A stretch of 64,000 bases of DNA from Planktothrix tepida PCC 9214. Lineage in GTDB: Bacteria > Cyanobacteriota > Cyanobacteriia > Cyanobacteriales > Microcoleaceae. The stretch covers positions 957,486 to 1,021,485 of the forward strand of contig NZ_LN889782.1 in NCBI RefSeq assembly GCF_900009145.1, given 5' to 3'. Below the pieces are notes generated by a model. The model searched no databases, was not told where the DNA came from, and worked only from the letters and a program-made list of their open reading frames with translations. Position numbers and translations under genes: made by a program. Positions 1 to 64,000 of the stretch are shown piece after piece (position 1 is the stretch's first letter; each line of letters starts with the position of its first letter).

Positions 1-1023
1 ATTTTTGATACTTTACTAGCAAAAGAAGGTTATGAATTAGGTTACGTTTCTAAGGCAAAACAAGCTTTTAATCTTCTCGAAACTTCTCAACCTGATGTCA
101 TTTTGTTAGATGTGATGATGCCAGAAATGAATGGCATAGAATTCTGTAAATTATTTAAAGCGAATCCCCAATGGTCACATATTCCGGTGATTATGGTGAC
201 AGCCCTTTCGAGTAAAGAAGATTTATCCCAATGTTTACAGGCGGGTGCTGATGATTTTATTAGTAAACCCGTCAATGGAATTGAACTAAGAGCCAGAATT
301 CGTTCAATGTTACGCATTAAACAACAGTATGATCGCATAGCAATGTTGATGCAATTGCGAGAAGACATGGTAAACATGATAGTACATGATCTCAGAAATC
401 CTTTGGCGGGTATTCTGTTTTCAACCGCGATACTGAAAAAGCCCAGTTTATTACCGGAAAGACAGCAGAAAAAAATTCAACAAATTGAGGCAAATTCCAC
501 TCAATTACAAGTCATGATTGATAGTTTATTGATGATGGCTAAGTTAGAATCAGGGAAGATGATGCTCAATTTTAAAACAATTGATTTAGGTGAAATTTGT
601 AGATTAGCGATCCAAGATTTTGAGTTAATTTCCATGCATAAAAAAATTACAATTGTTTCAGATTTACCTCCTCTGAGGGGCAACATTTCAGTTGATGCTG
701 TTATCCTTCGCCGAGTCATTGATAATTTACTTTCTAATGCAGTTAAGTTTTCTCCCAGTCAAAGCCAGATCTTATTACAAGCAAAATATTTAGAAAATGG
801 GGGCGCAACAGTGAAAGTGATTGATTCAGGGCCAGGTGTTGGTGAAAAAACCCGACAAACACTTTTCCAAAAATATGAGATTGGTACAATTCAAGAAGGT
901 GTGAGTCAAATTGGTTTGGGTTTAGCGTTTTGCAAAATCGCAATAGAAGCCCATGGCGGTAGTATTTCCTTGGAAGATCATCACCCAAAAGGATCTATTT
1001 TTACAATTCATATTCCTGGGTAA
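1..1023 (+). CDS. Receiver-histidine kinase (5' end missing)
   Basis: The reading frame is open from base 1, so the start lies outside the window. The visible protein begins inside a response-regulator receiver domain whose phospho-acceptor Asp is in LLDVMMPEMNG (about visible residue 36), followed by the conserved Lys in FISKPV. A HisKA domain follows with the H-box HDLRNPLAG, then an HATPase_c domain with an N-box (NLLSNAVKFSP) and G-boxes (DSGPGVG, GLGLAFC). The order receiver then kinase is common in cyanobacterial cytoplasmic hybrid kinases that receive phosphate from an upstream partner and pass it on. No membrane segment is visible. The signal sensed is unknown because the N-terminus is missing. 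Confidence 0.93.
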   Translation: MFDTLLAKEGYELGYVSKAKQAFNLLETSQPDVILLDVMMPEMNGIEFCKLFKANPQWSHIPVIMVTALSSKEDLSQCLQAGADDFISKPVNGIELRARIRSMLRIKQQYDRIAMLMQLREDMVNMIVHDLRNPLAGILFSTAILKKPSLLPERQQKKIQQIEANSTQLQVMIDSLLMMAKLESGKMMLNFKTIDLGEICRLAIQDFELISMHKKITIVSDLPPLRGNISVDAVILRRVIDNLLSNAVKFSPSQSQILLQAKYLENGGATVKVIDSGPGVGEKTRQTLFQKYEIGTIQEGVSQIGLGLAFCKIAIEAHGGSISLEDHHPKGSIFTIHIPG

Positions 1024-1103
1024 TCAGGTGTCAGATGTCGGGAATTTATCATCAATATTATAGGAGGAATTACCAGATTATTCAGATGATTAAAGCTTTG
1101 ATC

Positions 1104-1145
1104 AGATCCCCCTAAATCTGCCTTGTTAAGGGGGACTTTGATCCC
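1104..1145. repeat. Dispersed palindromic repeat, possible terminator
   Basis: An imperfect inverted repeat pairs a TCCCCCTAA arm with a TTAAGGGGGA arm. Repeats of this type are scattered between genes in many filamentous cyanobacteria (general knowledge). It lies between two convergent genes, so it could end transcripts from both sides, but it lacks a clear T-run. Confidence 0.5.
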
Positions 1146-1167
1146 TACCTAAAACCTAATTTATGTA

Positions 1168-1824
1168 TTAGGCTGACTGTCTATTTTTTAAATAGTCAAA
1201 AACGCTTTTATCCCCAATATCTCCTGGAATATCTTGGAAGATTTTTCGACCCGCAAAAATGATAAATTGAATCGCCCAAAATGCTAAGAAAATTTTTTGA
1301 GCAGAAACCGACCAAATTCCCGCAATAAATCCCAGTAATAATAAAGGAACTAGCGGCGTTAATAGTTTGGTTTCCATGCGATTAAAACAGAAGGCTTCTT
1401 TAAAATAAATCCCCGTTAACGCAACAAAGGTAAACCCTACCCCAAATAAAGTATAGGGATGGTGATAAATAGTTAACGCTAAAGGTTCGTCATCCACCCA
1501 AGCAAATACCGCAGAAGCAATTCCTCCAATTAACCAAAAAAGTTGTAATAATTGGTGTAAAGGGATTAAATAAATATGAATCATGACTAAACTCAACCCT
1601 AACCCAAACCAAAAACAGAAGTAGATGGGGGTTAATGCTTGTATAACCAAAGGATTATTTTCTTGGAACAAAATTAATCCGGTTGCTATGGTAAAGCATA
1701 GGGCTGCTATGATTAAGCCAGTCCGGTAAAGGATCACACTCCAGCGATCGCTATCATCAATTGTGTACTCACCAAATTGTCCTTGATAAATAACGGGTAG
1801 AGAAGGTTGTTGTGTTTGTACCAT
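1168..1824 (-). CDS. DUF2301 integral membrane protein
   Basis: A hydrophobic protein of 218 residues with about five or six predicted membrane helices (for example TGLIIAALCFTIATGLILF and LLTPLVPLLLLGFIAGIW). It resembles the DUF2301 family, which is almost restricted to cyanobacteria and has no known function. A longer frame begins at 1863, but I chose the ATG at 1824 because AAGGGGAA lies just upstream at ribosome-binding distance and the protein then starts MVQTQQPSLP. A short polar N-terminus precedes the first helix. The gene stands alone, convergent with the kinase upstream, and its neighbours give no hint about its job. Confidence 0.75.
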   Translation of the reverse strand: MVQTQQPSLPVIYQGQFGEYTIDDSDRWSVILYRTGLIIAALCFTIATGLILFQENNPLVIQALTPIYFCFWFGLGLSLVMIHIYLIPLHQLLQLFWLIGGIASAVFAWVDDEPLALTIYHHPYTLFGVGFTFVALTGIYFKEAFCFNRMETKLLTPLVPLLLLGFIAGIWSVSAQKIFLAFWAIQFIIFAGRKIFQDIPGDIGDKSVFDYLKNRQSA

Positions 1825-2021
1825 AATTGTTCCCCTTGATAATTCAAAAAAGACCTGTACCACGATATACTAAATTTTACTCCCTTCCCCATAGAAAAAT
1901 CTTGAGGTCGAAATGGGTCGAGATGTGGCTTAAAGCATCTCTACAACTAAAAACCTTAAAAAAGATCACTTAAAAATACTCTAGGGTTGAGATAAAGAAC
2001 TACTGTGCTTGGTGTAACGGA

Positions 2022-2654
2022 ATGTCTAAACTGTATCAAAACAAAAACAAAAAGAAATTACAACCACCAGGAGAGGATTTGAAACCCCTTCAAATCGATG
2101 AAACGATTGTATCGGGTTTAGTTAATAAGCAAAGAGAGCATTTTAAAGAAGAGTTACTCAATTCCATGACCAATCTCATTGAACAAATGGAGTCAATGGG
2201 ATTTTTGAATGTTTCCAGTTTGTTTGAAGATGATGATTTTAATGTTGAAGAATTTGAGGAAAAAATGGAAAAGATTCTAGGTACTGATGACCTAGAAGTA
2301 ACTTCCAAAACTTTAAATCGATATCTGAAATATTTAAAAGCTCAGATTAAATTACCTTGTTATTTAACAGGAACAGAGGAATTTATTTGGGAAGAAGAAT
2401 ATCTTTATGGTTCAGGGAGTTCTAGTGAATATGAAAAATTGAAAAAAACAAATCCTTCTTACACGGATATTTTTTTGTTAGGGCAATTTCAAGACAAAAC
2501 TGATGAAATGGAAGGGATTCTGGTTGATGTTAAACGAGTCAGCGATAATCGAAAATTTACAATTCCTTTAGCTGAATTAAAAGTATCCGATGAAGATTCT
2601 CCAAACTTTAGTTTAATAGAAGATTATTTAACGTGGTTTGTGAATTATTTATAA
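2022..2654 (+). CDS. Acidic hypothetical protein, possible CcbP-like calcium binder
   Basis: A 210-residue, very acidic soluble protein. The N-terminal third is polar, followed by a Glu/Asp-rich helical stretch (FEDDDFNVEEFEEKMEKIL). The C-terminal half (about residues 95-210) reads like a domain found in many cyanobacterial proteins, with LNRYLKYLKAQIKLPC, a WEEEYLYGSG block and a final IPLAELKVSDEDSPN...DYLTWFVNYL. This resembles the small calcium-binding protein family CcbP, but I judge that by eye and the match is loose. No enzyme motif or signal peptide is present. It is followed immediately by heptamer repeats and stands alone. Confidence 0.6.
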   Translation: MSKLYQNKNKKKLQPPGEDLKPLQIDETIVSGLVNKQREHFKEELLNSMTNLIEQMESMGFLNVSSLFEDDDFNVEEFEEKMEKILGTDDLEVTSKTLNRYLKYLKAQIKLPCYLTGTEEFIWEEEYLYGSGSSSEYEKLKKTNPSYTDIFLLGQFQDKTDEMEGILVDVKRVSDNRKFTIPLAELKVSDEDSPNFSLIEDYLTWFVNYL

Positions 2655-2745
2655 CAGGGAACAGGGAACAGGGAACAGGGAATAGAAGCGTTCTTACCCA
2701 TTACCCATTCCCTATTCGTAATTCGTAATTCGTAATTCGTAATTC
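2653..2745. repeat. Two short tandem heptamer arrays
   Basis: Four copies of AACAGGG (2653-2680) begin in the stop codon region of the preceding gene. A second array of four copies plus a part copy of ATTCGTA lies at 2714-2745. Heptamer arrays of this kind (STRR) are typical of filamentous cyanobacteria. Other members occur at 10681, 14265 and 57629. Confidence 0.9.
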
Positions 2746-2757
2746 CCTATTGCCTTT

Positions 2758-3504
2758 TTAAGCGTAAACTCGGTTAGCTTGAACCGTTGCTAAGGCTTCG
2801 ACTAAGCTACGAACCACCGCCACCATTGCGACTTCGTTATCGAGACGGTTAATGGCTGAACCCACGCCAACACCCGCAGCACCCGCAGCAATGGCCATCG
2901 GTGCTGTGACATTAGAAATACCCGAAGCGCATAATACGGGAACGGAGACGGCGCGAGAAATTTCTGAGGCGGCGGCTAAGGTGGGAGCGGCTTTTTCAAT
3001 GAGTCCTAATGTGCCACCATGAACCGGGGAAGAACTGGTTCCGCCTTCGGTTTGGATGATATCTGCACCCGCTTTGACGAGTTCGAGAGCCAGTTCAACT
3101 TGTTGGTCGAGTTCGAGGATATGGGGAACAGTAACAGACAAGGTAATATGGGGTAATAACGCACGGGTTTCGTGGGTCAGTTGCAGCACTTCTGCGGCTT
3201 CAAAACGTCGTCCTTGAGCATAGAACGCATCGAAGTTGCCAATTTCAATTAAGTCTGCACCCGCTTCGATGCAAGTTACAAATTTCTCAGGTTCAACCGC
3301 AGAAACACAGATGGGGAGAAACGTTAATTGACGGACGATTTGAACTAAGCTAGGATCGGCTGCGATATCCACAAAGGTTGCACCGCCTTGAGTTGCTGCT
3401 TTCACCACAGAGGCGACCCGTCCGACGTTAAAATTGGTTAAACCGCTAATTACTTTCAGGGCGTTACCTTGGTTGAATGCTCGTTGTAAGGATGAATTCA
3501 TCAT
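2758..3504 (-). CDS. ycf23: Ycf23 / DUF561 TIM-barrel protein
   Basis: A 248-residue protein matching the Ycf23 (DUF561) family, encoded in cyanobacteria and in red-algal-type plastid genomes. It has the repeating beta-alpha pattern of a TIM barrel: ATFVDIAADP, GADLIEIGNFD, GADIIQTEGGTSSSP, VPVLCASGIS and a phosphate-binding-like GAAGVGVGSAIN near the C-terminus. The reaction is not known. The wide conservation in photosynthetic organisms suggests a housekeeping role. Length is normal for the family. The start has two adjacent Met codons (3504 and 3501). A copy of a dispersed palindromic repeat (3520-3540) lies just upstream. Confidence 0.9.
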   Translation of the reverse strand: MMNSSLQRAFNQGNALKVISGLTNFNVGRVASVVKAATQGGATFVDIAADPSLVQIVRQLTFLPICVSAVEPEKFVTCIEAGADLIEIGNFDAFYAQGRRFEAAEVLQLTHETRALLPHITLSVTVPHILELDQQVELALELVKAGADIIQTEGGTSSSPVHGGTLGLIEKAAPTLAAASEISRAVSVPVLCASGISNVTAPMAIAAGAAGVGVGSAINRLDNEVAMVAVVRSLVEALATVQANRVYA

Positions 3505-3519
3505 AATTCTATTATTGAC

Positions 3520-3540
3520 GTAGTGAGCCCTTCAGGACTC
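3520..3540. repeat. Dispersed GTAGTGAG...CAGGACTC repeat, copy 1
   Basis: A 21-bp sequence that starts GTAGTGAG and ends TTCAGGACTC. The same sequence, with one base changed, occurs at 43911 and 46370. Confidence 0.8.
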
Positions 3541-3671
3541 TGACTATCTGAGGTAAAAAACATTGTGCCATAACTTATGACATTCCGGTGATAATAACCC
3601 TAAAAATTATTTGTTATCTAAAATTATAGCATTTTTATTTGAGTTTGGTGTGCAATTATATAAATTAAAGT

Positions 3672-3835
3672 AGTGCGAGCGTCCTCGCTCGCTGGTTATA
3701 AAAATCAAATCTATTATAAAAATAAAACCTATTGTTATAGAAATCAAATCTATTGTTATAGAAATCAAATCTATTGTTATAGAAATCAAATCTATTGTTA
3801 TTGTTAGAGAAACTAGCGAGCGGGGACGCTCGCAC
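3672..3835. repeat. 21-bp tandem repeats enclosed by 22-bp inverted repeats
   Basis: The arms at 3672-3693 and 3814-3835 are inverted copies matching at 21 of 22 positions, and each arm is itself a near-palindrome built on GCGAGCG/CGCTCGC. Between them lie about five tandem copies of a 21-bp unit that begins AAATCAAATC and ends GTTATAG; the units at 3741 and 3762 are identical and the outer ones are degenerate. The unit length is a multiple of three, so the minus strand shows a repeated LISITID frame, but nothing suggests it is a gene. The whole looks like a non-coding mobile or recombination-prone repeat cassette. Confidence 0.85.
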
Positions 3836-3850
3836 TGCATTAATATTTAA

Positions 3851-4663
3851 TTAATCCCTAAATTTTTGGGGTTGTTTGAATTTATATAAATCCTCAATAA
3901 CTTGTACCCAACTATTAACTAAAGAAGCTAAAATGCGATCGCCTTTTTCCTTAGTCGCCACCGTTGCATCCCCTAAAACACCAGTTTTCGTTAAATCTTG
4001 TGTTACCCAAGCAAAGGGTAATTTTCCCTCCATACTTAATAAACTATTTTCGGGTAAACCTTGGGGATATTCACACACCGCTTTCTCCATTTTAACTTGT
4101 TCTGGTAATAAAGATAACATTAAACTGGTTTCAGCATCTCCGGCATGAATTCCTAACTCTAATTCTTTCGGAGTTAAGAGTTCCCCAGCAATATTAGCAA
4201 CCCGCCAAACAAATAAAGGAAATACGGAAAAATCTTCATATTTTTGATGTAAATCCCGCGCCACCATCTCTAATATTTGCGGTTGTCCGCCATGAGCATT
4301 AATAAAAGCTAATTTTCTAAATCCCGCCCGATAAATACTTTCGCCTAATTCCATTAATACCGCCATTAAGGTTTGGGAACTTAACGTTATTGTTCCGGGG
4401 AAATGCCAATGCTCGTTAGATTTTCCATAATAAATTGTTGGCAAAGCATAAGCCGGAATGTTATCATTAAGTTGGGCTAAAGCTTGACCTGTTACCGCCG
4501 TTGCGATCGCAGCATCAACAATTAACGGTAAATGGGGGCCATGTTGTTCAATGGCTCCAATCGGTTGTAAAATAACCACATTATTTTTATCAGCCATTGA
4601 TTCAATTTCTGCCCAAGTTAAATAAGGAAAAAACCGTTCAGGGGGAATAAAATTGTGGAGCAT
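3851..4663 (-). CDS. Creatininase-family metal-dependent amidohydrolase
   Basis: A 270-residue protein of the creatininase/MftE family, which hydrolyses small amides with two metal ions. The metal ligands expected for the family are visible: Glu39, His41 and Asp50 in GAIEQHGPHLPLIVDAA, His124 in INAHGGQ, and Glu178 in HAGDAETS. Cyanobacterial members are usually single genes of unknown substrate; relatives act on creatinine or formamide-type compounds in riboflavin and F420-like pathways, so the name does not mean creatinine is the substrate. The protein is cytoplasmic with no signal peptide. It sits next to the left end of an IS630 element, whose insertion is only about 35 bp upstream of the start and could have changed its promoter. 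Confidence 0.9.
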   Translation of the reverse strand: MLHNFIPPERFFPYLTWAEIESMADKNNVVILQPIGAIEQHGPHLPLIVDAAIATAVTGQALAQLNDNIPAYALPTIYYGKSNEHWHFPGTITLSSQTLMAVLMELGESIYRAGFRKLAFINAHGGQPQILEMVARDLHQKYEDFSVFPLFVWRVANIAGELLTPKELELGIHAGDAETSLMLSLLPEQVKMEKAVCEYPQGLPENSLLSMEGKLPFAWVTQDLTKTGVLGDATVATKEKGDRILASLVNSWVQVIEDLYKFKQPQKFRD

Positions 4664-4699
4664 GGGTTCAATTCCGTTAATTCAAGATAATGATTTAAC

Positions 4700-5815
4700 T
4701 ATAGCAATCCTAAATAGGTTGTGGCAAAATCCCATACATAAAAATTTTGGGGAAATCAAAAATTTGACCCTGAGCGAAAAACTCGAATAGCCACTTAATT
4801 ACTTTAAAAGATGGGCATAAATGATAAAATTTTCTCACGAAATTTTTGGTTTGTAACCAAATATCTTCTACAGGATTTTGTTCAGGTGCATTGGGGGCAA
4901 AATTTAGACAAGTAATCCGCCATTCTTCTTCCGATAAATTTTGATTAACTTCAGTTAAATAATCTCTAAACTTTTGAGAACAATGATAAGTGGCATTATC
5001 CCAGACTATAGCTAACCTTTTCCCCGGATTTTGCTGCTGTAAATACTGGATAAAGTCTACGGTATTTTCTGTATTTCCCGCCGCATAACCTTTGATAATA
5101 AATTCTTTCGTTTGGTAATCTAAAGCTCCATAATAAGTTTGCCTTTCTTTTTGATTTTTGATCGGAATTTCTATTCTTCTATCTGTTCTTCCCCACACAT
5201 ACCCTAAAATATCTCCCCAGAGAAGATGACATTCATCAATCATAAACACCGTCAGCTTTCCCGCCTCTATTTCTTCTTTCCAACTCGCTAACTTTTTTTC
5301 AATTTCTTCCTTTTTCTCTTGGACTAACTGCTCATTCTTAGCCGGATTCTTCTTTTGGCTTTTTTTCCAACTGATGCCAGCCTCTTCCAGCAAGCTATAA
5401 TAACTTTGATGGGATTGAAACACGACTCCATACTCCCTTTCTAACAAAACTTGTAAATCAGACAATCTTAACCAATCTCTTTCCCTTAATTCTTCAATAA
5501 CTTTCTGTTTATCTTCGGGACTTAGATAGCCTTTTCTTCCTTTATATTGGAGTTTTAAACTCTCTACTCCTTCCACAAGAACCCGATTTTTCCACTGGCT
5601 AATAAATCCTTTATAACTTGTAATAAGTCTTGAATTTCCCGGTAGGCTTTCCCTTGTAATTTGAGTTTGACAGCGATCGCTCTTTTAATTTCTCTAGGAT
5701 CTTTTGTCTGATTGATAAAATTGTCTATTTCGTTGATTAGATTCATTTTCCGTTGCCAGCTTTGGAGGATTATTGCTAACCTTACATTTATTATAACTCA
5801 TTTGGAAGTGCTATA
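4700..5815 (-). mobile_element. IS630-family insertion sequence
   Basis: An element of about 1.1 kb. The ends carry imperfect inverted repeats: TATAGCAATCCTAAAT on the left (4700-4715), and on the right (5800-5815) a sequence whose reverse complement reads TATAGCACTTCCAAAT. Both ends are bounded by TA, the target dinucleotide duplicated by IS630/Tc1 elements. The transposase inside runs on the minus strand and is in two frames. Confidence 0.85.
4710..5746 (-). pseudogene. IS630-family transposase in two frames
   Basis: The first part (5746 to about 5626) encodes an N-terminal helix-turn-helix region, MNLINEIDNFINQT...YREIQDLLQV. After QV the expected continuation GFISQWKNRVLVEGVESL is present in the -1 frame, so one base appears to be missing near 5626. 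The second part (down to 4710) contains the winged-helix region and the DDE catalytic core: Asp in FMIDECH, Asp in IVWDNATYH and Glu in PEQNPVEDIW. All three catalytic residues are kept. There is no classical slippery heptamer at the break, so this is probably a decayed copy, although IS630 members can use programmed frameshifting. The second part alone has a possible GTG start at 5576. Confidence 0.85.
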
Positions 5816-6000
5816 CTAATAACACTTCCCATAACCCATACCTTTTTCCCTGACTTTTTCTAAAATCCTTGACTTCTTTTAAATTTTCTATTAAACTTGT
5901 TAGCATCTTTATTTTAGAAAAAATGGCGATCGCTCTTCATTTTATCAGGCTGCGATCGCTATTTCTTTACTCTTTTTCCCCCGACTTTGAAACAGCCCTG

Positions 6001-6009
6001 GGGGGGGCG
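6001..6009. repeat. G-rich target duplication beside an IS-end relic
   Basis: Nine bases (seven G then CG) lie directly left of the ISAs1-type element; the right side (7192-7201) has eight G then CG. This fits a target-site duplication with one slipped G. Directly left of it, at about 5989-6000, is TGAAACAGCCCTG, the sequence of the element's own right end, which suggests a second copy once ended here. Confidence 0.6.
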
Positions 6010-7191
6010 CAGGGCTGTTTCATTCCGCAGAAGAGACTGCTAAAATAGAAGAGAAACTTCTGGGGAATGAACAATGGAAACAAATCTGGTAGAAGAACTG
6101 AAAAAAATTAAAGACTTCCGAATTAATGAAGGGAGAAGACACCCGTTATGGTTAGTATTGCTGATTGTAATTATGGGAACAATGAGCGGATATTTAGGAT
6201 ACAGAGCATTAGGAGATTTTGTAACAAGACATAAGGAAGCATTAATTCAAACATTGAAAGTCCCTAAAAACCGTCTACCCTCTTATTCAACAATCCGTAG
6301 AGTGATGATGGGGATAGACTTTGAAGAATTTTTATCGGTGTTTAATAATTGGGCGATCGCGACGATGGAACCGGAAGGGAGGAGGTGGTATGCAGTGGAT
6401 GGAAAAACTCTAAGAGGAAGCCAGAAAACCTTAGAAGAAAATTATACACAATTTGTACAAGTTGTGTCAGTGTATAGCACAACTCAAGGATTAATAGCGG
6501 GAATGGCAGAATGGTTAAGTCAGTCTAATAGTGAACTAATAGTGGTGCAAAACTTAATTAAAACCTTGGGATTAGAGGATGCAGTCTTTACCTTAGATGC
6601 CCTTCATTGCCAAAAAAAACCACAGAAGTTATTATTAAGAGCAAAAACCACTATATCATCGCCGTCAAGAAGAACCAAAAAAAGCTGTATGAAATGTTAG
6701 AGATGAAACGAGAAAGCTGTGAAAGTGTAGACCAGCATATTAGTCAAGATAATACAAAGGGAAGACAGATTACCCGAAGGGTAGAAGTTTTCGATAATCT
6801 CAGTTGTATTAATCAAAATTATTGGAAAGGAATTAAGAGCTTTGTTTGTGTAACTCGAAGCGGAATTAGAAAAGCAAAGCCTTACTACGAGAGAGTTTAC
6901 TACATTAGCAGTATACTGATTAGTGCGGAAGAATTCGGGGAGAAGATTAGAGAACATTGGTTAATCGAAAACCAAAATCATTGGATAAGGGATGTTTTAT
7001 TCCGTGAAGATAGTTCTAAGATTCGCTCAGGTTGGGCTGCACAAAACTTCGCCATTATCAGAAGTATTGTCCTTAATCTTCTCAGAATTAACGGCTATCA
7101 TTCTCCCACAACAACTCAAAGAATGATAGCCGACAATATCAATTATCTTTGCCTTTTGTGTACCTAATTTTTTTAGAATGAAACAGCCCTG
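6010..7191 (+). mobile_element. ISAs1-family insertion sequence
   Basis: A 1.18-kb element with terminal inverted repeats CAGGGCTGTTTCATTC at 6010-6025 and its reverse complement at 7176-7191. It carries one transposase in two overlapping frames and is flanked by G-rich direct repeats. The size and the CAGGG-type ends fit the ISAs1 group. Confidence 0.88.
6074..7167 (+). CDS. ISAs1-family transposase, split by a -1 frame change
   Basis: The first frame (6074-6700) has the N-terminal DUF4372-like region (DFRINEGRRHPLWLVLLIVIMG) and the first catalytic Asp in YAVDGKTLRGS. The second Asp is in FTLDALHCQKK. Directly after this, eight A residues occur (6612-6619), and the rest of the protein (TTEVIIKSKNHYIIAVKKNQ to the end, with REHWLIENQNHWIRDVLF carrying the catalytic Glu) continues in the -1 frame to 7167. 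Read in the zero frame, the site is A-AAA-AAA, a perfect slippery heptamer, and slipping back one base restores exactly the expected protein. It may therefore be a working programmed-frameshift transposase or a recent single-base loss. The start ATG at 6074 has GGGGAA just upstream. Confidence 0.85.
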
Positions 7192-7233
7192 GGGGGGGGC
7201 GGCCGGTGTAGGTAGTTCACGGAATTTCCATTG

Positions 7234-7269
7234 AAAAAACCCTGTTTCCAGGCAATTGCTAGAACAGGG
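7234..7269 (-). terminator. Terminator of the aminotransferase gene
   Basis: On the minus strand CCCTGTT (7263-7269) pairs with AACAGGG (7240-7246) and is followed by six T (7239-7234). It lies about 50 bp after the stop of the aminotransferase gene. Confidence 0.7.
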
Positions 7270-7317
7270 GATGAACAAAAAAAGAGTGAAAACCCTAAAA
7301 AATCAAGGGTTTAGGGT

Positions 7318-8514
7318 TTAGGGAGATGATTGTAAAAACTGGGCAATGCGATTGACCGCCGTGACTAATACTTCTGGAGGATGGACTAAGGCAAACCGCA
7401 CATATCCTTCACCGGATTTGCCAAACCCAACCCCCGGAGAAGCCGCTACTCCCGTTTGTTCTACCAGTTGGCGACAGAACCCAATAGAATCCTGTGACCA
7501 AGGTTCGGGTAGTTTAGCCCAAATATACATCGTGGCTTTTGGTTTGGCGACATTCCAACCGATATCCTGCATCGCTTGAATAAAGGCATCCCGTCGTTGA
7601 CGGAAAATTCCCATATTCTGAATAATATGATCCTGTGGCCCCGTTAAAGCGGCGATCGCCCCATTCAAAATCCCGATATATTGGTTAAAATCAACAGTTG
7701 CCTTAATCTGGCGTAAAGCCAAAATTAACTCTGCATTCCCAATGGCAAAGCCAATGCGGAACCCGCCCATATTGTAGGATTTAGAAAAGGTAAAGAACTC
7801 AATCGAAACGCTTTTGTCTGGATCAGCTTGTAAAATTGAGGGAGCTAATTCTGCAACCGTCTGATCTTCTCCTTCTGGAAACACAAAATCCATATAGGGA
7901 AAATCATGAACTAAAACTAAATCATGGTTTTGGCAAAAGGCCACAGCCTGACGGAAAAACGATAAAGAAGCCGTTGCAGATGTCGGGTTATGGGGATAAC
8001 TCAACACCATCATGCGAGCTTGGGCTAAGACTGTTTCTGGAATCTCCTCAAAAACCGGTAAAAAGCCATTTTCCTCGCGTAAGGGCATCGGATACATTTG
8101 GCCCCCCGCTAAATAAACCCCACCAATATGAGAGGGATAACCGGGATCTTGTAATAAGGCAAAATCACCAGGGTTGAGAATCGCTAAGGGTAAATGGGCC
8201 GTTCCTTCCTGGGAACCAATGAGTTGTAAAACCTCCGTTTCAGGGTCAACAGCAATACCATAACGGTTGCTGTACCACTGAGCAACGATTTCTCGAAACC
8301 CTTGAGTATTGCGAAATAATAGATAACCATGAGTAGCGGGATCAGACACAGAGTCCTGGATCGGCGTAATAATATGATCAGCAACGGGTAAATCTGAAGA
8401 ACCCAAGGATAAATCAATTAAATCCTGTCCTGCTAATACAGCCTTGGCTTTGGCTCGATCCATATCAGCAAAAACATTAGAGCGTAACAGGTCTAAACGA
8501 TTAGCAAATTTCAT
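7318..8514 (-). CDS. PLP-dependent class I/II aminotransferase, LL-diaminopimelate type
   Basis: A 398-residue fold-type I aminotransferase. The PLP-binding Lys is expected at Lys245 in TFSKSYNMGGFRIGF; Asn176 in SYPHNPTSA, Asp204 in VHDFPYMDF and an Arg in GYVRFALV near the C-terminus complete the cofactor and carboxylate contacts. Cyanobacterial members of this subgroup are usually annotated as aspartate or LL-diaminopimelate aminotransferases, working in lysine and cell-wall diaminopimelate synthesis or in general amino-group transfer. From sequence alone I cannot decide the substrate. It is a single gene, with a hairpin terminator behind it and a gene relic and repeats in front. Confidence 0.87.
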   Translation of the reverse strand: MKFANRLDLLRSNVFADMDRAKAKAVLAGQDLIDLSLGSSDLPVADHIITPIQDSVSDPATHGYLLFRNTQGFREIVAQWYSNRYGIAVDPETEVLQLIGSQEGTAHLPLAILNPGDFALLQDPGYPSHIGGVYLAGGQMYPMPLREENGFLPVFEEIPETVLAQARMMVLSYPHNPTSATASLSFFRQAVAFCQNHDLVLVHDFPYMDFVFPEGEDQTVAELAPSILQADPDKSVSIEFFTFSKSYNMGGFRIGFAIGNAELILALRQIKATVDFNQYIGILNGAIAALTGPQDHIIQNMGIFRQRRDAFIQAMQDIGWNVAKPKATMYIWAKLPEPWSQDSIGFCRQLVEQTGVAASPGVGFGKSGEGYVRFALVHPPEVLVTAVNRIAQFLQSSP

Positions 8515-8662
8515 AATTCATTGAAGGAAATCAAACAATATTGTTGTCTCTGACAGTATTAAGATTAATCTCTATTGCTAATTTATCAAATTTAGTTGCA
8601 AAATATTCTATCCCTTTTCTAAACCAATACAAACTAGGGATGGACAATCCCGAAGTAACGCT

Positions 8663-8797
8663 GCAACAGAAATAGATCAAGCCTTAAAGAGCCTACCGGG
8701 TTGGGTAGTCAAAGAAGGCAAATTGTACAAAAAATTTGAGTTTCATTCTTTTAATGAAGCAATAATGATTAGGGGTAAAATTAAATCTGTCACTTAA
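8663..8797 (+). pseudogene. Relic of pterin-4a-carbinolamine dehydratase
   Basis: The plus strand reads EIDQALKSLPGWVVKEGKLY followed by KKFEFHSFNEAI, which is the N-terminal half of the PhhB/DCoH family, and then diverges into MIRGKIKSVT and a stop at 8795-8797. The catalytic HHP region and the rest of the domain (about 55 residues) are missing, and no start codon in good context is seen upstream. The family recycles tetrahydrobiopterin cofactors. This is a truncated remnant, probably made by a deletion. Confidence 0.7.
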
Positions 8798-8830
8798 GAA
8801 AGAGACAACCAGCATTCTTCTGTGAAACAA

Positions 8831-8919
8831 GAATCCCCCGTCGAGCGCGCCAGACTTCGGTGTGAGCGGTAGTTGAGCAATAACGAAACTCAGCCGAACC
8901 CTTGACGGGGGAGTGTCAA
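8831..8919. repeat. Dispersed hairpin repeat, copy A
   Basis: A structured repeat with CCCCCGTC at the left and GACGGGGG at the right that can pair. Its right part (8888-8919) matches the copy at 14438-14469 at 29 of 32 positions, and both contain AGACTTCGG followed by GTGAG. It belongs to a non-coding repeat family of unknown role. Confidence 0.75.
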
Positions 8920-8946
8920 TTAAGCCTGTCAGAAATTGACAGCGAC

Positions 8947-9312
8947 TTAAAGGCTGGAGCCTTTAGGGGTGGGAATGTCAATGGAGGATAAGCCAGTGTC
9001 AAGCCATTCGATTAACTTAGGTTTGCTAATGGCGCCCTCATGAGATTGAACAATGTCTTGACCGTTAAATAATCTCAAAGCCGGAACTCCTTCAACCTTA
9101 CACAGTTTGACGGTATCGGGATTGGGGTCTATTTCCACCTTAACTACTTTCACCTGATCACCATAGGTTGCGGCGATCGCTTCTATGGACGGAGAGACAA
9201 GCCGACAAGGGCCACACCAACCCGCCCAAAAATAAACTAAAACGGGTTGTTCAGCTTGCAGCACTTCGGAGTCAAATTCCGAATCTTGAATCACAAGAAC
9301 GTTATTACTCAT
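8947..9312 (-). CDS. Thioredoxin family protein
   Basis: A 121-residue thioredoxin with the redox motif WCGPC (Cys33 and Cys36), preceded by the usual VLVYFWA strand and followed by the cis-Pro region EGVPALRLF. It reduces protein disulfides in the cytosol, using electrons from thioredoxin reductase or ferredoxin-thioredoxin reductase. The C-terminal tail (LSSIDIPTPKGSSL) is longer than in the standard m-type protein, so it may be one of the secondary cyanobacterial thioredoxins. A perfect palindrome (AAAGGCT / AGCCTTT, 8949-8964) spans the last codons. It is divergent from the glpX gene. Confidence 0.92.
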   Translation of the reverse strand: MSNNVLVIQDSEFDSEVLQAEQPVLVYFWAGWCGPCRLVSPSIEAIAATYGDQVKVVKVEIDPNPDTVKLCKVEGVPALRLFNGQDIVQSHEGAISKPKLIEWLDTGLSSIDIPTPKGSSL

Positions 9313-9544
9313 GGGTAGTTGCGTAATTGACTGACCTACAAATCTCTATTCCAGATTAAACTGTCTTAGCACTCTTAAGTCGGTCAGACGATCCCCTTGT
9401 CACTCAATTTAGGTTGAATGCAGCAAAAATTAACAAAAACGATATTCCCTGAAATGTAAAGGAAATCCCCCCCTCTGATAGACTAAAACACTGGGAGTAT
9501 GTAATCAATCCGGCAATCTCAAACTGTTGAGAGGAGAAAATTCT

Positions 9545-10582
9545 GTGGATAATGTTATTGGATTAGAGATTATTGAAGTCGTCGAGCAAGCTGCGATTGC
9601 TTCTGCTCGTTTGATGGGTAAGGGAGACAAAAATGAAGCCGACCATGTGGCGGTGGAAGCCATGCGTCAACGCATGAACCAAATTCACATGAAAGGACGA
9701 ATCGTCATTGGGGAAGGAGAACGGGATGAAGCCCCCATGCTTTATATTGGTGAACAAGTCGGCATCTGTACCCAAGACGATGCCGCTAAATATTGTAACC
9801 CGGATGAACTGCTTGAAATTGATATCGCCGTTGACCCCTGCGAAGGGACAAACTTAGTCGCCTACGGTCAAAATGGATCGATGGCTGTATTAGCCATTTC
9901 TGAAAAAGGCGGTTTATTTGCGGCGCCTGACTTCTATATGAAGAAGTTAGCGGCTCCTGCGGTGGCTCAAGGTCATGTCGATATTAACAAATCTGCCACT
10001 GAAAACTTAAAAATTCTCTCGGACTGCATGAACCGCTCCGTTGAGGATTTAGTGGTGGTGGTGATGGATCGTCCCCGTCACAAAGATCTGATCAATGAAA
10101 TTCGGACTGCTGGCGCCCGTGTACGTTTGATTAGTGATGGTGATGTTTCGGCTGCAATTTCCTGTGCCTTTTCAGGAACGAATATTCATGCTCTCATGGG
10201 TATTGGGGCGGCACCAGAAGGAGTGATTTCTGCGGCGGCAATGCGGGCTTTAGGCGGTCACTTCCAAGGTCAGTTAATTTATGACCCTGAAGTGGTGAAA
10301 ACCGGATTAATTGGGGAAAGCAAAGAAGGCAATATTGCTCGCCTCAAAGAAATGGGAATTACTGAACCGGATAAAGTCTATAATGCAGAGGAATTAGCTT
10401 CTGGCCAAACGGTGTTATTCGCAGCCTGTGGAATTACACCGGGTACTTTAATGGAAGGAGTGCGCTTCTTTAAAGGTGGTGCTCGTACTCAAAGTTTAGT
10501 CATTTCTTCTCAGTCGAAAACGGCTCGTTTTGTGGATACTATCCATATGTTTGAGTCACCTAAGAATATTCAGTTGCGCTAA
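9545..10582 (+). CDS. glpX: Class II fructose-1,6-/sedoheptulose-1,7-bisphosphatase
   Basis: A 345-residue GlpX-type bisphosphatase. Cyanobacteria use it as the dual FBP/SBPase of the Calvin cycle, dephosphorylating both fructose-1,6- and sedoheptulose-1,7-bisphosphate. Family features are visible: [15 protein letters not shown] at the N-terminus, [18 protein letters not shown], the metal and phosphate site [12 protein letters not shown], and [24 protein letters not shown] 18 bp upstream (9527) extends the frame, but GAGAGGAG lies right behind it as the ribosome-binding site for the GTG at 9545, and homologues also begin (M/V)D..GLEIIE. It is followed by a repeat-rich gap and hemA, in the same direction. 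Confidence 0.95.
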
Positions 10583-10680
10583 ACTTTTCAGTAAATAGTA
10601 ATCAGTCATCAGTTTTTGGTTTTTATCCAACAGTTAACAGCTATTAACTATTAACTATTAACTGAAAGATATCTACTCTT

Positions 10681-10714
10681 AACTGATAACTGATAACTGA
10701 TAACTGATAACTGA
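10681..10714. repeat. Heptamer array AACTGAT
   Basis: Nearly five perfect tandem copies of AACTGAT lie in the 180-bp gap between glpX and hemA. Just before it (about 10633-10665) TTAACTA-type units recur in a looser array. Confidence 0.9.
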
Positions 10715-10761
10715 ATTACTGTTTGATCTTTTTTTAAAACCCTATTTATATCAACTGTTGT

Positions 10762-12060
10762 ATGAATATTGCTGTTGTCGGTTTAAGTCATAAGACCGCG
10801 CCTGTTGAAGTACGCGAAAAATTGAGTATTCCTGAACCTCAGTTAGAAGCTGCGATCGCTCATTTATTAAGTTATCCTCATATTGAAGAAGTTGCGATTC
10901 TCAGCACCTGTAACCGTTTAGAAATTTATTTAGTCGCCACAGAAACTCAACCGGGAATTCGGGAAGTTACTCAATTTTTATCAGAAAAAAGTAAGTTATC
11001 TTTACATCAATTACGCCCCCATTTATTTACTTTGCTTCATGATGATGCCATTATGCACTTAATGCGAGTGGCGGCGGGTTTAGATAGTTTAGTTTTAGGG
11101 GAAGGTCAAATTTTATCTCAAGTTAAACAAACTCATAAATTAAGTCAGCAATATAAAGGGATTAGTCGCATTCTGAACCGTTTATTTACCCAAGCGGTGA
11201 CGGCTGGAAAACGGGTGAGAACGGAAACAAGCATTGGTACGGGTGCAGTTTCTATTAGTTCTGCGGCGGTGGAATTAGTTCAGATGAAAGTCCAGAACTT
11301 AAGTAATTATCGCATTACGATTTTAGGTGCGGGTAAAATGTCGCGTTTATTGGTTCAGCACTTATTATCAAAAGGTGGGAACCAAATTACCATTTTAAAT
11401 CGAACTTTAGGGCGTGCTAAAGAATTAGCTCATCAATTTCCTGATGCGAATTTAAAAATTGATACGATGTCGGAAATGATGTCTGTAATGGCTAATTCTG
11501 ATATTGTGTTTACTAGCACTTCAGCGACAGAACCAATTGTAGATCGCTCTAAGTTAGAAACGATTTTAACCGCCTCTCAATCCTTAATGTTAGTCGATAT
11601 TTCTGTCCCTCGGAATGTCGCTACTGATGTGAATGAGTTAGCCCATGTTCAAGCTTATAATGTGGATGATTTAAAAGCGGTTGTCGCGCAAAACCACGAA
11701 AGTCGCCGTCAAATGGCTCAGGAAGCGGAAGTTTTATTGGAAGAGGAAGTACAAGCCTTTGATGTTTGGTGGCGCAGTTTAGAAACAGTACCCGTGATTA
11801 ACTGTTTACGCGATAAAATTGAAGGAATTCGAGAACAGGAGTTAGAAAAAGCTTTATCTCGTTTAGGGACAGAATTTGCTGATAAGCATCAAGAAGTCAT
11901 AGAAGCCTTAACGCGAGGAATTGTGAATAAGATTCTCCACGACCCGATGGTACAACTTCGCGCTCAACAGGATATTGAAGCTCGACGTCGGGCGATGCAA
12001 ACCTTACAGACCTTATTTAATTTAGAGCCTGAAAAAAATTCCAGCCAGCAATATAGTTAG
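10762..12060 (+). CDS. hemA: Glutamyl-tRNA reductase
   Basis: A 432-residue HemA, the first committed enzyme of tetrapyrrole synthesis: it reduces glutamyl-tRNA(Glu) with NADPH to glutamate-1-semialdehyde, feeding heme, chlorophyll and bilins. The N-terminal catalytic domain begins [19 protein letters not shown] and carries the active Cys50 in [10 protein letters not shown]. The NADPH-binding fold starts at [17 protein letters not shown] (about residue 185), and a C-terminal dimerisation helix region follows. Length is normal. Transcription may start within the repeat-rich gap upstream. A hairpin at 12100-12128 probably ends the message. Confidence 0.97.
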
Positions 12061-12099
12061 GTGGGCTCTGTTTTTCCTGGATTGTTTCTACCAATAACG

Positions 12100-12128
12100 C
12101 GGCGATCAAAAACTGTTTTTGATCGTCG
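12100..12128 (+). terminator. Hairpin after hemA
   Basis: A 13-bp stem with one mismatch (CGGCGATCAAAAA and TTTTTGATCGTCG) around a 3-base loop, 40 bp after the hemA stop. The T-rich tract is inside the stem and is only followed by TT, so it is a weak terminator or a processing hairpin. Confidence 0.5.
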
Positions 12129-12705
12129 TTAACCCTATTTGTCTAGGGAGATAGGGGAATTAATAACAATCTCCAAGGATTACAACCCACGAAGAACCAA
12201 GGTTTCACCCCAGTTTGACAGACCATCATTAATTGAGAATCAAGCCAGAATCCCCTGTAAAAAGGGCGATCAGGTTTAGCCGAGGACATTAAAACTATTG
12301 AGTTTGCTTTTTCCCTAGAGCAAAAAATAACTAAAAACAGCCAGCCAAGGGATTTATAGACACCCCTAACCTAAAAAGTGGGTGATTGCAAAAGACCTCT
12401 TGAAATCCCTAAGCAAGCTTGCAATAATAAAAAACAGAAAGGCACATTACGAGGGTTTCAAGGAGCTGGAAGTGATGTGTTTATGGGAGCACAATACTTC
12501 CAGCGTTCTTGCTTTTTTTCAATGAAACCCGTCAAAGTTCGCCTAGTTATTAAAAAATCAAGTAGATCAGAGTGTATTTAGTAACAACACATCTGCTCAA
12601 GATTATACACAAAAATTGTCGAACAGGCTACATTGCTCTTCAAAAAACATTACAATTGCTACATTTATTCCCCTGAATAGGGACTTGCTTTGCAAGTCCT
12701 GTATT
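12129..12705. other. Gene-free gap with nested hairpins
   Basis: No convincing gene. Several inverted repeats cluster here: AGGGATTT (12348) with AAATCCCT (12403), inside it CACCC with GGGTG; a GCAAGCTTGC palindrome (12413-12422); and a two-part hairpin in which GGGTTTCA (about 12453) pairs with TGAAACCC (about 12523) around GCTGGAAGT/ACTTCCAGC. A 19-bp hairpin (GGACTTGC-TTT-GCAAGTCC, 12681-12699) precedes the end of trpA. A 67-codon frame through this region has no protein-like features. It could be a structured RNA or the remains of a mobile element. Confidence 0.6.
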
Positions 12706-13509
12706 TTAATTTTGGATTGCGGTTTTTAGATCTTGACAAAATCGACCAATATCTGCTAATGCCTGTTCCGGTGTTCCCTCAGCTAATCGTTTGACAAAAG
12801 CACTTCCAACAATCACCGCATCCGCACCCCAATCTCGCATTTGGGTGGCTTGTTCGGGTTGAGAAATCCCAAACCCAACTCCAATGGGTTTATCCGTGAG
12901 AGTTCGCATTTCCTTGAGAATATCTTCAACACGGGTTTGGACTTGCGAACGCATCCCCGTTACCCCGGTAACACTGACTAAATAAATAAACCCTTGAGAT
13001 TGACGAGCGATTAATTCAATTCGTTCTTTAGGGCTGGTCGGTGCCACCAGTAACGTGACTTCTATGCCGATTTGACGGGCAGGTTCTAGTAAAGTTTCGG
13101 CTTCTTCTAAAGGTAAATCCGGTACGACTAAACCCCTAGCTCCCGCTTGATAAATCTGTTCTAAAAAGGGTTTAATCCCTCGGTGCAAAATGGGATTATA
13201 ATAGGTAAATAAAATAATTGGGGCTTTCAGCGTTGGGCTAACAGTTGCCACCATTTCTAATACTTGATCTAAACGAGTTCCTTTTTGTAAGGCGCGAGTT
13301 GCAGCCGCTTGAATAACAGGCCCATCTGCCAATGGATCAGAATAAGGAACCCCCAATTCAATTAAATCCGCTCCATTTTGATCCAGAACTTGTAAAGCTT
13401 TCGCCGTTGTTTCTAAGTTCGGATCACCGGCGGTAATAAACGGAATTAAAGCACAGTTTTTTTTGTCCGAAACTCGTAAAGATTCAAAGCATTGAGAAAC
13501 AGAAATCAT
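12706..13509 (-). CDS. trpA: Tryptophan synthase alpha chain
   Basis: A 267-residue TrpA, which cleaves indole-3-glycerol phosphate to indole and glyceraldehyde-3-phosphate and passes indole to TrpB through a tunnel. The catalytic Glu51 and Asp62 are visible in [17 protein letters not shown], with the phosphate loop GFGISQPEQ and [12 protein letters not shown] near the C-terminus. Length is normal. It is the last gene of the co-directional set ndhL, DUF3007, trpA, an arrangement seen in other cyanobacteria. Confidence 0.97.
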
Positions 13510-13582
13510 TCAAATAAACTCAAATAAACTAATTAATTATCCAATAACTTCAGATCCATTGAAGAAGAGAAAAATAAAAGAC

Positions 13583-13888
13583 TTAACTCCTTTTCTCTTC
13601 TTCAACTTCAGCTTGAAGTTGAGCCAGTTCTTCTGGAGTCATTTCTTCCAGTCGTTTTTGTAATACCGCATCTTCATAGTTTTTAAGTTGTTGGTTATAA
13701 GTCATTTTATGAGTACCAACTCGAAATAAATAAGTTAGTAACCAAATCACTAAACCCCCCACTAAAACCGCTTGACTCCAGATTCCAGCATCGGCGCTAT
13801 CAAAACCTATCCCTTGGAAGATGAGGTAAATCAATCCACCGCTTAAAAAGACAAGAATTGTAATGACAATGACATCAATTCGTCGCAT
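13583..13888 (-). CDS. DUF3007 membrane protein
   Basis: A 101-residue protein with two membrane segments (VIVITILVFLSGGLIYLIF and SQAVLVGGLVIWLLTYLFRV) and a charged C-terminal helix (MTPEELAQLQAEVEEEKRS). It matches the DUF3007 family, shared by cyanobacteria and plant plastids. Function is unknown. Its ATG overlaps the stop of ndhL by one base, so the two are co-translated, which suggests a thylakoid role linked to NDH-1 or photosynthesis; that is inference from position only. Confidence 0.85.
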   Translation of the reverse strand: MRRIDVIVITILVFLSGGLIYLIFQGIGFDSADAGIWSQAVLVGGLVIWLLTYLFRVGTHKMTYNQQLKNYEDAVLQKRLEEMTPEELAQLQAEVEEEKRS

Positions 13889-14106
13889 TAGCTGGCAATT
13901 TTTCGAGGTTGAGGACGTAAATTCAAGAAGGGTGCAAGCAGAATTAATCCAGGGAAAAAGAAGAAGACTAAAAAGTACATAAAAGCTCGTTCAAAGGAAC
14001 TGGCTACATACCAACGAGCATTCATATAGGCATATAAAGCAGCCGGAAGCACTAATAAATAAGCACCAGCAAGAGCCGCATAGAGTAATAGGGTAATCAG
14101 TAGCAT
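13888..14106 (-). CDS. ndhL: NAD(P)H-quinone oxidoreductase subunit L
   Basis: A 72-residue protein with two membrane helices joined by the conserved loop [20 protein letters not shown], then [23 protein letters not shown]. This is NdhL (formerly IctA), a small membrane subunit found only in the photosynthetic NDH-1 complex, needed for cyclic electron flow and inorganic carbon uptake. It is the first gene of the ndhL-DUF3007-trpA group. Confidence 0.93.
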
Positions 14107-14264
14107 AATTGCAGGTTTAACGATAAACAGCAGCTAACGTTAGACAATTGTAAACTATAGTGCCCACTGGAGGGAATAGGGACAGGGCTATTTGATTTTC
14201 TGCAAAAACGAGTGTTACCTTTCCCCCGACCCGTCTCCAAGATGACTATAGTGCTACTTGAAGA

Positions 14265-14293
14265 GGGAACAGGGAATAGGGAACAGGGAACAG
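14265..14293. repeat. Heptamer array GGGAACA/GGGAATA
   Basis: About four imperfect copies of GGGAACA with one GGGAATA. It is the same family as the arrays at 2653 and 57629. Confidence 0.8.
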
Positions 14294-14410
14294 TAAGAAT
14301 TGAAAGGGTTTTAGAGTTTAAAAATGTCCTAACCGTCATGCGTAGCGCCATATATTTGAGTTCAGGGGCTAATATCTGTATCGTCGAGAGAGGACTCCCG
14401 CCACAGCGTA

Positions 14411-14469
14411 AGACTTCGGCGTGAGACTTCGGCGTGAGCTCAGTCGAACGCTTGACGGGGGAGTGTCAA
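14411..14469. repeat. Dispersed hairpin repeat, copy B
   Basis: It contains AGACTTCGGCGTGAG followed by a second GACTTCGGCGTGAG and then the block ending CTTGACGGGGGAGTGTCAA. The last 32 bases match copy A at 8888-8919 at 29 positions. Copy B has a tandem duplication inside that copy A lacks. Confidence 0.75.
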
Positions 14470-14516
14470 CAAAAATAGCGTGAGTCCCCACCCGTACCCG
14501 TCAACAGTCAATACCC

Positions 14517-15578
14517 CTAAGTTAAGGCGAAAACAGAGACTTTTCCAGCAATGCGTTGGGCGATCGCCGTTAATTCTAAAGCCGAAGCTGAGTTAGGATC
14601 AGAAATCACAATGGGAATTCCTGCGTCTCCCCCTTCTCGCACGGGCATTTCTAAAGGAATAGCACCCAAGAGGGTAACACCAAGCTCGTGAGCGGTTTTT
14701 TCGCCTCCGCCAGAACCAAAAATATCGTATTTTTTATCCGGGGCATCAGGGGGGATAAAATAACTCATATTTTCCACAATTCCCAACACCGAAACCCCCA
14801 ACTGTTGGAACATTTTTAACCCTTTCCGGGAGTCAAGGAGAGAAACTAACTGAGGTGTTGTCACAATTACGACCCCAGACATGGGAACCGCTTGGGCGAG
14901 GGTGAGTTGAGCATCTCCGGTTCCCGGCGGCATATCCACCAAAAGATAATCTAATTCACCCCAATTAACTTGATAGAGAAATTGACGAATAATCCCATTT
15001 AACATGGGGCCACGCCAAATCACAGGTTGATCTTTATCGATGAGAAATGCCATCGAAACCAACTTTACCCCATGATTAAATGCAGGTTCTAGGACTTCTC
15101 CTTGGGGACTTTGCTGCACCCTGACTTGAGCATCTGCCAACCCTAACATCGTGGGGTCATTAGGGCCATAAATATCCGCATCAATTAAACCAACTTTCGC
15201 ACCCGTTTGAGCTAAGGCAACCGCAACATTAACCGCAACGGTACTTTTTCCGACGCCTCCTTTGCCACTGGAAATGGCTAGAATATTTTTAACCCCTGGA
15301 ATACCTTGACGGTCAGGTAAAGCTTTTTGTTGAGGGGTTTCGGCGGTAACATCAACAACAACCGTTTCCACCCCTGGGAGTTGTTTAACGGCTTTTTGAC
15401 AATCTTCGACGATAAATTCCCGTAGGGGACAAGCAGGCGTGGTCAGGACTAAGGTAAAGCTAACCTCACCCCCTTGGATTTTCAGGTTACGAATCATGTT
15501 TAATTCCACCAAACTCTTTTGGAGTTCAGGGTCTTGTACAGGTCGTAACACCTCTAAGACTGTGTTGAAATCAAGCAT
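14517..15578 (-). CDS. apbC: Mrp/ApbC-type P-loop iron-sulfur carrier
   Basis: A 353-residue Mrp/NBP35-family ATPase that holds and transfers Fe-S clusters to target proteins in the cytosol. The N-terminal DUF59 (MIP18-like) domain covers residues 1-80, with TTPACPLREF. The ATPase domain has a deviant Walker A GKGGVGKST (residues 105-113), LIDADIYGPNDPTMLG, and DYLLVDMPPGTGD. Where many family members carry a CPxC pair, this protein reads MSYFIPPDAPDKKYDIFG with no cysteine, a variant that I recall as usual in cyanobacteria. It stands alone, with hemF divergent upstream. Confidence 0.93.
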   Translation of the reverse strand: MLDFNTVLEVLRPVQDPELQKSLVELNMIRNLKIQGGEVSFTLVLTTPACPLREFIVEDCQKAVKQLPGVETVVVDVTAETPQQKALPDRQGIPGVKNILAISSGKGGVGKSTVAVNVAVALAQTGAKVGLIDADIYGPNDPTMLGLADAQVRVQQSPQGEVLEPAFNHGVKLVSMAFLIDKDQPVIWRGPMLNGIIRQFLYQVNWGELDYLLVDMPPGTGDAQLTLAQAVPMSGVVIVTTPQLVSLLDSRKGLKMFQQLGVSVLGIVENMSYFIPPDAPDKKYDIFGSGGGEKTAHELGVTLLGAIPLEMPVREGGDAGIPIVISDPNSASALELTAIAQRIAGKVSVFALT

Positions 15579-15880
15579 ATTGAATCAGAGTGTTTCCAAT
15601 TTGAGCAATAAATGAAGGGCTATTGTCGGGAGTAGAGAGTCTATCCCCCGTCTATTATTCAAGAATTCGGCAATTTAACGGCTCTTCATATTTTGATAAT
15701 AAGTGTTAAAAACGCTTAAGCTAACTTCAAATTAAAGTAAAGAAGATTTACAGTCTCAGAAATTTAAGGCATCAGTAGCCATTAGCCACTTGACTCCAGG
15801 GACACAATATAGACATGATCATAACGCTTGGCGAGATTAAAACAAATGGTTCGCCAAACAAGATAGGTTAAAAAAAAATT
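15579..15880. other. Divergent promoter region apbC/hemF
   Basis: Non-coding. The only clear structure is an interrupted inverted repeat TAAGTG-7 bases-CGCTTA at 15700-15718 (one mismatch), which could be an operator for hemF. No assignable promoter was identified. Confidence 0.35.
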
Positions 15881-16924
15881 ATGACAGCTTCTCAGATATC
15901 GGAAATTACTACGCCCCAGTTGATCCCTCCGACTGACTCCAAAACCCGTGTCAGTGAGTTTATGAAACAAATCCAGGATGAAATTTGTCAAGGCTTAGAA
16001 AAACTCGATGGCCTTGGCAAATTTAGAGAGGACTCTTGGGATCGCCCAGAAGGCGGTGGCGGTCGGACTCGTGTGATTCGAGATGGGGATGTGTTTGAAC
16101 AAGGGGGAGTGAATTTCTCCGAAGTTTGGGGCGAAACATTGCCTCCTTCAATTCTGACACAACGTCCAGAGGCAGCCGGACAGGGATTTTATGCCACAGG
16201 AACCTCAATGGTACTCCATCCCCGCAATCCCTATATTCCAACGGTACACCTTAATTATCGCTATTTTGAAGCGGGGCCTGTATGGTGGTTTGGGGGCGGG
16301 ATTGATTTAACCCCTTATTATCCCTTTGCTGAAGATGCTCACCATTTTCATCAAACCTTAAAACAAACTTGCGATCGCCACCATGAAGAGTATTATCCTG
16401 TATTCAAACGTTGGTGTGATGAATATTTCTATTTGAAACATCGCCAAGAAACACGAGGGGTGGGGGGCATCTTTTTTGACTATCAAGATCCCCAAAGTCA
16501 ACTTTATAAAGGCCCTGATCCGAAAGGAACAGCAGCCTTGTATAGTAATGAAGTGGGAACCCCAGATTCGAGAGATTGGGAATCTTTGTTCAGTTTTATT
16601 CAAGACTGTGGACAAGCTTTTCTACCTGCTTATGGGCCGATTGTAGAACGGCGGCGTTCTCATGAATACGGAGATCGAGAACGACAGTTCCAATTATATC
16701 GGCGAGGTCGATATGTGGAATTCAACTTGGTTTATGATCGAGGGACGATTTTTGGCTTACAAACCAATGGTCGTACTGAGTCCATTCTCATGTCTTTACC
16801 GCCTCTGGTACGATGGGAATATGGCTATGAGCCGGAACCGGGAACTCCAGAAGCAGAATTGTATGAGACTTTCTTAAAGCCTCAAGATTGGGCGAACTGG
16901 ACTGCTCCTAACTCACAGGTCTAA
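15881..16924 (+). CDS. hemF: Oxygen-dependent coproporphyrinogen III oxidase
   Basis: A 347-residue HemF that converts coproporphyrinogen III to protoporphyrinogen IX using O2, in heme and chlorophyll synthesis. Family blocks are clear: the Gly-rich [73 protein letters not shown] and [21 protein letters not shown]. The length is typical for cyanobacteria. The neighbouring hemA at 10.8 kb belongs to the same pathway but not to the same transcript. The downstream STAS gene starts 59 bp later in the same direction. Confidence 0.97.
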
Positions 16925-16983
16925 GTTAAACTACTGTCAGATAAGCAACCAACGCAATATCAAAAATTCCGAGGGGACGGTCA

Positions 16984-17418
16984 GTGATTCATATCGATCA
17001 AAAAGAACATACGACCCAGGATGGTACAAAGGTCATTGTCTTGGCACCAACAGGACGCCTAGACATCACAACAGCTTGGCAATTCCGCCTCAAGTTGCAG
17101 GAATGTATATCTAAATTGAGTCGCCATGTCGTAGTAAATCTAGGTCAAGTGAACTTTATTGATAGTTCGGGTCTGACTTCACTGGTTGCTGGAATGCGAG
17201 ATGCTGACAAAGTGAAGGGTAGCTTCCGAATTTGTAATGTTCATCCAGAAGCCAAACTGGTATTTGAGGTGACCATGATGGATTCTGTCTTTGAAATTTT
17301 TGAGACGGAAGATGAAGCCCTTGAAGGTGGGGTAAGAGAAAGTTCAGGGGGGGACAATCGCCCCCAACCCAGACAGGGCCGGGGTGGGTTAGAAACCCAT
17401 AAACCCACAGAAAAATAG
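16984..17418 (+). CDS. STAS-domain anti-sigma factor antagonist
   Basis: A 144-residue protein starting at GTG, with a STAS domain over residues 3-110. The phospho-acceptor site reads NFIDSSGLTSLV, where Ser62 is equivalent to the regulatory serine of SpoIIAA. Such proteins bind an anti-sigma kinase when unphosphorylated and so free a sigma factor or another partner. The last 30 residues (SSGGDNRPQPRQGRGG...) are polar and disordered, an extension beyond the domain. No partner kinase is next to it. It may be transcribed with hemF. Confidence 0.88.
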   Translation: MIHIDQKEHTTQDGTKVIVLAPTGRLDITTAWQFRLKLQECISKLSRHVVVNLGQVNFIDSSGLTSLVAGMRDADKVKGSFRICNVHPEAKLVFEVTMMDSVFEIFETEDEALEGGVRESSGGDNRPQPRQGRGGLETHKPTEK

Positions 17419-17522
17419 CAAGCTTATCCAGTAATCTTTCTATCTCTCTTGTCGCCCCCTGAAAAGAGCCAGTGGAAATCAGATCACGGCACGCTAACCC
17501 TACTCGGCTTTCTGTCAAAACA

Positions 17523-17546
17523 AGAGGCGTACTTCTGTACGTCTCT
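17523..17546. terminator. Hairpin between convergent genes
   Basis: A 10-bp stem with one mismatch (AGAGGCGTAC and GTACGTCTCT) and a 4-base loop lies between the STAS gene and cpcT, which converge. It may end transcripts from both sides; no T-run is present. Confidence 0.45.
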
Positions 17547-17589
17547 CAGCAGAAGCCTGATCTGAACAAATTTTCAGTTGGGATTGAGA

Positions 17590-18216
17590 TTAAAGGTCAT
17601 TAGGCAGTAAAGAAGCAAAACAAGACTGTTTTTGGAATTGAAATGGCCCTAACATCGCCCCCCACAATGGTTTTCCAGTGGTAGGGTCAATACCTTTGTC
17701 ATAGCTGAAAAATTCATCCTGGGTGGCTTCAAAACCCAATTCAACTTGATAGGTTTTGTTTTGATAACTAAAGCAACAGATTTGGTCTTTTGGAGGTATG
17801 GCTTTGAATCGATAATGATTAGGGCTTAAGACTTGATAAGTAATATTTAAGGTACAACCGGGCAAAAGTTTTAAATCCTCTGGGGTAAGATGTTGCAACC
17901 GTTCTGGATCTTGTCCAGCACCTTGCACCTGAGAAATATTTTGAGGCATATAATATTGAGCCTCTAAAGGGAACTCAGGATTAAGGGAGGAGCGTAACTG
18001 AATAAACCGAGGACGATAGGGTTGATTCAGGTTAACAATATTGGCTTGTTCGGCAAATAGGATCAAGCTGGGTTCGGGAAACAGATTGAAGGGAACTGGA
18101 CGATGCCAGAGGTGTAAATGGACATACCAAACGGGGTCAGCCAAGGCTTGGGCTTGATTATTAAACTCTCCCGCCATATATTCCGCTAAAGCTCTAAGTT
18201 CAGGGGATATTACCAT
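17590..18216 (-). CDS. cpcT: Phycobiliprotein lyase CpcT
   Basis: A 208-residue protein of the CpcT/CpeT family, which attaches phycocyanobilin to the second (Cys-153 type) cysteine of the phycocyanin beta chain. Family segments include LAEYMAGEFNNQAQALADPVWYVHLHLWHRPVP, LFAEQANIVNLNQPYRPRF and a C-terminal block with FFSYDKGIDPTTGKPLWGAMLGPF. The protein is cytosolic and the length is normal. It shows that the organism makes phycobilisomes. It is divergent from psb29, with about 95 bp between the starts. Confidence 0.9.
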   Translation of the reverse strand: MVISPELRALAEYMAGEFNNQAQALADPVWYVHLHLWHRPVPFNLFPEPSLILFAEQANIVNLNQPYRPRFIQLRSSLNPEFPLEAQYYMPQNISQVQGAGQDPERLQHLTPEDLKLLPGCTLNITYQVLSPNHYRFKAIPPKDQICCFSYQNKTYQVELGFEATQDEFFSYDKGIDPTTGKPLWGAMLGPFQFQKQSCFASLLPNDL

Positions 18217-18310
18217 TGGTTGTTTCCGTTGTGATTGTTTAATTTCTAGGATTCAAAATCCTGAACACAAAAAAATTAAAATAGTATTTAGTCCCTTTTA
18301 AGATTGGCTT

Positions 18311-18997
18311 GTGAACAACATCCGCACGGTTTCAGATACAAAGCGTACTTTTTACAGTCTACACACTCGCCCGATCAATTCCATCTATCGTCGTGTGGTC
18401 GAGGAGTTGATGGTGGAAATGCACTTGCTCTCGGTCAATGTTGACTTTAGCTATGACCCCATTTATGCGTTGGGTGTTGTAACAGCTTTTGATCGCTTTA
18501 TGCAAGGGTATCAACCGTCATCCGATCAAGACTCGATTTTTAATGCGCTGATCAAAGCACAACAAGATGACCCGCAAAAATATCGGGGTGATGCTCAACA
18601 CTTAACAGAATTAGCCAAAACTCTATCGGTTAAAGATTTAATTGTTAATTTAAAGGCTTCTCCTGATGAAGTTGCGGAGACTGAGTTGCTAGGATATTTC
18701 CGAACCGTCGCAACTAATCCCAAATGGAAATACAGTCGCTTGTATGCCATTGGTTTATACACCTTGTTAGAGGTTGCTGATCCCAATGGAATTCAAGACA
18801 AAGCTACAGGCGAACAAATCTTAACTCAACTGGCTGAAGCATTACACTTGCCTCAAGATAAACTGCTCAAGGATTTAGATCTCTATCGCAGCAATCTTGA
18901 AAAAGTGGCGCAAGCCCGCATCATGATTGAAGAAATGACCCAAGCGGAACGGAAGAAACGGGAACAACGAGCTAATGAAGCGGTTGGCTTAAATTGA
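18311..18997 (+). CDS. thf1: Photosystem II biogenesis protein Psb29/Thf1
   Basis: A 228-residue protein starting at GTG and matching Psb29/Thf1: NNIRTVSDTKRTFYSLHTRPINSIYRRVVEELMVEMHLLSVN, with an internal FDRFMQGY and a C-terminal coiled coil (residues 180-222, TQAERKKREQRANEA). Thf1 helps to keep photosystem II active and stabilises FtsH protease complexes in thylakoids. The length fits the family. Its divergent neighbour is cpcT, so the short shared promoter region serves two photosynthesis genes. Confidence 0.95.
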   Translation: MNNIRTVSDTKRTFYSLHTRPINSIYRRVVEELMVEMHLLSVNVDFSYDPIYALGVVTAFDRFMQGYQPSSDQDSIFNALIKAQQDDPQKYRGDAQHLTELAKTLSVKDLIVNLKASPDEVAETELLGYFRTVATNPKWKYSRLYAIGLYTLLEVADPNGIQDKATGEQILTQLAEALHLPQDKLLKDLDLYRSNLEKVAQARIMIEEMTQAERKKREQRANEAVGLN

Positions 18998-19106
18998 ACG
19001 CAGCCAAAAGTTCCCCATTAACATCTCTCAATCAGGAGTTATGAGAGGTTCAGGTTAATCAAAGTTGTCCATCAGCAACCCTGATTGATCTGAACCTATC
19101 CCCAAC

Positions 19107-19697
19107 TCAATAATCCTGACCAATTTCATGAACTGAGGAGGTGTTAATCGGTTTAGAGGTCATGTTAGAGGTCGGGTCATAGTTTTGGGCATAGGTCTGT
19201 AATAGTGAACTGACTTGAGATAAGACGGCTTCCCCTGTAGATTTCCCGAGAACCGTTTGATTTTGAGCCGCACGGTTTAAGTTACGCTCAATCGCTTCTT
19301 TAACCTGATTGGCAATCAGCACTTGGAGTTCTTCTTTGGCTCTTGAGCGTTGATATTGGGCTCCTTCTTCCGTTGTGGCATAGAGGGGAGGAAGACGATT
19401 TAACGCATAGGCAGCAATATCCCCCACATCTAAGCTTTGCTCACTATTTTCTTCAATTTCTGCAACCCGAGCGATCGCTTCACTCAGGACTAATTCCTCC
19501 ATCACATTAATAAATTGTTTCCGGGGTAAAACGACGACTTCACCCGTTAACAAGGCTCCCATCAACCGATCCAGAGCCATATATTCTTCAATGGAAAGTT
19601 CTGAGGCGGTATTACAAATTCGTCCAACCTCTGCCTCCATTGAGGGGGTCAGATAACCATCTTGCAATGCTTGCTCAACAATCTTTTCAATACTCAT
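19107..19697 (-). CDS. ComFB-family protein (possible cyclic dinucleotide receptor)
   Basis: A 196-residue protein. The central part (about residues 60-145) fits the late-competence ComFB family: NVMEELVLSEAIARVAEIEE, then DVGDIAAYALNRLPPLYATTEEGA, and a helix KEELQVLIANQVKEAIERNL. The N-terminal 60 residues form a helical region (VEQALQDGYLTPSMEAEVGRI...) often found with this domain in cyanobacteria. Work on cyanobacterial ComFB proteins has linked the family to binding of cyclic di-GMP and cyclic di-AMP, so a second-messenger role is plausible here. The C-terminal tail is polar. It stands alone. Confidence 0.78.
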   Translation of the reverse strand: MSIEKIVEQALQDGYLTPSMEAEVGRICNTASELSIEEYMALDRLMGALLTGEVVVLPRKQFINVMEELVLSEAIARVAEIEENSEQSLDVGDIAAYALNRLPPLYATTEEGAQYQRSRAKEELQVLIANQVKEAIERNLNRAAQNQTVLGKSTGEAVLSQVSSLLQTYAQNYDPTSNMTSKPINTSSVHEIGQDY

Positions 19698-19923
19698 AAT
19701 GCTTTTACACTTCGCATCATTATGTTTAACTGCTCTTGCCTAAAATATTCCCTAAAAATAGAAATTAATATACTCAGGGAATTAGGTTGAACCGAGCCAT
19801 AATCTAGGGTTTTGTTTTTTTAACATTCGCTAAGAATATCATATTCAGGCTATGGCTACTTCTTCTAGGATACCATTGGCAAGGTGATGGGAATTAACCG
19901 GATGAATCTGGGGAAATACAAAT

Positions 19924-20793
19924 TTAATCAATGGCTGCATAACGCCAGGGAACCGGATCAACAGATTGACCCTGCACATAGAGTCCCCAATGGAGATGGG
20001 GGCCGGTAGAAGCCCCGGATGAACCCACCGCCCCAATCACTTGACCCGCTTGGACAAAATCCCCCTCTTTCACATCAATCCGGCTGAGGTGCATCAAAAT
20101 ACTCCCCACCCCTTGACCATGATCTAAACCAATCACATTGCCATGAATCTGAAATCCTTCTGATTCCCGTCCCACCAGGGCGACTCGTCCAGCCGCTGGG
20201 GCAATCACCGGGGAACCCATCCCCCCGGCATAATCCACCCCTCGATGATAATAGTCCTCAGCAAAATCCCCATTGTAGTAACGACGCACACCATAAATCG
20301 TGGTAATTTCACCTGAATTCGGTCGTAAAAAAGGGCCGTTCCAATATTTTTCCGGGGTGACAAGGGCTTTAAACGCATCGACGCGATCAAATTCGTGATC
20401 GGTTCCCTGGAGTTCTTCTTTATCCGGGGGTAGCCAAATCGATTGAGTCGGAAAATCGCGATCGCGCAGTTGTACCGTTACATTCTGTACCTGTGTCCCA
20501 TCATTAACTTGTAGGGATTTGGTTCCCGGCTGATCTAAAGGCGTGGTGGGTAATAAAACCCGCATTCGGTTCGGGCCAATGGCAAACATGGGATAAGTTT
20601 TCCCCTGCCAAGTCACCGTGGGTTGGGTTGCTGAAGCAGCAGACTCCAAAACCACAGACAGGGTATCTCCCAACTCAGGAGAGGAGGGATTCACTCGTAC
20701 CTGGGCTGCGAATCCTGGAAGGGCCAGGACGACTGCAACCGTGATTAGGCTTAACATTAACGACTTGATCCCCCTACGCACTTTCAGTCTCAT
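19924..20793 (-). CDS. Secreted M23 family metallopeptidase
   Basis: A 289-residue exported protein. A signal peptide with a hydrophobic core (SLMLSLITVAVVLALPGFAA) is followed by an Ig-like region (residues 25-110) and an M23 (LytM-type) zinc peptidase domain at the C-terminus, with ligands in YYHRGVDYAGG (H...D) and HLHWGLY. Such enzymes cut peptidoglycan cross-bridges or act as cell-separation factors. A TTG start at 20808 is possible, but GGAGAG lies 6-8 bp before the ATG at 20793, so I chose that. It is divergent from the antiporter gene. Confidence 0.92.
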   Translation of the reverse strand: MRLKVRRGIKSLMLSLITVAVVLALPGFAAQVRVNPSSPELGDTLSVVLESAASATQPTVTWQGKTYPMFAIGPNRMRVLLPTTPLDQPGTKSLQVNDGTQVQNVTVQLRDRDFPTQSIWLPPDKEELQGTDHEFDRVDAFKALVTPEKYWNGPFLRPNSGEITTIYGVRRYYNGDFAEDYYHRGVDYAGGMGSPVIAPAAGRVALVGRESEGFQIHGNVIGLDHGQGVGSILMHLSRIDVKEGDFVQAGQVIGAVGSSGASTGPHLHWGLYVQGQSVDPVPWRYAAID

Positions 20794-20922
20794 CTTTACT
20801 CTCTCCAATATTGATGGATCGTCCGGTAAAATTTTAGGGCTGATGTCGGAATCTTGACAATTTTAGTATCCTTAGAATAAGTAACAGAACGTTACATTGA
20901 ATCACTTAGTCTAAGATAAACC

Positions 20923-23232
20923 GTGCCAGAAGATTTTCGCTTAATTGTAGATTTAGTTCTTGTCCTTGCGGCGGCGACGATTGGAGGACTGTTAGCATCT
21001 TTACTCCGACAACCTGCGATTCTGGGTTATTTGATTGGGGGAATGATTGTTGGCCCTAGTGGATTAGGGGTAATTAAAGAATTAGTTCAGGTGGAAACCC
21101 TCGCTCAATTTGGAGTCGCGTTTCTTCTCTTTGCCTTAGGGGTGGAATTTTCCTTTGCGGAATTAAAGAAAGTTCAAGGAATTAGTTTAGGAGGAGGGGG
21201 GTTACAAATTGTTTTTACAATATTAATTACCGCCCTAGCTATGGGAATTTTGGGTTGGGATACTTCTCCGATTCAAGGCATCTTTTTAGGGGCAATTTTA
21301 TCTTTGTCTTCAACGGCGGTTGTCCTCAAATGTTTGATGGAACGCAATGAAATGGCAACCCCGCAAGGTCAGGTGATGCTAGGAATTCTGGTGGTACAGG
21401 ATTTAGCCTTGGGGTTAATGTTAGCGGTGTTACCTGCTTTAAATCAACCCCAAGGTAATGTGATTTTTGAAGCCGTAGGACGCTCACTTTTATTAATAGG
21501 ATTATTTGCTTTAGGGGCTATTATTGCGGGGATTTGGATGATTCCTCGGCTGTTACGATTTTTAGCCCAAACCGAAAGCCGAGAGCTTTTTTTATTAGGG
21601 GTTGTGGCGTTATGTTTAGGGATTGCACTATTAACAGAACATTTAGGGTTTTCCATTGAAATGGGAGCCTTTGTTGCCGGGTTAATGATTTCTGAAGTGG
21701 AATATGCGGATCAAACTTTAACCTATGTGGAACCGATTCGAGATATTTTTGCAGCTTTGTTTTTTGTCGCAGTGGGAATGTTAATTGATCCGGTATTTCT
21801 GTGGCAACATTTAGAATTAATTATCGGATTAATGGTATTAATTGTAGTGGGGAAAACCTTAATTATTATTCCGATTGTTAAACTATTTGGCTATTCTTGG
21901 AGAACGTCAATTATTACGGGATTGGGATTAGCTCAAATTGGAGAATTTTCCTTTGTTTTAGCCAGTGCAGGGCAAGGATTAGGTTTAGTTTCTCGACGGA
22001 TTTATTTATTAATTGTGGGAACCACAGCCCTGACATTAATTATTACCCCGTTTATTTTACAATTTGCACCTAAACTCTTAGACTGGATAGAAGAAAAATG
22101 GGATTTGTCGAGTGTTTTAGAAAAAAGTCAGAAAATTAAGGAAATTTCTGAAGAATTACCCCAACAAAACCATATTATTGTGTGTGGATATGGACGAGTC
22201 GGGAGAAATTTAGTTCGGCTATTACAAAGTCATAATTATTCGGTTGTTGTCATTGATCAATCGGAACAATCTGTACAGGAATTGAGAAATAATAACATTC
22301 CTTATTTATATGGAAATGCGGCGAGTTTGCACGTTTTAGAAACCGCCGGAGTGGATCGGGCAACCTCAATGGCGATCGCTCTTTCTGATCCAATGAGTAC
22401 CCGATTATGCTTAAAACGATCCTTAGAATTTTCACCGAATTTAGATGTAATTGTTATCGCTGATCGGGATAAAGATATTGAACTTTTGTATCAATTGGGT
22501 GCGAAAGAAGTTGTACAACCTGAGTTTGAAGCGAGTTTAGAATTATCGACTCATTTATTAACAAGAATGGGTTTACCTGAAAATAAAATTAAACAGGAAA
22601 TGCAAGAAATTCGTCAAGATCAGTATTCGGATTTTCGCCCTAAACAATCTCCTCAAGAAGTGGCGCGGGATTTACAGCAAGCGACTCAAGAAATGAATAG
22701 TAAATGGTATACCTTACCCCCGACTTCTCCCTTAACAGGAATGACTTTAGAAGAAAGTAATATTCGTCCGATGACGGGAATTAGTGTGATGGCAATTCGC
22801 CGTTTGACGGGGGAAGAAATTGATTATCCTGATGGTCAAACTCGTTTAGAAAAGGATGATAAATTATTAGTTGTGGGGGAAACGGCAGCGTTAGAAACGT
22901 TAGATCAATTGGCAAAAGGGGAGGTGACAATTCCCGCAGAAAGTATTTCTTGTCAATGGTTAAATATTCCTGAAAATAGCACGGTGATCGGTAAACCTTT
23001 ATCTAAATTAGATTTAGCAAATCGTTTTAGGGTACAAGTTCAAGCTTTACGTCGAGAAGATAAATTTTATCGCTGGCCGAATCGAAATTTAGATTTGCAA
23101 GTCGGCGATCGCTTATTACTGTGTGGTAGCTTTCATGATTTAAACCAAGCCAGACGAGAAGTAATTCCTGTTAATATTCCGCCTTTGAAGATATTAAAAG
23201 AAACCGAGGAGGATTTAACAATTAAAAATTAA
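20923..23232 (+). CDS. CPA2 cation:proton antiporter with TrkA domains
   Basis: A 769-residue protein starting at GTG. Residues 1-380 hold about twelve membrane helices of the KefB/CPA2 exchanger fold (GYLIGGMIVGPSGLGVI, LLFALGVEFSFAELK, LSLSSTAVVLKCLM, GAFVAGLMISEVEYA). A TrkA-N/RCK domain (residues 405-525) has the nucleotide-binding IIVCGYGRVGRNLVRLL. Two TrkA-C domains follow (about 595-680 and 685-760), an unusual pair since many members have one. It probably exchanges K+ or Na+ for H+ across the plasma or thylakoid membrane, gated by nucleotides. The ion is not clear from the sequence. Confidence 0.92.
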   Translation: MPEDFRLIVDLVLVLAAATIGGLLASLLRQPAILGYLIGGMIVGPSGLGVIKELVQVETLAQFGVAFLLFALGVEFSFAELKKVQGISLGGGGLQIVFTILITALAMGILGWDTSPIQGIFLGAILSLSSTAVVLKCLMERNEMATPQGQVMLGILVVQDLALGLMLAVLPALNQPQGNVIFEAVGRSLLLIGLFALGAIIAGIWMIPRLLRFLAQTESRELFLLGVVALCLGIALLTEHLGFSIEMGAFVAGLMISEVEYADQTLTYVEPIRDIFAALFFVAVGMLIDPVFLWQHLELIIGLMVLIVVGKTLIIIPIVKLFGYSWRTSIITGLGLAQIGEFSFVLASAGQGLGLVSRRIYLLIVGTTALTLIITPFILQFAPKLLDWIEEKWDLSSVLEKSQKIKEISEELPQQNHIIVCGYGRVGRNLVRLLQSHNYSVVVIDQSEQSVQELRNNNIPYLYGNAASLHVLETAGVDRATSMAIALSDPMSTRLCLKRSLEFSPNLDVIVIADRDKDIELLYQLGAKEVVQPEFEASLELSTHLLTRMGLPENKIKQEMQEIRQDQYSDFRPKQSPQEVARDLQQATQEMNSKWYTLPPTSPLTGMTLEESNIRPMTGISVMAIRRLTGEEIDYPDGQTRLEKDDKLLVVGETAALETLDQLAKGEVTIPAESISCQWLNIPENSTVIGKPLSKLDLANRFRVQVQALRREDKFYRWPNRNLDLQVGDRLLLCGSFHDLNQARREVIPVNIPPLKILKETEEDLTIKN

Positions 23233-23263
23233 GGGTGTTTACAGTTAACGATTGGCTGTTGAC

Positions 23264-23692
23264 TTAAAACCATTGTCCTCCCCGAAAACGCCATTGGGGG
23301 AATAAAATTCTAATTAGACTTTGTGAAGTGATAAAAATAGCAGTCCAAACACAACTGTAGTGAAAAATAAATAATCCTAAATTAAATTTAGAGGGAGAAA
23401 TACCAGGTAAACCGATCATTTTGATCAAGGTTACTAAAAATAACGCTTCCCAAATCCCGGCTAAGAGTTGAAAAGCTCCTGGCCAATCTCGATCCCAGCG
23501 AAATTTTTGAAGCTTGATATAGAGAATATCCCACAAAAATCCAAAACAAGTAATATATCCTAAAATCCAAAAATAAATTGATCGGGGTTGATCACCGATT
23601 TGTAGTATAAAAAAAGCTAAGGTTACTAAAACACCAATAGTTGCAAACAGAAATAGACGAGTTTGCCAACGTCCGATTAATGTTGGAGTCAT
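23264..23692 (-). CDS. Hypothetical four-helix membrane protein
   Basis: A 142-residue protein with about four membrane helices (LFLFATIGVLVTLAFFIL, SIYFWILGYITCFGFLWDILYI, FQLLAGIWEALFLVTLI, LFIFHYSCVWTAIFITSQSLI), with Trp-rich loops and a basic segment KLQKFRWDRDWPG. I do not recognise the family, though a conserved cyanobacterial protein of this type seems likely. The gene stops 31 bp from the end of the antiporter gene, convergent with it. Confidence 0.7.
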   Translation of the reverse strand: MTPTLIGRWQTRLFLFATIGVLVTLAFFILQIGDQPRSIYFWILGYITCFGFLWDILYIKLQKFRWDRDWPGAFQLLAGIWEALFLVTLIKMIGLPGISPSKFNLGLFIFHYSCVWTAIFITSQSLIRILFPQWRFRGGQWF

Positions 23693-23782
23693 GGAGATAA
23701 AAATTGAAAATTTTAGCAGAGATTATTGTAAATTTTTGTTAAAGACTTTGATTTTATATTCCTCTAATCAGTTTAGAATATT

Positions 23783-23848
23783 ATAATATAAATTGATAGC
23801 ATTGCACCCGGATTGAGCGCCCATTGTGTTAATTATGGGCGTTTTTTT
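23783..23848 (+). ncRNA. Candidate small RNA with terminator
   Basis: Between two minus-strand genes, a perfect 7-bp stem (CGCCCAT at 23818, ATGGGCG at 23835) is followed by seven T on the plus strand. A TATAAT box lies about 30-35 bp before the hairpin (near 23782). No plus-strand gene ends here; the nearest is the antiporter 580 bp upstream. The pair could be a very short RNA, or the terminator could stop antisense reading into the pot operon. No good -35 box is visible. Confidence 0.35.
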
Positions 23849-23894
23849 ATAAAAAATTGACTCTTCAGTATTGAGAATACTATTCTATCTTAAT

Positions 23895-25010
23895 TTAATA
23901 TTCAATTATCCGAATACTATTGGGCGGAATGGCTACATTAACCTGTTGACCGATTGTAAAGCGTTGTAAATCATCTTGATGGCAATTTTGAATACGAATC
24001 ATGATGACCATTTTATCAGTTAAACGGACATTATAACGGGTATCCGTTCCTAAATAAATTGATTCTTCAAGGATTCCTTTCCAAGTTTCAATATTGGGGT
24101 CATTTGTCTGATTTTGAGAATGATTAGGATAGAGAGTTATTTTTTCAGGACGAATCACTAAATTAATAATTTGTCCTTCAATAACGGGTTGAGAGGTTGT
24201 CAGATGAAGGGTGAGTTGTTCATCGACTAAAATTGTGATTTCTTGTCCTTTAATTTGGGTGACTCGTCCCGTTAAAACGTTAGTTTCTCCAATAAAATCA
24301 GCTACAAATTTAGTTTTAGGATATTCATAAATTTCCAGGGGGGTTCCGACTTGTAATAATTCTCCATGATTCATGACACCAATGCGGTCGGACAGGGTTA
24401 ATGCTTCTTCTTGATCATGGGTAACATAAACAAAAGTAATGCCTAATTGTTTCTGCATTTTTTTGAGTTCTAACTGCATTTCTTTTCGCAGTTTTAAGTC
24501 TAAAGCACCCAAGGGTTCATCAAATAATAACACTTTAGGCTGTTTAACTAATGCTCTTGCTAAGGCTACCCGTTGTTGTTGTCCACCGGAAAGCTGACGG
24601 GGATAACGAGTTTGGAAATCCGTTAATTTAACTAAAGATAATGCGTCTGCGACTCGACTCTTAATTTGAGGACGAGGCAAATTTTCCATTTCAAGTCCAA
24701 AGGCTACATTTTCCGCGATGGTTAAATGGGGAAATAACGCATAATTTTGAAAAACGGTATTGACTGGACGATGAAAGGGAGGACGATTTTTCATCGGTTC
24801 TTGATGAATTAAAATTTCCCCAGAAGTCGGAAGTTCAAATCCAGCAATCATTCTTAATGTTGTGGTTTTTCCACAGCCTGATGGCCCTAACAAGGAGAAA
24901 AATTCTCCGGTTTTGATTTCTAAATTAACTTGATTAACAGCCAAGAATTCTTTGCTATTTAATCCTTTAAATAATTTAGAAACGTTCAATAATTCCACCG
25001 CAAGATTCAT
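23895..25010 (-). CDS. potA: Spermidine/putrescine ABC transporter ATP-binding protein
   Basis: A 371-residue ABC ATPase of the PotA type. Walker A is GPSGCGKTT, the signature is [15 protein letters not shown], and Walker B is [12 protein letters not shown] followed by the switch His in VTHDQEE. A C-terminal TOBE_2 domain (residues 280-371) completes the regulatory part typical for polyamine and related importers. It is the last gene of potB-C-D-A, 41 bp after potD. It powers uptake of polyamines through PotB/PotC. Confidence 0.92.
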
Positions 25011-25051
25011 AAACCAGCACTCCCTATTCTCACCCTAAACCTGAAACTTGA

Positions 25052-26131
25052 TTATTTACCGACACCGACTTTAACTTCTGTCCAAGCTTGATCATAGAGT
25101 TGGGTCGCTTCTCCGACATCTTGAAGATATTGAAGTTTGTCAAAAATTTCTGGAGGAGGATAAATACCAGAGTTTTTTAAGTTTTTTGCTTCAATTAATT
25201 TTTGATCAATTGCAACTTTGTTGGGGGAAGCAAAATCAATAAAATTAGAAATTTTTGCACTATTTTCAGGTTCTAAAACAAAGTTAATAAAGGTTTCAGC
25301 GAGTTTTTTATTGGGTGCACCTTTGGGAATCACCATATTATCCATCCCAATAATACTCCCTTCTTTGGGAATTACATAACGTAAATCTGGATTTTCTGCC
25401 ATTACTTGAAAAATATCACCACTATATTCCATTGTTAAACTCACTTCTCCTTGATTTAACAATTGTTGACCTGTATCGGGTACAAATGCAGCAATATTAT
25501 CTTTATTTTGAATCAGAAAATCTCGCGCCTTTTGGATTTCTTCGGGGTTTTTCGTATTAGGACTATAGCCTAAATACATTAGAACAGCCCCCATTGTATG
25601 GCGCATATCATCTAATAAACCGACTTTTCCTTGATATTTTGGATCGACTAAGGCTGACCAACTGTTAATTTCTTCTCCTGTTTTTTTCAGGTTATATCCT
25701 ATCCCTAAAGTCACCCATTGATAGGGAATACTATATTTATTACCGGGGTCATAAGGAGGATTTAAAAATTTAGGCTCAATATTTTTAATGTTAGAGATGT
25801 TAGCACTCTCTATTTCTTCTAACATTTGTTCATTAATCATGATTTTAACCATATAATCAGGAGGGAAGGCTACATCATAACCGGGGTTTCCCGCTTTTAA
25901 TTTAGCGTAGAGGCTTTCCGCACTATCATAAGTATCATAATTAATTTTTACTTGATATTTTTGTTCAAAGGCTTTAAGAACTTCCGGGTCAATATAGGTT
26001 GACCAGTTATAAAGATTGAGAACATTTGCAGTAGAGGGACTTGGGGGAGTATTAGATTGATTTTGTGTACATCCGAAGGGCAAAAATATGCCTAAACAGA
26101 ATAATAAAATTAAGGTTAAAATTCGTTTCAT
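25052..26131 (-). CDS. potD: Polyamine-binding lipoprotein
   Basis: A 359-residue periplasmic binding protein. The N-terminus has a lipobox (LLFCLGIFLPFGC, acylated Cys about residue 21). The mature part begins NVLNLYNWSTYIDPEVLKAFEQKYQVKINYDTYDSAESLYAKLKAG, the standard start of PotD/PotF proteins, and includes YDVAFPPDYMV and VSLTMEYSGD. It presents spermidine or putrescine to the PotB/PotC channel. It stands 135 bp behind potC and before potA, an order differing from the E. coli potABCD operon. Confidence 0.92.
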   Translation of the reverse strand: MKRILTLILLFCLGIFLPFGCTQNQSNTPPSPSTANVLNLYNWSTYIDPEVLKAFEQKYQVKINYDTYDSAESLYAKLKAGNPGYDVAFPPDYMVKIMINEQMLEEIESANISNIKNIEPKFLNPPYDPGNKYSIPYQWVTLGIGYNLKKTGEEINSWSALVDPKYQGKVGLLDDMRHTMGAVLMYLGYSPNTKNPEEIQKARDFLIQNKDNIAAFVPDTGQQLLNQGEVSLTMEYSGDIFQVMAENPDLRYVIPKEGSIIGMDNMVIPKGAPNKKLAETFINFVLEPENSAKISNFIDFASPNKVAIDQKLIEAKNLKNSGIYPPPEIFDKLQYLQDVGEATQLYDQAWTEVKVGVGK

Positions 26132-26266
26132 GTTGGGAAAATAAATATTAGGGAAAATAGATAGGGTTGTGATGTATCAAGTTATAAGCAAAGCCCATCG
26201 TATAATTGTAAACTGAATGGGGTGTAAAAACAAGACTGTTTAAATTTTAATTAGGATTAAGTGTTG

Positions 26267-27139
26267 TCAATGTTTAACACTGACTTGATCTTGCAATTTC
26301 AAAGATGAGATGACTAAGAAAAGAGAAGCCAATAACATCAAAGTTGAAATCGCATTAATGACTGGAGTGATGGACAATTTAATCATGCCATAAACAAATA
26401 AAGGCAAAGTTGTTGCGCCAACTCCTGTTGTAAAAAATGTGACAACAAAATCATCTAATGATAAGGTGAAAGCTAATAATGCACCGCTTAAAATAGCCGG
26501 AAAAATTAAAGGGAAGGTAACTCTCCAAAAGGTTTTCCATTCATTTGCCCCTAAATCTAAAGCAGCTTCTTCTAAAGCCGGATCTAAGTCAGCTAAACGC
26601 GCTCTCACAGTAATAGTAATAAAGGCAATACTAAAAGTTGCATGGCTAATTATAACGGAAGGTAAGCCTAATGTTAAGCGAATTCCAGTTAGATTTTCAA
26701 GGATTCTAAAAAATAACGTAAAAAAGACTAATAAAGATACCCCTAATGTAATTTCAGGAATAATAATTGGTAACAATAATAATGCTTCTAATACTTTAGA
26801 ACCGGGAAACCGAAAGCGTTCTAAAACTAATGCCATCATTGTTCCTAGAATAGAGGCAATTACAGTAGAAACAATAGCAATTATTAAGCTATTTTGCAGA
26901 GAAATCCAGAGACTTTGAGTAGAAATATCGGCGGTACTTTCTGTTAAGCCACTGAATAACTTTTGATACCATTTTAAGGTAAATCCTGTCCAATTGGAAT
27001 TCAACCGAGAAGCATTAAAGGAATAAATAATTAAGATTAAAATTGGTAAGTAAAGAAACGTGAGAGCAAAGGTGGCTTGTAGGGCTAGTCCTCGTCTTCC
27101 CCAAGCATAAATAAAAGTCTCAAGAGTTGCGGTTTTCAT
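26267..27139 (-). CDS. potC: Polyamine ABC transporter permease PotC
   Basis: A 290-residue inner-membrane permease with six predicted helices. The coupling EAA loop reads EEAALDLGANEWKTFWRVTFPLIFPAI. It pairs with PotB to form the channel. Its start lies only 8 bp behind the end of potB, so they are co-translated. Confidence 0.92.
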   Translation of the reverse strand: MKTATLETFIYAWGRRGLALQATFALTFLYLPILILIIYSFNASRLNSNWTGFTLKWYQKLFSGLTESTADISTQSLWISLQNSLIIAIVSTVIASILGTMMALVLERFRFPGSKVLEALLLLPIIIPEITLGVSLLVFFTLFFRILENLTGIRLTLGLPSVIISHATFSIAFITITVRARLADLDPALEEAALDLGANEWKTFWRVTFPLIFPAILSGALLAFTLSLDDFVVTFFTTGVGATTLPLFVYGMIKLSITPVINAISTLMLLASLFLVISSLKLQDQVSVKH

Positions 27140-27147
27140 TATATTTA

Positions 27148-28032
27148 TTAAATAGAATTTTCCGAATTAGAACTGCGAAAATAAATCATGACCGGAATTA
27201 AGACTAAAATCATTAATCCCATTGATAAGGCTGACCCAAAAGGCCAATGACGAGCTTGTAAAAATTGATTTTGAATTAAATTACCCACCATAACCGTTTT
27301 TGCACCTCCGAGAATATCGGGGGTAATAAATGCACCTAAAGCCGGAATAAAAACCAAAATAGACCCGGCTATAATTCCAGGAGAAGTTAAGGGTAAAATT
27401 ATTCTAAAAAATGTTCTAATATCGTTTGCTCCTAAATCTTGGGCTGCTTCAACTAAAGAAAAGTTTAATCGTTCAATCGTCGCATAGAGGGGAAGAATCA
27501 TAAAGGGTAAATAACCATAAATTAGACCCAGAATAACAGCAAAAGGAGTAAACAATAAGTTTAAAGGTTCTTGAATTAAATTTAAACTTTGGAGTACAGT
27601 ATTAATCACACCTTCAGAACGCAAAATAATAATCCAAGCATAGGTTCTAACCAAGAAATTTGTCCAGAAGGGAATAATCACTAAAAATAAAAGTAGATTG
27701 CGCCAACGTGGAGAAGCAGTGGCAATAAAAAATGCTAAGGGGTAACCAATAATTAAGCAAATTAAAGTTGTTAATGCTGCTAGTCCGAGGGAACGCCCAA
27801 AAACATTTAGGTATAAATCATTGGCTAACCTTTGATAATTGCTCCAGGTAAATTCCCAAGTGACTCCTCCATAAGTTCCTCGTTGTAAAAAACTATAAAT
27901 GAAAACAATCACCAGGGGAATAATAAAAAAAACAAGTAACCAAATTGTCGGGGGAAGTAATAAGAGCGATAAGTTTTTTGTTTTTCGGGTTTCTAGGGTT
28001 GAATGAGATGATTTTTGCAGCAAGAAAGCCAT
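27148..28032 (-). CDS. potB: Polyamine ABC transporter permease PotB
   Basis: A 294-residue permease with about six helices and an EAA-like loop (VEAAQDLGANDIRTFFRIILPLTSPGI). The N-terminal 25 residues are polar, then LSLLLLPPTIWLLVFFIIPLVIVFIYSF starts the first helix. It is the first gene of the four-gene operon; the promoter should lie in the 140 bp between it and the divergent sigma-like gene. Confidence 0.92.
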   Translation of the reverse strand: MAFLLQKSSHSTLETRKTKNLSLLLLPPTIWLLVFFIIPLVIVFIYSFLQRGTYGGVTWEFTWSNYQRLANDLYLNVFGRSLGLAALTTLICLIIGYPLAFFIATASPRWRNLLLFLVIIPFWTNFLVRTYAWIIILRSEGVINTVLQSLNLIQEPLNLLFTPFAVILGLIYGYLPFMILPLYATIERLNFSLVEAAQDLGANDIRTFFRIILPLTSPGIIAGSILVFIPALGAFITPDILGGAKTVMVGNLIQNQFLQARHWPFGSALSMGLMILVLIPVMIYFRSSNSENSI

Positions 28033-28174
28033 AAATCAAAATTAAGAATATTGGAGTCAAGGGATGAGGAAGTCAGCAGAGAATAAATTAAGGTTCAAGA
28101 GTTGATTTCCGATCCAAAATCAGCTATCATGCAACGGGAAAACACTATCCAGCTAAAATTCGCTGTGAGTTGCC

Positions 28175-28843
28175 GTGCAAACGCTTCATTTACCTGAATC
28201 AAATCATCCCCTGGTCAAATCTCTATTTCATCACAAAGACCAGGAATTGTTAACTCTGTTTCAGAATTATCCTGATCAGGGGAAATACTTTGTTGCTATT
28301 TTCTGCCGCTATGGTTTAATTGTCTATACATTAATTCGTCATTCGGTACGCTCCCCTGTACAAGCCGATTATTTATTTTCTCAAACCTGGCGACATATTT
28401 TTTATGAAATGCGTCCTTTAAATTTAAGGGAACAAGAGAATACAGACGGGGGAACCACGCTACAAAACTGGTTAATTAATGTTACCGCAGTTTGTATTAA
28501 TCAAGCCGAGTTACCCCCTGTAGAATCAATTCAATATTCTTTATCCGCAGCACCCCCTCCTCTCTGGTGTTATGTGGGATTAGTATTAGATCGAATGGAA
28601 CCTTTATTAAGGTTAATTCTCGTCATGGCGCAAACTTTTCATTGGAGTGAAACTCGTATTTCTGCTTACTTGCAAGCTGAGGGAGAGTCTGTTTCTCCGA
28701 ATGAAATCAAAGAACTATTGAACGGAGCTTATCGCACACTAGAGGAAAATTTACCCACTGATATTCGGGAAATTTATCTTAATGAAAAGAGTTTGGCTTC
28801 TCAGTTAGAGCAAAATCCCGATCAACAAATATTAAAGCCTTAA
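28175..28843 (+). CDS. ECF-like sigma-70 family protein
   Basis: A 222-residue protein starting at GTG. The first half (residues 20-95) fits a sigma-70 region 2 helix bundle, with DQELLTLFQNYPDQGKYFVAIFCRYGLIVYTLIRHSVRSPVQADYLFSQTWRHIFYEMR. The second half has a possible region 4 helix-turn-helix (QTFHWSETRISAYLQAEGESVSPNEIKELLNGAYRTLEE). The match is by eye and weaker than for standard ECF factors, so it may be a divergent sigma or a sigma-like regulator. It lies next to a gene for a secreted protein, convergent with it, and divergent from the pot operon. Confidence 0.6.
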   Translation: MQTLHLPESNHPLVKSLFHHKDQELLTLFQNYPDQGKYFVAIFCRYGLIVYTLIRHSVRSPVQADYLFSQTWRHIFYEMRPLNLREQENTDGGTTLQNWLINVTAVCINQAELPPVESIQYSLSAAPPPLWCYVGLVLDRMEPLLRLILVMAQTFHWSETRISAYLQAEGESVSPNEIKELLNGAYRTLEENLPTDIREIYLNEKSLASQLEQNPDQQILKP

Positions 28844-28869
28844 ATTGGTAGGGAAAATGCGAATCGAAA

Positions 28870-29403
28870 TTAATTCAAAAATACACTTCCTGTTTCCGTA
28901 ATATTGAGAGATCTCGTATCAATATTTAAATCATTGGTCACTCGGAATTGAACTTCTAAAACCCCAGGGGAAGTTTGCTTGGGTTGAACAAGTAATAAAC
29001 CTCCATCTTGGCGACGATAGGTTAACGTAATCGGAGGTGAACCTTGTACTTGAATGGTTGAATTTTGCACTAACCATTCTTCACGAGTTCCCCCAATCAC
29101 TTGATATTGAATGGGTACATTTGCATTATTAATTAATTTAAGGGTTACGACTCCATTGACTGCACCAACTCTTGCACTAGGTAAAGGAAATTGAGGGGGA
29201 ATATTATTTGTTTCAGCATTAGAAGAATTAGAATTAGAATTAGAGGGTGTTGAATTAGAGGGTGTTGTGGCAGGTGCTGCTTGTGGTTGTGATGGTTTAC
29301 CAGGAGGGGGGCCACCTGCTAATGTGATTGTAGAGAAAGAGGTAAATCCTCCACCTACTATAGCGAGGAACACAATAATCAAGCGGGATAAAGTGGCTTT
29401 CAT
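28870..29403 (-). CDS. Secreted hypothetical protein
   Basis: A 177-residue protein. A signal peptide covers about residues 1-30 (IIVFLAIVGGGFTSFSTITLAGG), then a low-complexity linker rich in Ser, Asn and Pro (PSQPQAAPATTPSNSTPSN...), then a beta-rich domain (residues 75-177) with VVTLKLINNANVPIQYQVIGG and LTYRRQDGGLLLVQPKQTSP. No known family was recognised; the fold could be Ig-like. It probably sits in the periplasm or on the cell surface. Confidence 0.7.
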   Translation of the reverse strand: MKATLSRLIIVFLAIVGGGFTSFSTITLAGGPPPGKPSQPQAAPATTPSNSTPSNSNSNSSNAETNNIPPQFPLPSARVGAVNGVVTLKLINNANVPIQYQVIGGTREEWLVQNSTIQVQGSPPITLTYRRQDGGLLLVQPKQTSPGVLEVQFRVTNDLNIDTRSLNITETGSVFLN

Positions 29404-29561
29404 GATCCATCTTCCTTTAATAAATATTTACAAAATTTGGGATCAGTTGATTTAATCCAGTTTAAGCTAGATTAACAATTTGAGGCTGTAATTTGTTTTT
29501 TGTTTAACTTTTACAGAAAATCTGCTGTTGTTCAAACCCTCACCTTTGATATTGATGAGTT

Positions 29562-29591
29562 TTTACACTGAATTCAGACTTGCTCTATAAT
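29562..29591 (+). promoter_or_regulatory. Sigma-70 type promoter
   Basis: A TTTACA box (29562-29567) and a perfect TATAAT box (29586-29591) are separated by 18 bp. They point at the small secreted protein gene starting at 29664. This is the best-looking promoter seen in the window. Confidence 0.6.
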
Positions 29592-29663
29592 GGGTACATC
29601 ATCCTGATCCGATTCACCCAAATAGGTAACAGGTTAAAACCCAATATTGTGATCATTTTAGCT

Positions 29664-29969
29664 ATGAAATTGCTCAGAAAATTCCCAATTTTTATCTTAA
29701 CCTTCAGTGTTCTGATTGTCTCTATGTTAGCAATCGTACAACCCCTTTTAAATTCACGGCATACTCATCAGTTAGTGGCTCAATTCATCCCCATCATTCG
29801 TACTAAAGTTGCCTTTGTAACACCTCAAAATTCCCGGAATCAGGTTATTGAAAAAAACATCAGCCTCAATCAAATTTCTGCTACCTTAGCTTCAACGTGG
29901 ACAACGACGGATCACAGCAACACTGCTATTACAGGATGCAATTGTCCTCAATGTCAATTAACCGTTTAA
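29664..29969 (+). CDS. Small membrane-anchored or secreted Cys-containing protein
   Basis: A 101-residue protein. The first 30 residues (MKLLRKFPIFILTFSVLIVS...) form a signal peptide or single membrane helix after a short basic start. The C-terminus carries a cluster of three cysteines (GCNCPQCQLTV). The frame is open further upstream to 29580, but the ATG at 29664 gives a normal signal peptide and lies 73 bp downstream of the -10 box. I do not recognise the family. A metal-binding or disulfide role for the Cys cluster is only a guess. Confidence 0.55.
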   Translation: MKLLRKFPIFILTFSVLIVSMLAIVQPLLNSRHTHQLVAQFIPIIRTKVAFVTPQNSRNQVIEKNISLNQISATLASTWTTTDHSNTAITGCNCPQCQLTV

Positions 29970-30069
29970 TTTAACTTAACGAATTACTTCTGGTGTTGGC
30001 TAAAATTTAAAAACAACATCAGAAGTTTATCATTTTAAGCAACTTCCCTCTCTAAAAGAAACAAATTAA

Positions 30070-30654
30070 TCAGAACTCTTTTGCTATTTTAACCCAAACT
30101 TCAATTCCTTTTTGAGTCGGTTTACCCGTGGAGGTAAATGTCCAAATACTTCGTTTTTGTTCGGGGCCATAACTAATATGAATCGGTCTATTTTTACCAT
30201 AAAAATAGAGAGAATCAAAGGGAAGCCGTTTTTTTAAAATCCAATCAACTAATTGATCACTCTCTAATTCTAAAATCAGGAAATCACAAGCCGCTCCTAA
30301 TCGTTTACAGTAATACTCTCCATTCTGTTTAACTTCATGGGCAATATGTTGATCAAGGTTAGGAGCAACTCGACCATTTTTTAATCCGGTTATCGGATCT
30401 TTTTTCTCCAAATAAATTCTTAAATTATGGGAACAAAAACCGTAAGTTAGCTTAAATCTAGCTAGACTAAAATAGTCAATAACGGGATCAATAATATAAT
30501 AATTTAACGCTTTTAAAGCTTGAATTGATTCTTCAGAATTAGGATAAGGATTAATTTGATCTGAATATTTTTGATAAGTATTTGTACAGGTACAAAAATG
30601 ATTTAAGCTGAGATATTTTCCTAATAGAACGTCTATCATGGGCAATTGACTCAA
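30070..30654 (-). CDS. Hypothetical protein, possible M15-like peptidase
   Basis: A 194-residue cytoplasmic-looking protein. The pattern GRVAPNLDQHIAHEV, KRLGAACDFLI and RPIHISYGPE places His, Asp and His in the order found in the zinc site of M15 (D-Ala-D-Ala carboxypeptidase-like) domains, and FKLTYGFCS fits the strand before it. The spacing is looser than in known members and there is no signal peptide, so the assignment is uncertain. N-terminal CTCTN is a small Cys pair. It is divergent from the rhomboid gene. Confidence 0.5.
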   Translation of the reverse strand: MSQLPMIDVLLGKYLSLNHFCTCTNTYQKYSDQINPYPNSEESIQALKALNYYIIDPVIDYFSLARFKLTYGFCSHNLRIYLEKKDPITGLKNGRVAPNLDQHIAHEVKQNGEYYCKRLGAACDFLILELESDQLVDWILKKRLPFDSLYFYGKNRPIHISYGPEQKRSIWTFTSTGKPTQKGIEVWVKIAKEF

Positions 30655-30752
30655 TTTTTGATTATCATATAATTGATAATAGCCGAATGCGAAACGACGA
30701 AAGCTGGTTTTGTAGTTAACCCAAACACCTGATCTTCCAAGCCTAAACCATT

Positions 30753-31343
30753 ATGTCTCATCAAACCGAAACCTCACTCACCCAGGAACTCAAAAGCCAT
30801 ATCCTCATTTTAGGGGGAATTGTGGCATTGCTGTGGATTATTGAAATTATTGATTTTTTTGTATTTAGAGGCACATTAAATCGCTTAGGGATTCGTCCCC
30901 ATAGTTTACAAGGGTTAGAAGGCATTTTTTTCGCCCCGTTTTTACATGGGAACTTTAATCATTTAGCAGCCAATACTTTACCTTTAATTACATTGGGTTG
31001 GTTTATCATGCTGCGGGGTGTTAAAGATTTTTTTGTAGTCACATTCATAACCATGATGGTTAGTGGTTTAGGAGTGTGGTTATTTGGTTCTCCCTATACC
31101 ATTCATATTGGGGCGAGTGGCGTTATTTTTGGATATTTAGGATTTTTGTTATTAAGAGGATTTTTTGAACGCAGTTTCGTTTCCATTGCGTTATCCTTAC
31201 TGGTAGGTTGGCTTTATGGAGGCTTAGTTTGGGGAATTTTACCCTTACAATATGGGATTTCTTGGCAAGGACATCTATTTGGATTTATCGGCGGGGTCTT
31301 GGCTGCACAAATGCTGGCTCAATCTCACCGAACTAAAGCATAA
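30753..31343 (+). CDS. Rhomboid intramembrane serine protease
   Basis: A 196-residue membrane protein with six helices. The catalytic pair is Ser122 in IHIGASGVIFGYLG and His174 in WQGHLFGFIGG, and the rhomboid HxxxN-type region is FLHGNFNHLAANTLPL (His65, His70, Asn74). It cuts membrane proteins within the bilayer; the targets are unknown. The gene is followed 71 bp later by a DUF1350 gene in the same direction. Confidence 0.93.
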   Translation: MSHQTETSLTQELKSHILILGGIVALLWIIEIIDFFVFRGTLNRLGIRPHSLQGLEGIFFAPFLHGNFNHLAANTLPLITLGWFIMLRGVKDFFVVTFITMMVSGLGVWLFGSPYTIHIGASGVIFGYLGFLLLRGFFERSFVSIALSLLVGWLYGGLVWGILPLQYGISWQGHLFGFIGGVLAAQMLAQSHRTKA

Positions 31344-31414
31344 TTTAGATTAACCCAAAATTCTCATTCATTAGGTAACATACATTTAAAACCCTCTGTA
31401 CCAGAGTCAGAAGC

Positions 31415-32224
31415 ATGGCTCCAGAGGTTAAACCAAATTATAATATAAAAGGGTTCATGGACTGGCTTTCAATTTCTGGAAATTGGGTTTTAATTCCCCC
31501 TCGTCCTCAAGCAATCGTGCATTTTTTAGGAGGGGCATTTGTGGCAACAGCACCCCATTTAACCTATCGTTGCTTATTAGAAGAATTAGCACATCAAGGT
31601 TATGCAATTGTTGCGACTCCTTTTGTAAATACCCTCGATCATACCGCCATTGCTAAAGACGTTTTATGGACATTTGAAGATGGGTTAGAAGATTTATATG
31701 ATCTGCAATTCTTAAAACGGCGAGGTTTACCGATTTATGGATTAGGACATAGTATGGGATGTAAAGTACATTTGTTAATGGGTTCTTTATTTCCCATAGA
31801 AAGATCGGGGAATATTTTAATGTCATTTAATAATTATGCTGCTCGTCAATCAATTCCCTTGGTTGAACAAATTTCTCAAGTTATGGACGTGGAATTTACT
31901 CCCTCTCCTGAAGAAACAAACCGTTTAGTCGGCGATCGCTATCAAATTCGACGGAATCTTTTAATTAAATTTTCTAAAGACACCATTGATCAAACGTCTA
32001 ACTTACATCAAATTTTAGATCAACGGTTTCCAGGGTTAACAACCTTGCAAAAACTCAACGGTGATCATCAAACTCCCCTAGGTCAAAATGTTAGTTGGTC
32101 AGTAGGAGAAACCTTTACCCCTTTCGATGCTGTCGGTCAATGGATTAAACAAGCGGTTTATCAAGATTTAAACCAACTCAAAAAACAAATTTTGTATTGG
32201 TTAAATCCTTTAATGTCCGTTTAA
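31415..32224 (+). CDS. DUF1350 alpha/beta-hydrolase-like protein
   Basis: A 269-residue protein of the DUF1350 family, widespread in cyanobacteria and plastids. It has an alpha/beta-hydrolase look: IVHFLGGAFVATAPHLTYRCLLEELA near the N-terminus, the nucleophile elbow GLGHSMGCKVH (Ser113), and a C-terminal His in NGDHQTPLGQ. Enzyme activity is not established for the family. It is probably cytosolic. It is perhaps co-transcribed with the rhomboid gene. Confidence 0.9.
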   Translation: MAPEVKPNYNIKGFMDWLSISGNWVLIPPRPQAIVHFLGGAFVATAPHLTYRCLLEELAHQGYAIVATPFVNTLDHTAIAKDVLWTFEDGLEDLYDLQFLKRRGLPIYGLGHSMGCKVHLLMGSLFPIERSGNILMSFNNYAARQSIPLVEQISQVMDVEFTPSPEETNRLVGDRYQIRRNLLIKFSKDTIDQTSNLHQILDQRFPGLTTLQKLNGDHQTPLGQNVSWSVGETFTPFDAVGQWIKQAVYQDLNQLKKQILYWLNPLMSV

Positions 32225-32239
32225 AATACAGAAGTTTAA

Positions 32240-32365
32240 ACTCAAGCCTTATTAGGAAATATTTATGTACAGATGGAACAATGGCAAGACGCTATCGTTT
32301 GCTATCAAGAAGCGGTTAAAGCTTATCATCAAGCTACCGAATTAGCCAAAAAATTAGTGAATTAA
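32240..32365 (+). pseudogene. Relic of a TPR protein
   Basis: The frame reads TQALLGNIYVQMEQWQDAIV then CYQEAVKAYHQATELAKKLV and a stop: one TPR unit (GNIYVQMEQWQDAIVCYQEA) with its following helix. It begins right after a stop codon and has no upstream partner, so it is the C-terminal end of a lost gene. Confidence 0.6.
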
Positions 32366-32457
32366 AAGTTTCCTAATTCCCTTTATACAACAGCCAAAGT
32401 ATTACCTTTGTTTCCTTTTGAGGGAGTAGAGGTAATACTTTTCCCTATCAACCCCAA

Positions 32458-34143
32458 TTAACGATGTTTATTAATGGCTGATTCAATATCCTCTTGGGTT
32501 AAAGAATTAACAATAGTTAAACTAAAAGGAGAAGTTTCTCCTCTCTGGATATAACCCGCATTCAAATAAGGTAAATATTCGGTTTGATTGCGAATATAAC
32601 GATTAAAAAATACCAAACTAATTGCTTTCAAATAAGGAAAAGCTAATTCAGGTTCTGGGCCTATTAATTGAGGAGGAACCGGAAGAACGGATTTTTCTCC
32701 AGGTTCTAAGAAGGAAAAATGGGTTCCTCGCTCTAATAACATCAAGTATTTATTTGGACTGGTTAACCAAGAAAAGGGATAAATTTGTTCAGGTACTGCG
32801 GGAGCGATATAATCATCACTACCCCCAATCATTAAGATCGGAATTTTGATTTGACTCATCCCTTCTTGACCAAAAACAACACTTGTAATGGGATTAATGG
32901 CAATAATTGCTTTTACTCGTTCATCTTTAAGATTTTGACCTTCATTGGCAACGGAACTAGCTTGACATTGCAGTAATATCGAAATATTTAAGGTGAGTTG
33001 TCGGTTAACAGACTCTGCACACTCTTGATTAATTTTACGGGTATTAAATCCTGCACCCCCTACCGCTAAAGCCGTATAACCGCCGTAAGATTGACCTAAA
33101 ACACCGACATTATTTAACAGTAAAGGACTGGGAAATTCAGAATTTTTAGCTTTTTGTTCTAAAAGATTGAGAACAGAAGTAATATCTAAGGGACGATTAA
33201 TAAAGACTTCTGGGCCAGGAGGAGGAGCATTCCCGGCTAAGAAATTAGCCAACCCATTTGCACTGGTTTCTAAATGTTCAGGAACTGCAACAAAATACCC
33301 ATGAGAAGCTAAATGTTCGGCTAAATATTTAAACGTAGTTCGGTCGGAACCCAAACCATGAGAAATCACAATTACCGGAGTCGGAGTAGAAACTTGAGGG
33401 ATATAAACATCAACCGGAGAAGAAATATTTCGTTGAGTATGTTCATAAGTAAAGGTTTCTTTTTTCCATTGAATTGTACCCGGCTCTTTCAATTGAGTGG
33501 GTGGATTATTAATAGCAGGATTATCGGTTTGTGTTTTCGCCTGTTGGTTAATCCAATTCATGACAGATTTATCTTCATAAATAACTTGAGATAAATCTCG
33601 AATGGCTTCTACAGCAAAGTTAACATCAATTCCTAGGGTTTGACCCGGAAATTTTTGTAAAACGCCCAGTAAAGTCAAACCTCCGGGTAGTTGAGAAGCT
33701 TGATTAATTGCCGTTTTTAGAGCCGTTACACCATTTTCACCGTTATCTGTTTGGATAAAATTCCCAAAGCGAGTTAACATTGTTATACCCATGGTCGTGT
33801 TATTAAATTGTTCAATACTCCAAGGGCTGGCGGTCATCGGAGTCAATAAAAGTTGACGCAGTTTTTCAGCATCTTCAACCTTCAAAACTTTGCCATAAAT
33901 TGATAAAACGGGGGAAACATCTCCTGTTTTTGCAAAAGTTTCTAAGTCTTTAACAGAAATAAAAGCCGTACCAATATTATACCGGATAGCAATTGTTTCA
34001 GCCGCAACTGCTGAACTGGTTATAGCACTCAAACCAGATATTATTCCTAATGAAAATTTTAAAAGTTGGAAGTAAAAAAAGCCAATAGTTTTCTTGTTTT
34101 GAGTGTATTGTCTATTATTCTCTTGTTTAATCGGTGATTTCAT
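32458..34143 (-). CDS. DUF1400 alpha/beta hydrolase, copy 3
   Basis: A 561-residue exported hydrolase. A signal segment (residues 20-48, SLGIISGLSAITSSAVAA) leads to a DUF1400 region (50-180) and a platelet-activating-factor-acetylhydrolase-like domain (from about 230). The catalytic set is Ser352 in VLGQSYGGYTAL, Asp443 or 444 in GGSDDYIAP, and His475 in RGTHFSF, with the oxyanion strand VIVISHGLGSD. The elbow is GQSYG where its two paralogues have GHS. It is the last of three tandem paralogues, 59 bp behind the second. The substrate may be a lipid or ester outside the cytoplasm. Confidence 0.9.
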   Translation of the reverse strand: MKSPIKQENNRQYTQNKKTIGFFYFQLLKFSLGIISGLSAITSSAVAAETIAIRYNIGTAFISVKDLETFAKTGDVSPVLSIYGKVLKVEDAEKLRQLLLTPMTASPWSIEQFNNTTMGITMLTRFGNFIQTDNGENGVTALKTAINQASQLPGGLTLLGVLQKFPGQTLGIDVNFAVEAIRDLSQVIYEDKSVMNWINQQAKTQTDNPAINNPPTQLKEPGTIQWKKETFTYEHTQRNISSPVDVYIPQVSTPTPVIVISHGLGSDRTTFKYLAEHLASHGYFVAVPEHLETSANGLANFLAGNAPPPGPEVFINRPLDITSVLNLLEQKAKNSEFPSPLLLNNVGVLGQSYGGYTALAVGGAGFNTRKINQECAESVNRQLTLNISILLQCQASSVANEGQNLKDERVKAIIAINPITSVVFGQEGMSQIKIPILMIGGSDDYIAPAVPEQIYPFSWLTSPNKYLMLLERGTHFSFLEPGEKSVLPVPPQLIGPEPELAFPYLKAISLVFFNRYIRNQTEYLPYLNAGYIQRGETSPFSLTIVNSLTQEDIESAINKHR

Positions 34144-34202
34144 GGGGTATTAGAATAAAACGAATAACCTGATATTATCATTAAAGTTTTAATTTGGTAA
34201 AG

Positions 34203-35855
34203 TTATTCCGAGGTAACACCATTAATTGCATTGGTTAATTGGTTAGGTGTTAAAGATTGAATTAAACTGACCGGATAAAGGGGATCACTAATGGTTTGAG
34301 TATAAGCGGCGTTCAGATAGGGTTTGTATTGAGAATTTTGGCTAAGGTAGGTTTGAAAAAATGCTGTACTTAAAGCTTTAATATAAGAGCGAATAATTTC
34401 TGATGTCGGAATAATTATGCTTGAATTTCCTAATACTTCCGATGCGTTTTCAGAAGTAATATCATAAAAATGAGTGGCATGATTTTGCAAGACTAAATAT
34501 TTATTAGAAGTGGTTAACCAAGTAAAAGCATTTAACTGTTCTAACAACGCTGGAGCTAAAAAATCTTCGGTACTTGCTGTGATGAAAACTGGAATTTTAA
34601 TTCGACTTAAACCCGATTTTCCTAAAATACTACTATTCACCGGATTTAATATAAAAATAGCTTTGACTCTGGGATCTTGTAGCATATAATTTTCCGGCCG
34701 AAGTTCCAACGCTCGACACTGAAGAAATAGGGAAGGATTTAAGGGAATATTCGGTTGTTGACAGTCGGTTTTAAGCTGGGTAAAATCAAGGGTTGCTCCT
34801 GCTAATGTTAAGGCTGTATATCCTCCTAATGAATGACCAATAACCCCTACATTTTGTAAATTTAATTGCTGATTAAACTTAGTGGAATTAAGTTTTTCAA
34901 GTTGGTTGAGTAATTCAGTAATATCTCTAGGTCGATCCAGAAATTGTTCAGGTTCAAATAAGTCTTTTGCGTCTCCATTGAGTAAGGATTGAAATTGCTG
35001 ATAATCACTTCCTGGATGTTGAGGAACAGCGACTACAAAACCATAGGAAGTGAGATGTTTAGCTAAATTTTCAAATCGTGAGCGATCAGAGGCTAATCCA
35101 TGAGAGATAACAATCACAGGATAAGATAATGTCTGTGAATTTTGCCCCTCTGGAGAAATAGGTTTCGGAAGATAAATATCTACTTCAAAGCGACGATTAT
35201 TGTGAGAATTATTGACCGTTAGGGTTTGTTTTGTAGACGTATAAAGTTTTCCTAAAATTCGCAAGTCTGGCATCTTACTAAAATTTGTAATCGTTGCTTT
35301 CTGGGCTTCTATTTCTGATAACACTGCTAACGATTGTGTGACCGCATGAGTTTGTCGAATAAATGCAAAAACTTTGGTTAATGTTTTTAAGGCGAGTTCC
35401 ACATTCAAGCGAATTTCTGGACTGGGAAATTGACGCATAACTTCTAATACTGTAAACCCATTGGGTGCATTTGCGACATCAATTAAACTGGCACGAATGG
35501 CATCGGCTCCATTTTGTTCAGATTGAGTTTTAATGATGTTTCCAACATGAATTAAAAAAGCTACCAGTAAGGGTGAATTAACAAATTGTTCAATTGAAAT
35601 ATCGGGAGGTGTGTAACGGGTTTGCAAAAATTGTCTTAAACTTTGTTGTTGTTCAGGACTTAATAATCCTAGATAATTAGCCAAAGGTTCTTGAGGGTTA
35701 ATTTTACCTTGATTAACATAATTTTCTAAAGAATCTAGGGAAATAGAAATCGTTGTTTTTCCCAAGGGGACAATAATAAATTCTGCGGCAACTGCGGGTA
35801 GAGTTGCAAACAGGATAGATACACTTGTTAATACAAAAGATACAAACCATTGCAT
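34203..35855 (-). CDS. DUF1400 alpha/beta hydrolase, copy 2
   Basis: A 550-residue paralogue of its neighbours. A signal peptide ends near residue 24 (FVLTSVSILFATLPAVAA). DUF1400 covers about 25-170. The hydrolase domain has VIVISHGLASDRSRF, nucleophile Ser342 in VIGHSLGGYTAL, acid Asp431 in ASTEDFLAP and His462 in HATHFYD. The set is complete, so activity is likely. It lies 52 bp behind copy 1. Confidence 0.9.
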   Translation of the reverse strand: MQWFVSFVLTSVSILFATLPAVAAEFIIVPLGKTTISISLDSLENYVNQGKINPQEPLANYLGLLSPEQQQSLRQFLQTRYTPPDISIEQFVNSPLLVAFLIHVGNIIKTQSEQNGADAIRASLIDVANAPNGFTVLEVMRQFPSPEIRLNVELALKTLTKVFAFIRQTHAVTQSLAVLSEIEAQKATITNFSKMPDLRILGKLYTSTKQTLTVNNSHNNRRFEVDIYLPKPISPEGQNSQTLSYPVIVISHGLASDRSRFENLAKHLTSYGFVVAVPQHPGSDYQQFQSLLNGDAKDLFEPEQFLDRPRDITELLNQLEKLNSTKFNQQLNLQNVGVIGHSLGGYTALTLAGATLDFTQLKTDCQQPNIPLNPSLFLQCRALELRPENYMLQDPRVKAIFILNPVNSSILGKSGLSRIKIPVFITASTEDFLAPALLEQLNAFTWLTTSNKYLVLQNHATHFYDITSENASEVLGNSSIIIPTSEIIRSYIKALSTAFFQTYLSQNSQYKPYLNAAYTQTISDPLYPVSLIQSLTPNQLTNAINGVTSE

Positions 35856-35907
35856 CGTTTTCTTTTCCTTTTAGGCAACAGAGGGGTTCAATGTTTAAAA
35901 TTCTAGT

Positions 35908-37653
35908 TTAATTATTCTGAGAATCAGATGGATTTTTAACGTGTTTTACTGCTTGAAAAAATTGGTCTAGGGAGAGAGAATGGACTAAACTCAGGGGATA
36001 AGCAGTTTCACTAATTGTTTTAGCATAGGTGGCTTTTAAATAGGGACGATAGGTTGAATCTTGATTGATATACACTTCAAAGAAAGCAAGACTAAAAGCC
36101 CGAATATAATCATTAACAGGTTCGGGAACTGGAGCTACAATTTCTTTTAAAGAGGCACTCATACTTTGATTCATTGCGGTTAAATTTAGATTAATATGGC
36201 GATCGCCTTCTGCTAAGAGTAAATATTTATCGGGTGTTGTTAACCAAGTATAGGAGCGAACTTGTTCCCAAGCCACAGGAGCGATATTATCTTTACCACT
36301 GGTTTTCCAGAATACCGGAATCTGAATTTTGCTTAAACTTTGTTGCCCAAAAATGCTACTATTAATCGGATTCATCAAAAAAATTGCTTGAACCCGTTCA
36401 TCTCTCAAATTATAGTCTTTTTGAGGTATTTCTAAGGCTCGACATTGAAAAATTTGGGCGAGATTAACAGAATTAAATGCCGAGTTACAGTCTTGTTTTA
36501 AGTGATTAAAATCAATTTCTGCTCCCCCTAAAGCTAAGGCTGTATAAGCACCAAAAGAATGCCCTGCAACGCCAACTTGTTTCAGGTTCAGTTGACCGTT
36601 AAATTCCGTTGTATTCAAGCGTTCTAATTCATCTATTAAAAACTGAATATCTAGGGGTCGGTCAATAAATTCACTCACTTTGAACCCATCGGATGCGTGA
36701 CCCGATAACCAAGCTTGAAGTTGATTGGTATCACTTCCCGGATGTTGAGGGAGAGCAACGACAAATCCATAAGATGCTAAATGTTCGCCTAAATAGGCAT
36801 AATTTTTTCGATTTGCAGCTAATCCATGAGAAATGATAATCACAGGAATTGCGTTAGGTTTTCCGCGTTTGACGGTATTTAAGGGTGTGGGAATATCAAG
36901 ATCGACAATCAATTCTCGATGACGTTTGGAGTCTGTTAAGGTTAGGGTTTTGGAGGTAACATCAAAGTCTCCAGTTTGCTTTAAATCAGGTTTTTTACTA
37001 AAATCTGAAGCCGGGGATAAGGCTGATTCTTCTAAGGATAATTTAACAATTTCTGTAATAATAGAATTAGTTTCTTGTACCAGAATATTGACTTGTTCTC
37101 GGAGTTGAAAAATCTTGTGGATATTTAATTGAATTTCTGCTGCTGGAAATTGACGTAAAATATTGAGTAAGGTGATGCCTTCAGGATCTTGATTAGCTCT
37201 CATTAATGCTATTTTAAGCGCTTCCGACCCATTTTTAAGCGTTGATAAATTGTGCGAATCGGTTTCGGATTGAATAATATCTCCCAGTTTATTCAGAAAT
37301 AATGCTCCTGTGGGGGAATTTAAAAATTGAGAAATTATTATAGGATCTAATTGATGCTGATCTAATAATACTGTTTTAAACTGATTTTTATCAGTTTGAT
37401 TTAATAACAATAAAAAGCTTTTTAATTCTGGATCAATTGTTCCTGATTGAGCATAGTTTTCTAACGCTTGTACGGATACAGAAATTTTAGCTTGTCCTAG
37501 GGCTAAAGATACATTTTCGGCTGCTTGTACGGGAACAGCAGAAAAAGCCAGGGCGAAAAGTCCACCCAGTAGAGACACAATTCTTCGCCGATTTAACGAT
37601 AGATTTAATGTTAAGCTAGATGGGGCTGTAATCGCCAGTTTATGTTGATTCAT
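35908..37653 (-). CDS. DUF1400 alpha/beta hydrolase, copy 1
   Basis: A 581-residue paralogue with an N-terminal signal peptide (residues 22-45, RRRIVSLLGGLFALAFSAVPVQAA). The twin Arg before the core could suggest Tat export, but the pattern is not a full Tat motif. Catalytic residues: Ser366 in VAGHSFGAYTAL, Asp455 in SGKDNIAP, His486 in EGDRHINL; the usual H-F is changed to H-I. It is the first gene of the three-gene group. Confidence 0.9.
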   Translation of the reverse strand: MNQHKLAITAPSSLTLNLSLNRRRIVSLLGGLFALAFSAVPVQAAENVSLALGQAKISVSVQALENYAQSGTIDPELKSFLLLLNQTDKNQFKTVLLDQHQLDPIIISQFLNSPTGALFLNKLGDIIQSETDSHNLSTLKNGSEALKIALMRANQDPEGITLLNILRQFPAAEIQLNIHKIFQLREQVNILVQETNSIITEIVKLSLEESALSPASDFSKKPDLKQTGDFDVTSKTLTLTDSKRHRELIVDLDIPTPLNTVKRGKPNAIPVIIISHGLAANRKNYAYLGEHLASYGFVVALPQHPGSDTNQLQAWLSGHASDGFKVSEFIDRPLDIQFLIDELERLNTTEFNGQLNLKQVGVAGHSFGAYTALALGGAEIDFNHLKQDCNSAFNSVNLAQIFQCRALEIPQKDYNLRDERVQAIFLMNPINSSIFGQQSLSKIQIPVFWKTSGKDNIAPVAWEQVRSYTWLTTPDKYLLLAEGDRHINLNLTAMNQSMSASLKEIVAPVPEPVNDYIRAFSLAFFEVYINQDSTYRPYLKATYAKTISETAYPLSLVHSLSLDQFFQAVKHVKNPSDSQNN

Positions 37654-37921
37654 AATTGGGTTAATTGCCTCTAAATATCAGTTACAATGTTCTTAGAAAT
37701 CCTATCTAAATGCACCCTAATCATTTCATAACCATCTTAACAGATAAGGAAGTCATTGATCAGAGCCTTATTAAAAGGTCACATCATACCCTACTCCTGA
37801 GATCTGATTCAATTTTCCCCTTTTGGTTCCTAACTCCGGTCAAAAACCCAATACCATTAAATTTGGCCCTGATTCTCACTCCTTACTTCAGTCTTTTAAG
37901 CTTTATCTTCCTGATGGATTT

Positions 37922-40900
37922 TCAAGGTTGTAAGTGAGTTAATAGGGTTTTCATTTCTTCTAATAGAGACTCAACTGATAGATTAAAGGGTAAGACTTTT
38001 AGGGGAAAACTAGAGCTAAAGCGTTGTAAATGAACCATCATTTCTTCCCAGGAATAATTTGGGATTTCGACGGAAGATGAAGATTTAGTTTTACGTTTTT
38101 TGTCGAGGGATTTACCTTTGACTTTAACATCAGATTGTGCTAAAATTAATACAGGAATCTTAGCTTCCATTTTTTCTAAAATCGAGAGAGCTTCAACTAA
38201 ATTAGAAAAAGATTGTTGTCGAAAACAAATCAACATTAAATCTAAGCTTTTACATTGAATTTTCTGAAGAATTTCTTCCCAGCCTTTGCCCATAATGCTC
38301 CGAAATCCAGCAATTTCAATATATTGAACTAAGGCTTGCTCAATTTTAATATTAGCATTATTGGGAGCATCTAAACAATCAGAATTAACCGTTGAATGTC
38401 GAACTGAGGTGGAAGATTTAGGGTTTAATATGGCTTTTGAAGGATGATCTTTAGTGTCTACAGGATGACTTAATTGCTGTTGCGGTAAAACGGAAGAATC
38501 GACCACTAAAATACTCGGTTTCCAACTTAAACGGGTCGCAATTTGGATCACTTCTAATAAAGCAGAACCCATAGCCAGAGAAAAAGATTGAAGACTCATC
38601 CCATCATCTGAGGGACTCGCTAAACAGGGAAAAATTGATAAATTTTTAACTTGATTTGCAACTTGAGTCGTTACAGGGTCTAAAGTCACAATGGGTAAAT
38701 GGGCTAAACTTTCTTGTTGACTAATTTCTGTTAACAAATATAATGGATTTTTAACAGACCCATCTCGTTCTAAAACGATAATATTAGGATGCCAAATTCG
38801 AGCAATGAGAGCAGCTTGATTAATATCATCGGCTTCTAAAATACGACACTGGGAGAACTGCGATAAAAATAAAGCAGAATGATAAATTGAGTTAGGCTTG
38901 TCTAGGGTATTTATTGGAGTTAAGTGATGTTGATCTCCTGATAAACTTAACCAGAGAATCATTAACTGTTGAGGCTCGGAAGATGAAACCTCTGGAAGCA
39001 ATTCTACTAAGATTTTTTCTAATTCTGCTCCTTGAACAGGAAGACTCAAAAAGCCATCACAATGATTCGCGGTGGCTCGTTGTTTATCCCCTAATGTTGC
39101 TGTGACAATGACGGGAATTTTATGGGTTTGTACATCAGTTTTTAATAAAGTTAAAACATCCCAACCGGACAATAAAGGAATTAAAGGATTAAGTAAAATA
39201 ATCCTCGGTTGGAGGCGACGGGCTTTTTCAACGGCTTCTGTTCCTGAACGAGCAATTACGACCCGATATCCTAAATGGGTGAGTTGTTCATTCAAGGTTT
39301 GAATAAAGTGGGGAACCGTTTCAACCACTAAAACTAAACGAGATTGTTGAGGAGAGGAAGAACGAGAAGACGGTAAAAATTCGGGTTCCTCTGAGGAACT
39401 ATGATTCCCTAATTCCCAATTACATCGAGGGGGACTCGGCGGTAATAACAAAGTAAATTGACTGCCTTTATTGGGTTTAGAAATAAAGCTGACATCTCCC
39501 CCATGTAATCGCGCTAACCGTTGGGTTAAAACCAACCCTAATCCTGTCCCTTCAAATTTCCGGGTTAGAGGACTTTCAAGTTGTTGAAATTTCTGAAAAA
39601 TCAGATGTTGTTTATCTTCAGGAATGCCAATTCCTTTATCCCAAACGGTAAAAGCAATCCAATTTTCCCAACGACTAACTTGTAGACCAAATTCGCTCCC
39701 ATCGGGAGTAAATTTGAGGGCATTACATAATAAATTGACTAACATTTGTCGCAAGCGTAATTCATCAGCGACTAAGGTTTCTAAACCGGGTTTAATCTCT
39801 AAGGTAAATCGACTTTTCAGTTGTTCTAAAATTTCCGCTTGTAGTTTAATATCGGATTTATCTTGACTTTGGTATTGTTGCAAAGTCATTTCAAAAGCGC
39901 GTTCACAAACTGCCTGAATTTGTAAAGGTTCTGGGACTAATTCGAGTTGTCCCGTTTCCATACGAGTTAAATCCAAAATATCGTTCACGACTAACATTAG
40001 ATGACGACCGCTTTTATGAATCAGTTGAGCATAACGCGCTTGTTTTTCGTTGAGTTCTCCTAATGCTTGATCTTTTAATAAACTCGATAGACCTAAAACC
40101 GCAGTCAGGGGAGTTTTAAGCTCATGACTAATACAGGCCATAAACTCATCTTTGAGGCGATTAAGTTGAATTAAATCAGTATTTTTTGCCGTTAGTTCTT
40201 GGGCGACTCGATGCTGTTCTGTAATATCTTGAGCTAAGACTAACCAGAGGTCATTGGCTTTATTTCCTAAACATAACGTCATCTCCCATTCCGGGTTTAA
40301 ATGTTGGCGAGTAAATTGCCAAACTCGTTCTTGATTGTGGGCGATGGGACAAATACAAATATAAGTATCCGGTTGGCTACCCAATTGACACCAACTCGGC
40401 ATTTGTAAGGTGGGTGAATTCGAGGTTAAAGGTTGAGAAACATTCGTTAAATGACGGCTTGGAAATCCAGAATCGATTGAGGATTCTAAGGAGGAAGTTG
40501 GGTATTTTTCAGTGGGGGAAAATGTTTCACTGGCTTCTGACCAACGGGTTACTGATTCAGCGACTTCTTGCAAAACCTCTGAACCTCGACCAATTAGGGA
40601 TCGCCATGCTAAATTTTGATTAACAATGGTGCCATCATCACTTTGAATCATTAAGGGAATGGGCAGTTCATCTAAAAACTGAATTAAATGCTGAGATACG
40701 CTAAAATTTCCCGTCGCTAACACATCTAACTGTTGATGAGGTTCTGAATTGAAGTCTAAAGTAGGGGAAGGTCGAGGTTGTTGAATCTGAGTAAAGCGTT
40801 GAGAATATTGGGCTAAATATCGTAAGACTTGCAAACTATTAATTAATCCAATAAACTCTCCTCTGTGATTAATTAAAGCCGGGGATACGGTTTGAGGGAG

Positions 40901-41245
40901 GCTATTTTCTAGTACCGGATGGGAACTTTGATATTGTAAATATAGCCAAAAGTCTTCTAAGCTTAAATGGGAGGGAACGCCAATAATCGGTTCGAGAATA
41001 GTAGACAAAACCTCATTGAGAAAGGGTTGTTCAGGGTCGGGGGAAGTCGGGAAGGTGGTGTTGAGGAGATAGGGAAGAAACCGATGTAGGGAAATTAGAC
41101 CTAAAGGATAATGTTCAGAATTGATAATCACAACTTGTTCCGAGTTCCCCTGAGAAAAAATAAACCGCAATGCTTCTAAGGGCGAATCATGGCGACAAAC
41201 AGGAACCACCTGCATAAAGGTTTGGAGGTCAGCTTGGGGAGACAT
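37922..41245 (-). CDS. CBS/PAS hybrid histidine kinase with degenerate receivers
   Basis: A 1107-residue soluble sensor. Two CBS-like repeats (about 10-65 and 80-150) open the protein, followed by a PAS-like region (185-345). HisKA has His374 in ACISHELKTPLTAVLG, and HATPase_c has NLLCNALKFTPDGSE, DKGIGIPEDK and GTGLGLVLTQRLA. Three receiver-like folds follow. In the first, the Asp position reads ILLNPLIPLLSG, that is Asn instead of Asp. The second (IIVLERDGS) and third (MLICFRQQS) also lack a canonical phospho-acceptor. CBS domains often bind adenine nucleotides, so energy state could be the signal. The phosphorelay target is unknown. Confidence 0.88.
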   Translation of the reverse strand: MSPQADLQTFMQVVPVCRHDSPLEALRFIFSQGNSEQVVIINSEHYPLGLISLHRFLPYLLNTTFPTSPDPEQPFLNEVLSTILEPIIGVPSHLSLEDFWLYLQYQSSHPVLENSLPQTVSPALINHRGEFIGLINSLQVLRYLAQYSQRFTQIQQPRPSPTLDFNSEPHQQLDVLATGNFSVSQHLIQFLDELPIPLMIQSDDGTIVNQNLAWRSLIGRGSEVLQEVAESVTRWSEASETFSPTEKYPTSSLESSIDSGFPSRHLTNVSQPLTSNSPTLQMPSWCQLGSQPDTYICICPIAHNQERVWQFTRQHLNPEWEMTLCLGNKANDLWLVLAQDITEQHRVAQELTAKNTDLIQLNRLKDEFMACISHELKTPLTAVLGLSSLLKDQALGELNEKQARYAQLIHKSGRHLMLVVNDILDLTRMETGQLELVPEPLQIQAVCERAFEMTLQQYQSQDKSDIKLQAEILEQLKSRFTLEIKPGLETLVADELRLRQMLVNLLCNALKFTPDGSEFGLQVSRWENWIAFTVWDKGIGIPEDKQHLIFQKFQQLESPLTRKFEGTGLGLVLTQRLARLHGGDVSFISKPNKGSQFTLLLPPSPPRCNWELGNHSSSEEPEFLPSSRSSSPQQSRLVLVVETVPHFIQTLNEQLTHLGYRVVIARSGTEAVEKARRLQPRIILLNPLIPLLSGWDVLTLLKTDVQTHKIPVIVTATLGDKQRATANHCDGFLSLPVQGAELEKILVELLPEVSSSEPQQLMILWLSLSGDQHHLTPINTLDKPNSIYHSALFLSQFSQCRILEADDINQAALIARIWHPNIIVLERDGSVKNPLYLLTEISQQESLAHLPIVTLDPVTTQVANQVKNLSIFPCLASPSDDGMSLQSFSLAMGSALLEVIQIATRLSWKPSILVVDSSVLPQQQLSHPVDTKDHPSKAILNPKSSTSVRHSTVNSDCLDAPNNANIKIEQALVQYIEIAGFRSIMGKGWEEILQKIQCKSLDLMLICFRQQSFSNLVEALSILEKMEAKIPVLILAQSDVKVKGKSLDKKRKTKSSSSVEIPNYSWEEMMVHLQRFSSSFPLKVLPFNLSVESLLEEMKTLLTHLQP

Positions 41246-41793
41246 AAAATGTAAATCCTCCAGATGAGATAATCATCTACTTAAAGCAGACAAGTGGTAA
41301 AGTGTGCGTGTCAACTCCCTATAGGAATAAAATAAATCCCTAAACAGTCTGTTAATCGTACCTTTGATATTTCTATTGTGATAGATCAGGGTTAAGTTTG
41401 CCAAAATTTAACGATTTCCTAAACAAGCTTAAAGAAATTAAAAGTTTCTCAACCTTATCTAGGGTAACTTTAATAAAATATTGAACCCCAGCCATTTACC
41501 CCTATTTTCCCATTGGTTTCGTTGCCTAAACAGTCACAACCGTTGATCTGGGGTATACAATATTCTATCCTCTCGAACACCTATTCCCTAATATTATAAC
41601 TCTATAATGGATACCTGCTAGTTTTTACGGCTGTCTAATTGGAGTTGCAATATTATTTTACATTTACAAAAAACAAGGATAAGATCAGTATTTATCCTAA
41701 AAAAAAGAAGATTAATTCTTTTCTCTAAGTTGATTAAATGGCTATCAAATGCTATAATCTGTAATTAAAATTTATTTTTAATATTTTCAGTTT
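41246..41793. other. Gene-free gap upstream of the ABC binding protein
   Basis: 548 bp between divergent genes with no gene seen. It is strongly AT-rich. A TATAAT box near 41604 lacks a good -35 partner and would leave a long leader to the gene at 41794. Confidence 0.5.
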
Positions 41794-43470
41794 ATGGTGA
41801 AATCTAAAATACCCCAGTGGAATCGATTTCAAAATATACATCCGTCTTCCCGAAAATTTTTACTGCAATGGGTCAGTTTATTTTGCTTTTGTTGTCTAAT
41901 TATTATTAGTTGTACTCCCCATCAAACGAGTCATCAATCTGCTTCTACTTCAGCCAATAACGGACGAATTACGATTGGAACCACCTTAAAAGCTCGAACC
42001 TTAGATCCCGCAGATGCCTATGAACTGATGTCAGGAAATATCTTGTATAATTTAGGCGATCGCCTTTATGATTATGAACTAGGAACTAATCAACTGGTTC
42101 CTAAGTTAGCCACCGCTTTACCGACGGTGAGTTCCGATGGATTAACCTATACGATTCCCCTGCGAGAAGGCGTTACCTTTCATGATGGAACTGCCTTTAA
42201 TGCCGCAGCCATGGAATTTTCAATCAAACGATTTATTCAAAATGCAGGTTCTCCCTCTTCCTTATTATCTGATGCCATTGATACCGTTCAAGCAACGGGA
42301 GACTATGAATTAACCATTAAACTCAAACAACCTTTTTCTGCCTTTCCTTCCCTTTTAGCCTTTTCAGGAATTACAGCCGTTTCTCCTCAATTTTATGAAA
42401 TTGGAGAAGGTAAATTTAAACCCAATGAATTTGTTGGAACGGGGCCTTATAAATTAAAATCTTCAGAAATTGATGTCATTCGCTTAGATGCCTTTGAAAA
42501 CTATTGGGGAGAAAAACCTGCCAATAGCGGAATTGATATTCAACGATTTTCGAGCGCCTCTAATTTATTTAATGCCTTTCGCAGTGGTGCTGTTGATATT
42601 GCCTATTTATCCTTAAATGCCGACCAAATTTCGAGCTTAAAACAAGAAGCAGAAAAAGGCAATTGGCAAATGATAGCAGCCAATGGCAATAACATTAGTT
42701 ATCTGATGATGAACGTTAAATCAGAGCCTTTAAATCGTAAAGAAGTCAGACAAGCCATCGCTGCTTTAATTAATCGTTCCGTGCTTAATGAACGGGTATT
42801 ACAAAATCAAGGAGAACTACTATATAGTTTAATTCCCACCACCTTTACCGATTATCAACCTAGCTTTAATTTACAATACGGTGATGGCAATATTGAAAAA
42901 GCGAAACAACTCTTAACTCAAGCCGGATATACCCCAGAAAATCCAGCAATTGTTGAACTTTGGTATGCGTCTAATTCCTCTAATAAAGGGTTTTTAGGAT
43001 TAACGTTAAAAGCCTTAGCAGACCGAGATTTAGGCGGGTTACTCGATTTACAACTCAATAGTGTAGAATCAACCACAGCCTTTAAATATTTAGAGGAGGG
43101 AATTTATCCAACTTTTGTTTTAGATTGGTATGCCGATTTCCTTGATGCCGATAACTATATTCAACCGTTTTTAGACTGTAGTAAAGGTTCAGCAGAAACC
43201 GGATGCGAAAAAGGAGCGAGTCAATATCAGGGTTCTTTTTATTATAGCGATCGCATGAATCAATTGATCGCCCAAGAACGTCAAGAACAAAATCCCCAAA
43301 CTCGCAAAGCGATTTTTGATGAAATTCAAAAACTCCTAGCTGAAGATGTTCCCTATGTACCCCTTTGGCAAGATAAAACCTTTATTTTTGCTAAAAATGG
43401 TCTTGAAAACATCCGTTTACAACTCACTCAACAAGTCCCCTTCTGGACAATTAAAAACTCAAATTCCTAA
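41794..43470 (+). CDS. ABC transporter substrate-binding lipoprotein (peptide/nickel type)
   Basis: A 558-residue extracellular solute-binding protein, family 5. It has a lipobox with acylated Cys40 (CCLIIISC) and the family blocks LDPADAYELMSGNILYNLGDRLYDYE, YTIPLREGVTFHDGTAFNAAAMEFSIKRF and FVGTGPYKL. The C-terminal lobe ends with AEDVPYVPLWQDK. It binds peptides or similar small ligands for an importer; no permease or ATPase gene is beside it. The META gene begins only 3 bp after its stop. Confidence 0.93.
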   Translation: MVKSKIPQWNRFQNIHPSSRKFLLQWVSLFCFCCLIIISCTPHQTSHQSASTSANNGRITIGTTLKARTLDPADAYELMSGNILYNLGDRLYDYELGTNQLVPKLATALPTVSSDGLTYTIPLREGVTFHDGTAFNAAAMEFSIKRFIQNAGSPSSLLSDAIDTVQATGDYELTIKLKQPFSAFPSLLAFSGITAVSPQFYEIGEGKFKPNEFVGTGPYKLKSSEIDVIRLDAFENYWGEKPANSGIDIQRFSSASNLFNAFRSGAVDIAYLSLNADQISSLKQEAEKGNWQMIAANGNNISYLMMNVKSEPLNRKEVRQAIAALINRSVLNERVLQNQGELLYSLIPTTFTDYQPSFNLQYGDGNIEKAKQLLTQAGYTPENPAIVELWYASNSSNKGFLGLTLKALADRDLGGLLDLQLNSVESTTAFKYLEEGIYPTFVLDWYADFLDADNYIQPFLDCSKGSAETGCEKGASQYQGSFYYSDRMNQLIAQERQEQNPQTRKAIFDEIQKLLAEDVPYVPLWQDKTFIFAKNGLENIRLQLTQQVPFWTIKNSNS

Positions 43471-43472
43471 CG

Positions 43473-43907
43473 ATGAAAAAACGACTTCTATCCCTATCCA
43501 TTGCCACTCTATCCCTTTTATCAATAATCAATCTAGCTATGGCTTCTGACTCCTTAGTAGGAACTAATTGGAAATTACTCTCCTGGGGAACTGAAAAATC
43601 CCCCCAAACCCCGTTAAAAGAAACGGAAATCAGCTTACAATTCCAAGAGGATCAAATTAGTGGTTCATCCGGTTGTAACCGTTATTTCGCATCCTACACC
43701 CTGAAGGATGATCAATTAAAATTTGGTGTAGCTGGGAGAACTCAAATGGCTTGTCCTGAAGAAATTATGAAGCAAGAAGATCAATTTCTCTCGGCTTTAC
43801 AATCCTCAAAAACATTTACCCTTAATTCTGAAGGTCAACTGCAAATTACCTATAAAACCGATCAAGAATCTGGGGTAATGATATTTACACCCAATCAACC
43901 TGAATAA
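43473..43907 (+). CDS. Secreted META-domain (HslJ-like) protein
   Basis: A 144-residue protein with a signal peptide (RLLSLSIATLSLLSIINLAMA) and one META domain: TNWKLLSWGTEKSP, GSSGCNRYFASYTLKDDQLKFG and TQMACPEEIMKQEDQFLSAL. The family includes HslJ, a heat-induced envelope protein whose function is not well settled. It is translated together with the binding protein in front of it. A palindrome with T-run ends the unit. Confidence 0.9.
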   Translation: MKKRLLSLSIATLSLLSIINLAMASDSLVGTNWKLLSWGTEKSPQTPLKETEISLQFQEDQISGSSGCNRYFASYTLKDDQLKFGVAGRTQMACPEEIMKQEDQFLSALQSSKTFTLNSEGQLQITYKTDQESGVMIFTPNQPE

Positions 43908-43910
43908 CCC

Positions 43911-43966
43911 GTAGTGAGTCCTTCAGGACTCAAATATAGAGAGTCCTAAAGGACTCACTACTTTTT
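43911..43966 (+). terminator. Terminator formed by a dispersed palindromic repeat, copy 2
   Basis: GTAGTGAGTCC pairs with GGACTCACTAC at the other end (43952-43962), with further pairing inside, and a T-run follows. It lies 4 bp after the META gene. Its left arm is the same repeat as at 3520 and 46370, so a dispersed repeat serves as a terminator here. Confidence 0.75.
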
Positions 43967-43973
43967 ATGGAAA

Positions 43974-44732
43974 TTAATGTTGAGATATAATAGCGATTAG
44001 TTCAGGTTTATTCATCTTTGAATATCCTTTTATCTTTCGTTTTCTCGCAATTTCTTTGAGTTTAAGCACAGTCATATCACTATATTTTGGATCTCTATGA
44101 GTAGACTTGACAGTTAATTTTTCAACTAACTGAGTCAACTTATCAACAATAGCCGTTAAATGATTAACAGTATTTTCAAGCTGTTGTAATCGATTGTTAA
44201 TTTGTGTATTTTCAGAAGATATCATTTGAGATAAGGTTTTAAATTTAGCCTGAGTTTCTTCGTGATCTCGTTTATGTAATTCCATCCATTTCGACAGCTG
44301 TTGTGTTAATTGTACTTCTAATAGTTGTTCATCTTGTCTGATAAGGTCTGGAGTTATAGCTTGAATAGAACCACCGCCAAGCAATTGTTCCAATTCGGTT
44401 TTCATGGTTATTGCTTGTTCATCTGTTAAATCAAAAACCCAAACCCAAAGACGCTCAATTTCTAATTCTTGAGCGACAATACACCAATCTGCACCATAAA
44501 CAATTTCATATTCTTTTTCTTCATCATAAGCTTGGGTTCGTCGCACCACTAAAGACACTAAATTACTTTCATGTTCCCTCAATGTTCGTGCTAAAAGTTC
44601 TCGTCTTTCCAATAGAATATCTATTGTTTCTGCATTCGGTATTGCAATTTGAAACGTATAGATTTGACCATGAGTAAGGGGTTGAATTCCTAAATAAGAA
44701 CCAATTTGAACCCGACGATCTGATAAACTCAT
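43974..44732 (-). CDS. ParB-like protein with coiled coil and C-terminal SAP-type domain
   Basis: A 252-residue protein. Residues 55-110 resemble a ParB/Srx N-terminal fold: NLVSLVVRRTQAYDEEKEYEIVYGADWCIVAQEL then VWVFDLTDEQAI. The usual GERR motif of ParB CTPases is replaced by GADW. A helical coiled coil follows (155-208, with heptad-type leucines in RLQQLENTVNHLTAIVDKLTQLVEKL). The C-terminus (219-252, TVLKLKEIARKRKIKGYSKM...LIAII) fits a SAP or Rho-N helix-loop-helix that usually binds nucleic acid. It starts 5 bp behind the nuclease-ParA gene, so they form an operon. The standard ParB HTH is absent; the SAP-type end may replace it. Confidence 0.75.
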   Translation of the reverse strand: MSLSDRRVQIGSYLGIQPLTHGQIYTFQIAIPNAETIDILLERRELLARTLREHESNLVSLVVRRTQAYDEEKEYEIVYGADWCIVAQELEIERLWVWVFDLTDEQAITMKTELEQLLGGGSIQAITPDLIRQDEQLLEVQLTQQLSKWMELHKRDHEETQAKFKTLSQMISSENTQINNRLQQLENTVNHLTAIVDKLTQLVEKLTVKSTHRDPKYSDMTVLKLKEIARKRKIKGYSKMNKPELIAIISQH

Positions 44733-44737
44733 CGATT

Positions 44738-46240
44738 TTAATTCCCAATTTTAGAAACTTTAACTAAGTGTTGAGCCAAGTCCAGATAACGTTCACTTGC
44801 TTTTTGTGCAGTTTCCTTTTCTTGAAACGTTAGTTGATCATCAAATTCAGAAGAAAAAATCGGGTATCCTTTATCAGGACAGTTAGAAACAATATTCAGC
44901 CGAGGAACCCAAGTATGTTCTGGAAATAAATCAATGGTATCTTGTTCTCCGACTTTATCTAATATCTCAAAAATACGACTTCTCATCGACAGATTAAAAC
45001 TAGAAGAACGTTGATCATACATACTCACAACAATTCCTAAAATTGGTAACGCTTCCTCTTTATATTCTCCGATTTTACGAGCTTGTTCAATCACATATTC
45101 TAAGGCTCTAACCGGATAAGGAGATAATTGTGTGGGGATTAAAATGCCTGAAGAAGCCATTAAAGAAATCCCATTAACTTTACTAAAAGACGGAGGCGGA
45201 TCAATTAAAACAAAATCATAATGATGATTTTTAAGCTTTTTAGCTAAAACTCTATCAATATCAACAATTCTCACTAAATCCGGTTCCATATTACTTAATC
45301 GAATATGGGAGGGAACTAAATGTAACTTCAGATTTCCCCATTGTTTTTCAATCACTGTATCCTCTAGTTTGACTCTCGGATCAATTAATAAATGGGTAAT
45401 ATCTTTTTTTCCTTGATTTTCAATATCCTCTAAGGGGTCAATTCCTAAACCTGTTGTTAAGTTAGCTTGAGCATCGATATCAATTAAAAGCACGTTATAA
45501 CCTAAATGATTTAAGGCGGCTCCTAAATTAATTGTCATCGTGGTTTTACCCACTCCACCCTTATTATTAAAAACAGTAATGATCATCGATTTATTCTCCT
45601 GATTAGAATTAGTAATAAATTTGGATTCTGGCTGCTCCAAATTCTCTCCTGATAATTTAGGAGGTTCGGAATTAGGCTTTTTACGCCGATTAAATAATCC
45701 TAACATAGTGGGATTTTGGAATGAATTGGCAATCGCCCTTAAAAACCGAGTATGAACTTTTTGTTGACTTTTATGTAACGCTTGACTAAATTTTAATCCT
45801 ATTTTTTTACCCAATAATTTACGCACGAGTTGAAAATCTTGAATCAGTTGGGATTGAGAATAGGTTAAAATTGTATGAATATCTCCACTATAATTATAGA
45901 GAATTCTAAATTCATAGCCATTGGTTAATAATCCCAAAATAGCTCCTGACTTTCTCATATAATCATGAATTTGCCAACTCGAATAAACAATTTTTTTCTG
46001 AGGTGCTTTAACTTCAATGATTAAATAGGGGGGATGAGGTGCAACGGCATCATGGGGGTGAACACAAAAATCAACTCTAACTTTATGAATAACAATTTGT
46101 TCCTGCCAGTCCTTGTCATTATAGCCTAAATTTTTCAATAGAGGGATAATAATATTTTGCTCAATATCCGATTCATTACTGGTCGGTGTAATTGATGTAA
46201 ACCCCTGAGCAAGAGAAAGCGTTGAATGGGTTAATGACAT
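44738..46240 (-). CDS. Restriction-type nuclease domain fused to a ParA ATPase
   Basis: A 500-residue two-part protein. Residues 20-150 resemble the type I restriction R-subunit N-terminal domain (HsdR_N_2), with NESDIEQNIIIPLLKNLGY, Asp57 in VRVDF, and Glu76 and Lys78 in YLIIEVKAP, a complete PD-(D/E)XK-type set. A polar linker (185-218) leads to a full ParA/MinD ATPase: deviant Walker A NNKGGVGKTTMT (Lys227, Lys232), LLIDIDAQANLTTGLGI, YDFVLIDPPPSF. ParA proteins normally move DNA or protein cargo over the nucleoid; a fused nuclease is unusual. The partner is the ParB-like gene downstream. A role in DNA segregation, plasmid exclusion or defence is inference. Confidence 0.82.
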   Translation of the reverse strand: MSLTHSTLSLAQGFTSITPTSNESDIEQNIIIPLLKNLGYNDKDWQEQIVIHKVRVDFCVHPHDAVAPHPPYLIIEVKAPQKKIVYSSWQIHDYMRKSGAILGLLTNGYEFRILYNYSGDIHTILTYSQSQLIQDFQLVRKLLGKKIGLKFSQALHKSQQKVHTRFLRAIANSFQNPTMLGLFNRRKKPNSEPPKLSGENLEQPESKFITNSNQENKSMIITVFNNKGGVGKTTMTINLGAALNHLGYNVLLIDIDAQANLTTGLGIDPLEDIENQGKKDITHLLIDPRVKLEDTVIEKQWGNLKLHLVPSHIRLSNMEPDLVRIVDIDRVLAKKLKNHHYDFVLIDPPPSFSKVNGISLMASSGILIPTQLSPYPVRALEYVIEQARKIGEYKEEALPILGIVVSMYDQRSSSFNLSMRSRIFEILDKVGEQDTIDLFPEHTWVPRLNIVSNCPDKGYPIFSSEFDDQLTFQEKETAQKASERYLDLAQHLVKVSKIGN

Positions 46241-46369
46241 GAAGTGAACAGATGCACTTTTTTCTGATAATACCTATCTAATTTACAAAAAACATCCGTT
46301 AAATTACTGATTTTAGTAAATTTAATATAACCGATGATTCTTCTCTAATACGGATTAATGATCAAAATC

Positions 46370-46390
46370 GTAGTGAGTCCTTCAGGACTC
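46370..46390. repeat. Dispersed GTAGTGAG...CAGGACTC repeat, copy 3
   Basis: The same 21-bp sequence as the left arm of the repeat at 43911. It lies 130 bp upstream of the nuclease-ParA gene. A palindromic GAGGCGTGAACGCCTC segment follows at about 46396-46411. Confidence 0.8.
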
Positions 46391-46417
46391 TAATAGAGGC
46401 GTGAACGCCTCACGACT

Positions 46418-46446
46418 AAAAAACCCTCTGCCATGAGCGCGAGGGT
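46418..46446 (-). terminator. Terminator of desA
   Basis: On the minus strand ACCCTC pairs with GAGGGT across a 12-base loop and is followed by six T. It lies about 30 bp after the desA stop. Confidence 0.75.
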
Positions 46447-46476
46447 GTAAGACATTAATTAAGATGGGAATTTTAA

Positions 46477-47523
46477 TTAATTCTGGTATTCCTTAAAGGA
46501 AAGATACGCATTCTCAGCATCATATAAATGGCATTGATCCACAATATGAGTCATTAAAGACCAGGAAAAATCAGACTCAGGATAGAGATATTCACCCCAA
46601 TTATCTTGGATAATTTGATAAGCTTTCCGTAAATTGTAGGAAGGAATAGCCGTGGAAATGTGGTGAGGAACGTGAACATTAATATCGTGACAGAAGAACT
46701 CAACCCAAGCCGGATAATTACAGTGAACAGTTCCCGATAATTGAGCTAAAGCTTCATCCCAATCTTGGGGTTCTTTAAACTGAATATCGGGAGCCGTGTG
46801 GTGAACGAGAGTGAAGGTACTCATCCAGAAATGGTAAACGAGCCAAGGCATTAACCAGAATTTGACAAAACCCCAAACTCCGATTGTATAAATTAATGTG
46901 GGGAATGCGATCGCAGCACATCCTATCACAAATAAAGAAGAAAATTTAACGTCTTCTCGTTCTTTTCCTTCAAATCTGCGCCAATCAAAGTGAAGAATTG
47001 CCCAATGCAAAATTGAGGCTAACCACCACAGCCGTCCCCGTGTTAATTTATAAGCAACTTTTACCACTTGGGGCGACGCTTCATAATTTTCGATTGTCCA
47101 GGGTTCCCAAGCGTTATCTTCAGTCAGTTTATTGGTATGTTTGTGATGATGATTATGCCCTAAACGCCAACTGTGGAAGGGATAAATTAAGGGAAGAAAT
47201 GTTAAATGTCCGACTACATCATTCACCCAACGACGGTTAGAAAAAGAACGATGTCCGCAGTCATGACCAATAACGAAAAAACCCGTTAAGGCTGTCCCAG
47301 TAAAAATCCAAGCAATGGGGAGTAAAAACCAGGGAGAATAAGCAATAGCCAAATAGCCAACAACAACTAGAACAACACTACTCAAAACAGTCAGCCAAGC
47401 TTTTTTGGGATCTTTGAGGAAGACTTCACGAGGTAGAGTCTTTATAATGTCTTTTAAACGTAGATTTGATGTGGAATTAGCAGAAGATGCTAGGGTTTGA
47501 GGTTGAACAGATGATAATGTCAT
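46477..47523 (-). CDS. desA: Acyl-lipid delta-12 (omega-6) fatty acid desaturase
   Basis: A 348-residue membrane desaturase. The three His boxes are present: HDCGH (87-91), HNHHH (123-127) and HVPHH (about 288). It places the second double bond in membrane lipids using ferredoxin electrons, giving linoleate from oleate. The sequence around box 1 ([30 protein letters not shown]) is typical of DesA. Cyanobacterial desA is usually cold-induced; the 320-bp leader region upstream is long enough for such control, but I cannot show it. It has its own terminator. Confidence 0.93.
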
Positions 47524-47847
47524 AGAGTCTTATAAACGTTTAAATCCCTCAGCACTAAGGGCTAGGGTAAAGCTAAAAGAGCGTGATTTTTTGTCCCCAT
47601 TGGGCGATGGATAGCTCGATAAATTCCTCAATTTGCCATGAAAAACTTCGCCTGCACTGGAACGGCAGGTAATTCCATCCCTAGAGACTATGGATTAAAA
47701 TCCTATCAATGGGAATTTAATCCGTTTAAGCTCGACTCCAATAGCAACTTTCTCTCAATAGAGTCCGCCAAAAACTGAGGCGTTTAGCAGTCTTTGCCAA
47801 ACCCAGCTTGGGATGATCAGCCTGGGGAGTTGAACTTAGGTGCCCCC
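47524..47847. other. Leader region of desA
   Basis: 324 bp without a recognisable gene, between desA and a small protein gene, both on the minus strand. It must hold the desA promoter. The inverted repeat CCTCAGC/GCTGAGG (47846-47870) spans the stop codon of the small gene. Confidence 0.5.
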
Positions 47848-48105
47848 TCAGCGAGCCTGTGCGGCTGAGGTTGTTTCTTGGCGCTGTTGCTTGATGGTTT
47901 GCAATTCCAAGAGCAAGGTTTCAACTTCAGCGTGCAGGTGCAAAAACTTGACTTGCTGGTCAGCGCTGTACAGGTTTTTCATAGCATCAATCGCCAAAGG
48001 CTTAGAAAGGACACAACCGGAAGTCCGGTTTTGTGAAGGGGTCTCTAAGGTTTGAGAACGAGATGCAGTCGATGAACGATTGGACATCAGCAGTTGATTT
48101 GACAT
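47848..48105 (-). CDS. Small conserved coiled-coil protein
   Basis: An 85-residue protein. The N-terminal 40 residues are polar and Ser/Thr-rich; the C-terminal half forms one amphipathic helix (QVKFLHLHAEVETLLLELQTIKQQRQ). I recall short cyanobacterial proteins with this type of helix, though no function is known. Two in-frame ATG codons (48105 and 48087) are possible starts. Divergent from thrC. Confidence 0.6.
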   Translation of the reverse strand: MSNQLLMSNRSSTASRSQTLETPSQNRTSGCVLSKPLAIDAMKNLYSADQQVKFLHLHAEVETLLLELQTIKQQRQETTSAAQAR

Positions 48106-48366
48106 CTAAAAAATGTTTAGCTCAACAAATCTTAACTATATCCTACCCTGAGCGTTTACTCCTATTGAAAAAAACATCAAAATTGATTGGTTTTTTCACG
48201 GAATGTAAACGAGAAGGTAAACTAAATAAGGAATACACCCAACGGCTGATCCTGTCAACTGATGTAGTTTATGGATTTAAACCGTTAAGTGGGTTCTTGG
48301 TATCATAAATCTGTTAATTTGTCAATCCTTAACCGGATTATTTTTCATTTATTAATTACTACCGAG

Positions 48367-49458
48367 ATGACGTTGACTTTGCCTACAACCCAGTCCTCTT
48401 TAAAGTGCTGGCCCGGTCTGATTGAAGCCTACCGCAACTATTTACCTGTTTCTGAAGCAACACCTGTTATTACCCTACAAGAAGGCAACACGCCCTTGAT
48501 TCCTGTCCCCACCATTGCTGAGAAAATTGGCAAACAGGTGCAGGTCTATGTGAAATATGACGGACTCAACCCCACAGGCAGCTTCAAAGACCGGGGCATG
48601 ACGATGGCGATTTCCAAAGCCAAAGAGGAAGGCAGCAAAGCCGTTATCTGTGCCAGTACCGGAAATACTTCGGCGGCGGCGGCGGCCTATGCCCGTCGGG
48701 CCGGAATGAAAGCCTTTGTGTTGATTCCTGATGGCTATGTGGCGTTAGGGAAATTAGCCCAAGCCTTATTATATGGGGCGGAAGTTTTAGCAATTAAGGG
48801 GAATTTTGACCGCGCGTTGAATATTGTCCGGGAGATGGCTGAACATTACCCGATTACCTTAGTCAATTCCGTCAATCCCTATCGTTTAGAAGGTCAAAAA
48901 ACCGCCGCTTTTGAGGTGGTAGATGCCTTGGGAGATGCCCCCGACTGGTTATGTATTCCAGTGGGAAATGCCGGGAATATTAGTGCCTATTGGATGGGAT
49001 TTTGTCAATATCATTCTGTTGGGAAATGTTCTCGTTTACCCCAAATGATGGGATTTCAAGCGGCGGGTGCCGCACCGTTAGTATTGGGTCATCCCGTAGA
49101 AAACCCGGAAACCTTAGCCACAGCCATTCGGATTGGAAATCCGGCGAGTTGGGATATTGCGGTGGCGGCGAAAGATGCCAGTAAAGGCAGTTTTAGCGCC
49201 GTCACCGATGCAGAAATTCTGGATGCTTACCGATTATTAGCGTCTGGGGAAGGGATTTTCTGTGAACCTGCGAGTGCTGCGTCCGTAGCGGGATTATTGA
49301 AAGTGAAAGATCAGGTTCCAGAGGGGATTAAAATTGTTTGTGTGTTAACCGGAAATGGATTAAAAGATCCTGATACAGCTATTACTCACAGCAACAATAA
49401 ATTCAAAGCTGGAATTGAACCGGAAATGGAAGCGGTGGCAAAAGTAATGGGATTTTAA
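48367..49458 (+). CDS. thrC: Threonine synthase
   Basis: A 364-residue PLP enzyme that makes threonine from O-phosphohomoserine. The PLP Lys is in [34 protein letters not shown] binds the phosphate of PLP and [11 protein letters not shown] lies at the C-terminus. The frame is open from 48289, but the ATG at 48367 gives the [11 protein letters not shown] start and normal length for this group. A dispersed hairpin ends the unit. Confidence 0.95.
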
Positions 49459-49468
49459 TTGATTATTT

Positions 49469-49496
49469 GTAGAGGCGTTGAATGCAACGTCTCTAC
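49469..49496. terminator. Dispersed hairpin between convergent genes
   Basis: GTAGAGGCGTTG and its inverted partner CAACGTCTCTAC form a 12-bp stem with one mismatch. This type of hairpin is very common between genes in filamentous cyanobacteria. It lies between thrC and the DUF3037 gene, which converge. Confidence 0.7.
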
Positions 49497-49510
49497 TAAG
49501 TTATTTACAG

Positions 49511-50440
49511 TTAAGTTTGATGAACCGATTCAAGAATTTTTTGTTTAATTGGGTTCAATTTCTGTTCTATCCAGTCTGGTACTTGATCTTCTTGTAAAAC
49601 ATCTGCTCCTAAATCTAAGTAATTTGCTGTCGATTGCTCATAGATGTTTTGTCGCTCTAAATAATCGGGAGAATCTTCTTTTGGAGGAAGTGTAATCACA
49701 GCTATGGGTAAATCTTGATTGCACTTCTTAACATTTTCAATAGACCAAGAAAGTGCTTGTAAAGAATTTTCTGGTGGATTGATTTCAAATGACAAACCCT
49801 GCGCTAATAGATAAGGATTCCCATTCGCAACGGCCACATCAAATTTAAACTTTTCTCGCTTTCCATAAAGTTCATATTTTTGTTTTATTAAAGTTTTAAA
49901 TTGCTCCTGATTTTCCTGACCTAGCCAGTTTTTGAAAGCTTCTTTGACACTAGAAGTTGCAACTCTAGCAGCCTGTTGTCGATCGCGGAGTTTAGATTTA
50001 TAAAGTGATGGAATTGAGGAATTTATAGCAATATCTTTATAGCTTTTATCTCTATTAATGAGGGAATTATGAGGATCAACAAGGAAATCTTCAACAATAT
50101 CGTGGAGTAGTTTATCTACATCAGCTAGAGAAGGATGGGGTTCTGTAAACTGAATACTATTTCTCCACCCTCGCACAATTTCTGTTAATCGCTCGTGTTT
50201 AGGAATTTCACTTTCTTCATCTCCTGGAAACATTAACCCACGAGATGCTGTTTCTTTCATTCTTGCAGCAAAGTTTGTTAGAAAGTCAATATTTTCCATC
50301 CCGAAATTACGAACACGCTCCCAGTTTGATAAAAACTGTACACGAACTTCCTGATCCGAGAAAGCCACAACACCAATATTAATCCGTTCATTCGCAATCG
50401 GATTAGGAACATATTGAATAATACTGTATCTGCTAACCAT
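49511..50440 (-). CDS. DUF3037 protein
   Basis: A 309-residue protein. The N-terminus SRYSIIQYVPNPIANERINIGVVAFSDQEV is the hallmark of DUF3037. The rest is helical and polar, with a possible PD-(D/E)XK-like middle (YGKREKFKFDVAVANGNPYLLAQGLSFEI), but a catalytic set is not obvious. DUF3037 genes commonly pair with a HipA-like kinase gene, as here (31 bp spacing). The function is unknown. A role as antitoxin or substrate for the kinase is inference. Confidence 0.8.
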   Translation of the reverse strand: MVSRYSIIQYVPNPIANERINIGVVAFSDQEVRVQFLSNWERVRNFGMENIDFLTNFAARMKETASRGLMFPGDEESEIPKHERLTEIVRGWRNSIQFTEPHPSLADVDKLLHDIVEDFLVDPHNSLINRDKSYKDIAINSSIPSLYKSKLRDRQQAARVATSSVKEAFKNWLGQENQEQFKTLIKQKYELYGKREKFKFDVAVANGNPYLLAQGLSFEINPPENSLQALSWSIENVKKCNQDLPIAVITLPPKEDSPDYLERQNIYEQSTANYLDLGADVLQEDQVPDWIEQKLNPIKQKILESVHQT

Positions 50441-50471
50441 AGGCTTTGGTGTTATGTCTTGCTTGGATGGG

Positions 50472-51266
50472 TTAGAGAAGATTAACTAACTGTTGTTGCC
50501 TCTTAACTAAGTATTCCACCATCGTAACTCGTTCTTCCATTTTAAGCCCCCATTGCTTAGGAGGTGCTGCAACGGCTTGAATAATCATATCTTCAGAAAC
50601 TTGATCAAGTTGTTCTAAAGCATTTATGATTTCTGGGGACTCGCGGCTTAAAGAACAGAGTCTGCTTAAACGAGTATCTAACTCAGCAGCCGGAGCTTGA
50701 CTGAGAGTTTCCTGAGTCCAGTTTGGCCCGCCAGGGAAAAAATGGCCATGATCGACAGAATAAACTCGATTAGGATACTGTTTTTCAAAGAGAAACTGAT
50801 GATCCTTAGCCAAAACCCAACCATACAATACACACAAACTCGCAAACCGAGGAATATTTTCTGCTGGGTGAGTGCGAAACTTAGTTAAATCCCTGTCATC
50901 CTCACAATTTTGGATAAAAAGAGTAGCGTGTGCTGTCCCTGCTGTAAGGTAATTATATCGAGGCTCGCATTCCAAAAGATCAGGAGAAATTTCAACAATT
51001 CTAGGACGACCAACTGGTGCACCTAAAGCCATTCCTAGTCGTGCAATAATTTGATCATTGACAATCTGACGACCTGCCTGTTGGCCTTTAATAATATAAG
51101 TTTGTTTATCAATACATCGAACAGAGACAGGACAGGCTGAGGTCTTCCAACCCCAACCATCATTAAATCTTTCAACAAGCAGAGGTTCTTCTGGGTGAGC
51201 GATAGCAGATTCTAAAGCATCTCTCCATTGTTCTTGTTGTTGCTGGTGGGTTGGTTTACTATTCAC
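50472..51266 (-). CDS. HipA-like kinase-fold protein
   Basis: A 264-residue protein like the short HipA_2 group. Possible ATP contacts are Lys60 in TYIIKGQ and acidic residues Asp155 in VLAKDHQFLF and Asp172 in VYSVDHGHFF. The HipA catalytic motif DRHxxN is reduced to KDHQFL, so the usual Asn is missing and kinase activity is uncertain. HipA itself phosphorylates a glutamyl-tRNA synthetase and causes growth arrest; this group lacks such data as far as I know. It is co-directional with and 31 bp from the DUF3037 gene. Confidence 0.75.
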   Translation of the reverse strand: MNSKPTHQQQQEQWRDALESAIAHPEEPLLVERFNDGWGWKTSACPVSVRCIDKQTYIIKGQQAGRQIVNDQIIARLGMALGAPVGRPRIVEISPDLLECEPRYNYLTAGTAHATLFIQNCEDDRDLTKFRTHPAENIPRFASLCVLYGWVLAKDHQFLFEKQYPNRVYSVDHGHFFPGGPNWTQETLSQAPAAELDTRLSRLCSLSRESPEIINALEQLDQVSEDMIIQAVAAPPKQWGLKMEERVTMVEYLVKRQQQLVNLL

Positions 51267-51367
51267 AAATTAACCTTAGAAAGTCAGGTTATCTCAACTA
51301 GCTTAATATAGGCAGGAACAGACAAACAAGAGCATTCTACCTATCAACAGCACATTTTAATCAGGAT

Positions 51368-52972
51368 TTAAAATGTAAATGTTGTTCTAACAATACCAAT
51401 AACCGCATCATCATTATTATTATTTTGGGCGGGTGCTGTTAACCAAATTAACCCAGGAGTGATTGCAATATAATCATTTAATCGATATTTATAAAACGCT
51501 TCAATATGAAAAGGGACATCGTTAGCCGGAGGAGGATTATCACTACGATAGGGTTCTGAACCAATGACTAAACCCCCTAAATTACCTTCTTTACCAATAT
51601 CAGGAAAAGCCAAGCCAACGGCATAATACCAAATATCTGCATTGCCATTTCCCGGAGAATTTTTAGCTTGGGTATAACCTAAATAAGCATTCATAGCAAA
51701 ATGGGGACTAAATTGATAAAATCCTTCTAATCCATAGGAATTGGTGCTCATGTGGGGAAAGGGTTTGTTGGCTTCCAAGGTTCCAACTAAGGGAAACGTA
51801 GTCCCAAAATCAAAAATTGCACCCCTATTTTTGTAGGCATTCACATAGGTTAAACCGATGCCAAATTTAGGTTTTGGACTCCAACGAATTTGGGTTAAAG
51901 CGGTATATTCACCATTGAATAAACCTTCTCCGTTTCCAGCATTGCGAGCATTACTCGCCAAATAAGCTAAACTGAAAATCCATTGGGGATTAAGTTGGTA
52001 ATTAGCGGCTATTCCTGCGCCTCCCCCAATTCGATAAATAGGACTCGATGAGGCAAATTCTGATAAAGCCCGACTTCCACTGGTTCCACTGTCCAGAAAG
52101 GGACTGAGGGTCGGAGCGAGATCGAATAATACACCGCCAGCAGCGATCGCATTAACGGAGAGTCGGGAATTAACGGGAAAGGAATAAGCAAGACGACCAT
52201 TGCGAATCTCATCATTGGGATAAGTGAGATTAACGGTGGTTAACCCCTCTGCGGAACCGCCGGGTAAAGCTAATTGAGGAGCATTTCCCCCAAACATCCG
52301 AAAATAGAGGGTATCTTGACCCGTAAAACTGGTTCTAAAGTTCAGTCGCACTCGATGTTGAACCACTGGAATATTATTACCATCTACTAATCCACTAAAC
52401 CCATTAGAGAAGGTCGTAATGGCTTCCCCAGTGAGTTTTGTTGTGGTGGAAAATTGATTGGCTTCAACTTCTGCTATACGAGCTTCTAAGACAGTTAAGT
52501 GACCGTTTAAAACGCTAAGTTCAGCCGCAAATTGTTCTTGTAGTTTTTGCAGAAGGGTTAAATCTTCCAACGAGATCAAATGTCCTGTATTCGCTGCGAT
52601 TATCTCATTAATCCGAGATAAACAGGCATTCAATCCGGCAGCAAATTCAAATCGAGTTAAGACGCGATCGCCTTGATAACGATTATCCTCATATCCAGTA
52701 ATACAGCCATAGCGTTCCACCAAAGATTGCAAAGCTTGAAAGGCCCAATCCCCCGGATTCACATCCGATAAATAAGAAACTGAGGTAACATTAAATACCC
52801 CATCATTCGTCTCCGTATTATTGTCAAGATCAGCAAGTTCGATTTGTTCCTGAATGCTTTTAGTCGCATCTATTGGGGGTTCCGGTGCTGCTAAAACTGT
52901 TAAATAGCCATTCAGTCCCATCGCCAAACTCATCGACCCTATCACCACTTTCTCAAAAAATCTATATCCCAT
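51368..52972 (-). CDS. SLH-domain OprB-type outer membrane porin
   Basis: A 534-residue protein with a signal peptide, one S-layer homology domain (about residues 65-125, DVNPGDWAFQALQSLVERYGCITGYEDNRYQGDRVLTRFEFAAGLNAC), a coiled coil (130-175) and an OprB-type beta barrel ending in the outer-membrane signature IVRTTFTF. Cyanobacterial proteins of this type are the main outer-membrane channels and are linked to uptake of iron or small solutes; the SLH domain binds peptidoglycan-linked polymer. The length is normal. Confidence 0.93.
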   Translation of the reverse strand: MGYRFFEKVVIGSMSLAMGLNGYLTVLAAPEPPIDATKSIQEQIELADLDNNTETNDGVFNVTSVSYLSDVNPGDWAFQALQSLVERYGCITGYEDNRYQGDRVLTRFEFAAGLNACLSRINEIIAANTGHLISLEDLTLLQKLQEQFAAELSVLNGHLTVLEARIAEVEANQFSTTTKLTGEAITTFSNGFSGLVDGNNIPVVQHRVRLNFRTSFTGQDTLYFRMFGGNAPQLALPGGSAEGLTTVNLTYPNDEIRNGRLAYSFPVNSRLSVNAIAAGGVLFDLAPTLSPFLDSGTSGSRALSEFASSSPIYRIGGGAGIAANYQLNPQWIFSLAYLASNARNAGNGEGLFNGEYTALTQIRWSPKPKFGIGLTYVNAYKNRGAIFDFGTTFPLVGTLEANKPFPHMSTNSYGLEGFYQFSPHFAMNAYLGYTQAKNSPGNGNADIWYYAVGLAFPDIGKEGNLGGLVIGSEPYRSDNPPPANDVPFHIEAFYKYRLNDYIAITPGLIWLTAPAQNNNNDDAVIGIVRTTFTF

Positions 52973-53073
52973 TTTTGTTGACTATTGACTGTTAACAGGT
53001 GTGGAACACGCATCTTGCCTGTTCAGTGGGGTTTCAGGTTTCACCAAAGGAGTGTCTATTATCTCTCCTCTTC

Positions 53074-53140
53074 CCCCTGTCTCCCTGTCTCCCTGTCCCC
53101 CTGTCCCCTTGTCCCCCTGTCTCCCTGTCTCCCTGTCCCC
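53074..53140. repeat. Pyrimidine-rich octamer array
   Basis: About eight tandem copies of TCTCCCTG or TCCCCCTG. One strand is almost pure pyrimidine. It lies between the porin gene and the end of the coiled-coil gene. Confidence 0.9.
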
Positions 53141-53725
53141 TTATCCCTCCTCAATGGGGGGTAATTGAGGTAAGGGTTGTTGAGTTTCAGGAAGTTGAGG
53201 AATAGAAGACGAATACTCGGGCTGATTTGCTATTAACGTCGGTAACACAGTGGTTGCAGATTGAGATTGATTTTGGGCTTTGGTGAGTAAATCAACGGTA
53301 TCGCCTAACGCCGTTGTTAAACTATTGCGGGTTTCCAGATGAGCCGCTTTTTCGGCTTCTAAGGCTTCCATTAATTGATGAATTTGTTCACGAGAGCGAT
53401 CGCGTTCTAACATTGCTTCAATTAATTTAGCTTTCACCTCATCCAAGGTTTTTAACTGATCCATTTCTTGGCGAACTGCGACCCGCACCTGTAACTCATT
53501 CGGAAGCGGAGATAAACGTTGCCATCGTTCTAATTCTCCCCGCAGTTCCCCCACCTGTTCTAAATACCGTTGGGCTTCTTGGCGTCGTTGTTGGGCTTCG
53601 ATATTGTAGCGTTGTCGCCATTGGTCAGAACTTTCGATCGCCGCATTCAGATCCCGTTGGGTTTGTGCCAACTGTTGTTTCAAGCGTTTAATTTCGTCTA
53701 GCCACTGTCGAACATCCTGGGTCAT
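53141..53725 (-). CDS. Coiled-coil protein of unknown function
   Basis: A 194-residue protein (from the ATG at 53725; a GTG at 53743 is possible) that is nearly all coiled coil (VRQWLDEIKRLKQQLAQTQRDL ... LRGELERWQRLSPLPNELQ ... LETRNSLTTALGDTVDLL). The C-terminal 40 residues are Pro/Gln-rich. It resembles conserved cyanobacterial proteins without known function. It is downstream of, and same direction as, the large sensor kinase, 70 bp away, and may be in its transcript. Confidence 0.7.
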   Translation of the reverse strand: MTQDVRQWLDEIKRLKQQLAQTQRDLNAAIESSDQWRQRYNIEAQQRRQEAQRYLEQVGELRGELERWQRLSPLPNELQVRVAVRQEMDQLKTLDEVKAKLIEAMLERDRSREQIHQLMEALEAEKAAHLETRNSLTTALGDTVDLLTKAQNQSQSATTVLPTLIANQPEYSSSIPQLPETQQPLPQLPPIEEG

Positions 53726-53795
53726 AGAACTTAGGGAAATCACAAATCGAGCAACTTATTATCTTAAGATTTTATCGAATTGCGGGTAAAGTCTG

Positions 53796-56700
53796 TTAAA
53801 TCTGATTCAAATACTCGTCAATATACACTTTCAGGGTTTCTAAATTCTGTTCAATTTTCGTGATCAGTTGCGAACACAGAGAAAGGTTCTGCTGTTGTGT
53901 CGCATTTTCCAATTGATAAGCCAGTTGAGAAATAATTGTTGCTCCCACATTAGCGCTAGAACCCTTGAGGCGATGAGCATATTGTCGGAGACTCGCAAAA
54001 TCTTGATCTGTAAGGGCTATTTCAATCTGACTAAAATCTTGATGGGTGCGATCTAAATAAACCGCTAATAATTTTTTCTGAAAGTCTTTTTTTCCGCCAG
54101 AAATTGTTCGCAAACGTTCGACATTCAAAGGCGTTTGATCCGCAGAACTAGAAGGAATTTTTGCCTTCGTTAATCCTGAAGTTCCTAAAATTTGGGGTTG
54201 GTGACTTTTAGAATGAATGACCTGAGCCCATTTCATTAAAACCGCTTCTAAATCTTCGGGTTCAACGGGTTTACTCAGATAATCATCCATGCCAGCCGCG
54301 AGACATTTTTCTCGATCCGCAGGTAAAGCATGGGCGGTCAGCGCAATAATAATCGTATGACGACGATCATGTTCTTGTAATCTTAATTGTCGAGTTGTTG
54401 CATACCCATCTAAGAGGGGCATTTGACAATCCATAAACACCACATCATAGGTTTTCTGGCTCAAAATTTCCAAAGCTTCCTGCCCATTATTAGCTAAATC
54501 TGCTTCATATCCTAATAAACTCAATTGATTTAAAATCACCTGTTGATTAATGGGATGATCCTCGGCTAAAAGAATCCGTAAGGGGGTTTTGGGTTGGGTA
54601 TCTTTTCCCTGACGATAGGCGGAAGCGTCTTGACGTTGTTGTTGTAAACTAGATGAAATTTGATTCGCCATTGCAGTCAATAACGCATCAAATAAACGAG
54701 ACGCTCTGACGGGTTTAATTAAATAACTCGCAATTCCTTGCTGTAACATTTGTTCAGCGAGATCTCGTTGATTCATCATGGTCATTAAGACTAATTTAGT
54801 TTGGGATAAATTGCGATCGCGACGAATCACGTCCGCCACATTTTCCCCATTTCCCCGTAATAATTGTTGATCAAAAATTGCCGCATGGTAAGGTTCCCCT
54901 TGAGTCGCTGCTTGGCGCAATAAAGTTAATGCTGATTCTCCATCCATTGCTTCATCTAACTGCATTCCCCAGGATTGAGTTAAATAGCGAATGGCTTGAC
55001 GAATGGTAGCGCTACTATCAACAGCTAATAGCTTTAAATTCATTAAACTCGGTGGAACTAATCGATTTCTTGTCGCTTCTCCCGTCAAGAATTGAGCCGT
55101 AAACCAAAATGTTGAGCCTTGACCTAACTGACTTTCAACCCCAATTTCACCCCCCATTAAATTTACTAATTGCTTAGAAATTACTAATCCTAATCCGGTT
55201 CCCCCATATTGACGAGTGGTGGAAGCATCCAATTGAGAAAAACATTGAAAAAGTTTTTCCTGACCTTCAGTAGAAATCCCAATTCCAGTATCGGAAACTT
55301 CAAACCGTAATAACGTCATTTTAGAGGTACTCGAAAGTTGCTTGACCCGCACCACAACTTCTCCCTGGGAGGTGAATTTTATGCCATTTCCTAATAAATT
55401 TAATAAGACTTGACGCACGCGACCCGGATCTCCGCGTAACGGGCGGGGGACTTCCAAATCAACAATAATCGCAAGTTGTAACCCTTTTTCTTCCGCTTGA
55501 GTGGCGACTAAATCAATCACGGTTTCTAAACAATTTTCTAAATCAAAATCTAAGCTTTCCAGCTTCATTTCTCCGGCTTCTAATTTAGAAAAATCCAGAA
55601 TATCATTAATAATCGCTAATAAATGTTCCGCACTCATACGGACACTTTGAACAAAATCCTGTTGTTTAGGAGTTAATTCTGTTTTTAATAATAATCCCGC
55701 CATTCCCATAACTCCATTCATCGGAGTACGGATTTCATGACTCATATTTGCTAAAAATTGAGACTTAATTCTGGCATTTTCTAAAGCCGCTTCCCGTGCT
55801 TCTACTAACTCATCAATTCGATCCGCCGCAATCACAGCACCACCGATTTGTTCATTCGGTTCATACCAAGGATGAATCGCCCAGCGAATAATACCTTTTG
55901 TGCCATCGGCATCATAAAACACATCTTCAGCACTTGAAATAATCTCCCCTTTTAAAACCTGTTTAAACGCTTTTTTCCAGGTATCTGGCATTTTAGGAAA
56001 AGCTTCTGGGTATGGAGATTTAAGGGGGGAAGACTGTTGTTTTAATCCAACCAAACCAAAATCAGAAAGCCATTTATCGCTATAGGCAATGTAACCCATT
56101 TCTCGATCAAACATTGCCATTGCAACGGGAGCATGGGTAATAATTTGTCGCAATTGTTGACGTTCTCGTTCAATGGCATCTTCTATTTGTTTTCGTTCGG
56201 TAATATTTCGACCTGTTCCATACATTAATCCACTACTAGCAACCCGAACACAATTCCAAGCAATCCATTTATAGCTATTATCTTTACATCGTAATCGGGT
56301 TTCAAAAGAAACAATCAAAGCTTCTTGGGTATTTTCATCACTAATAGTTTGTTCAACAAAACTTAAATCATCGGGATGAACCAGGGATAGAAAGGAGGTT
56401 TGTAGCAATTCTTGAGGAGTAAAACCAAGAATTTTTTCCGCAGAAGGACTGACCCGCTTTAATTTTCGATCTCGGTTGGCAATCATTAAGAAATCAACGG
56501 ATAATTCAAAAAAGCGATCGCGTTCTAATTCTAATTCTTTCCGAGATGTAATATCTTCAATTACCGTAATCCCATAGCGTTTTTCTTCCCCTTGCCAGTA
56601 GGGAGATCGATCTAACCATGACCCTAAAGAAACCGTTAAATTAATCCAAACAATTGAACCATTTTTCCGAAGATAGCGTTTTTCAATTGAATAACTAGGA

Positions 56701-57620
56701 ATTTCTTGATCAATGAGCTTTTGAAACAAATATAATTCAGCCTCAGCATCATCAGAATGGGTAATATCAAATAACTTACATCTTAATAGCTCATCACGGG
56801 AATAGCCAACAATATCACAGAATTTTTGATTAACTTTTAGCCATTTTCCAGACAGAGAAATATGGCCAATTCCGACAGCAGCTTGTTCAAATGTATCTCG
56901 AAATAAACGTTCTTGTGCATGGGTTTTAGCAATTTGCATAGCTAATTTTTGATCTAATTTCTGCATTAAATAAATGGCAAATCCTGAGCCAATTATACCC
57001 ATCCCTGTGACAACAAACATGGAAATCCAGATCAATTTTGTTTGCTGATTTTGTAGACTTCTGCCAAGTTCGAGTAGACGTTCTTCTTCACTAATAAATT
57101 GATTAATATCTTGACGAGTAATCTGCATTTGTATCCCCGTCTTTTTTAATAGATTTTGTAAAAACAGCGACTGGTTCGGCGATGGATTAGGAGATTGAGT
57201 CGTATTTAAGTAAAGTTTTAAGAGTTCTTGGGATTGATTAATAGCAGTTTCAATCTTTTGAATTTGAGCGGTTTGATTGGACTTCTCGGCAACTAAATCT
57301 TTAAGTTTTTTGATAGAGGATGGTAAATTTTTTAAGGTTTCTTGGTAAATGTTTAAATAATGCTTTTGACGAGTTAACGCATAATCTTTAACCCCCATTT
57401 CGGCGGTTAAAACTTGAGTCAATAACTCTTGAGCTTGATTACGCACAAGATAACTATGGCGGACTCCATTTCTCGCCTCTTGGCTTTGGTACTGAAAGAT
57501 CGCAACAATCACCAAACCAATGGTTAAACTTGATATGGGAATTCCAATAATTAGACTGGCGCGATAACGCTGAATAAACTTCAGCCACTTAGGTAAGGAA
57601 TTAGTAAAATCTGTGTTCAT
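53796..57620 (-). CDS. Large membrane hybrid histidine kinase with HPt domain
   Basis: A 1274-residue sensor. Two membrane helices (about 20-42 and 195-220) enclose a periplasmic CHASE3-like domain. Three PAS domains follow (about 240-610; RDELLRCKLFDITHSDD and PEEL-type motifs), then HisKA with His in FLANMSHEIRTPMNGVMG (about 635), HATPase_c with NLLGNGIKFTSQG and GTGLGLVISKQLV, two receivers (AAIFDQQLL and VVFMDCQMPLLDG, both with the Asp intact) and a C-terminal HPt domain with His in YAHRLKGSSANVG. It is a full phosphorelay in one chain. The output regulator is not adjacent. Confidence 0.93.
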   Translation of the reverse strand: MNTDFTNSLPKWLKFIQRYRASLIIGIPISSLTIGLVIVAIFQYQSQEARNGVRHSYLVRNQAQELLTQVLTAEMGVKDYALTRQKHYLNIYQETLKNLPSSIKKLKDLVAEKSNQTAQIQKIETAINQSQELLKLYLNTTQSPNPSPNQSLFLQNLLKKTGIQMQITRQDINQFISEEERLLELGRSLQNQQTKLIWISMFVVTGMGIIGSGFAIYLMQKLDQKLAMQIAKTHAQERLFRDTFEQAAVGIGHISLSGKWLKVNQKFCDIVGYSRDELLRCKLFDITHSDDAEAELYLFQKLIDQEIPSYSIEKRYLRKNGSIVWINLTVSLGSWLDRSPYWQGEEKRYGITVIEDITSRKELELERDRFFELSVDFLMIANRDRKLKRVSPSAEKILGFTPQELLQTSFLSLVHPDDLSFVEQTISDENTQEALIVSFETRLRCKDNSYKWIAWNCVRVASSGLMYGTGRNITERKQIEDAIERERQQLRQIITHAPVAMAMFDREMGYIAYSDKWLSDFGLVGLKQQSSPLKSPYPEAFPKMPDTWKKAFKQVLKGEIISSAEDVFYDADGTKGIIRWAIHPWYEPNEQIGGAVIAADRIDELVEAREAALENARIKSQFLANMSHEIRTPMNGVMGMAGLLLKTELTPKQQDFVQSVRMSAEHLLAIINDILDFSKLEAGEMKLESLDFDLENCLETVIDLVATQAEEKGLQLAIIVDLEVPRPLRGDPGRVRQVLLNLLGNGIKFTSQGEVVVRVKQLSSTSKMTLLRFEVSDTGIGISTEGQEKLFQCFSQLDASTTRQYGGTGLGLVISKQLVNLMGGEIGVESQLGQGSTFWFTAQFLTGEATRNRLVPPSLMNLKLLAVDSSATIRQAIRYLTQSWGMQLDEAMDGESALTLLRQAATQGEPYHAAIFDQQLLRGNGENVADVIRRDRNLSQTKLVLMTMMNQRDLAEQMLQQGIASYLIKPVRASRLFDALLTAMANQISSSLQQQRQDASAYRQGKDTQPKTPLRILLAEDHPINQQVILNQLSLLGYEADLANNGQEALEILSQKTYDVVFMDCQMPLLDGYATTRQLRLQEHDRRHTIIIALTAHALPADREKCLAAGMDDYLSKPVEPEDLEAVLMKWAQVIHSKSHQPQILGTSGLTKAKIPSSSADQTPLNVERLRTISGGKKDFQKKLLAVYLDRTHQDFSQIEIALTDQDFASLRQYAHRLKGSSANVGATIISQLAYQLENATQQQNLSLCSQLITKIEQNLETLKVYIDEYLNQI

Positions 57621-57628
57621 ATTTTATA

Positions 57629-57650
57629 GCAGGGAACAGGGAACAGGGAG
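57629..57650. repeat. Heptamer array AGGGAAC
   Basis: Three tandem copies next to the start of the large sensor kinase gene, sharing the GGGAACA motif with arrays at 2653 and 14265. Confidence 0.85.
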
Positions 57651-57753
57651 AAAAGGAGTTTAAAGTTCTGGCGCTGATTCTATGTTATCCCTAATGTTTC
57701 GATATGATTCCTATGACCATTCCCATAAATCCATCAACGAATAATGCTCTCTA

Positions 57754-57782
57754 CAAAAACACCGCTCAGAAGCGAGAGCGGT
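57754..57782 (-). terminator. Terminator of the glycosyltransferase pair
   Basis: On the minus strand ACCGCTC pairs with GAGCGGT, followed by GTTTTTG. It is about 215 bp after the GT2 gene stop. Confidence 0.65.
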
Positions 57783-57995
57783 GCATAGGGGGTGTTATGG
57801 GTGTTATCTACTCAAAACAATAACAGATGGGAACTCGGCTTGGAGTACAAGTATGTGCTGGTTTGCAAATTGTCACAAGTCCTAGGTTGTCTGTCGTCGC
57901 GTAAATATAGGGATGTAACTTATGTCTTCTTCATTAAAACCCTAGAAAAGATTTAAGAAATCATTCAAGGGTTAACCGGGTCAAAATCCGATCTC

Positions 57996-58952
57996 CTAAA
58001 CACCATTATTTTTTAATTGTCGCAACTGTTTAAAGGTATATTGTCTTAGCTTCATCGGTAAAACTGATAAAATCAATGCCATTCCCGCTTTAAGATGGGA
58101 GTGGGATTTTCCCCGCCAAACCAATTTTTGTCCGGTTAGAGTTTCTCCCACTTCAATTAACCGTAATCCTAATAATAATTGTGTTTCAATTAAACGGTAT
58201 TGACGAATTGATTCGCAAGTTGCAGAATCAAATTTAAAGTTATTTAAATAATTTAATTTATCCCGTAAATAGGGAATAGCTCGCTTGATTGCTTTTTGTT
58301 CCTCATAAACCCGATATTCCATTAATCGTTTTGGTAAATAATATCCTAATTTTCCTGCTAAAGCTAACCGGACAAATAAATCATTATCTTCACAGTTCTG
58401 TAAATTAGGACGCATGAAATCTACATCTAATAACGCTTGACGACGAAATAAGGTCGCTCCTATCTGAAAACTTTGTTGAATAAAAACGACTTCTAATAAA
58501 TTCTGAACAATTCCTTCTGTTAAGTTGGTTCTTCCCCAGTGTTGAGAGTTTTGTTGAGTTGAGGCTTCATCTCGCTGAGTATTGATATCAATAATCCAGT
58601 GATCGGTTCCGACAAAATCTATTTCAGGATTTTGGTCTAAAATTTTAGTTGTTTTTTCTAAAAATTCAGGAGTCAGGCGATCATCATCATCAAATTTAAT
58701 AAAATATTCCCCCGTTGCCACTTCAAAACCTGATCGCATATTATTACTTTTCCCGATATTTTTAGGATGACGAATATAATGAATCCGAGGATCGGAATAT
58801 TGCGTTATTAATTCGGGCGTTCTGTCAATTGATCCATCATCACAAACGATTAATTCCCAATCGGAATAGGTTTGTTGTTGAACACTTTCAATGGCTATTG
58901 GTAATAGGTGACAGCGATTAAAAGTTGGGATACAAACGATAACTTTTGTCAT
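57996..58952 (-). CDS. Family 2 glycosyltransferase
   Basis: A 318-residue cytosolic GT-A enzyme: VIVCIPTFNRCHLLPIAIESV at the start, DGSIDRTPELI with the nucleotide-sugar DD site, and FIKFDDDDRLTPEFLEKT (metal DxD region). It probably adds a sugar to a cell-surface polymer or glycan. It starts 16 bp behind the upstream gene, forming an operon. The acceptor is unknown. Confidence 0.93.
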   Translation of the reverse strand: MTKVIVCIPTFNRCHLLPIAIESVQQQTYSDWELIVCDDGSIDRTPELITQYSDPRIHYIRHPKNIGKSNNMRSGFEVATGEYFIKFDDDDRLTPEFLEKTTKILDQNPEIDFVGTDHWIIDINTQRDEASTQQNSQHWGRTNLTEGIVQNLLEVVFIQQSFQIGATLFRRQALLDVDFMRPNLQNCEDNDLFVRLALAGKLGYYLPKRLMEYRVYEEQKAIKRAIPYLRDKLNYLNNFKFDSATCESIRQYRLIETQLLLGLRLIEVGETLTGQKLVWRGKSHSHLKAGMALILSVLPMKLRQYTFKQLRQLKNNGV

Positions 58953-58968
58953 AAGTTGCTCATGGGTA

Positions 58969-59988
58969 CTACTGATATATTTTTTGGAGTTTTTGCATGG
59001 CTTTTTTAATCTTGCGATTGGTTTTTTGCAACAAACTCGGCGGTTTCAAAACTTGAGGTTTTAGTTCAGGTTGCTTGAGAAAACGATAGTGTAAAAATAT
59101 ATCTTGATAACGGATCTTAACATCTTCCCCTTGGCATAATCTGGCAAAATCAGCCGAAGAATAATTCATATAATGAATTCGATGAATGGGTTTCAATCCA
59201 TCTTGATTATAAAGAATATTATTAATATTGACAAAAGCATCCGCATCGGCACAATTTCCGGTGACTTCTTGCCCATTAGGGCTTCTAGTAAAGTTAAAAA
59301 GTTTGAAGTTTCTTGCAAAGGTGATGTAGATTGATAACGCAGCACTCGACCACCAAAATTTAGGTTGTAACCATTCGATTTCTCCTTGATCAATGGCTCG
59401 TTTTTTTAAATCTTCTAACTGCTCAACGCTAAATACACCTTTTTGAGAAGCAAAAAAACTATCACAGTGTAATCGAGGACGGATTTCAGGTTCTGTGAGT
59501 CCGGTTTTCTGTTCAATGATTGATAAATCAAGTGGGGTAACTTCTCTGGGTTTTTGATGTTCCCAATCATCTAAAATAAAATCGTACTCGTTGAGTTTTT
59601 CAAAGACATCATCTACGGATTTCATCGCTAAACTATCCGCATCAAAAAATACAAATTGATCAAATTTTCCATTAAAAGATGCCCATTTTCTCTGAAGAGG
59701 ACTTTTATATCGGGCTGGACGGAGTTGTCTTAAATCCTTGGCTCTGGAGTAAGATTCCCAAACTTGATTAGCAAAATCATCCCATGCTTCTAGTACAATT
59801 GTATTGTCAAATAAAGTTACATTTTCTCTGAGACTGATTTCCTGTTTGACTCGTTCAAGACGATGATCGTAAGGAATCACGCAAACTGGAATATCAGGAC
59901 TAATATTAACCTCAATACTATTGAGTAAAGCAACTAACTGGTCAAAAACCACATCATTTGCTAAAGTGTAAATGCCAAGAGACTGCAT
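58969..59988 (-). CDS. Npun_R2821/R2823-type glycan-associated protein
   Basis: A 339-residue protein resembling a cyanobacterial family named after Nostoc punctiforme Npun_R2821/Npun_R2823. It starts QSLGIYTLANDVVFDQLVALLNSIEVNI and has FVFFDADSLAMKSVDDVF, a DxD-type motif that fits a GT-A glycosyltransferase. C-terminal 25 residues are Lys-rich. Its neighbours are two glycosyltransferases, which supports a role in surface glycan assembly. I rely on memory for the family name. Confidence 0.72.
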   Translation of the reverse strand: MQSLGIYTLANDVVFDQLVALLNSIEVNISPDIPVCVIPYDHRLERVKQEISLRENVTLFDNTIVLEAWDDFANQVWESYSRAKDLRQLRPARYKSPLQRKWASFNGKFDQFVFFDADSLAMKSVDDVFEKLNEYDFILDDWEHQKPREVTPLDLSIIEQKTGLTEPEIRPRLHCDSFFASQKGVFSVEQLEDLKKRAIDQGEIEWLQPKFWWSSAALSIYITFARNFKLFNFTRSPNGQEVTGNCADADAFVNINNILYNQDGLKPIHRIHYMNYSSADFARLCQGEDVKIRYQDIFLHYRFLKQPELKPQVLKPPSLLQKTNRKIKKAMQKLQKIYQ

Positions 59989-60049
59989 TTATTAACTCCT
60001 CGTGTTTCTCAAGCTCTTAACAATTTAAACTAAGGTTTCAGTAAATTCT

Positions 60050-61282
60050 ATGATGCCAGATGATTCTCTAAATATTTTAATGATTTCTTCAACATTCCCC
60101 TATCCCCCCAGTCGAGGCGGAACCGAGATTAGAACGTTTAACTTGCTGAAATATCTACATTCTCACCACAATATTACCTTAGTCACCCAACGACATCCAG
60201 GGGTGAGTAATCAGGATGTTGAAGAATTGCGTCAATGGGTCAGTCAACTCATGGTTTTTCCCCTTCCTCCAGAGCCTGGTTCTTCAGGAGTGGGTAAAGT
60301 GGGACGGTTTTTAAATTCCTTAATAAAAAGTACGCCTCCCAATGTTCTCTATCGTTACTCCAAAGAGATACAAACTTGGATTGATCAAGGGGTTCAACAA
60401 GGCAAATTTGATGTCATTACTTGTGAACATAGTGTTAATGAAATTTATATTCGACCGTCCTATTTAAACCAAGTTCATACCGTTGTTAATATTCATAGTT
60501 CCTTGGTCGGTTGGACTCGTAATCATTTAGAAATGGGGGCTTCTCCCAATCCTCAACGCGATCGCATTTACTTAAATTTACTCTTAGAACGGTATGAAAA
60601 ACGCTATGCTGCGAAATTTCATGATTTAGTCGTGACCACCGACGATGATGAAAAACAGTTTCAGGAGTTTAACCCTCAAGGTCAAATTCATGTGATTGCT
60701 AATGGCGTTGATTTAGAATTATTTCCCATGCGATCGCAAGATCCCAATAATCATAACCTCGTCTTTGTGGGTGCGATGGATGCTTCCCATAATATCGATG
60801 CGGCTCGATTTTTTAGCTTAGAGGTTTTACCCGTTTTACAAAAACGCTATCCTGATACAACCTTTACCATTGTAGGAGCAAGACCTGTACCAGAGGTTCA
60901 ACAATTAGCCAATTATCCTGGTGTAATTGTCACTGGAGGCGTTCCGAAGGTGGTGGATTATTTACATCAAGCAACGGTTTGTGTAACCCCCTTACGCAGT
61001 GGATATGGGATTAAAAATAAAACTTTAGAAGCAATGGCCGCAGGAGTTCCGGTGGTCGCCAGTGACCGAGGCTTAGAAGGATTAGCCGTTGATGGGCCGA
61101 ATGATCCCCATCGAGCCTTACGCGCTAACTCCGTTACTGAATATGTGGAAGCCATTAGTCGATTGTTTGAACATCCTAACCTCCGACACCAATTGTCGCA
61201 AAATGGGCGATTATTAATTGAAACTGAATATACTTGGGAACGAGCCGGAGAACTTTATGAACAAGTATTGCTCCGCCGTTAG
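60050..61282 (+). CDS. Family 4 glycosyltransferase
   Basis: A 410-residue GT-B enzyme. The N-terminal domain begins LNILMISSTFPYPPSRGGTEIRTFNLLKYL, and the C-terminal domain carries VFVGAMDASHNIDAARFF, VTGGVPKVVDYLHQATVCVTPLRSGYGIKNKTLEAMAAGVPVVAS (donor sugar-nucleotide site with the E of the EX7E motif). It is divergent from the Npun_R2821-like gene (61 bp between starts), so they form one glycan locus. Two ATG codons are adjacent (60050, 60053). Confidence 0.93.
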   Translation: MMPDDSLNILMISSTFPYPPSRGGTEIRTFNLLKYLHSHHNITLVTQRHPGVSNQDVEELRQWVSQLMVFPLPPEPGSSGVGKVGRFLNSLIKSTPPNVLYRYSKEIQTWIDQGVQQGKFDVITCEHSVNEIYIRPSYLNQVHTVVNIHSSLVGWTRNHLEMGASPNPQRDRIYLNLLLERYEKRYAAKFHDLVVTTDDDEKQFQEFNPQGQIHVIANGVDLELFPMRSQDPNNHNLVFVGAMDASHNIDAARFFSLEVLPVLQKRYPDTTFTIVGARPVPEVQQLANYPGVIVTGGVPKVVDYLHQATVCVTPLRSGYGIKNKTLEAMAAGVPVVASDRGLEGLAVDGPNDPHRALRANSVTEYVEAISRLFEHPNLRHQLSQNGRLLIETEYTWERAGELYEQVLLRR

Positions 61283-61310
61283 TATAACCCCATCTTACTT
61301 CTGAATCTTC

Positions 61311-62978
61311 ATGATGAATCCTTTAGAGACAGGTCATCAACCCTCTGCGCGAAAAAAGAGTCAACCCCTAAAACCCCAGGCTAAACCGGGGAAACCCCAG
61401 GCTCCATCAGGGTTACAGCGTCGTCAAATTCGACGTTCTCAACAAGCTGTTTTGGCTTCTGGGAAAAAATCATCACCCAACGCCTTAAAACCGTTGGTCA
61501 AGCGGGGAGGTCAACCGTTATGGATATTGTGGAAAAAATGGATCGCGGATGGGGTTGCCTTTACCTTATTGTTAGGAGGCTCAACTTTAATTGGCGGATG
61601 TGCTTGGTTTAGTTATCAACTGATTGTTAATCCTGATGTAGGAATTTGGCTGAATCAATTTTTACCCGCTTGGACACAAATTCCTCTGCAACGCCGGGAC
61701 TCAATTCAAACCTTAGAAGAAATTAGTCAAACGCTGAAAAAAGAGGGGTTAATTGCGGGCAAATCTTTTGCCTTACCTCAACTGAATTCCCCTAACTCCG
61801 TAGCCAAAAATCAAGCTGCTTTATTGCCTCTTCCCTCGGCATTTGTTGCTTCAAAAACCTGGGTTCAAGAGTCACCCGATCTATTAATTCCAGTGTTAAA
61901 AACTCGCAAATCTAGTGTGACTCATCCTTGTGAAGGAGTGTGTCAGGAAATTGTGCAATTGCGACTTTATCAAGCGGTGCAAATGCCTTATCAACGACCG
62001 GGTACCACTTCCTATTATCGCTTAACTCAACAACTCGATACTCAAGGCCCAGCCGAATCTTTTGTAATTGCATCCTTAATTGGAACTGAATCTAATCAAC
62101 AAGGTTCTAATAAGCCACTTCCCTTAACTCGATTAACTCCATTTAAAGGCAAAATTCCTCAAATGGGACTTTGGTTTAATCTCAATAGTGAGCGAGTCAT
62201 GGGGGACAAAATTGTTCCCTACGGACAGATTATTCATTACAATCCCAATCACCATCATTTGAGTATGATGTTGGAGTGGAAAAGTGCCGCCGGACAGCAA
62301 CCGATCTGGCAGGAAGTTACGGGAGGAAAAGACCCGGAATTATTAATTGAACAAACCATCGGCTTAGAACCTCAGTTTAGTATTTATCAAGTTCAACCCT
62401 TTAAATTTATTCCAAATCCGATTCAATTAACGGCTATTTCTTTAGATGAAGTCTTCTTAGATAATTATAATTATCGACAAGCTTTACGATTAGCTAGAAG
62501 TGGGTTATGGTCGCCGGCATTAGATTTAATTAAACCCTTGAAAAAAAATATTGTTTCTGGAAATCAATCTTCTTTAAAATGGTCATCCGCCGTTCAAGGG
62601 CAGTTAGATTTAATTGAATTTCATGCTAAAATTACAAAGGCGCAAGCCATTGCAGCCTGGGCTAGTCCTAGTCAACAAGTTTTAGCAAGTTTAATTGATG
62701 GACGCTGGAGTGAGGCGTTAGAAGTGTTAAAAAATAGTCCAGGAAATCAACAAGAAATCGCTAATTTATTAAGATCTAATGGAGGACGGATTAAAAATCG
62801 TCTTAATGCAGCTTTATTAGAACAACCCGATCAACTGGATTTAAAAACCTGGGGTGCTTTAATGATTGCGGCGGAAGAGGGAAGAAATGAAGCGATCACT
62901 TGGTTAGATGAACAACCGGAAACTAATCAAAAAGACCGCCAAGAGATTTTAGAATTACTATTAAAATCAATCGAATAA
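61311..62978 (+). CDS. Hypothetical membrane-anchored protein
   Basis: A 555-residue protein. The N-terminus is basic (RKKSQPLKPQAKPGKPQAP ... RRQIRRSQQ), then one membrane helix (about residues 82-105, VAFTLLLGGSTLIGGCAWFSYQL). The large remainder is outside, with a conserved CEGVCQEIVQLRLYQAVQMPYQRPG block and a C-terminal helical region (375-555) that looks like TPR-type repeats. It appears to be a conserved cyanobacterial protein without known function. It lies 28 bp behind the GT4 gene and may be translated with it. Confidence 0.7.
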   Translation: MMNPLETGHQPSARKKSQPLKPQAKPGKPQAPSGLQRRQIRRSQQAVLASGKKSSPNALKPLVKRGGQPLWILWKKWIADGVAFTLLLGGSTLIGGCAWFSYQLIVNPDVGIWLNQFLPAWTQIPLQRRDSIQTLEEISQTLKKEGLIAGKSFALPQLNSPNSVAKNQAALLPLPSAFVASKTWVQESPDLLIPVLKTRKSSVTHPCEGVCQEIVQLRLYQAVQMPYQRPGTTSYYRLTQQLDTQGPAESFVIASLIGTESNQQGSNKPLPLTRLTPFKGKIPQMGLWFNLNSERVMGDKIVPYGQIIHYNPNHHHLSMMLEWKSAAGQQPIWQEVTGGKDPELLIEQTIGLEPQFSIYQVQPFKFIPNPIQLTAISLDEVFLDNYNYRQALRLARSGLWSPALDLIKPLKKNIVSGNQSSLKWSSAVQGQLDLIEFHAKITKAQAIAAWASPSQQVLASLIDGRWSEALEVLKNSPGNQQEIANLLRSNGGRIKNRLNAALLEQPDQLDLKTWGALMIAAEEGRNEAITWLDEQPETNQKDRQEILELLLKSIE

Positions 62979-63130
62979 ATTTATCGGGTAGGGTGTATAA
63001 ATATAGGGCACACACGGCTTAATTCCTATCTCATAAAACTGGATTTGACGTTTGATCCTTGATCGATAACGTCAGAGGTTGCCTAATTGTGCAATAATGA
63101 TCCGGCAGTCTCCCACTAAGTGTGCGTCCG

Positions 63131-64000
63131 ATGGCCGACAGTCCCCAAACCCCCGATGAACTTGTCCAGGTTTTAGCTGAATTTCAGGATCTGCATTTTG
63201 AACTTCCTGATCCAGAAGCGGAAATTCCTGAATTGGATTTTGAACACCAAATTGATGTCGCTTGGAAAGTTTGCGATCGCTTCGATTTGCAAACCGAAAT
63301 TTGGCGAGGTAGAATTTTAAGAGTAGTTCGTGATCGCGAGAAAAAAGGTGGCGAGGGACGAGGTACAGGGTTTTTAAATTGGTTAAAAGAACGGGAAATT
63401 AGCAAAAGTCAAGCCTACGCTTTAATTGAATTAGCAAATAGTGCGGATACTTTATTACTTCAAGGTCATCTTAACCCGGATGCGATTAATAATTTTAGTA
63501 AACGAGCTTTTGTAGAAACCGCAAAAGCACCCGCAGAAGTTCAACAAATGGTTAGTGATGCAGCGTGTAAAGGCGATCGCATTACTCGTCGTGAAGTCCG
63601 ACAATTAAATGATGAATGGACGGCGATGAGTTCTGATTTAATTCCTGATGAAATTCGGGAAAAAGCAACGGAGGGTTCCATGCCGCCTCGGTATCTTGCG
63701 CCATTAGTTCGAGAAATGGAAAAATTACCCGAAGCACACATTACAGAATTGCAACGGGAAATGGTAGAAAATCCTGATGTTGATACGATTAAACAGTTAA
63801 CATCGGAAGCAAAAAATTTATCGAAATATTTAGATGCTGCGGCTCAAGTTCAAGCGTTAAATCAGTCTTCGGTGGATATGGAAATGGCTTTAGAAGAAGC
63901 GTTGCGAGTGGGATGTTTAAATACGGCTTCTGATTTAGTTAAACAAGCCACTGTTCTCGAACAAACGATGGTTAAATTGTATAGTAGTTGGAAACGAGTG
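63131..64000 (+). CDS. Conserved cyanobacterial protein with HTH-like region (3' end missing)
   Basis: The frame starts at the ATG at 63131 and is open to the end of the window (290 codons). The first 45 residues are acidic (DELVQVLAEFQDLHFELPDPEAEIPE). Residues 75-160 hold WLKEREISKSQAYALIELANSADTLLLQGH and VETAKAPAEVQQMVSDAA ... RITRREVRQL, which recall ParB-type helix-turn-helix blocks. The rest is helical. I recall such proteins as conserved in cyanobacteria with unknown role; DNA binding is inference. Confidence 0.72.
   Translation, partial: MADSPQTPDELVQVLAEFQDLHFELPDPEAEIPELDFEHQIDVAWKVCDRFDLQTEIWRGRILRVVRDREKKGGEGRGTGFLNWLKEREISKSQAYALIELANSADTLLLQGHLNPDAINNFSKRAFVETAKAPAEVQQMVSDAACKGDRITRREVRQLNDEWTAMSSDLIPDEIREKATEGSMPPRYLAPLVREMEKLPEAHITELQREMVENPDVDTIKQLTSEAKNLSKYLDAAAQVQALNQSSVDMEMALEEALRVGCLNTASDLVKQATVLEQTMVKLYSSWKRV

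What the first reader, a model, noticed from the sequence alone, without database searches (positions are those of the whole stretch)
44738..46240. ParA ATPase fused to an intact PD-(D/E)XK restriction-type domain
Residues 20-150 look like the HsdR_N_2 domain with Asp57, Glu76 and Lys78 in place, and residues 219-500 are a full ParA with deviant Walker A. The catalytic residues are seen directly; the fold assignment is by eye. ParA proteins move DNA or protein complexes, so a nuclease joined to one suggests a device that handles or removes DNA, for instance plasmid exclusion, segregation or phage defence. I know of no characterised system of this shape.
Basis: partly seen in the sequence, partly recalled or inferred. 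Interest (0 to 1): 0.75.

Follow-up and report, generated by a model that had tools for sequence, protein, structure and literature searches.

The report
Swappable nuclease-ParA operon of cyanobacteria
Many cyanobacteria carry, usually once per genome, a two-gene unit in which a DNA-moving ATPase is joined to a DNA-cutting-type domain and works with a ParB-like partner; related species swap the whole unit, or just the partner's tail, at the same place, which looks more like a DNA-surveillance device than ordinary chromosome segregation, although its function is untested.

Summary
Window 44738-46240 (minus strand) encodes an HSDR_N_2/PD-(D/E)XK domain (Pfam above cut-off; AlphaFold2 topology fits) joined to a full deviant-Walker ParA. 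In 131 aligned fusions Asp57, Glu76 and Lys78 are kept in 128, 130 and 130.

The finding was half of a system. A partner gene follows: ParB_N-like head, coiled coil, DNA-binding-type tail (Rho_N/SAP-like or helix-hairpin-helix). I collected 139 distinct fusions, sampled within the cyanobacteria, of two motor types (36 A, the window's; 103 B; 24-28% identical). A and B occupy the same locus in sister species; in the window's genus (10 genomes) it holds A, B, nothing or other genes. Tails are exchanged independently of the motor; the partner head's nearest relative has its own motor type in 130 of 130.

Best reading (inferred, 0.45): an accessory DNA-surveillance or exclusion system in which tail and head pick the DNA, ParA gathers, and the nuclease cuts. 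Against it: no recurrent defence neighbour, canonical ParB is equally common in non-carriers order-wide, and ParA-partner pairs without the nuclease exist. Segregation is the main rival. Nine literature searches gave no paper describing the fusion. No function was tested.

The parts
44738..46240 (-). HSDR_N_2 (PD-(D/E)XK) - ParA fusion, 500 aa, type A motor
   Evidence: ORF, Pfam, alignments, AlphaFold2 model pLDDT 83.6
45857..46183 (-). Nuclease-type domain, residues 20-128; Glu23, Asp57 (46070-46072), Glu76 (46013-46015), Lys78 (46007-46009)
   Evidence: PF13588 residues 23-114; conservation in 131 fusions; predicted secondary structure
45593..45688 (-). Flexible linker, residues 185-216
   Evidence: pLDDT under 50; higher dN/dS at 150-217
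44741..45586 (-). ParA ATPase domain, residues 219-500, deviant Walker A KGGVGKTT (227-234)
   Evidence: AAA_31 E 6.1e-41; Walker lysines 131 of 131; best solved chain by sequence Soj 6iub, E 9.7e-34
43974..44732 (-). Partner protein, 252 aa, starts 5 nt after the fusion's stop: ParB_N-like head, coiled coil, Rho_N tail
44388..44732 (-). ParB_N-like head of the partner, residues 1-115
   Evidence: window protein itself only E 0.021; A-type partners 8 of 17 at E<=0.01; profile match to B-type partners, probability 97.8%; B-type partners 12 of 13
43980..44078 (-). Rho_N tail of the partner, residues 219-251: the exchangeable tail module
   Evidence: PF07498 E 4.4e-7; tail mosaic
46365..46440 (.). 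Upstream copy of a palindromic repeat dispersed in the genus; one edge of the cassette
   Evidence: 7 exact copies of its core in the 6.78 Mb genome
43904..43968 (.). Downstream copy of the same palindromic repeat; other edge of the cassette; the two empty sites keep one copy

Best explanation
A two-gene, chromosomal, accessory DNA-surveillance or exclusion system. Proposed working: the partner binds target DNA through its C-terminal Rho_N/SAP-like or helix-hairpin-helix tail and closes there as a ParB-type nucleotide-switched clamp; its head meets the ATP-bound ParA dimers that coat the nucleoid and stimulates them; ParA gathering brings PD-(D/E)XK domains together on the target, which is cut. 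Motor and head are a matched pair; the tail sets which DNA is handled and is swapped between lineages. Shown: the architecture, conserved active-site residues, purifying selection, pairing with the partner, matched motor-head types, exchangeable tails, A and B at the same locus in related species, and empty sites. Inferred: DNA binding by the tail, nucleotide switching, nuclease activity, and that the target is invading or surplus DNA.
For: Active-site residues kept in 128-130 of 131 fusions across two motor types that are 24-28% identical; nuclease part under purifying selection. A usable partner ORF follows in 130 of 139 fusions (gap -40 to +30 nt in 119 of the 130). Partner head nearest its own motor type in 34 of 34 A and 96 of 96 B; tail nearest the other type in 15 of 34 A and 8 of 96 B; at least 9 (A) and 11 (B) tail changes on the motor trees. 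Window genus, 10 genomes, one locus: A in 3, B in 4 (one cut by a contig end), empty in 2, other genes in 1. Mosaic: G049(A) against G045(B) flanks 96% and 83% identical, fusion 59% and head 56% (one shuffled fusion 56%), tail 86%. A and B share similar neighbours (>=55% identity) on both sides at 12 distinct A loci. A related ParA in L082 is joined to part of a Mokosh-like helicase near a Cas4-like ORF. Polymorphic loci with conserved flanks are typical of defence genes (general knowledge).
Against: No recurrent defence neighbour. Carriers and non-carriers have canonical ParB equally often order-wide (50 of 104 against 65 of 139); the difference in the window's family (14 of 42 against 9 of 10, p 0.003) is confounded by genus. 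ParA-partner pairs without the nuclease domain exist (L356-L360, A-type L135), and three members of one genus have lost Asp57, so the core can do something without cutting. The fusion is widespread (104 of 243 genomes of the order), with one N-domain match per genome, and stands next to the same desaturase in the genomes of the window's family whose surroundings I read, unlike many defence genes. No N-domain match in plasmids (A and B) or phages (B). The system is not in PADLOC-DB.
Confidence: 0.45

Rival explanations
1. A chromosome or replicon segregation system of ParAB type in which the PD-(D/E)XK domain serves in DNA binding, trimming or resolving tangled copies rather than exclusion.
For: ParA plus ParB_N-type partner in one operon; one N-domain match per genome, on megabase contigs in the finished genomes; nuclease-free ParA-partner pairs exist; some carriers, for example G045 and G049, have no canonical ParB at E<=1e-3.
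Against: No ParB-type helix-turn-helix domain was detected in the partners and no parS-like site near the operon. Absent from 3 of 10 genomes of the window's genus, two with a clean empty site. Distance to dnaN 1-49% of the chromosome in 18 genomes (KS against uniform p 0.089), so no clear origin linkage. Conserved nuclease residues are not needed for partition.
Confidence: 0.27
2. A DNA repair, recombination or DNA-uptake processing factor that uses ParA for placement and the nuclease for end processing.
For: Rho_N/SAP-like and HhH tails, PD-(D/E)XK domain, helicase and Cas4-like ORFs next to one relative.
Against: Presence/absence and repeated A/B replacement at one locus are unusual for repair genes; no recurrent repair neighbour noticed (by eye).
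Confidence: 0.15
3. A positioning system for a protein cargo, like McdAB for carboxysomes, with the nuclease-like domain as a DNA-binding adaptor.
For: ParA positioning systems use small partner proteins; cyanobacteria have McdAB (PMC6328274, search listing and start of abstract only).
Against: Partner has a ParB_N-type head and nucleic-acid-binding-type tails, and the active-site residues are kept in nearly all fusions.
Confidence: 0.08
4. A selfish or addiction-like cassette maintained by its own nuclease and moved by recombination at flanking repeats.
For: Cassette edges carry copies of a dispersed palindrome, two of only 7 exact core copies in the window's genome; empty sites keep one.
Against: The unit holds no third gene that could be an antidote; no transposase or integrase among the six neighbours given to Pfam; long-term presence at one place in other genera of the family.
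Confidence: 0.05

Closest known systems
ParABS partition systems (ParA/Soj, ParB/Spo0J, Noc)
   Same: Deviant Walker-A ParA; partner with ParB_N-type head in one operon; B-partner profile matches Noc and ParB chains (E 2.9e-8 and 1.1e-5).
   Different: Nuclease-type domain on ParA; partner has no detected ParB-type HTH domain and carries a coiled coil plus exchangeable Rho_N or HhH tail; no parS found; presence/absence in a genus.
Type I restriction enzyme HsdR (HSDR_N domain)
   Same: N-terminal PD-(D/E)XK domain, PF13588 in 17 of 17 fusions scanned.
   Different: ParA instead of the SF2 helicase motor; no HsdM or HsdS seen among the neighbours examined.
ParB-CTPase fold fusions (PMC12704722; abstract, outline and passages seen)
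   Same: ParB head joined to other DNA-acting domains; that survey reports ParB-HNH fusions.
   Different: There the nuclease sits on the ParB-type protein; here it sits on ParA. A term search of that main text found no HSDR and no Rho.
GmrSD type IV restriction (PMC4619093; passages seen)
   Same: ParB/Srx-like fold and a nuclease in one device; domains reassembled from distant sources.
   Different: HNH nuclease; no ParA (recalled).
Mokosh (MkoA helicase)
   Same: One relative (L082) has a B-type ParA fused to the C-terminal half of a MkoA-like helicase.
   Different: No helicase in the window's unit.
McdAB carboxysome positioning
   Same: ParA ATPase with a small partner in cyanobacteria.
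   Different: Partner type (not compared by profile) and nuclease domain.

Membership tests
PD-(D/E)XK nuclease superfamily | Conserved Asp and Glu-x-Lys on neighbouring strands of an alpha-beta-beta-beta-alpha-beta core | tested here: met
PD-(D/E)XK nuclease superfamily | Fold match to a solved member | not tested
PD-(D/E)XK nuclease superfamily | Metal-dependent DNA cleavage | not testable with these tools
   needs protein
ParABS partition | Deviant Walker-A ParA ATPase | tested here: met
   131 of 131
ParABS partition | Partner with ParB_N head, B-type | tested here: met
   12 of 13 at E<=0.01; Noc and ParB chains
ParABS partition | Partner with ParB_N head, A-type (the window's) | tested here: inconclusive
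   8 of 17 at E<=0.01; P0002 itself E 0.021, below cut-off; no ParB chain among solved structures; profile comparison with B-type partners 97.8%
ParABS partition | Canonical GERR-type motif in the head (motif recalled) | tested here: not met
   GADW in P0002, mostly G-D/H-x-E-Y in the 13 B-type partners aligned
ParABS partition | Helix-turn-helix parS-binding domain in ParB | tested here: not met
   no ParB-type HTH family among those listed; one Mga HTH match in 1 of 13 at E 0.0053
ParABS partition | parS sites | tested here: inconclusive
   only a dispersed palindrome and weak repeats near the operon; no genome-wide search
ParABS partition | Origin-proximal location | tested here: inconclusive
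   dnaN distance 1-49%, mean 20%, 18 genomes; dnaN is only a proxy
Type I restriction-modification | HsdR with SF2 helicase motor | tested here: not met
Type I restriction-modification | hsdM and hsdS nearby | tested here: not met
   ORFs at 36-56 kb read by eye and Pfam on six neighbours
Known anti-phage defence system | Match to a PADLOC-DB system | tested here: not met
   P0001 matched weakly (PDC-M28B 1.1e-6 in the ParA part; MTase_I, DrmMI at 0.0024 and worse); partner none
Known anti-phage defence system | Location in defence islands | tested here: inconclusive
   135 neighbours, no family in more than 2, but no control set
Known anti-phage defence system | Protection against phage or plasmid | not testable with these tools
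   needs experiment
McdAB | McdB-type partner | not tested
   no McdB profile was run

The most novel reading that the evidence does not exclude
A new kind of genome-defence or DNA-exclusion system built on a ParA motor: ParA gradients on the nucleoid position a nuclease, a ParB-type clamp with an exchangeable tail chooses the DNA, and lineages change specificity by swapping tails and change motor by replacing the cassette in place, so that self/non-self is decided by spatial partitioning rather than by sequence marks.
Probability: 0.25. Interest if true: 0.93.

Novelty: new variant of a known kind. Interest (0 to 1): 0.72.

Why it matters
ParA systems are known for moving DNA and organelles; none of the nine paper searches gave one that carries a conserved nuclease. 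If it cuts, it joins intracellular positioning to DNA removal. The natural 2x2 of motor type and tail type at one locus in one genus, with empty sites, gives ready-made comparisons for testing what the tail recognises and what the nuclease does. It is also common: 104 of 243 genomes of the order carry the N-domain, yet I found no paper on it in those searches.

Tried and rejected
Reading the protein as a lone fusion was rejected once the partner proved nearly constant. A plasmid or phage origin: no N-domain match in the plasmid collection with either type, nor in phages with the B type (the tool notes that records very near the window's genome may be left out); in viral contigs all 80 loci kept match only from residue 202 on.

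A substitute for missing chromosomal ParB, or plasmid exclusion read from ParB counts: not supported order-wide (which takes to have drawn the same 243 genomes). A store of spare tails elsewhere in the genome: the HhH tail was found only at this locus, in 3 of 10 genomes. Origin linkage: not clear. RNA elements: none at gathering threshold in 43500-47000. One against two origins of the fusion: unresolved; A and B are each a clade with their stand-alone relatives (99 and 100), their sister relation has support 89 with long branches (quick tree).

Limits: the tail classes were seeded by eye (35 of 130 partners served as seeds), and the tail-change counts rest on them; the nearest-neighbour test uses the classes only to choose how long a tail piece is compared. 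Four loci with unreliable partner calls (L014, L082, L210, L259) were dropped before tail counts, besides five fusions for which no partner was found. Partners were taken by position (next same-strand ORF of at least 120 aa). The 139 fusions come from overlapping samples, deduplicated on identical last 300 residues, and are not a random sample. Start codons were chosen mechanically. A genome with A would have shown B as a second match only if B reached E 1e-5. The probability for exclusivity ignores relatedness. The neighbour scan left out proteins under 100 or over 900 aa. Literature was limited to the held open-access library; the one paper listed (PMC12539734) mentions HSDR_N_2 only in a genome comparison, and its other hits are words beginning with 'para' (passages).

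Full report
What is there. The ORF at 44738-46240 lies on the minus strand and encodes 500 residues. Pfam gives HSDR_N_2 at 23-114 above its cut-off and ParA/AAA_31 at 220-398. An AlphaFold2 model from 26 A-type sequences has mean pLDDT 83.6, a confident N-domain with the element order expected of PD-(D/E)XK nucleases (order recalled), a low-confidence linker at 185-216 and a ParA domain. The window lies on a 1.68 Mb contig of a 6.78 Mb genome, and the fusion occurs once in it. That it is a cyanobacterium follows from its named close relatives.

How real the nuclease is. In 131 aligned fusions Glu23 is kept in 130, Asp57 in 128, Glu76 in 130 and Lys78 in 130; the Walker residues checked are kept in all but one conservative Thr/Ser change. 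HSDR_N_2 was found in 17 of 17 members scanned. The nuclease part evolves under purifying selection: median dN/dS 0.118 in 173 B pairs and 0.105 in 7 A pairs, against 0.548 and 0.285 for the linker region and 0.122 and 0.032 for ParA; in the three A sequences of the window's genus it is weaker, 0.22-0.35. Against: three sequences of one genus have Asp57Gly, while other members of it keep Asp, and L256 lacks Glu76 and Lys78 and no partner was found beside it. By sequence no solved structure matched the N-domain (best E 0.33); cutting itself is untested.

The partner. A gene of 252 aa starts 5 nt after the fusion's stop. In the 16 A-type loci first read a homologue was present in 16 of 16. Over 139 distinct fusions (36 A, 103 B) 130 have a usable partner call; of the other nine, four calls were unreliable and five fusions had no partner, four of them apparently at stretch or contig ends and one (L256) apparently decayed. 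The gap is between -40 and +30 nt in 119 of 130. B-type partners have a ParB_N head in 12 of 13 and match Noc and ParB chains (E 2.9e-8, 1.1e-5). A-type heads are weaker (8 of 17 at E<=0.01; P0002 itself 0.021; no ParB chain), but the A and B partner profiles align with probability 97.8%. The middle looks coiled coil (coiled-coil chains among weak matches). Tails are Rho_N/SAP-like or one of two helix-hairpin-helix-like kinds. No ParB-type helix-turn-helix domain was detected.

Two motor types and where they occur. Types A and B are 24-28% identical between types. With the N-domain of the window as query, 104 of 243 genomes of the order have a match, each exactly one; 14 of these are type A by my reading of the identities. 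If B were independent of A, none in 14 would have probability about 0.0015 (relatedness ignored). With a B query 45 of 292 genomes of the phylum match at E<=1e-40, including nuclease-free ParAs. A profile of A in 84,980 named genomes gave 29 cyanobacterial loci of type A (Kamptonema, Okeania, Nostoc, Scytonema, Calothrix, Oscillatoria, Leptolyngbya, Gloeomargaritales and others), of which L135 lacks the N-domain, L141 is broken and L139 is cut; the 51 other loci kept match from residue 172 or later, that is in ParA.

One locus, many states. In the window's genus (10 genomes) the unit lies between a fatty-acid desaturase and a META-domain gene. G000 has A with a Rho_N tail; G048 and G049 A with an HhH tail; G046 and G047 B with a Rho_N tail; G045 B with an HhH tail; G050 B, cut by a contig end; G051 and G052 have the two neighbours side by side (114 and 63 bp); G053 has other genes there. 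G051-G053 have no fusion at E<=1e-30 anywhere. Nucleotide comparison shows the seams: G049(A) against G045(B) gives desaturase 96%, fusion 59%, partner head 56%, tail 86%, META 83%; G046(B) against G045(B) gives 98, 95, 82, 59 and 97%; one shuffled fusion scores 56%. The six filled sites compared have a copy of a dispersed palindrome on both sides; the two empty sites have one. The window's genome has 7 exact copies of its core, two of them at the cassette edges. Recombination between such repeats would explain loss of the unit; this is inference.

The same in other lineages. Of 43 A loci (36 distinct) 25 share a similar neighbour (>=55% identity, within 6 kb) with a B locus and 15 (12 distinct) on both sides; for example L072 against L097 (88-95% identical neighbours, same genus) and L073 against L248 (82-99%, same genus) (a few neighbour pairs may be paralogues). 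With the window's genus this makes three genera in which A and B stand at one place, so I infer replacement in place. Partner heads are nearest their own motor type in 34 of 34 and 96 of 96; tails are nearest the other type in 15 of 34 A and 8 of 96 B. Pairs of fusions 85-99.9% identical have different tail classes in 7 of 81. At least 9 and 11 tail changes are needed on the A and B motor trees. Motor and head are thus inherited together, presumably because they touch, and the tail is a separate module.

Variants that inform function. B-like ParAs without the nuclease, each followed by a partner-like gene, occur in L356, L357, L358, L359 and L360 (ParB_N detected in the two scanned, L356 and L360; the others by eye); in L358 a PhoD-like gene precedes; A-type ParA without the nuclease occurs in L135. 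In L361 and L362 nuclease and ParA parts are separate ORFs. In L082 one gene cluster holds a Cas4-like ORF (Pfam below cut-off; PADLOC Cas4 6.6e-8) and a DUF2779 ORF, an A-type fusion in two ORFs with its partner, a helicase ORF (AAA_11; MkoA E 8.2e-33) and an ORF in which the helicase C-half (AAA_12; MkoA E 1e-33) is joined to a B-type ParA, with a B partner. So the ParA-partner core stands alone or is joined to different DNA enzymes. The tree of ParA domains does not settle whether the nuclease was joined once or twice.

What it probably does. I commit to an accessory DNA-surveillance or exclusion role at 0.45: conserved nuclease residues, dispensability within a genus, replacement of whole cassettes, tail exchange, and kinship with helicase and Cas4-like genes in one case. 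Results against are real: many housekeeping-like neighbours (by eye) and no PADLOC family in more than 2 of 135 neighbours (no control set); no order-wide relation with canonical ParB (50 of 104 carriers against 65 of 139 others, p 0.90), although in the window's family the relation is strong (14 of 42 against 9 of 10, p 0.003; genus-confounded); no N-domain in plasmids or phages; and nuclease-free relatives. Segregation remains the main rival at 0.27; origin linkage is unclear.

Novelty. Nine paper searches gave no paper describing an HSDR_N-ParA fusion; most listings were seen only as titles and abstract starts. For PMC12704722, the closest survey, I saw the abstract, the outline and passages; it reports ParB-HNH fusions, and a term search found no HSDR or Rho. 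For PMC12839542, PMC4619093, PMC10241942 and PMC12539734 I saw passages. The parts are known; their combination, the placing of the nuclease on ParA, and the motor/tail mosaic are to my knowledge new. I therefore call it a new variant of a known kind, with a bolder reading kept open.

Noticed in passing
window 49511-51266 (minus): DUF3037 protein and HipA_2 kinase side by side; match candidate defence families PDC-M66B (5.4e-10) and PDC-M66A (0.0099). What looks like the same pair lies at this place in G045 but not in the listings of G046, G048 and G049; the G047 stretch does not reach it (by eye).
   Followed up: partly
window 43904-43968, 46365-46440, 3520-3540: Dispersed palindromic repeat of the genus (core GAGTCCTGAAGGACTCACTAC; one mismatch at 3520), 5-38 exact copies per genome.
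   Followed up: partly
L082:3079-10665: Cluster with A-type fusion in two ORFs, Mokosh-like helicase partly fused to B-type ParA, Cas4-like and DUF2779 ORFs, and partners of both types.
   Followed up: partly
L083:6145-7242, L084:11382-12470, L087:11272-12366, L070:8304-9392, L071:16071-17000: Second, apparently orphan A-type partner paralogues near the locus, in three B-type and two A-type genomes.
   Followed up: no
L072, L075, L076, L088, L095, L097, L102, L114, L118, L122, L128: A second ParA-family protein (294-405 aa as called; similar NMKGGVGKTT-type start) lies near the locus in several families.
   Followed up: no
L242, L246, L250 (one genus): Asp57Gly while Glu76 and Lys78 are kept: natural loss of one active-site residue; other members of the genus keep it.
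   Followed up: no
L358:3439-4866: PhoD-like phosphatase gene overlapping a nuclease-free ParA-partner pair by 4 nt.
   Followed up: no
L361:2919-4281, L362:2034-3378: Nuclease part and ParA part in separate, overlapping ORFs; real gene split or frameshift not decided.
   Followed up: no
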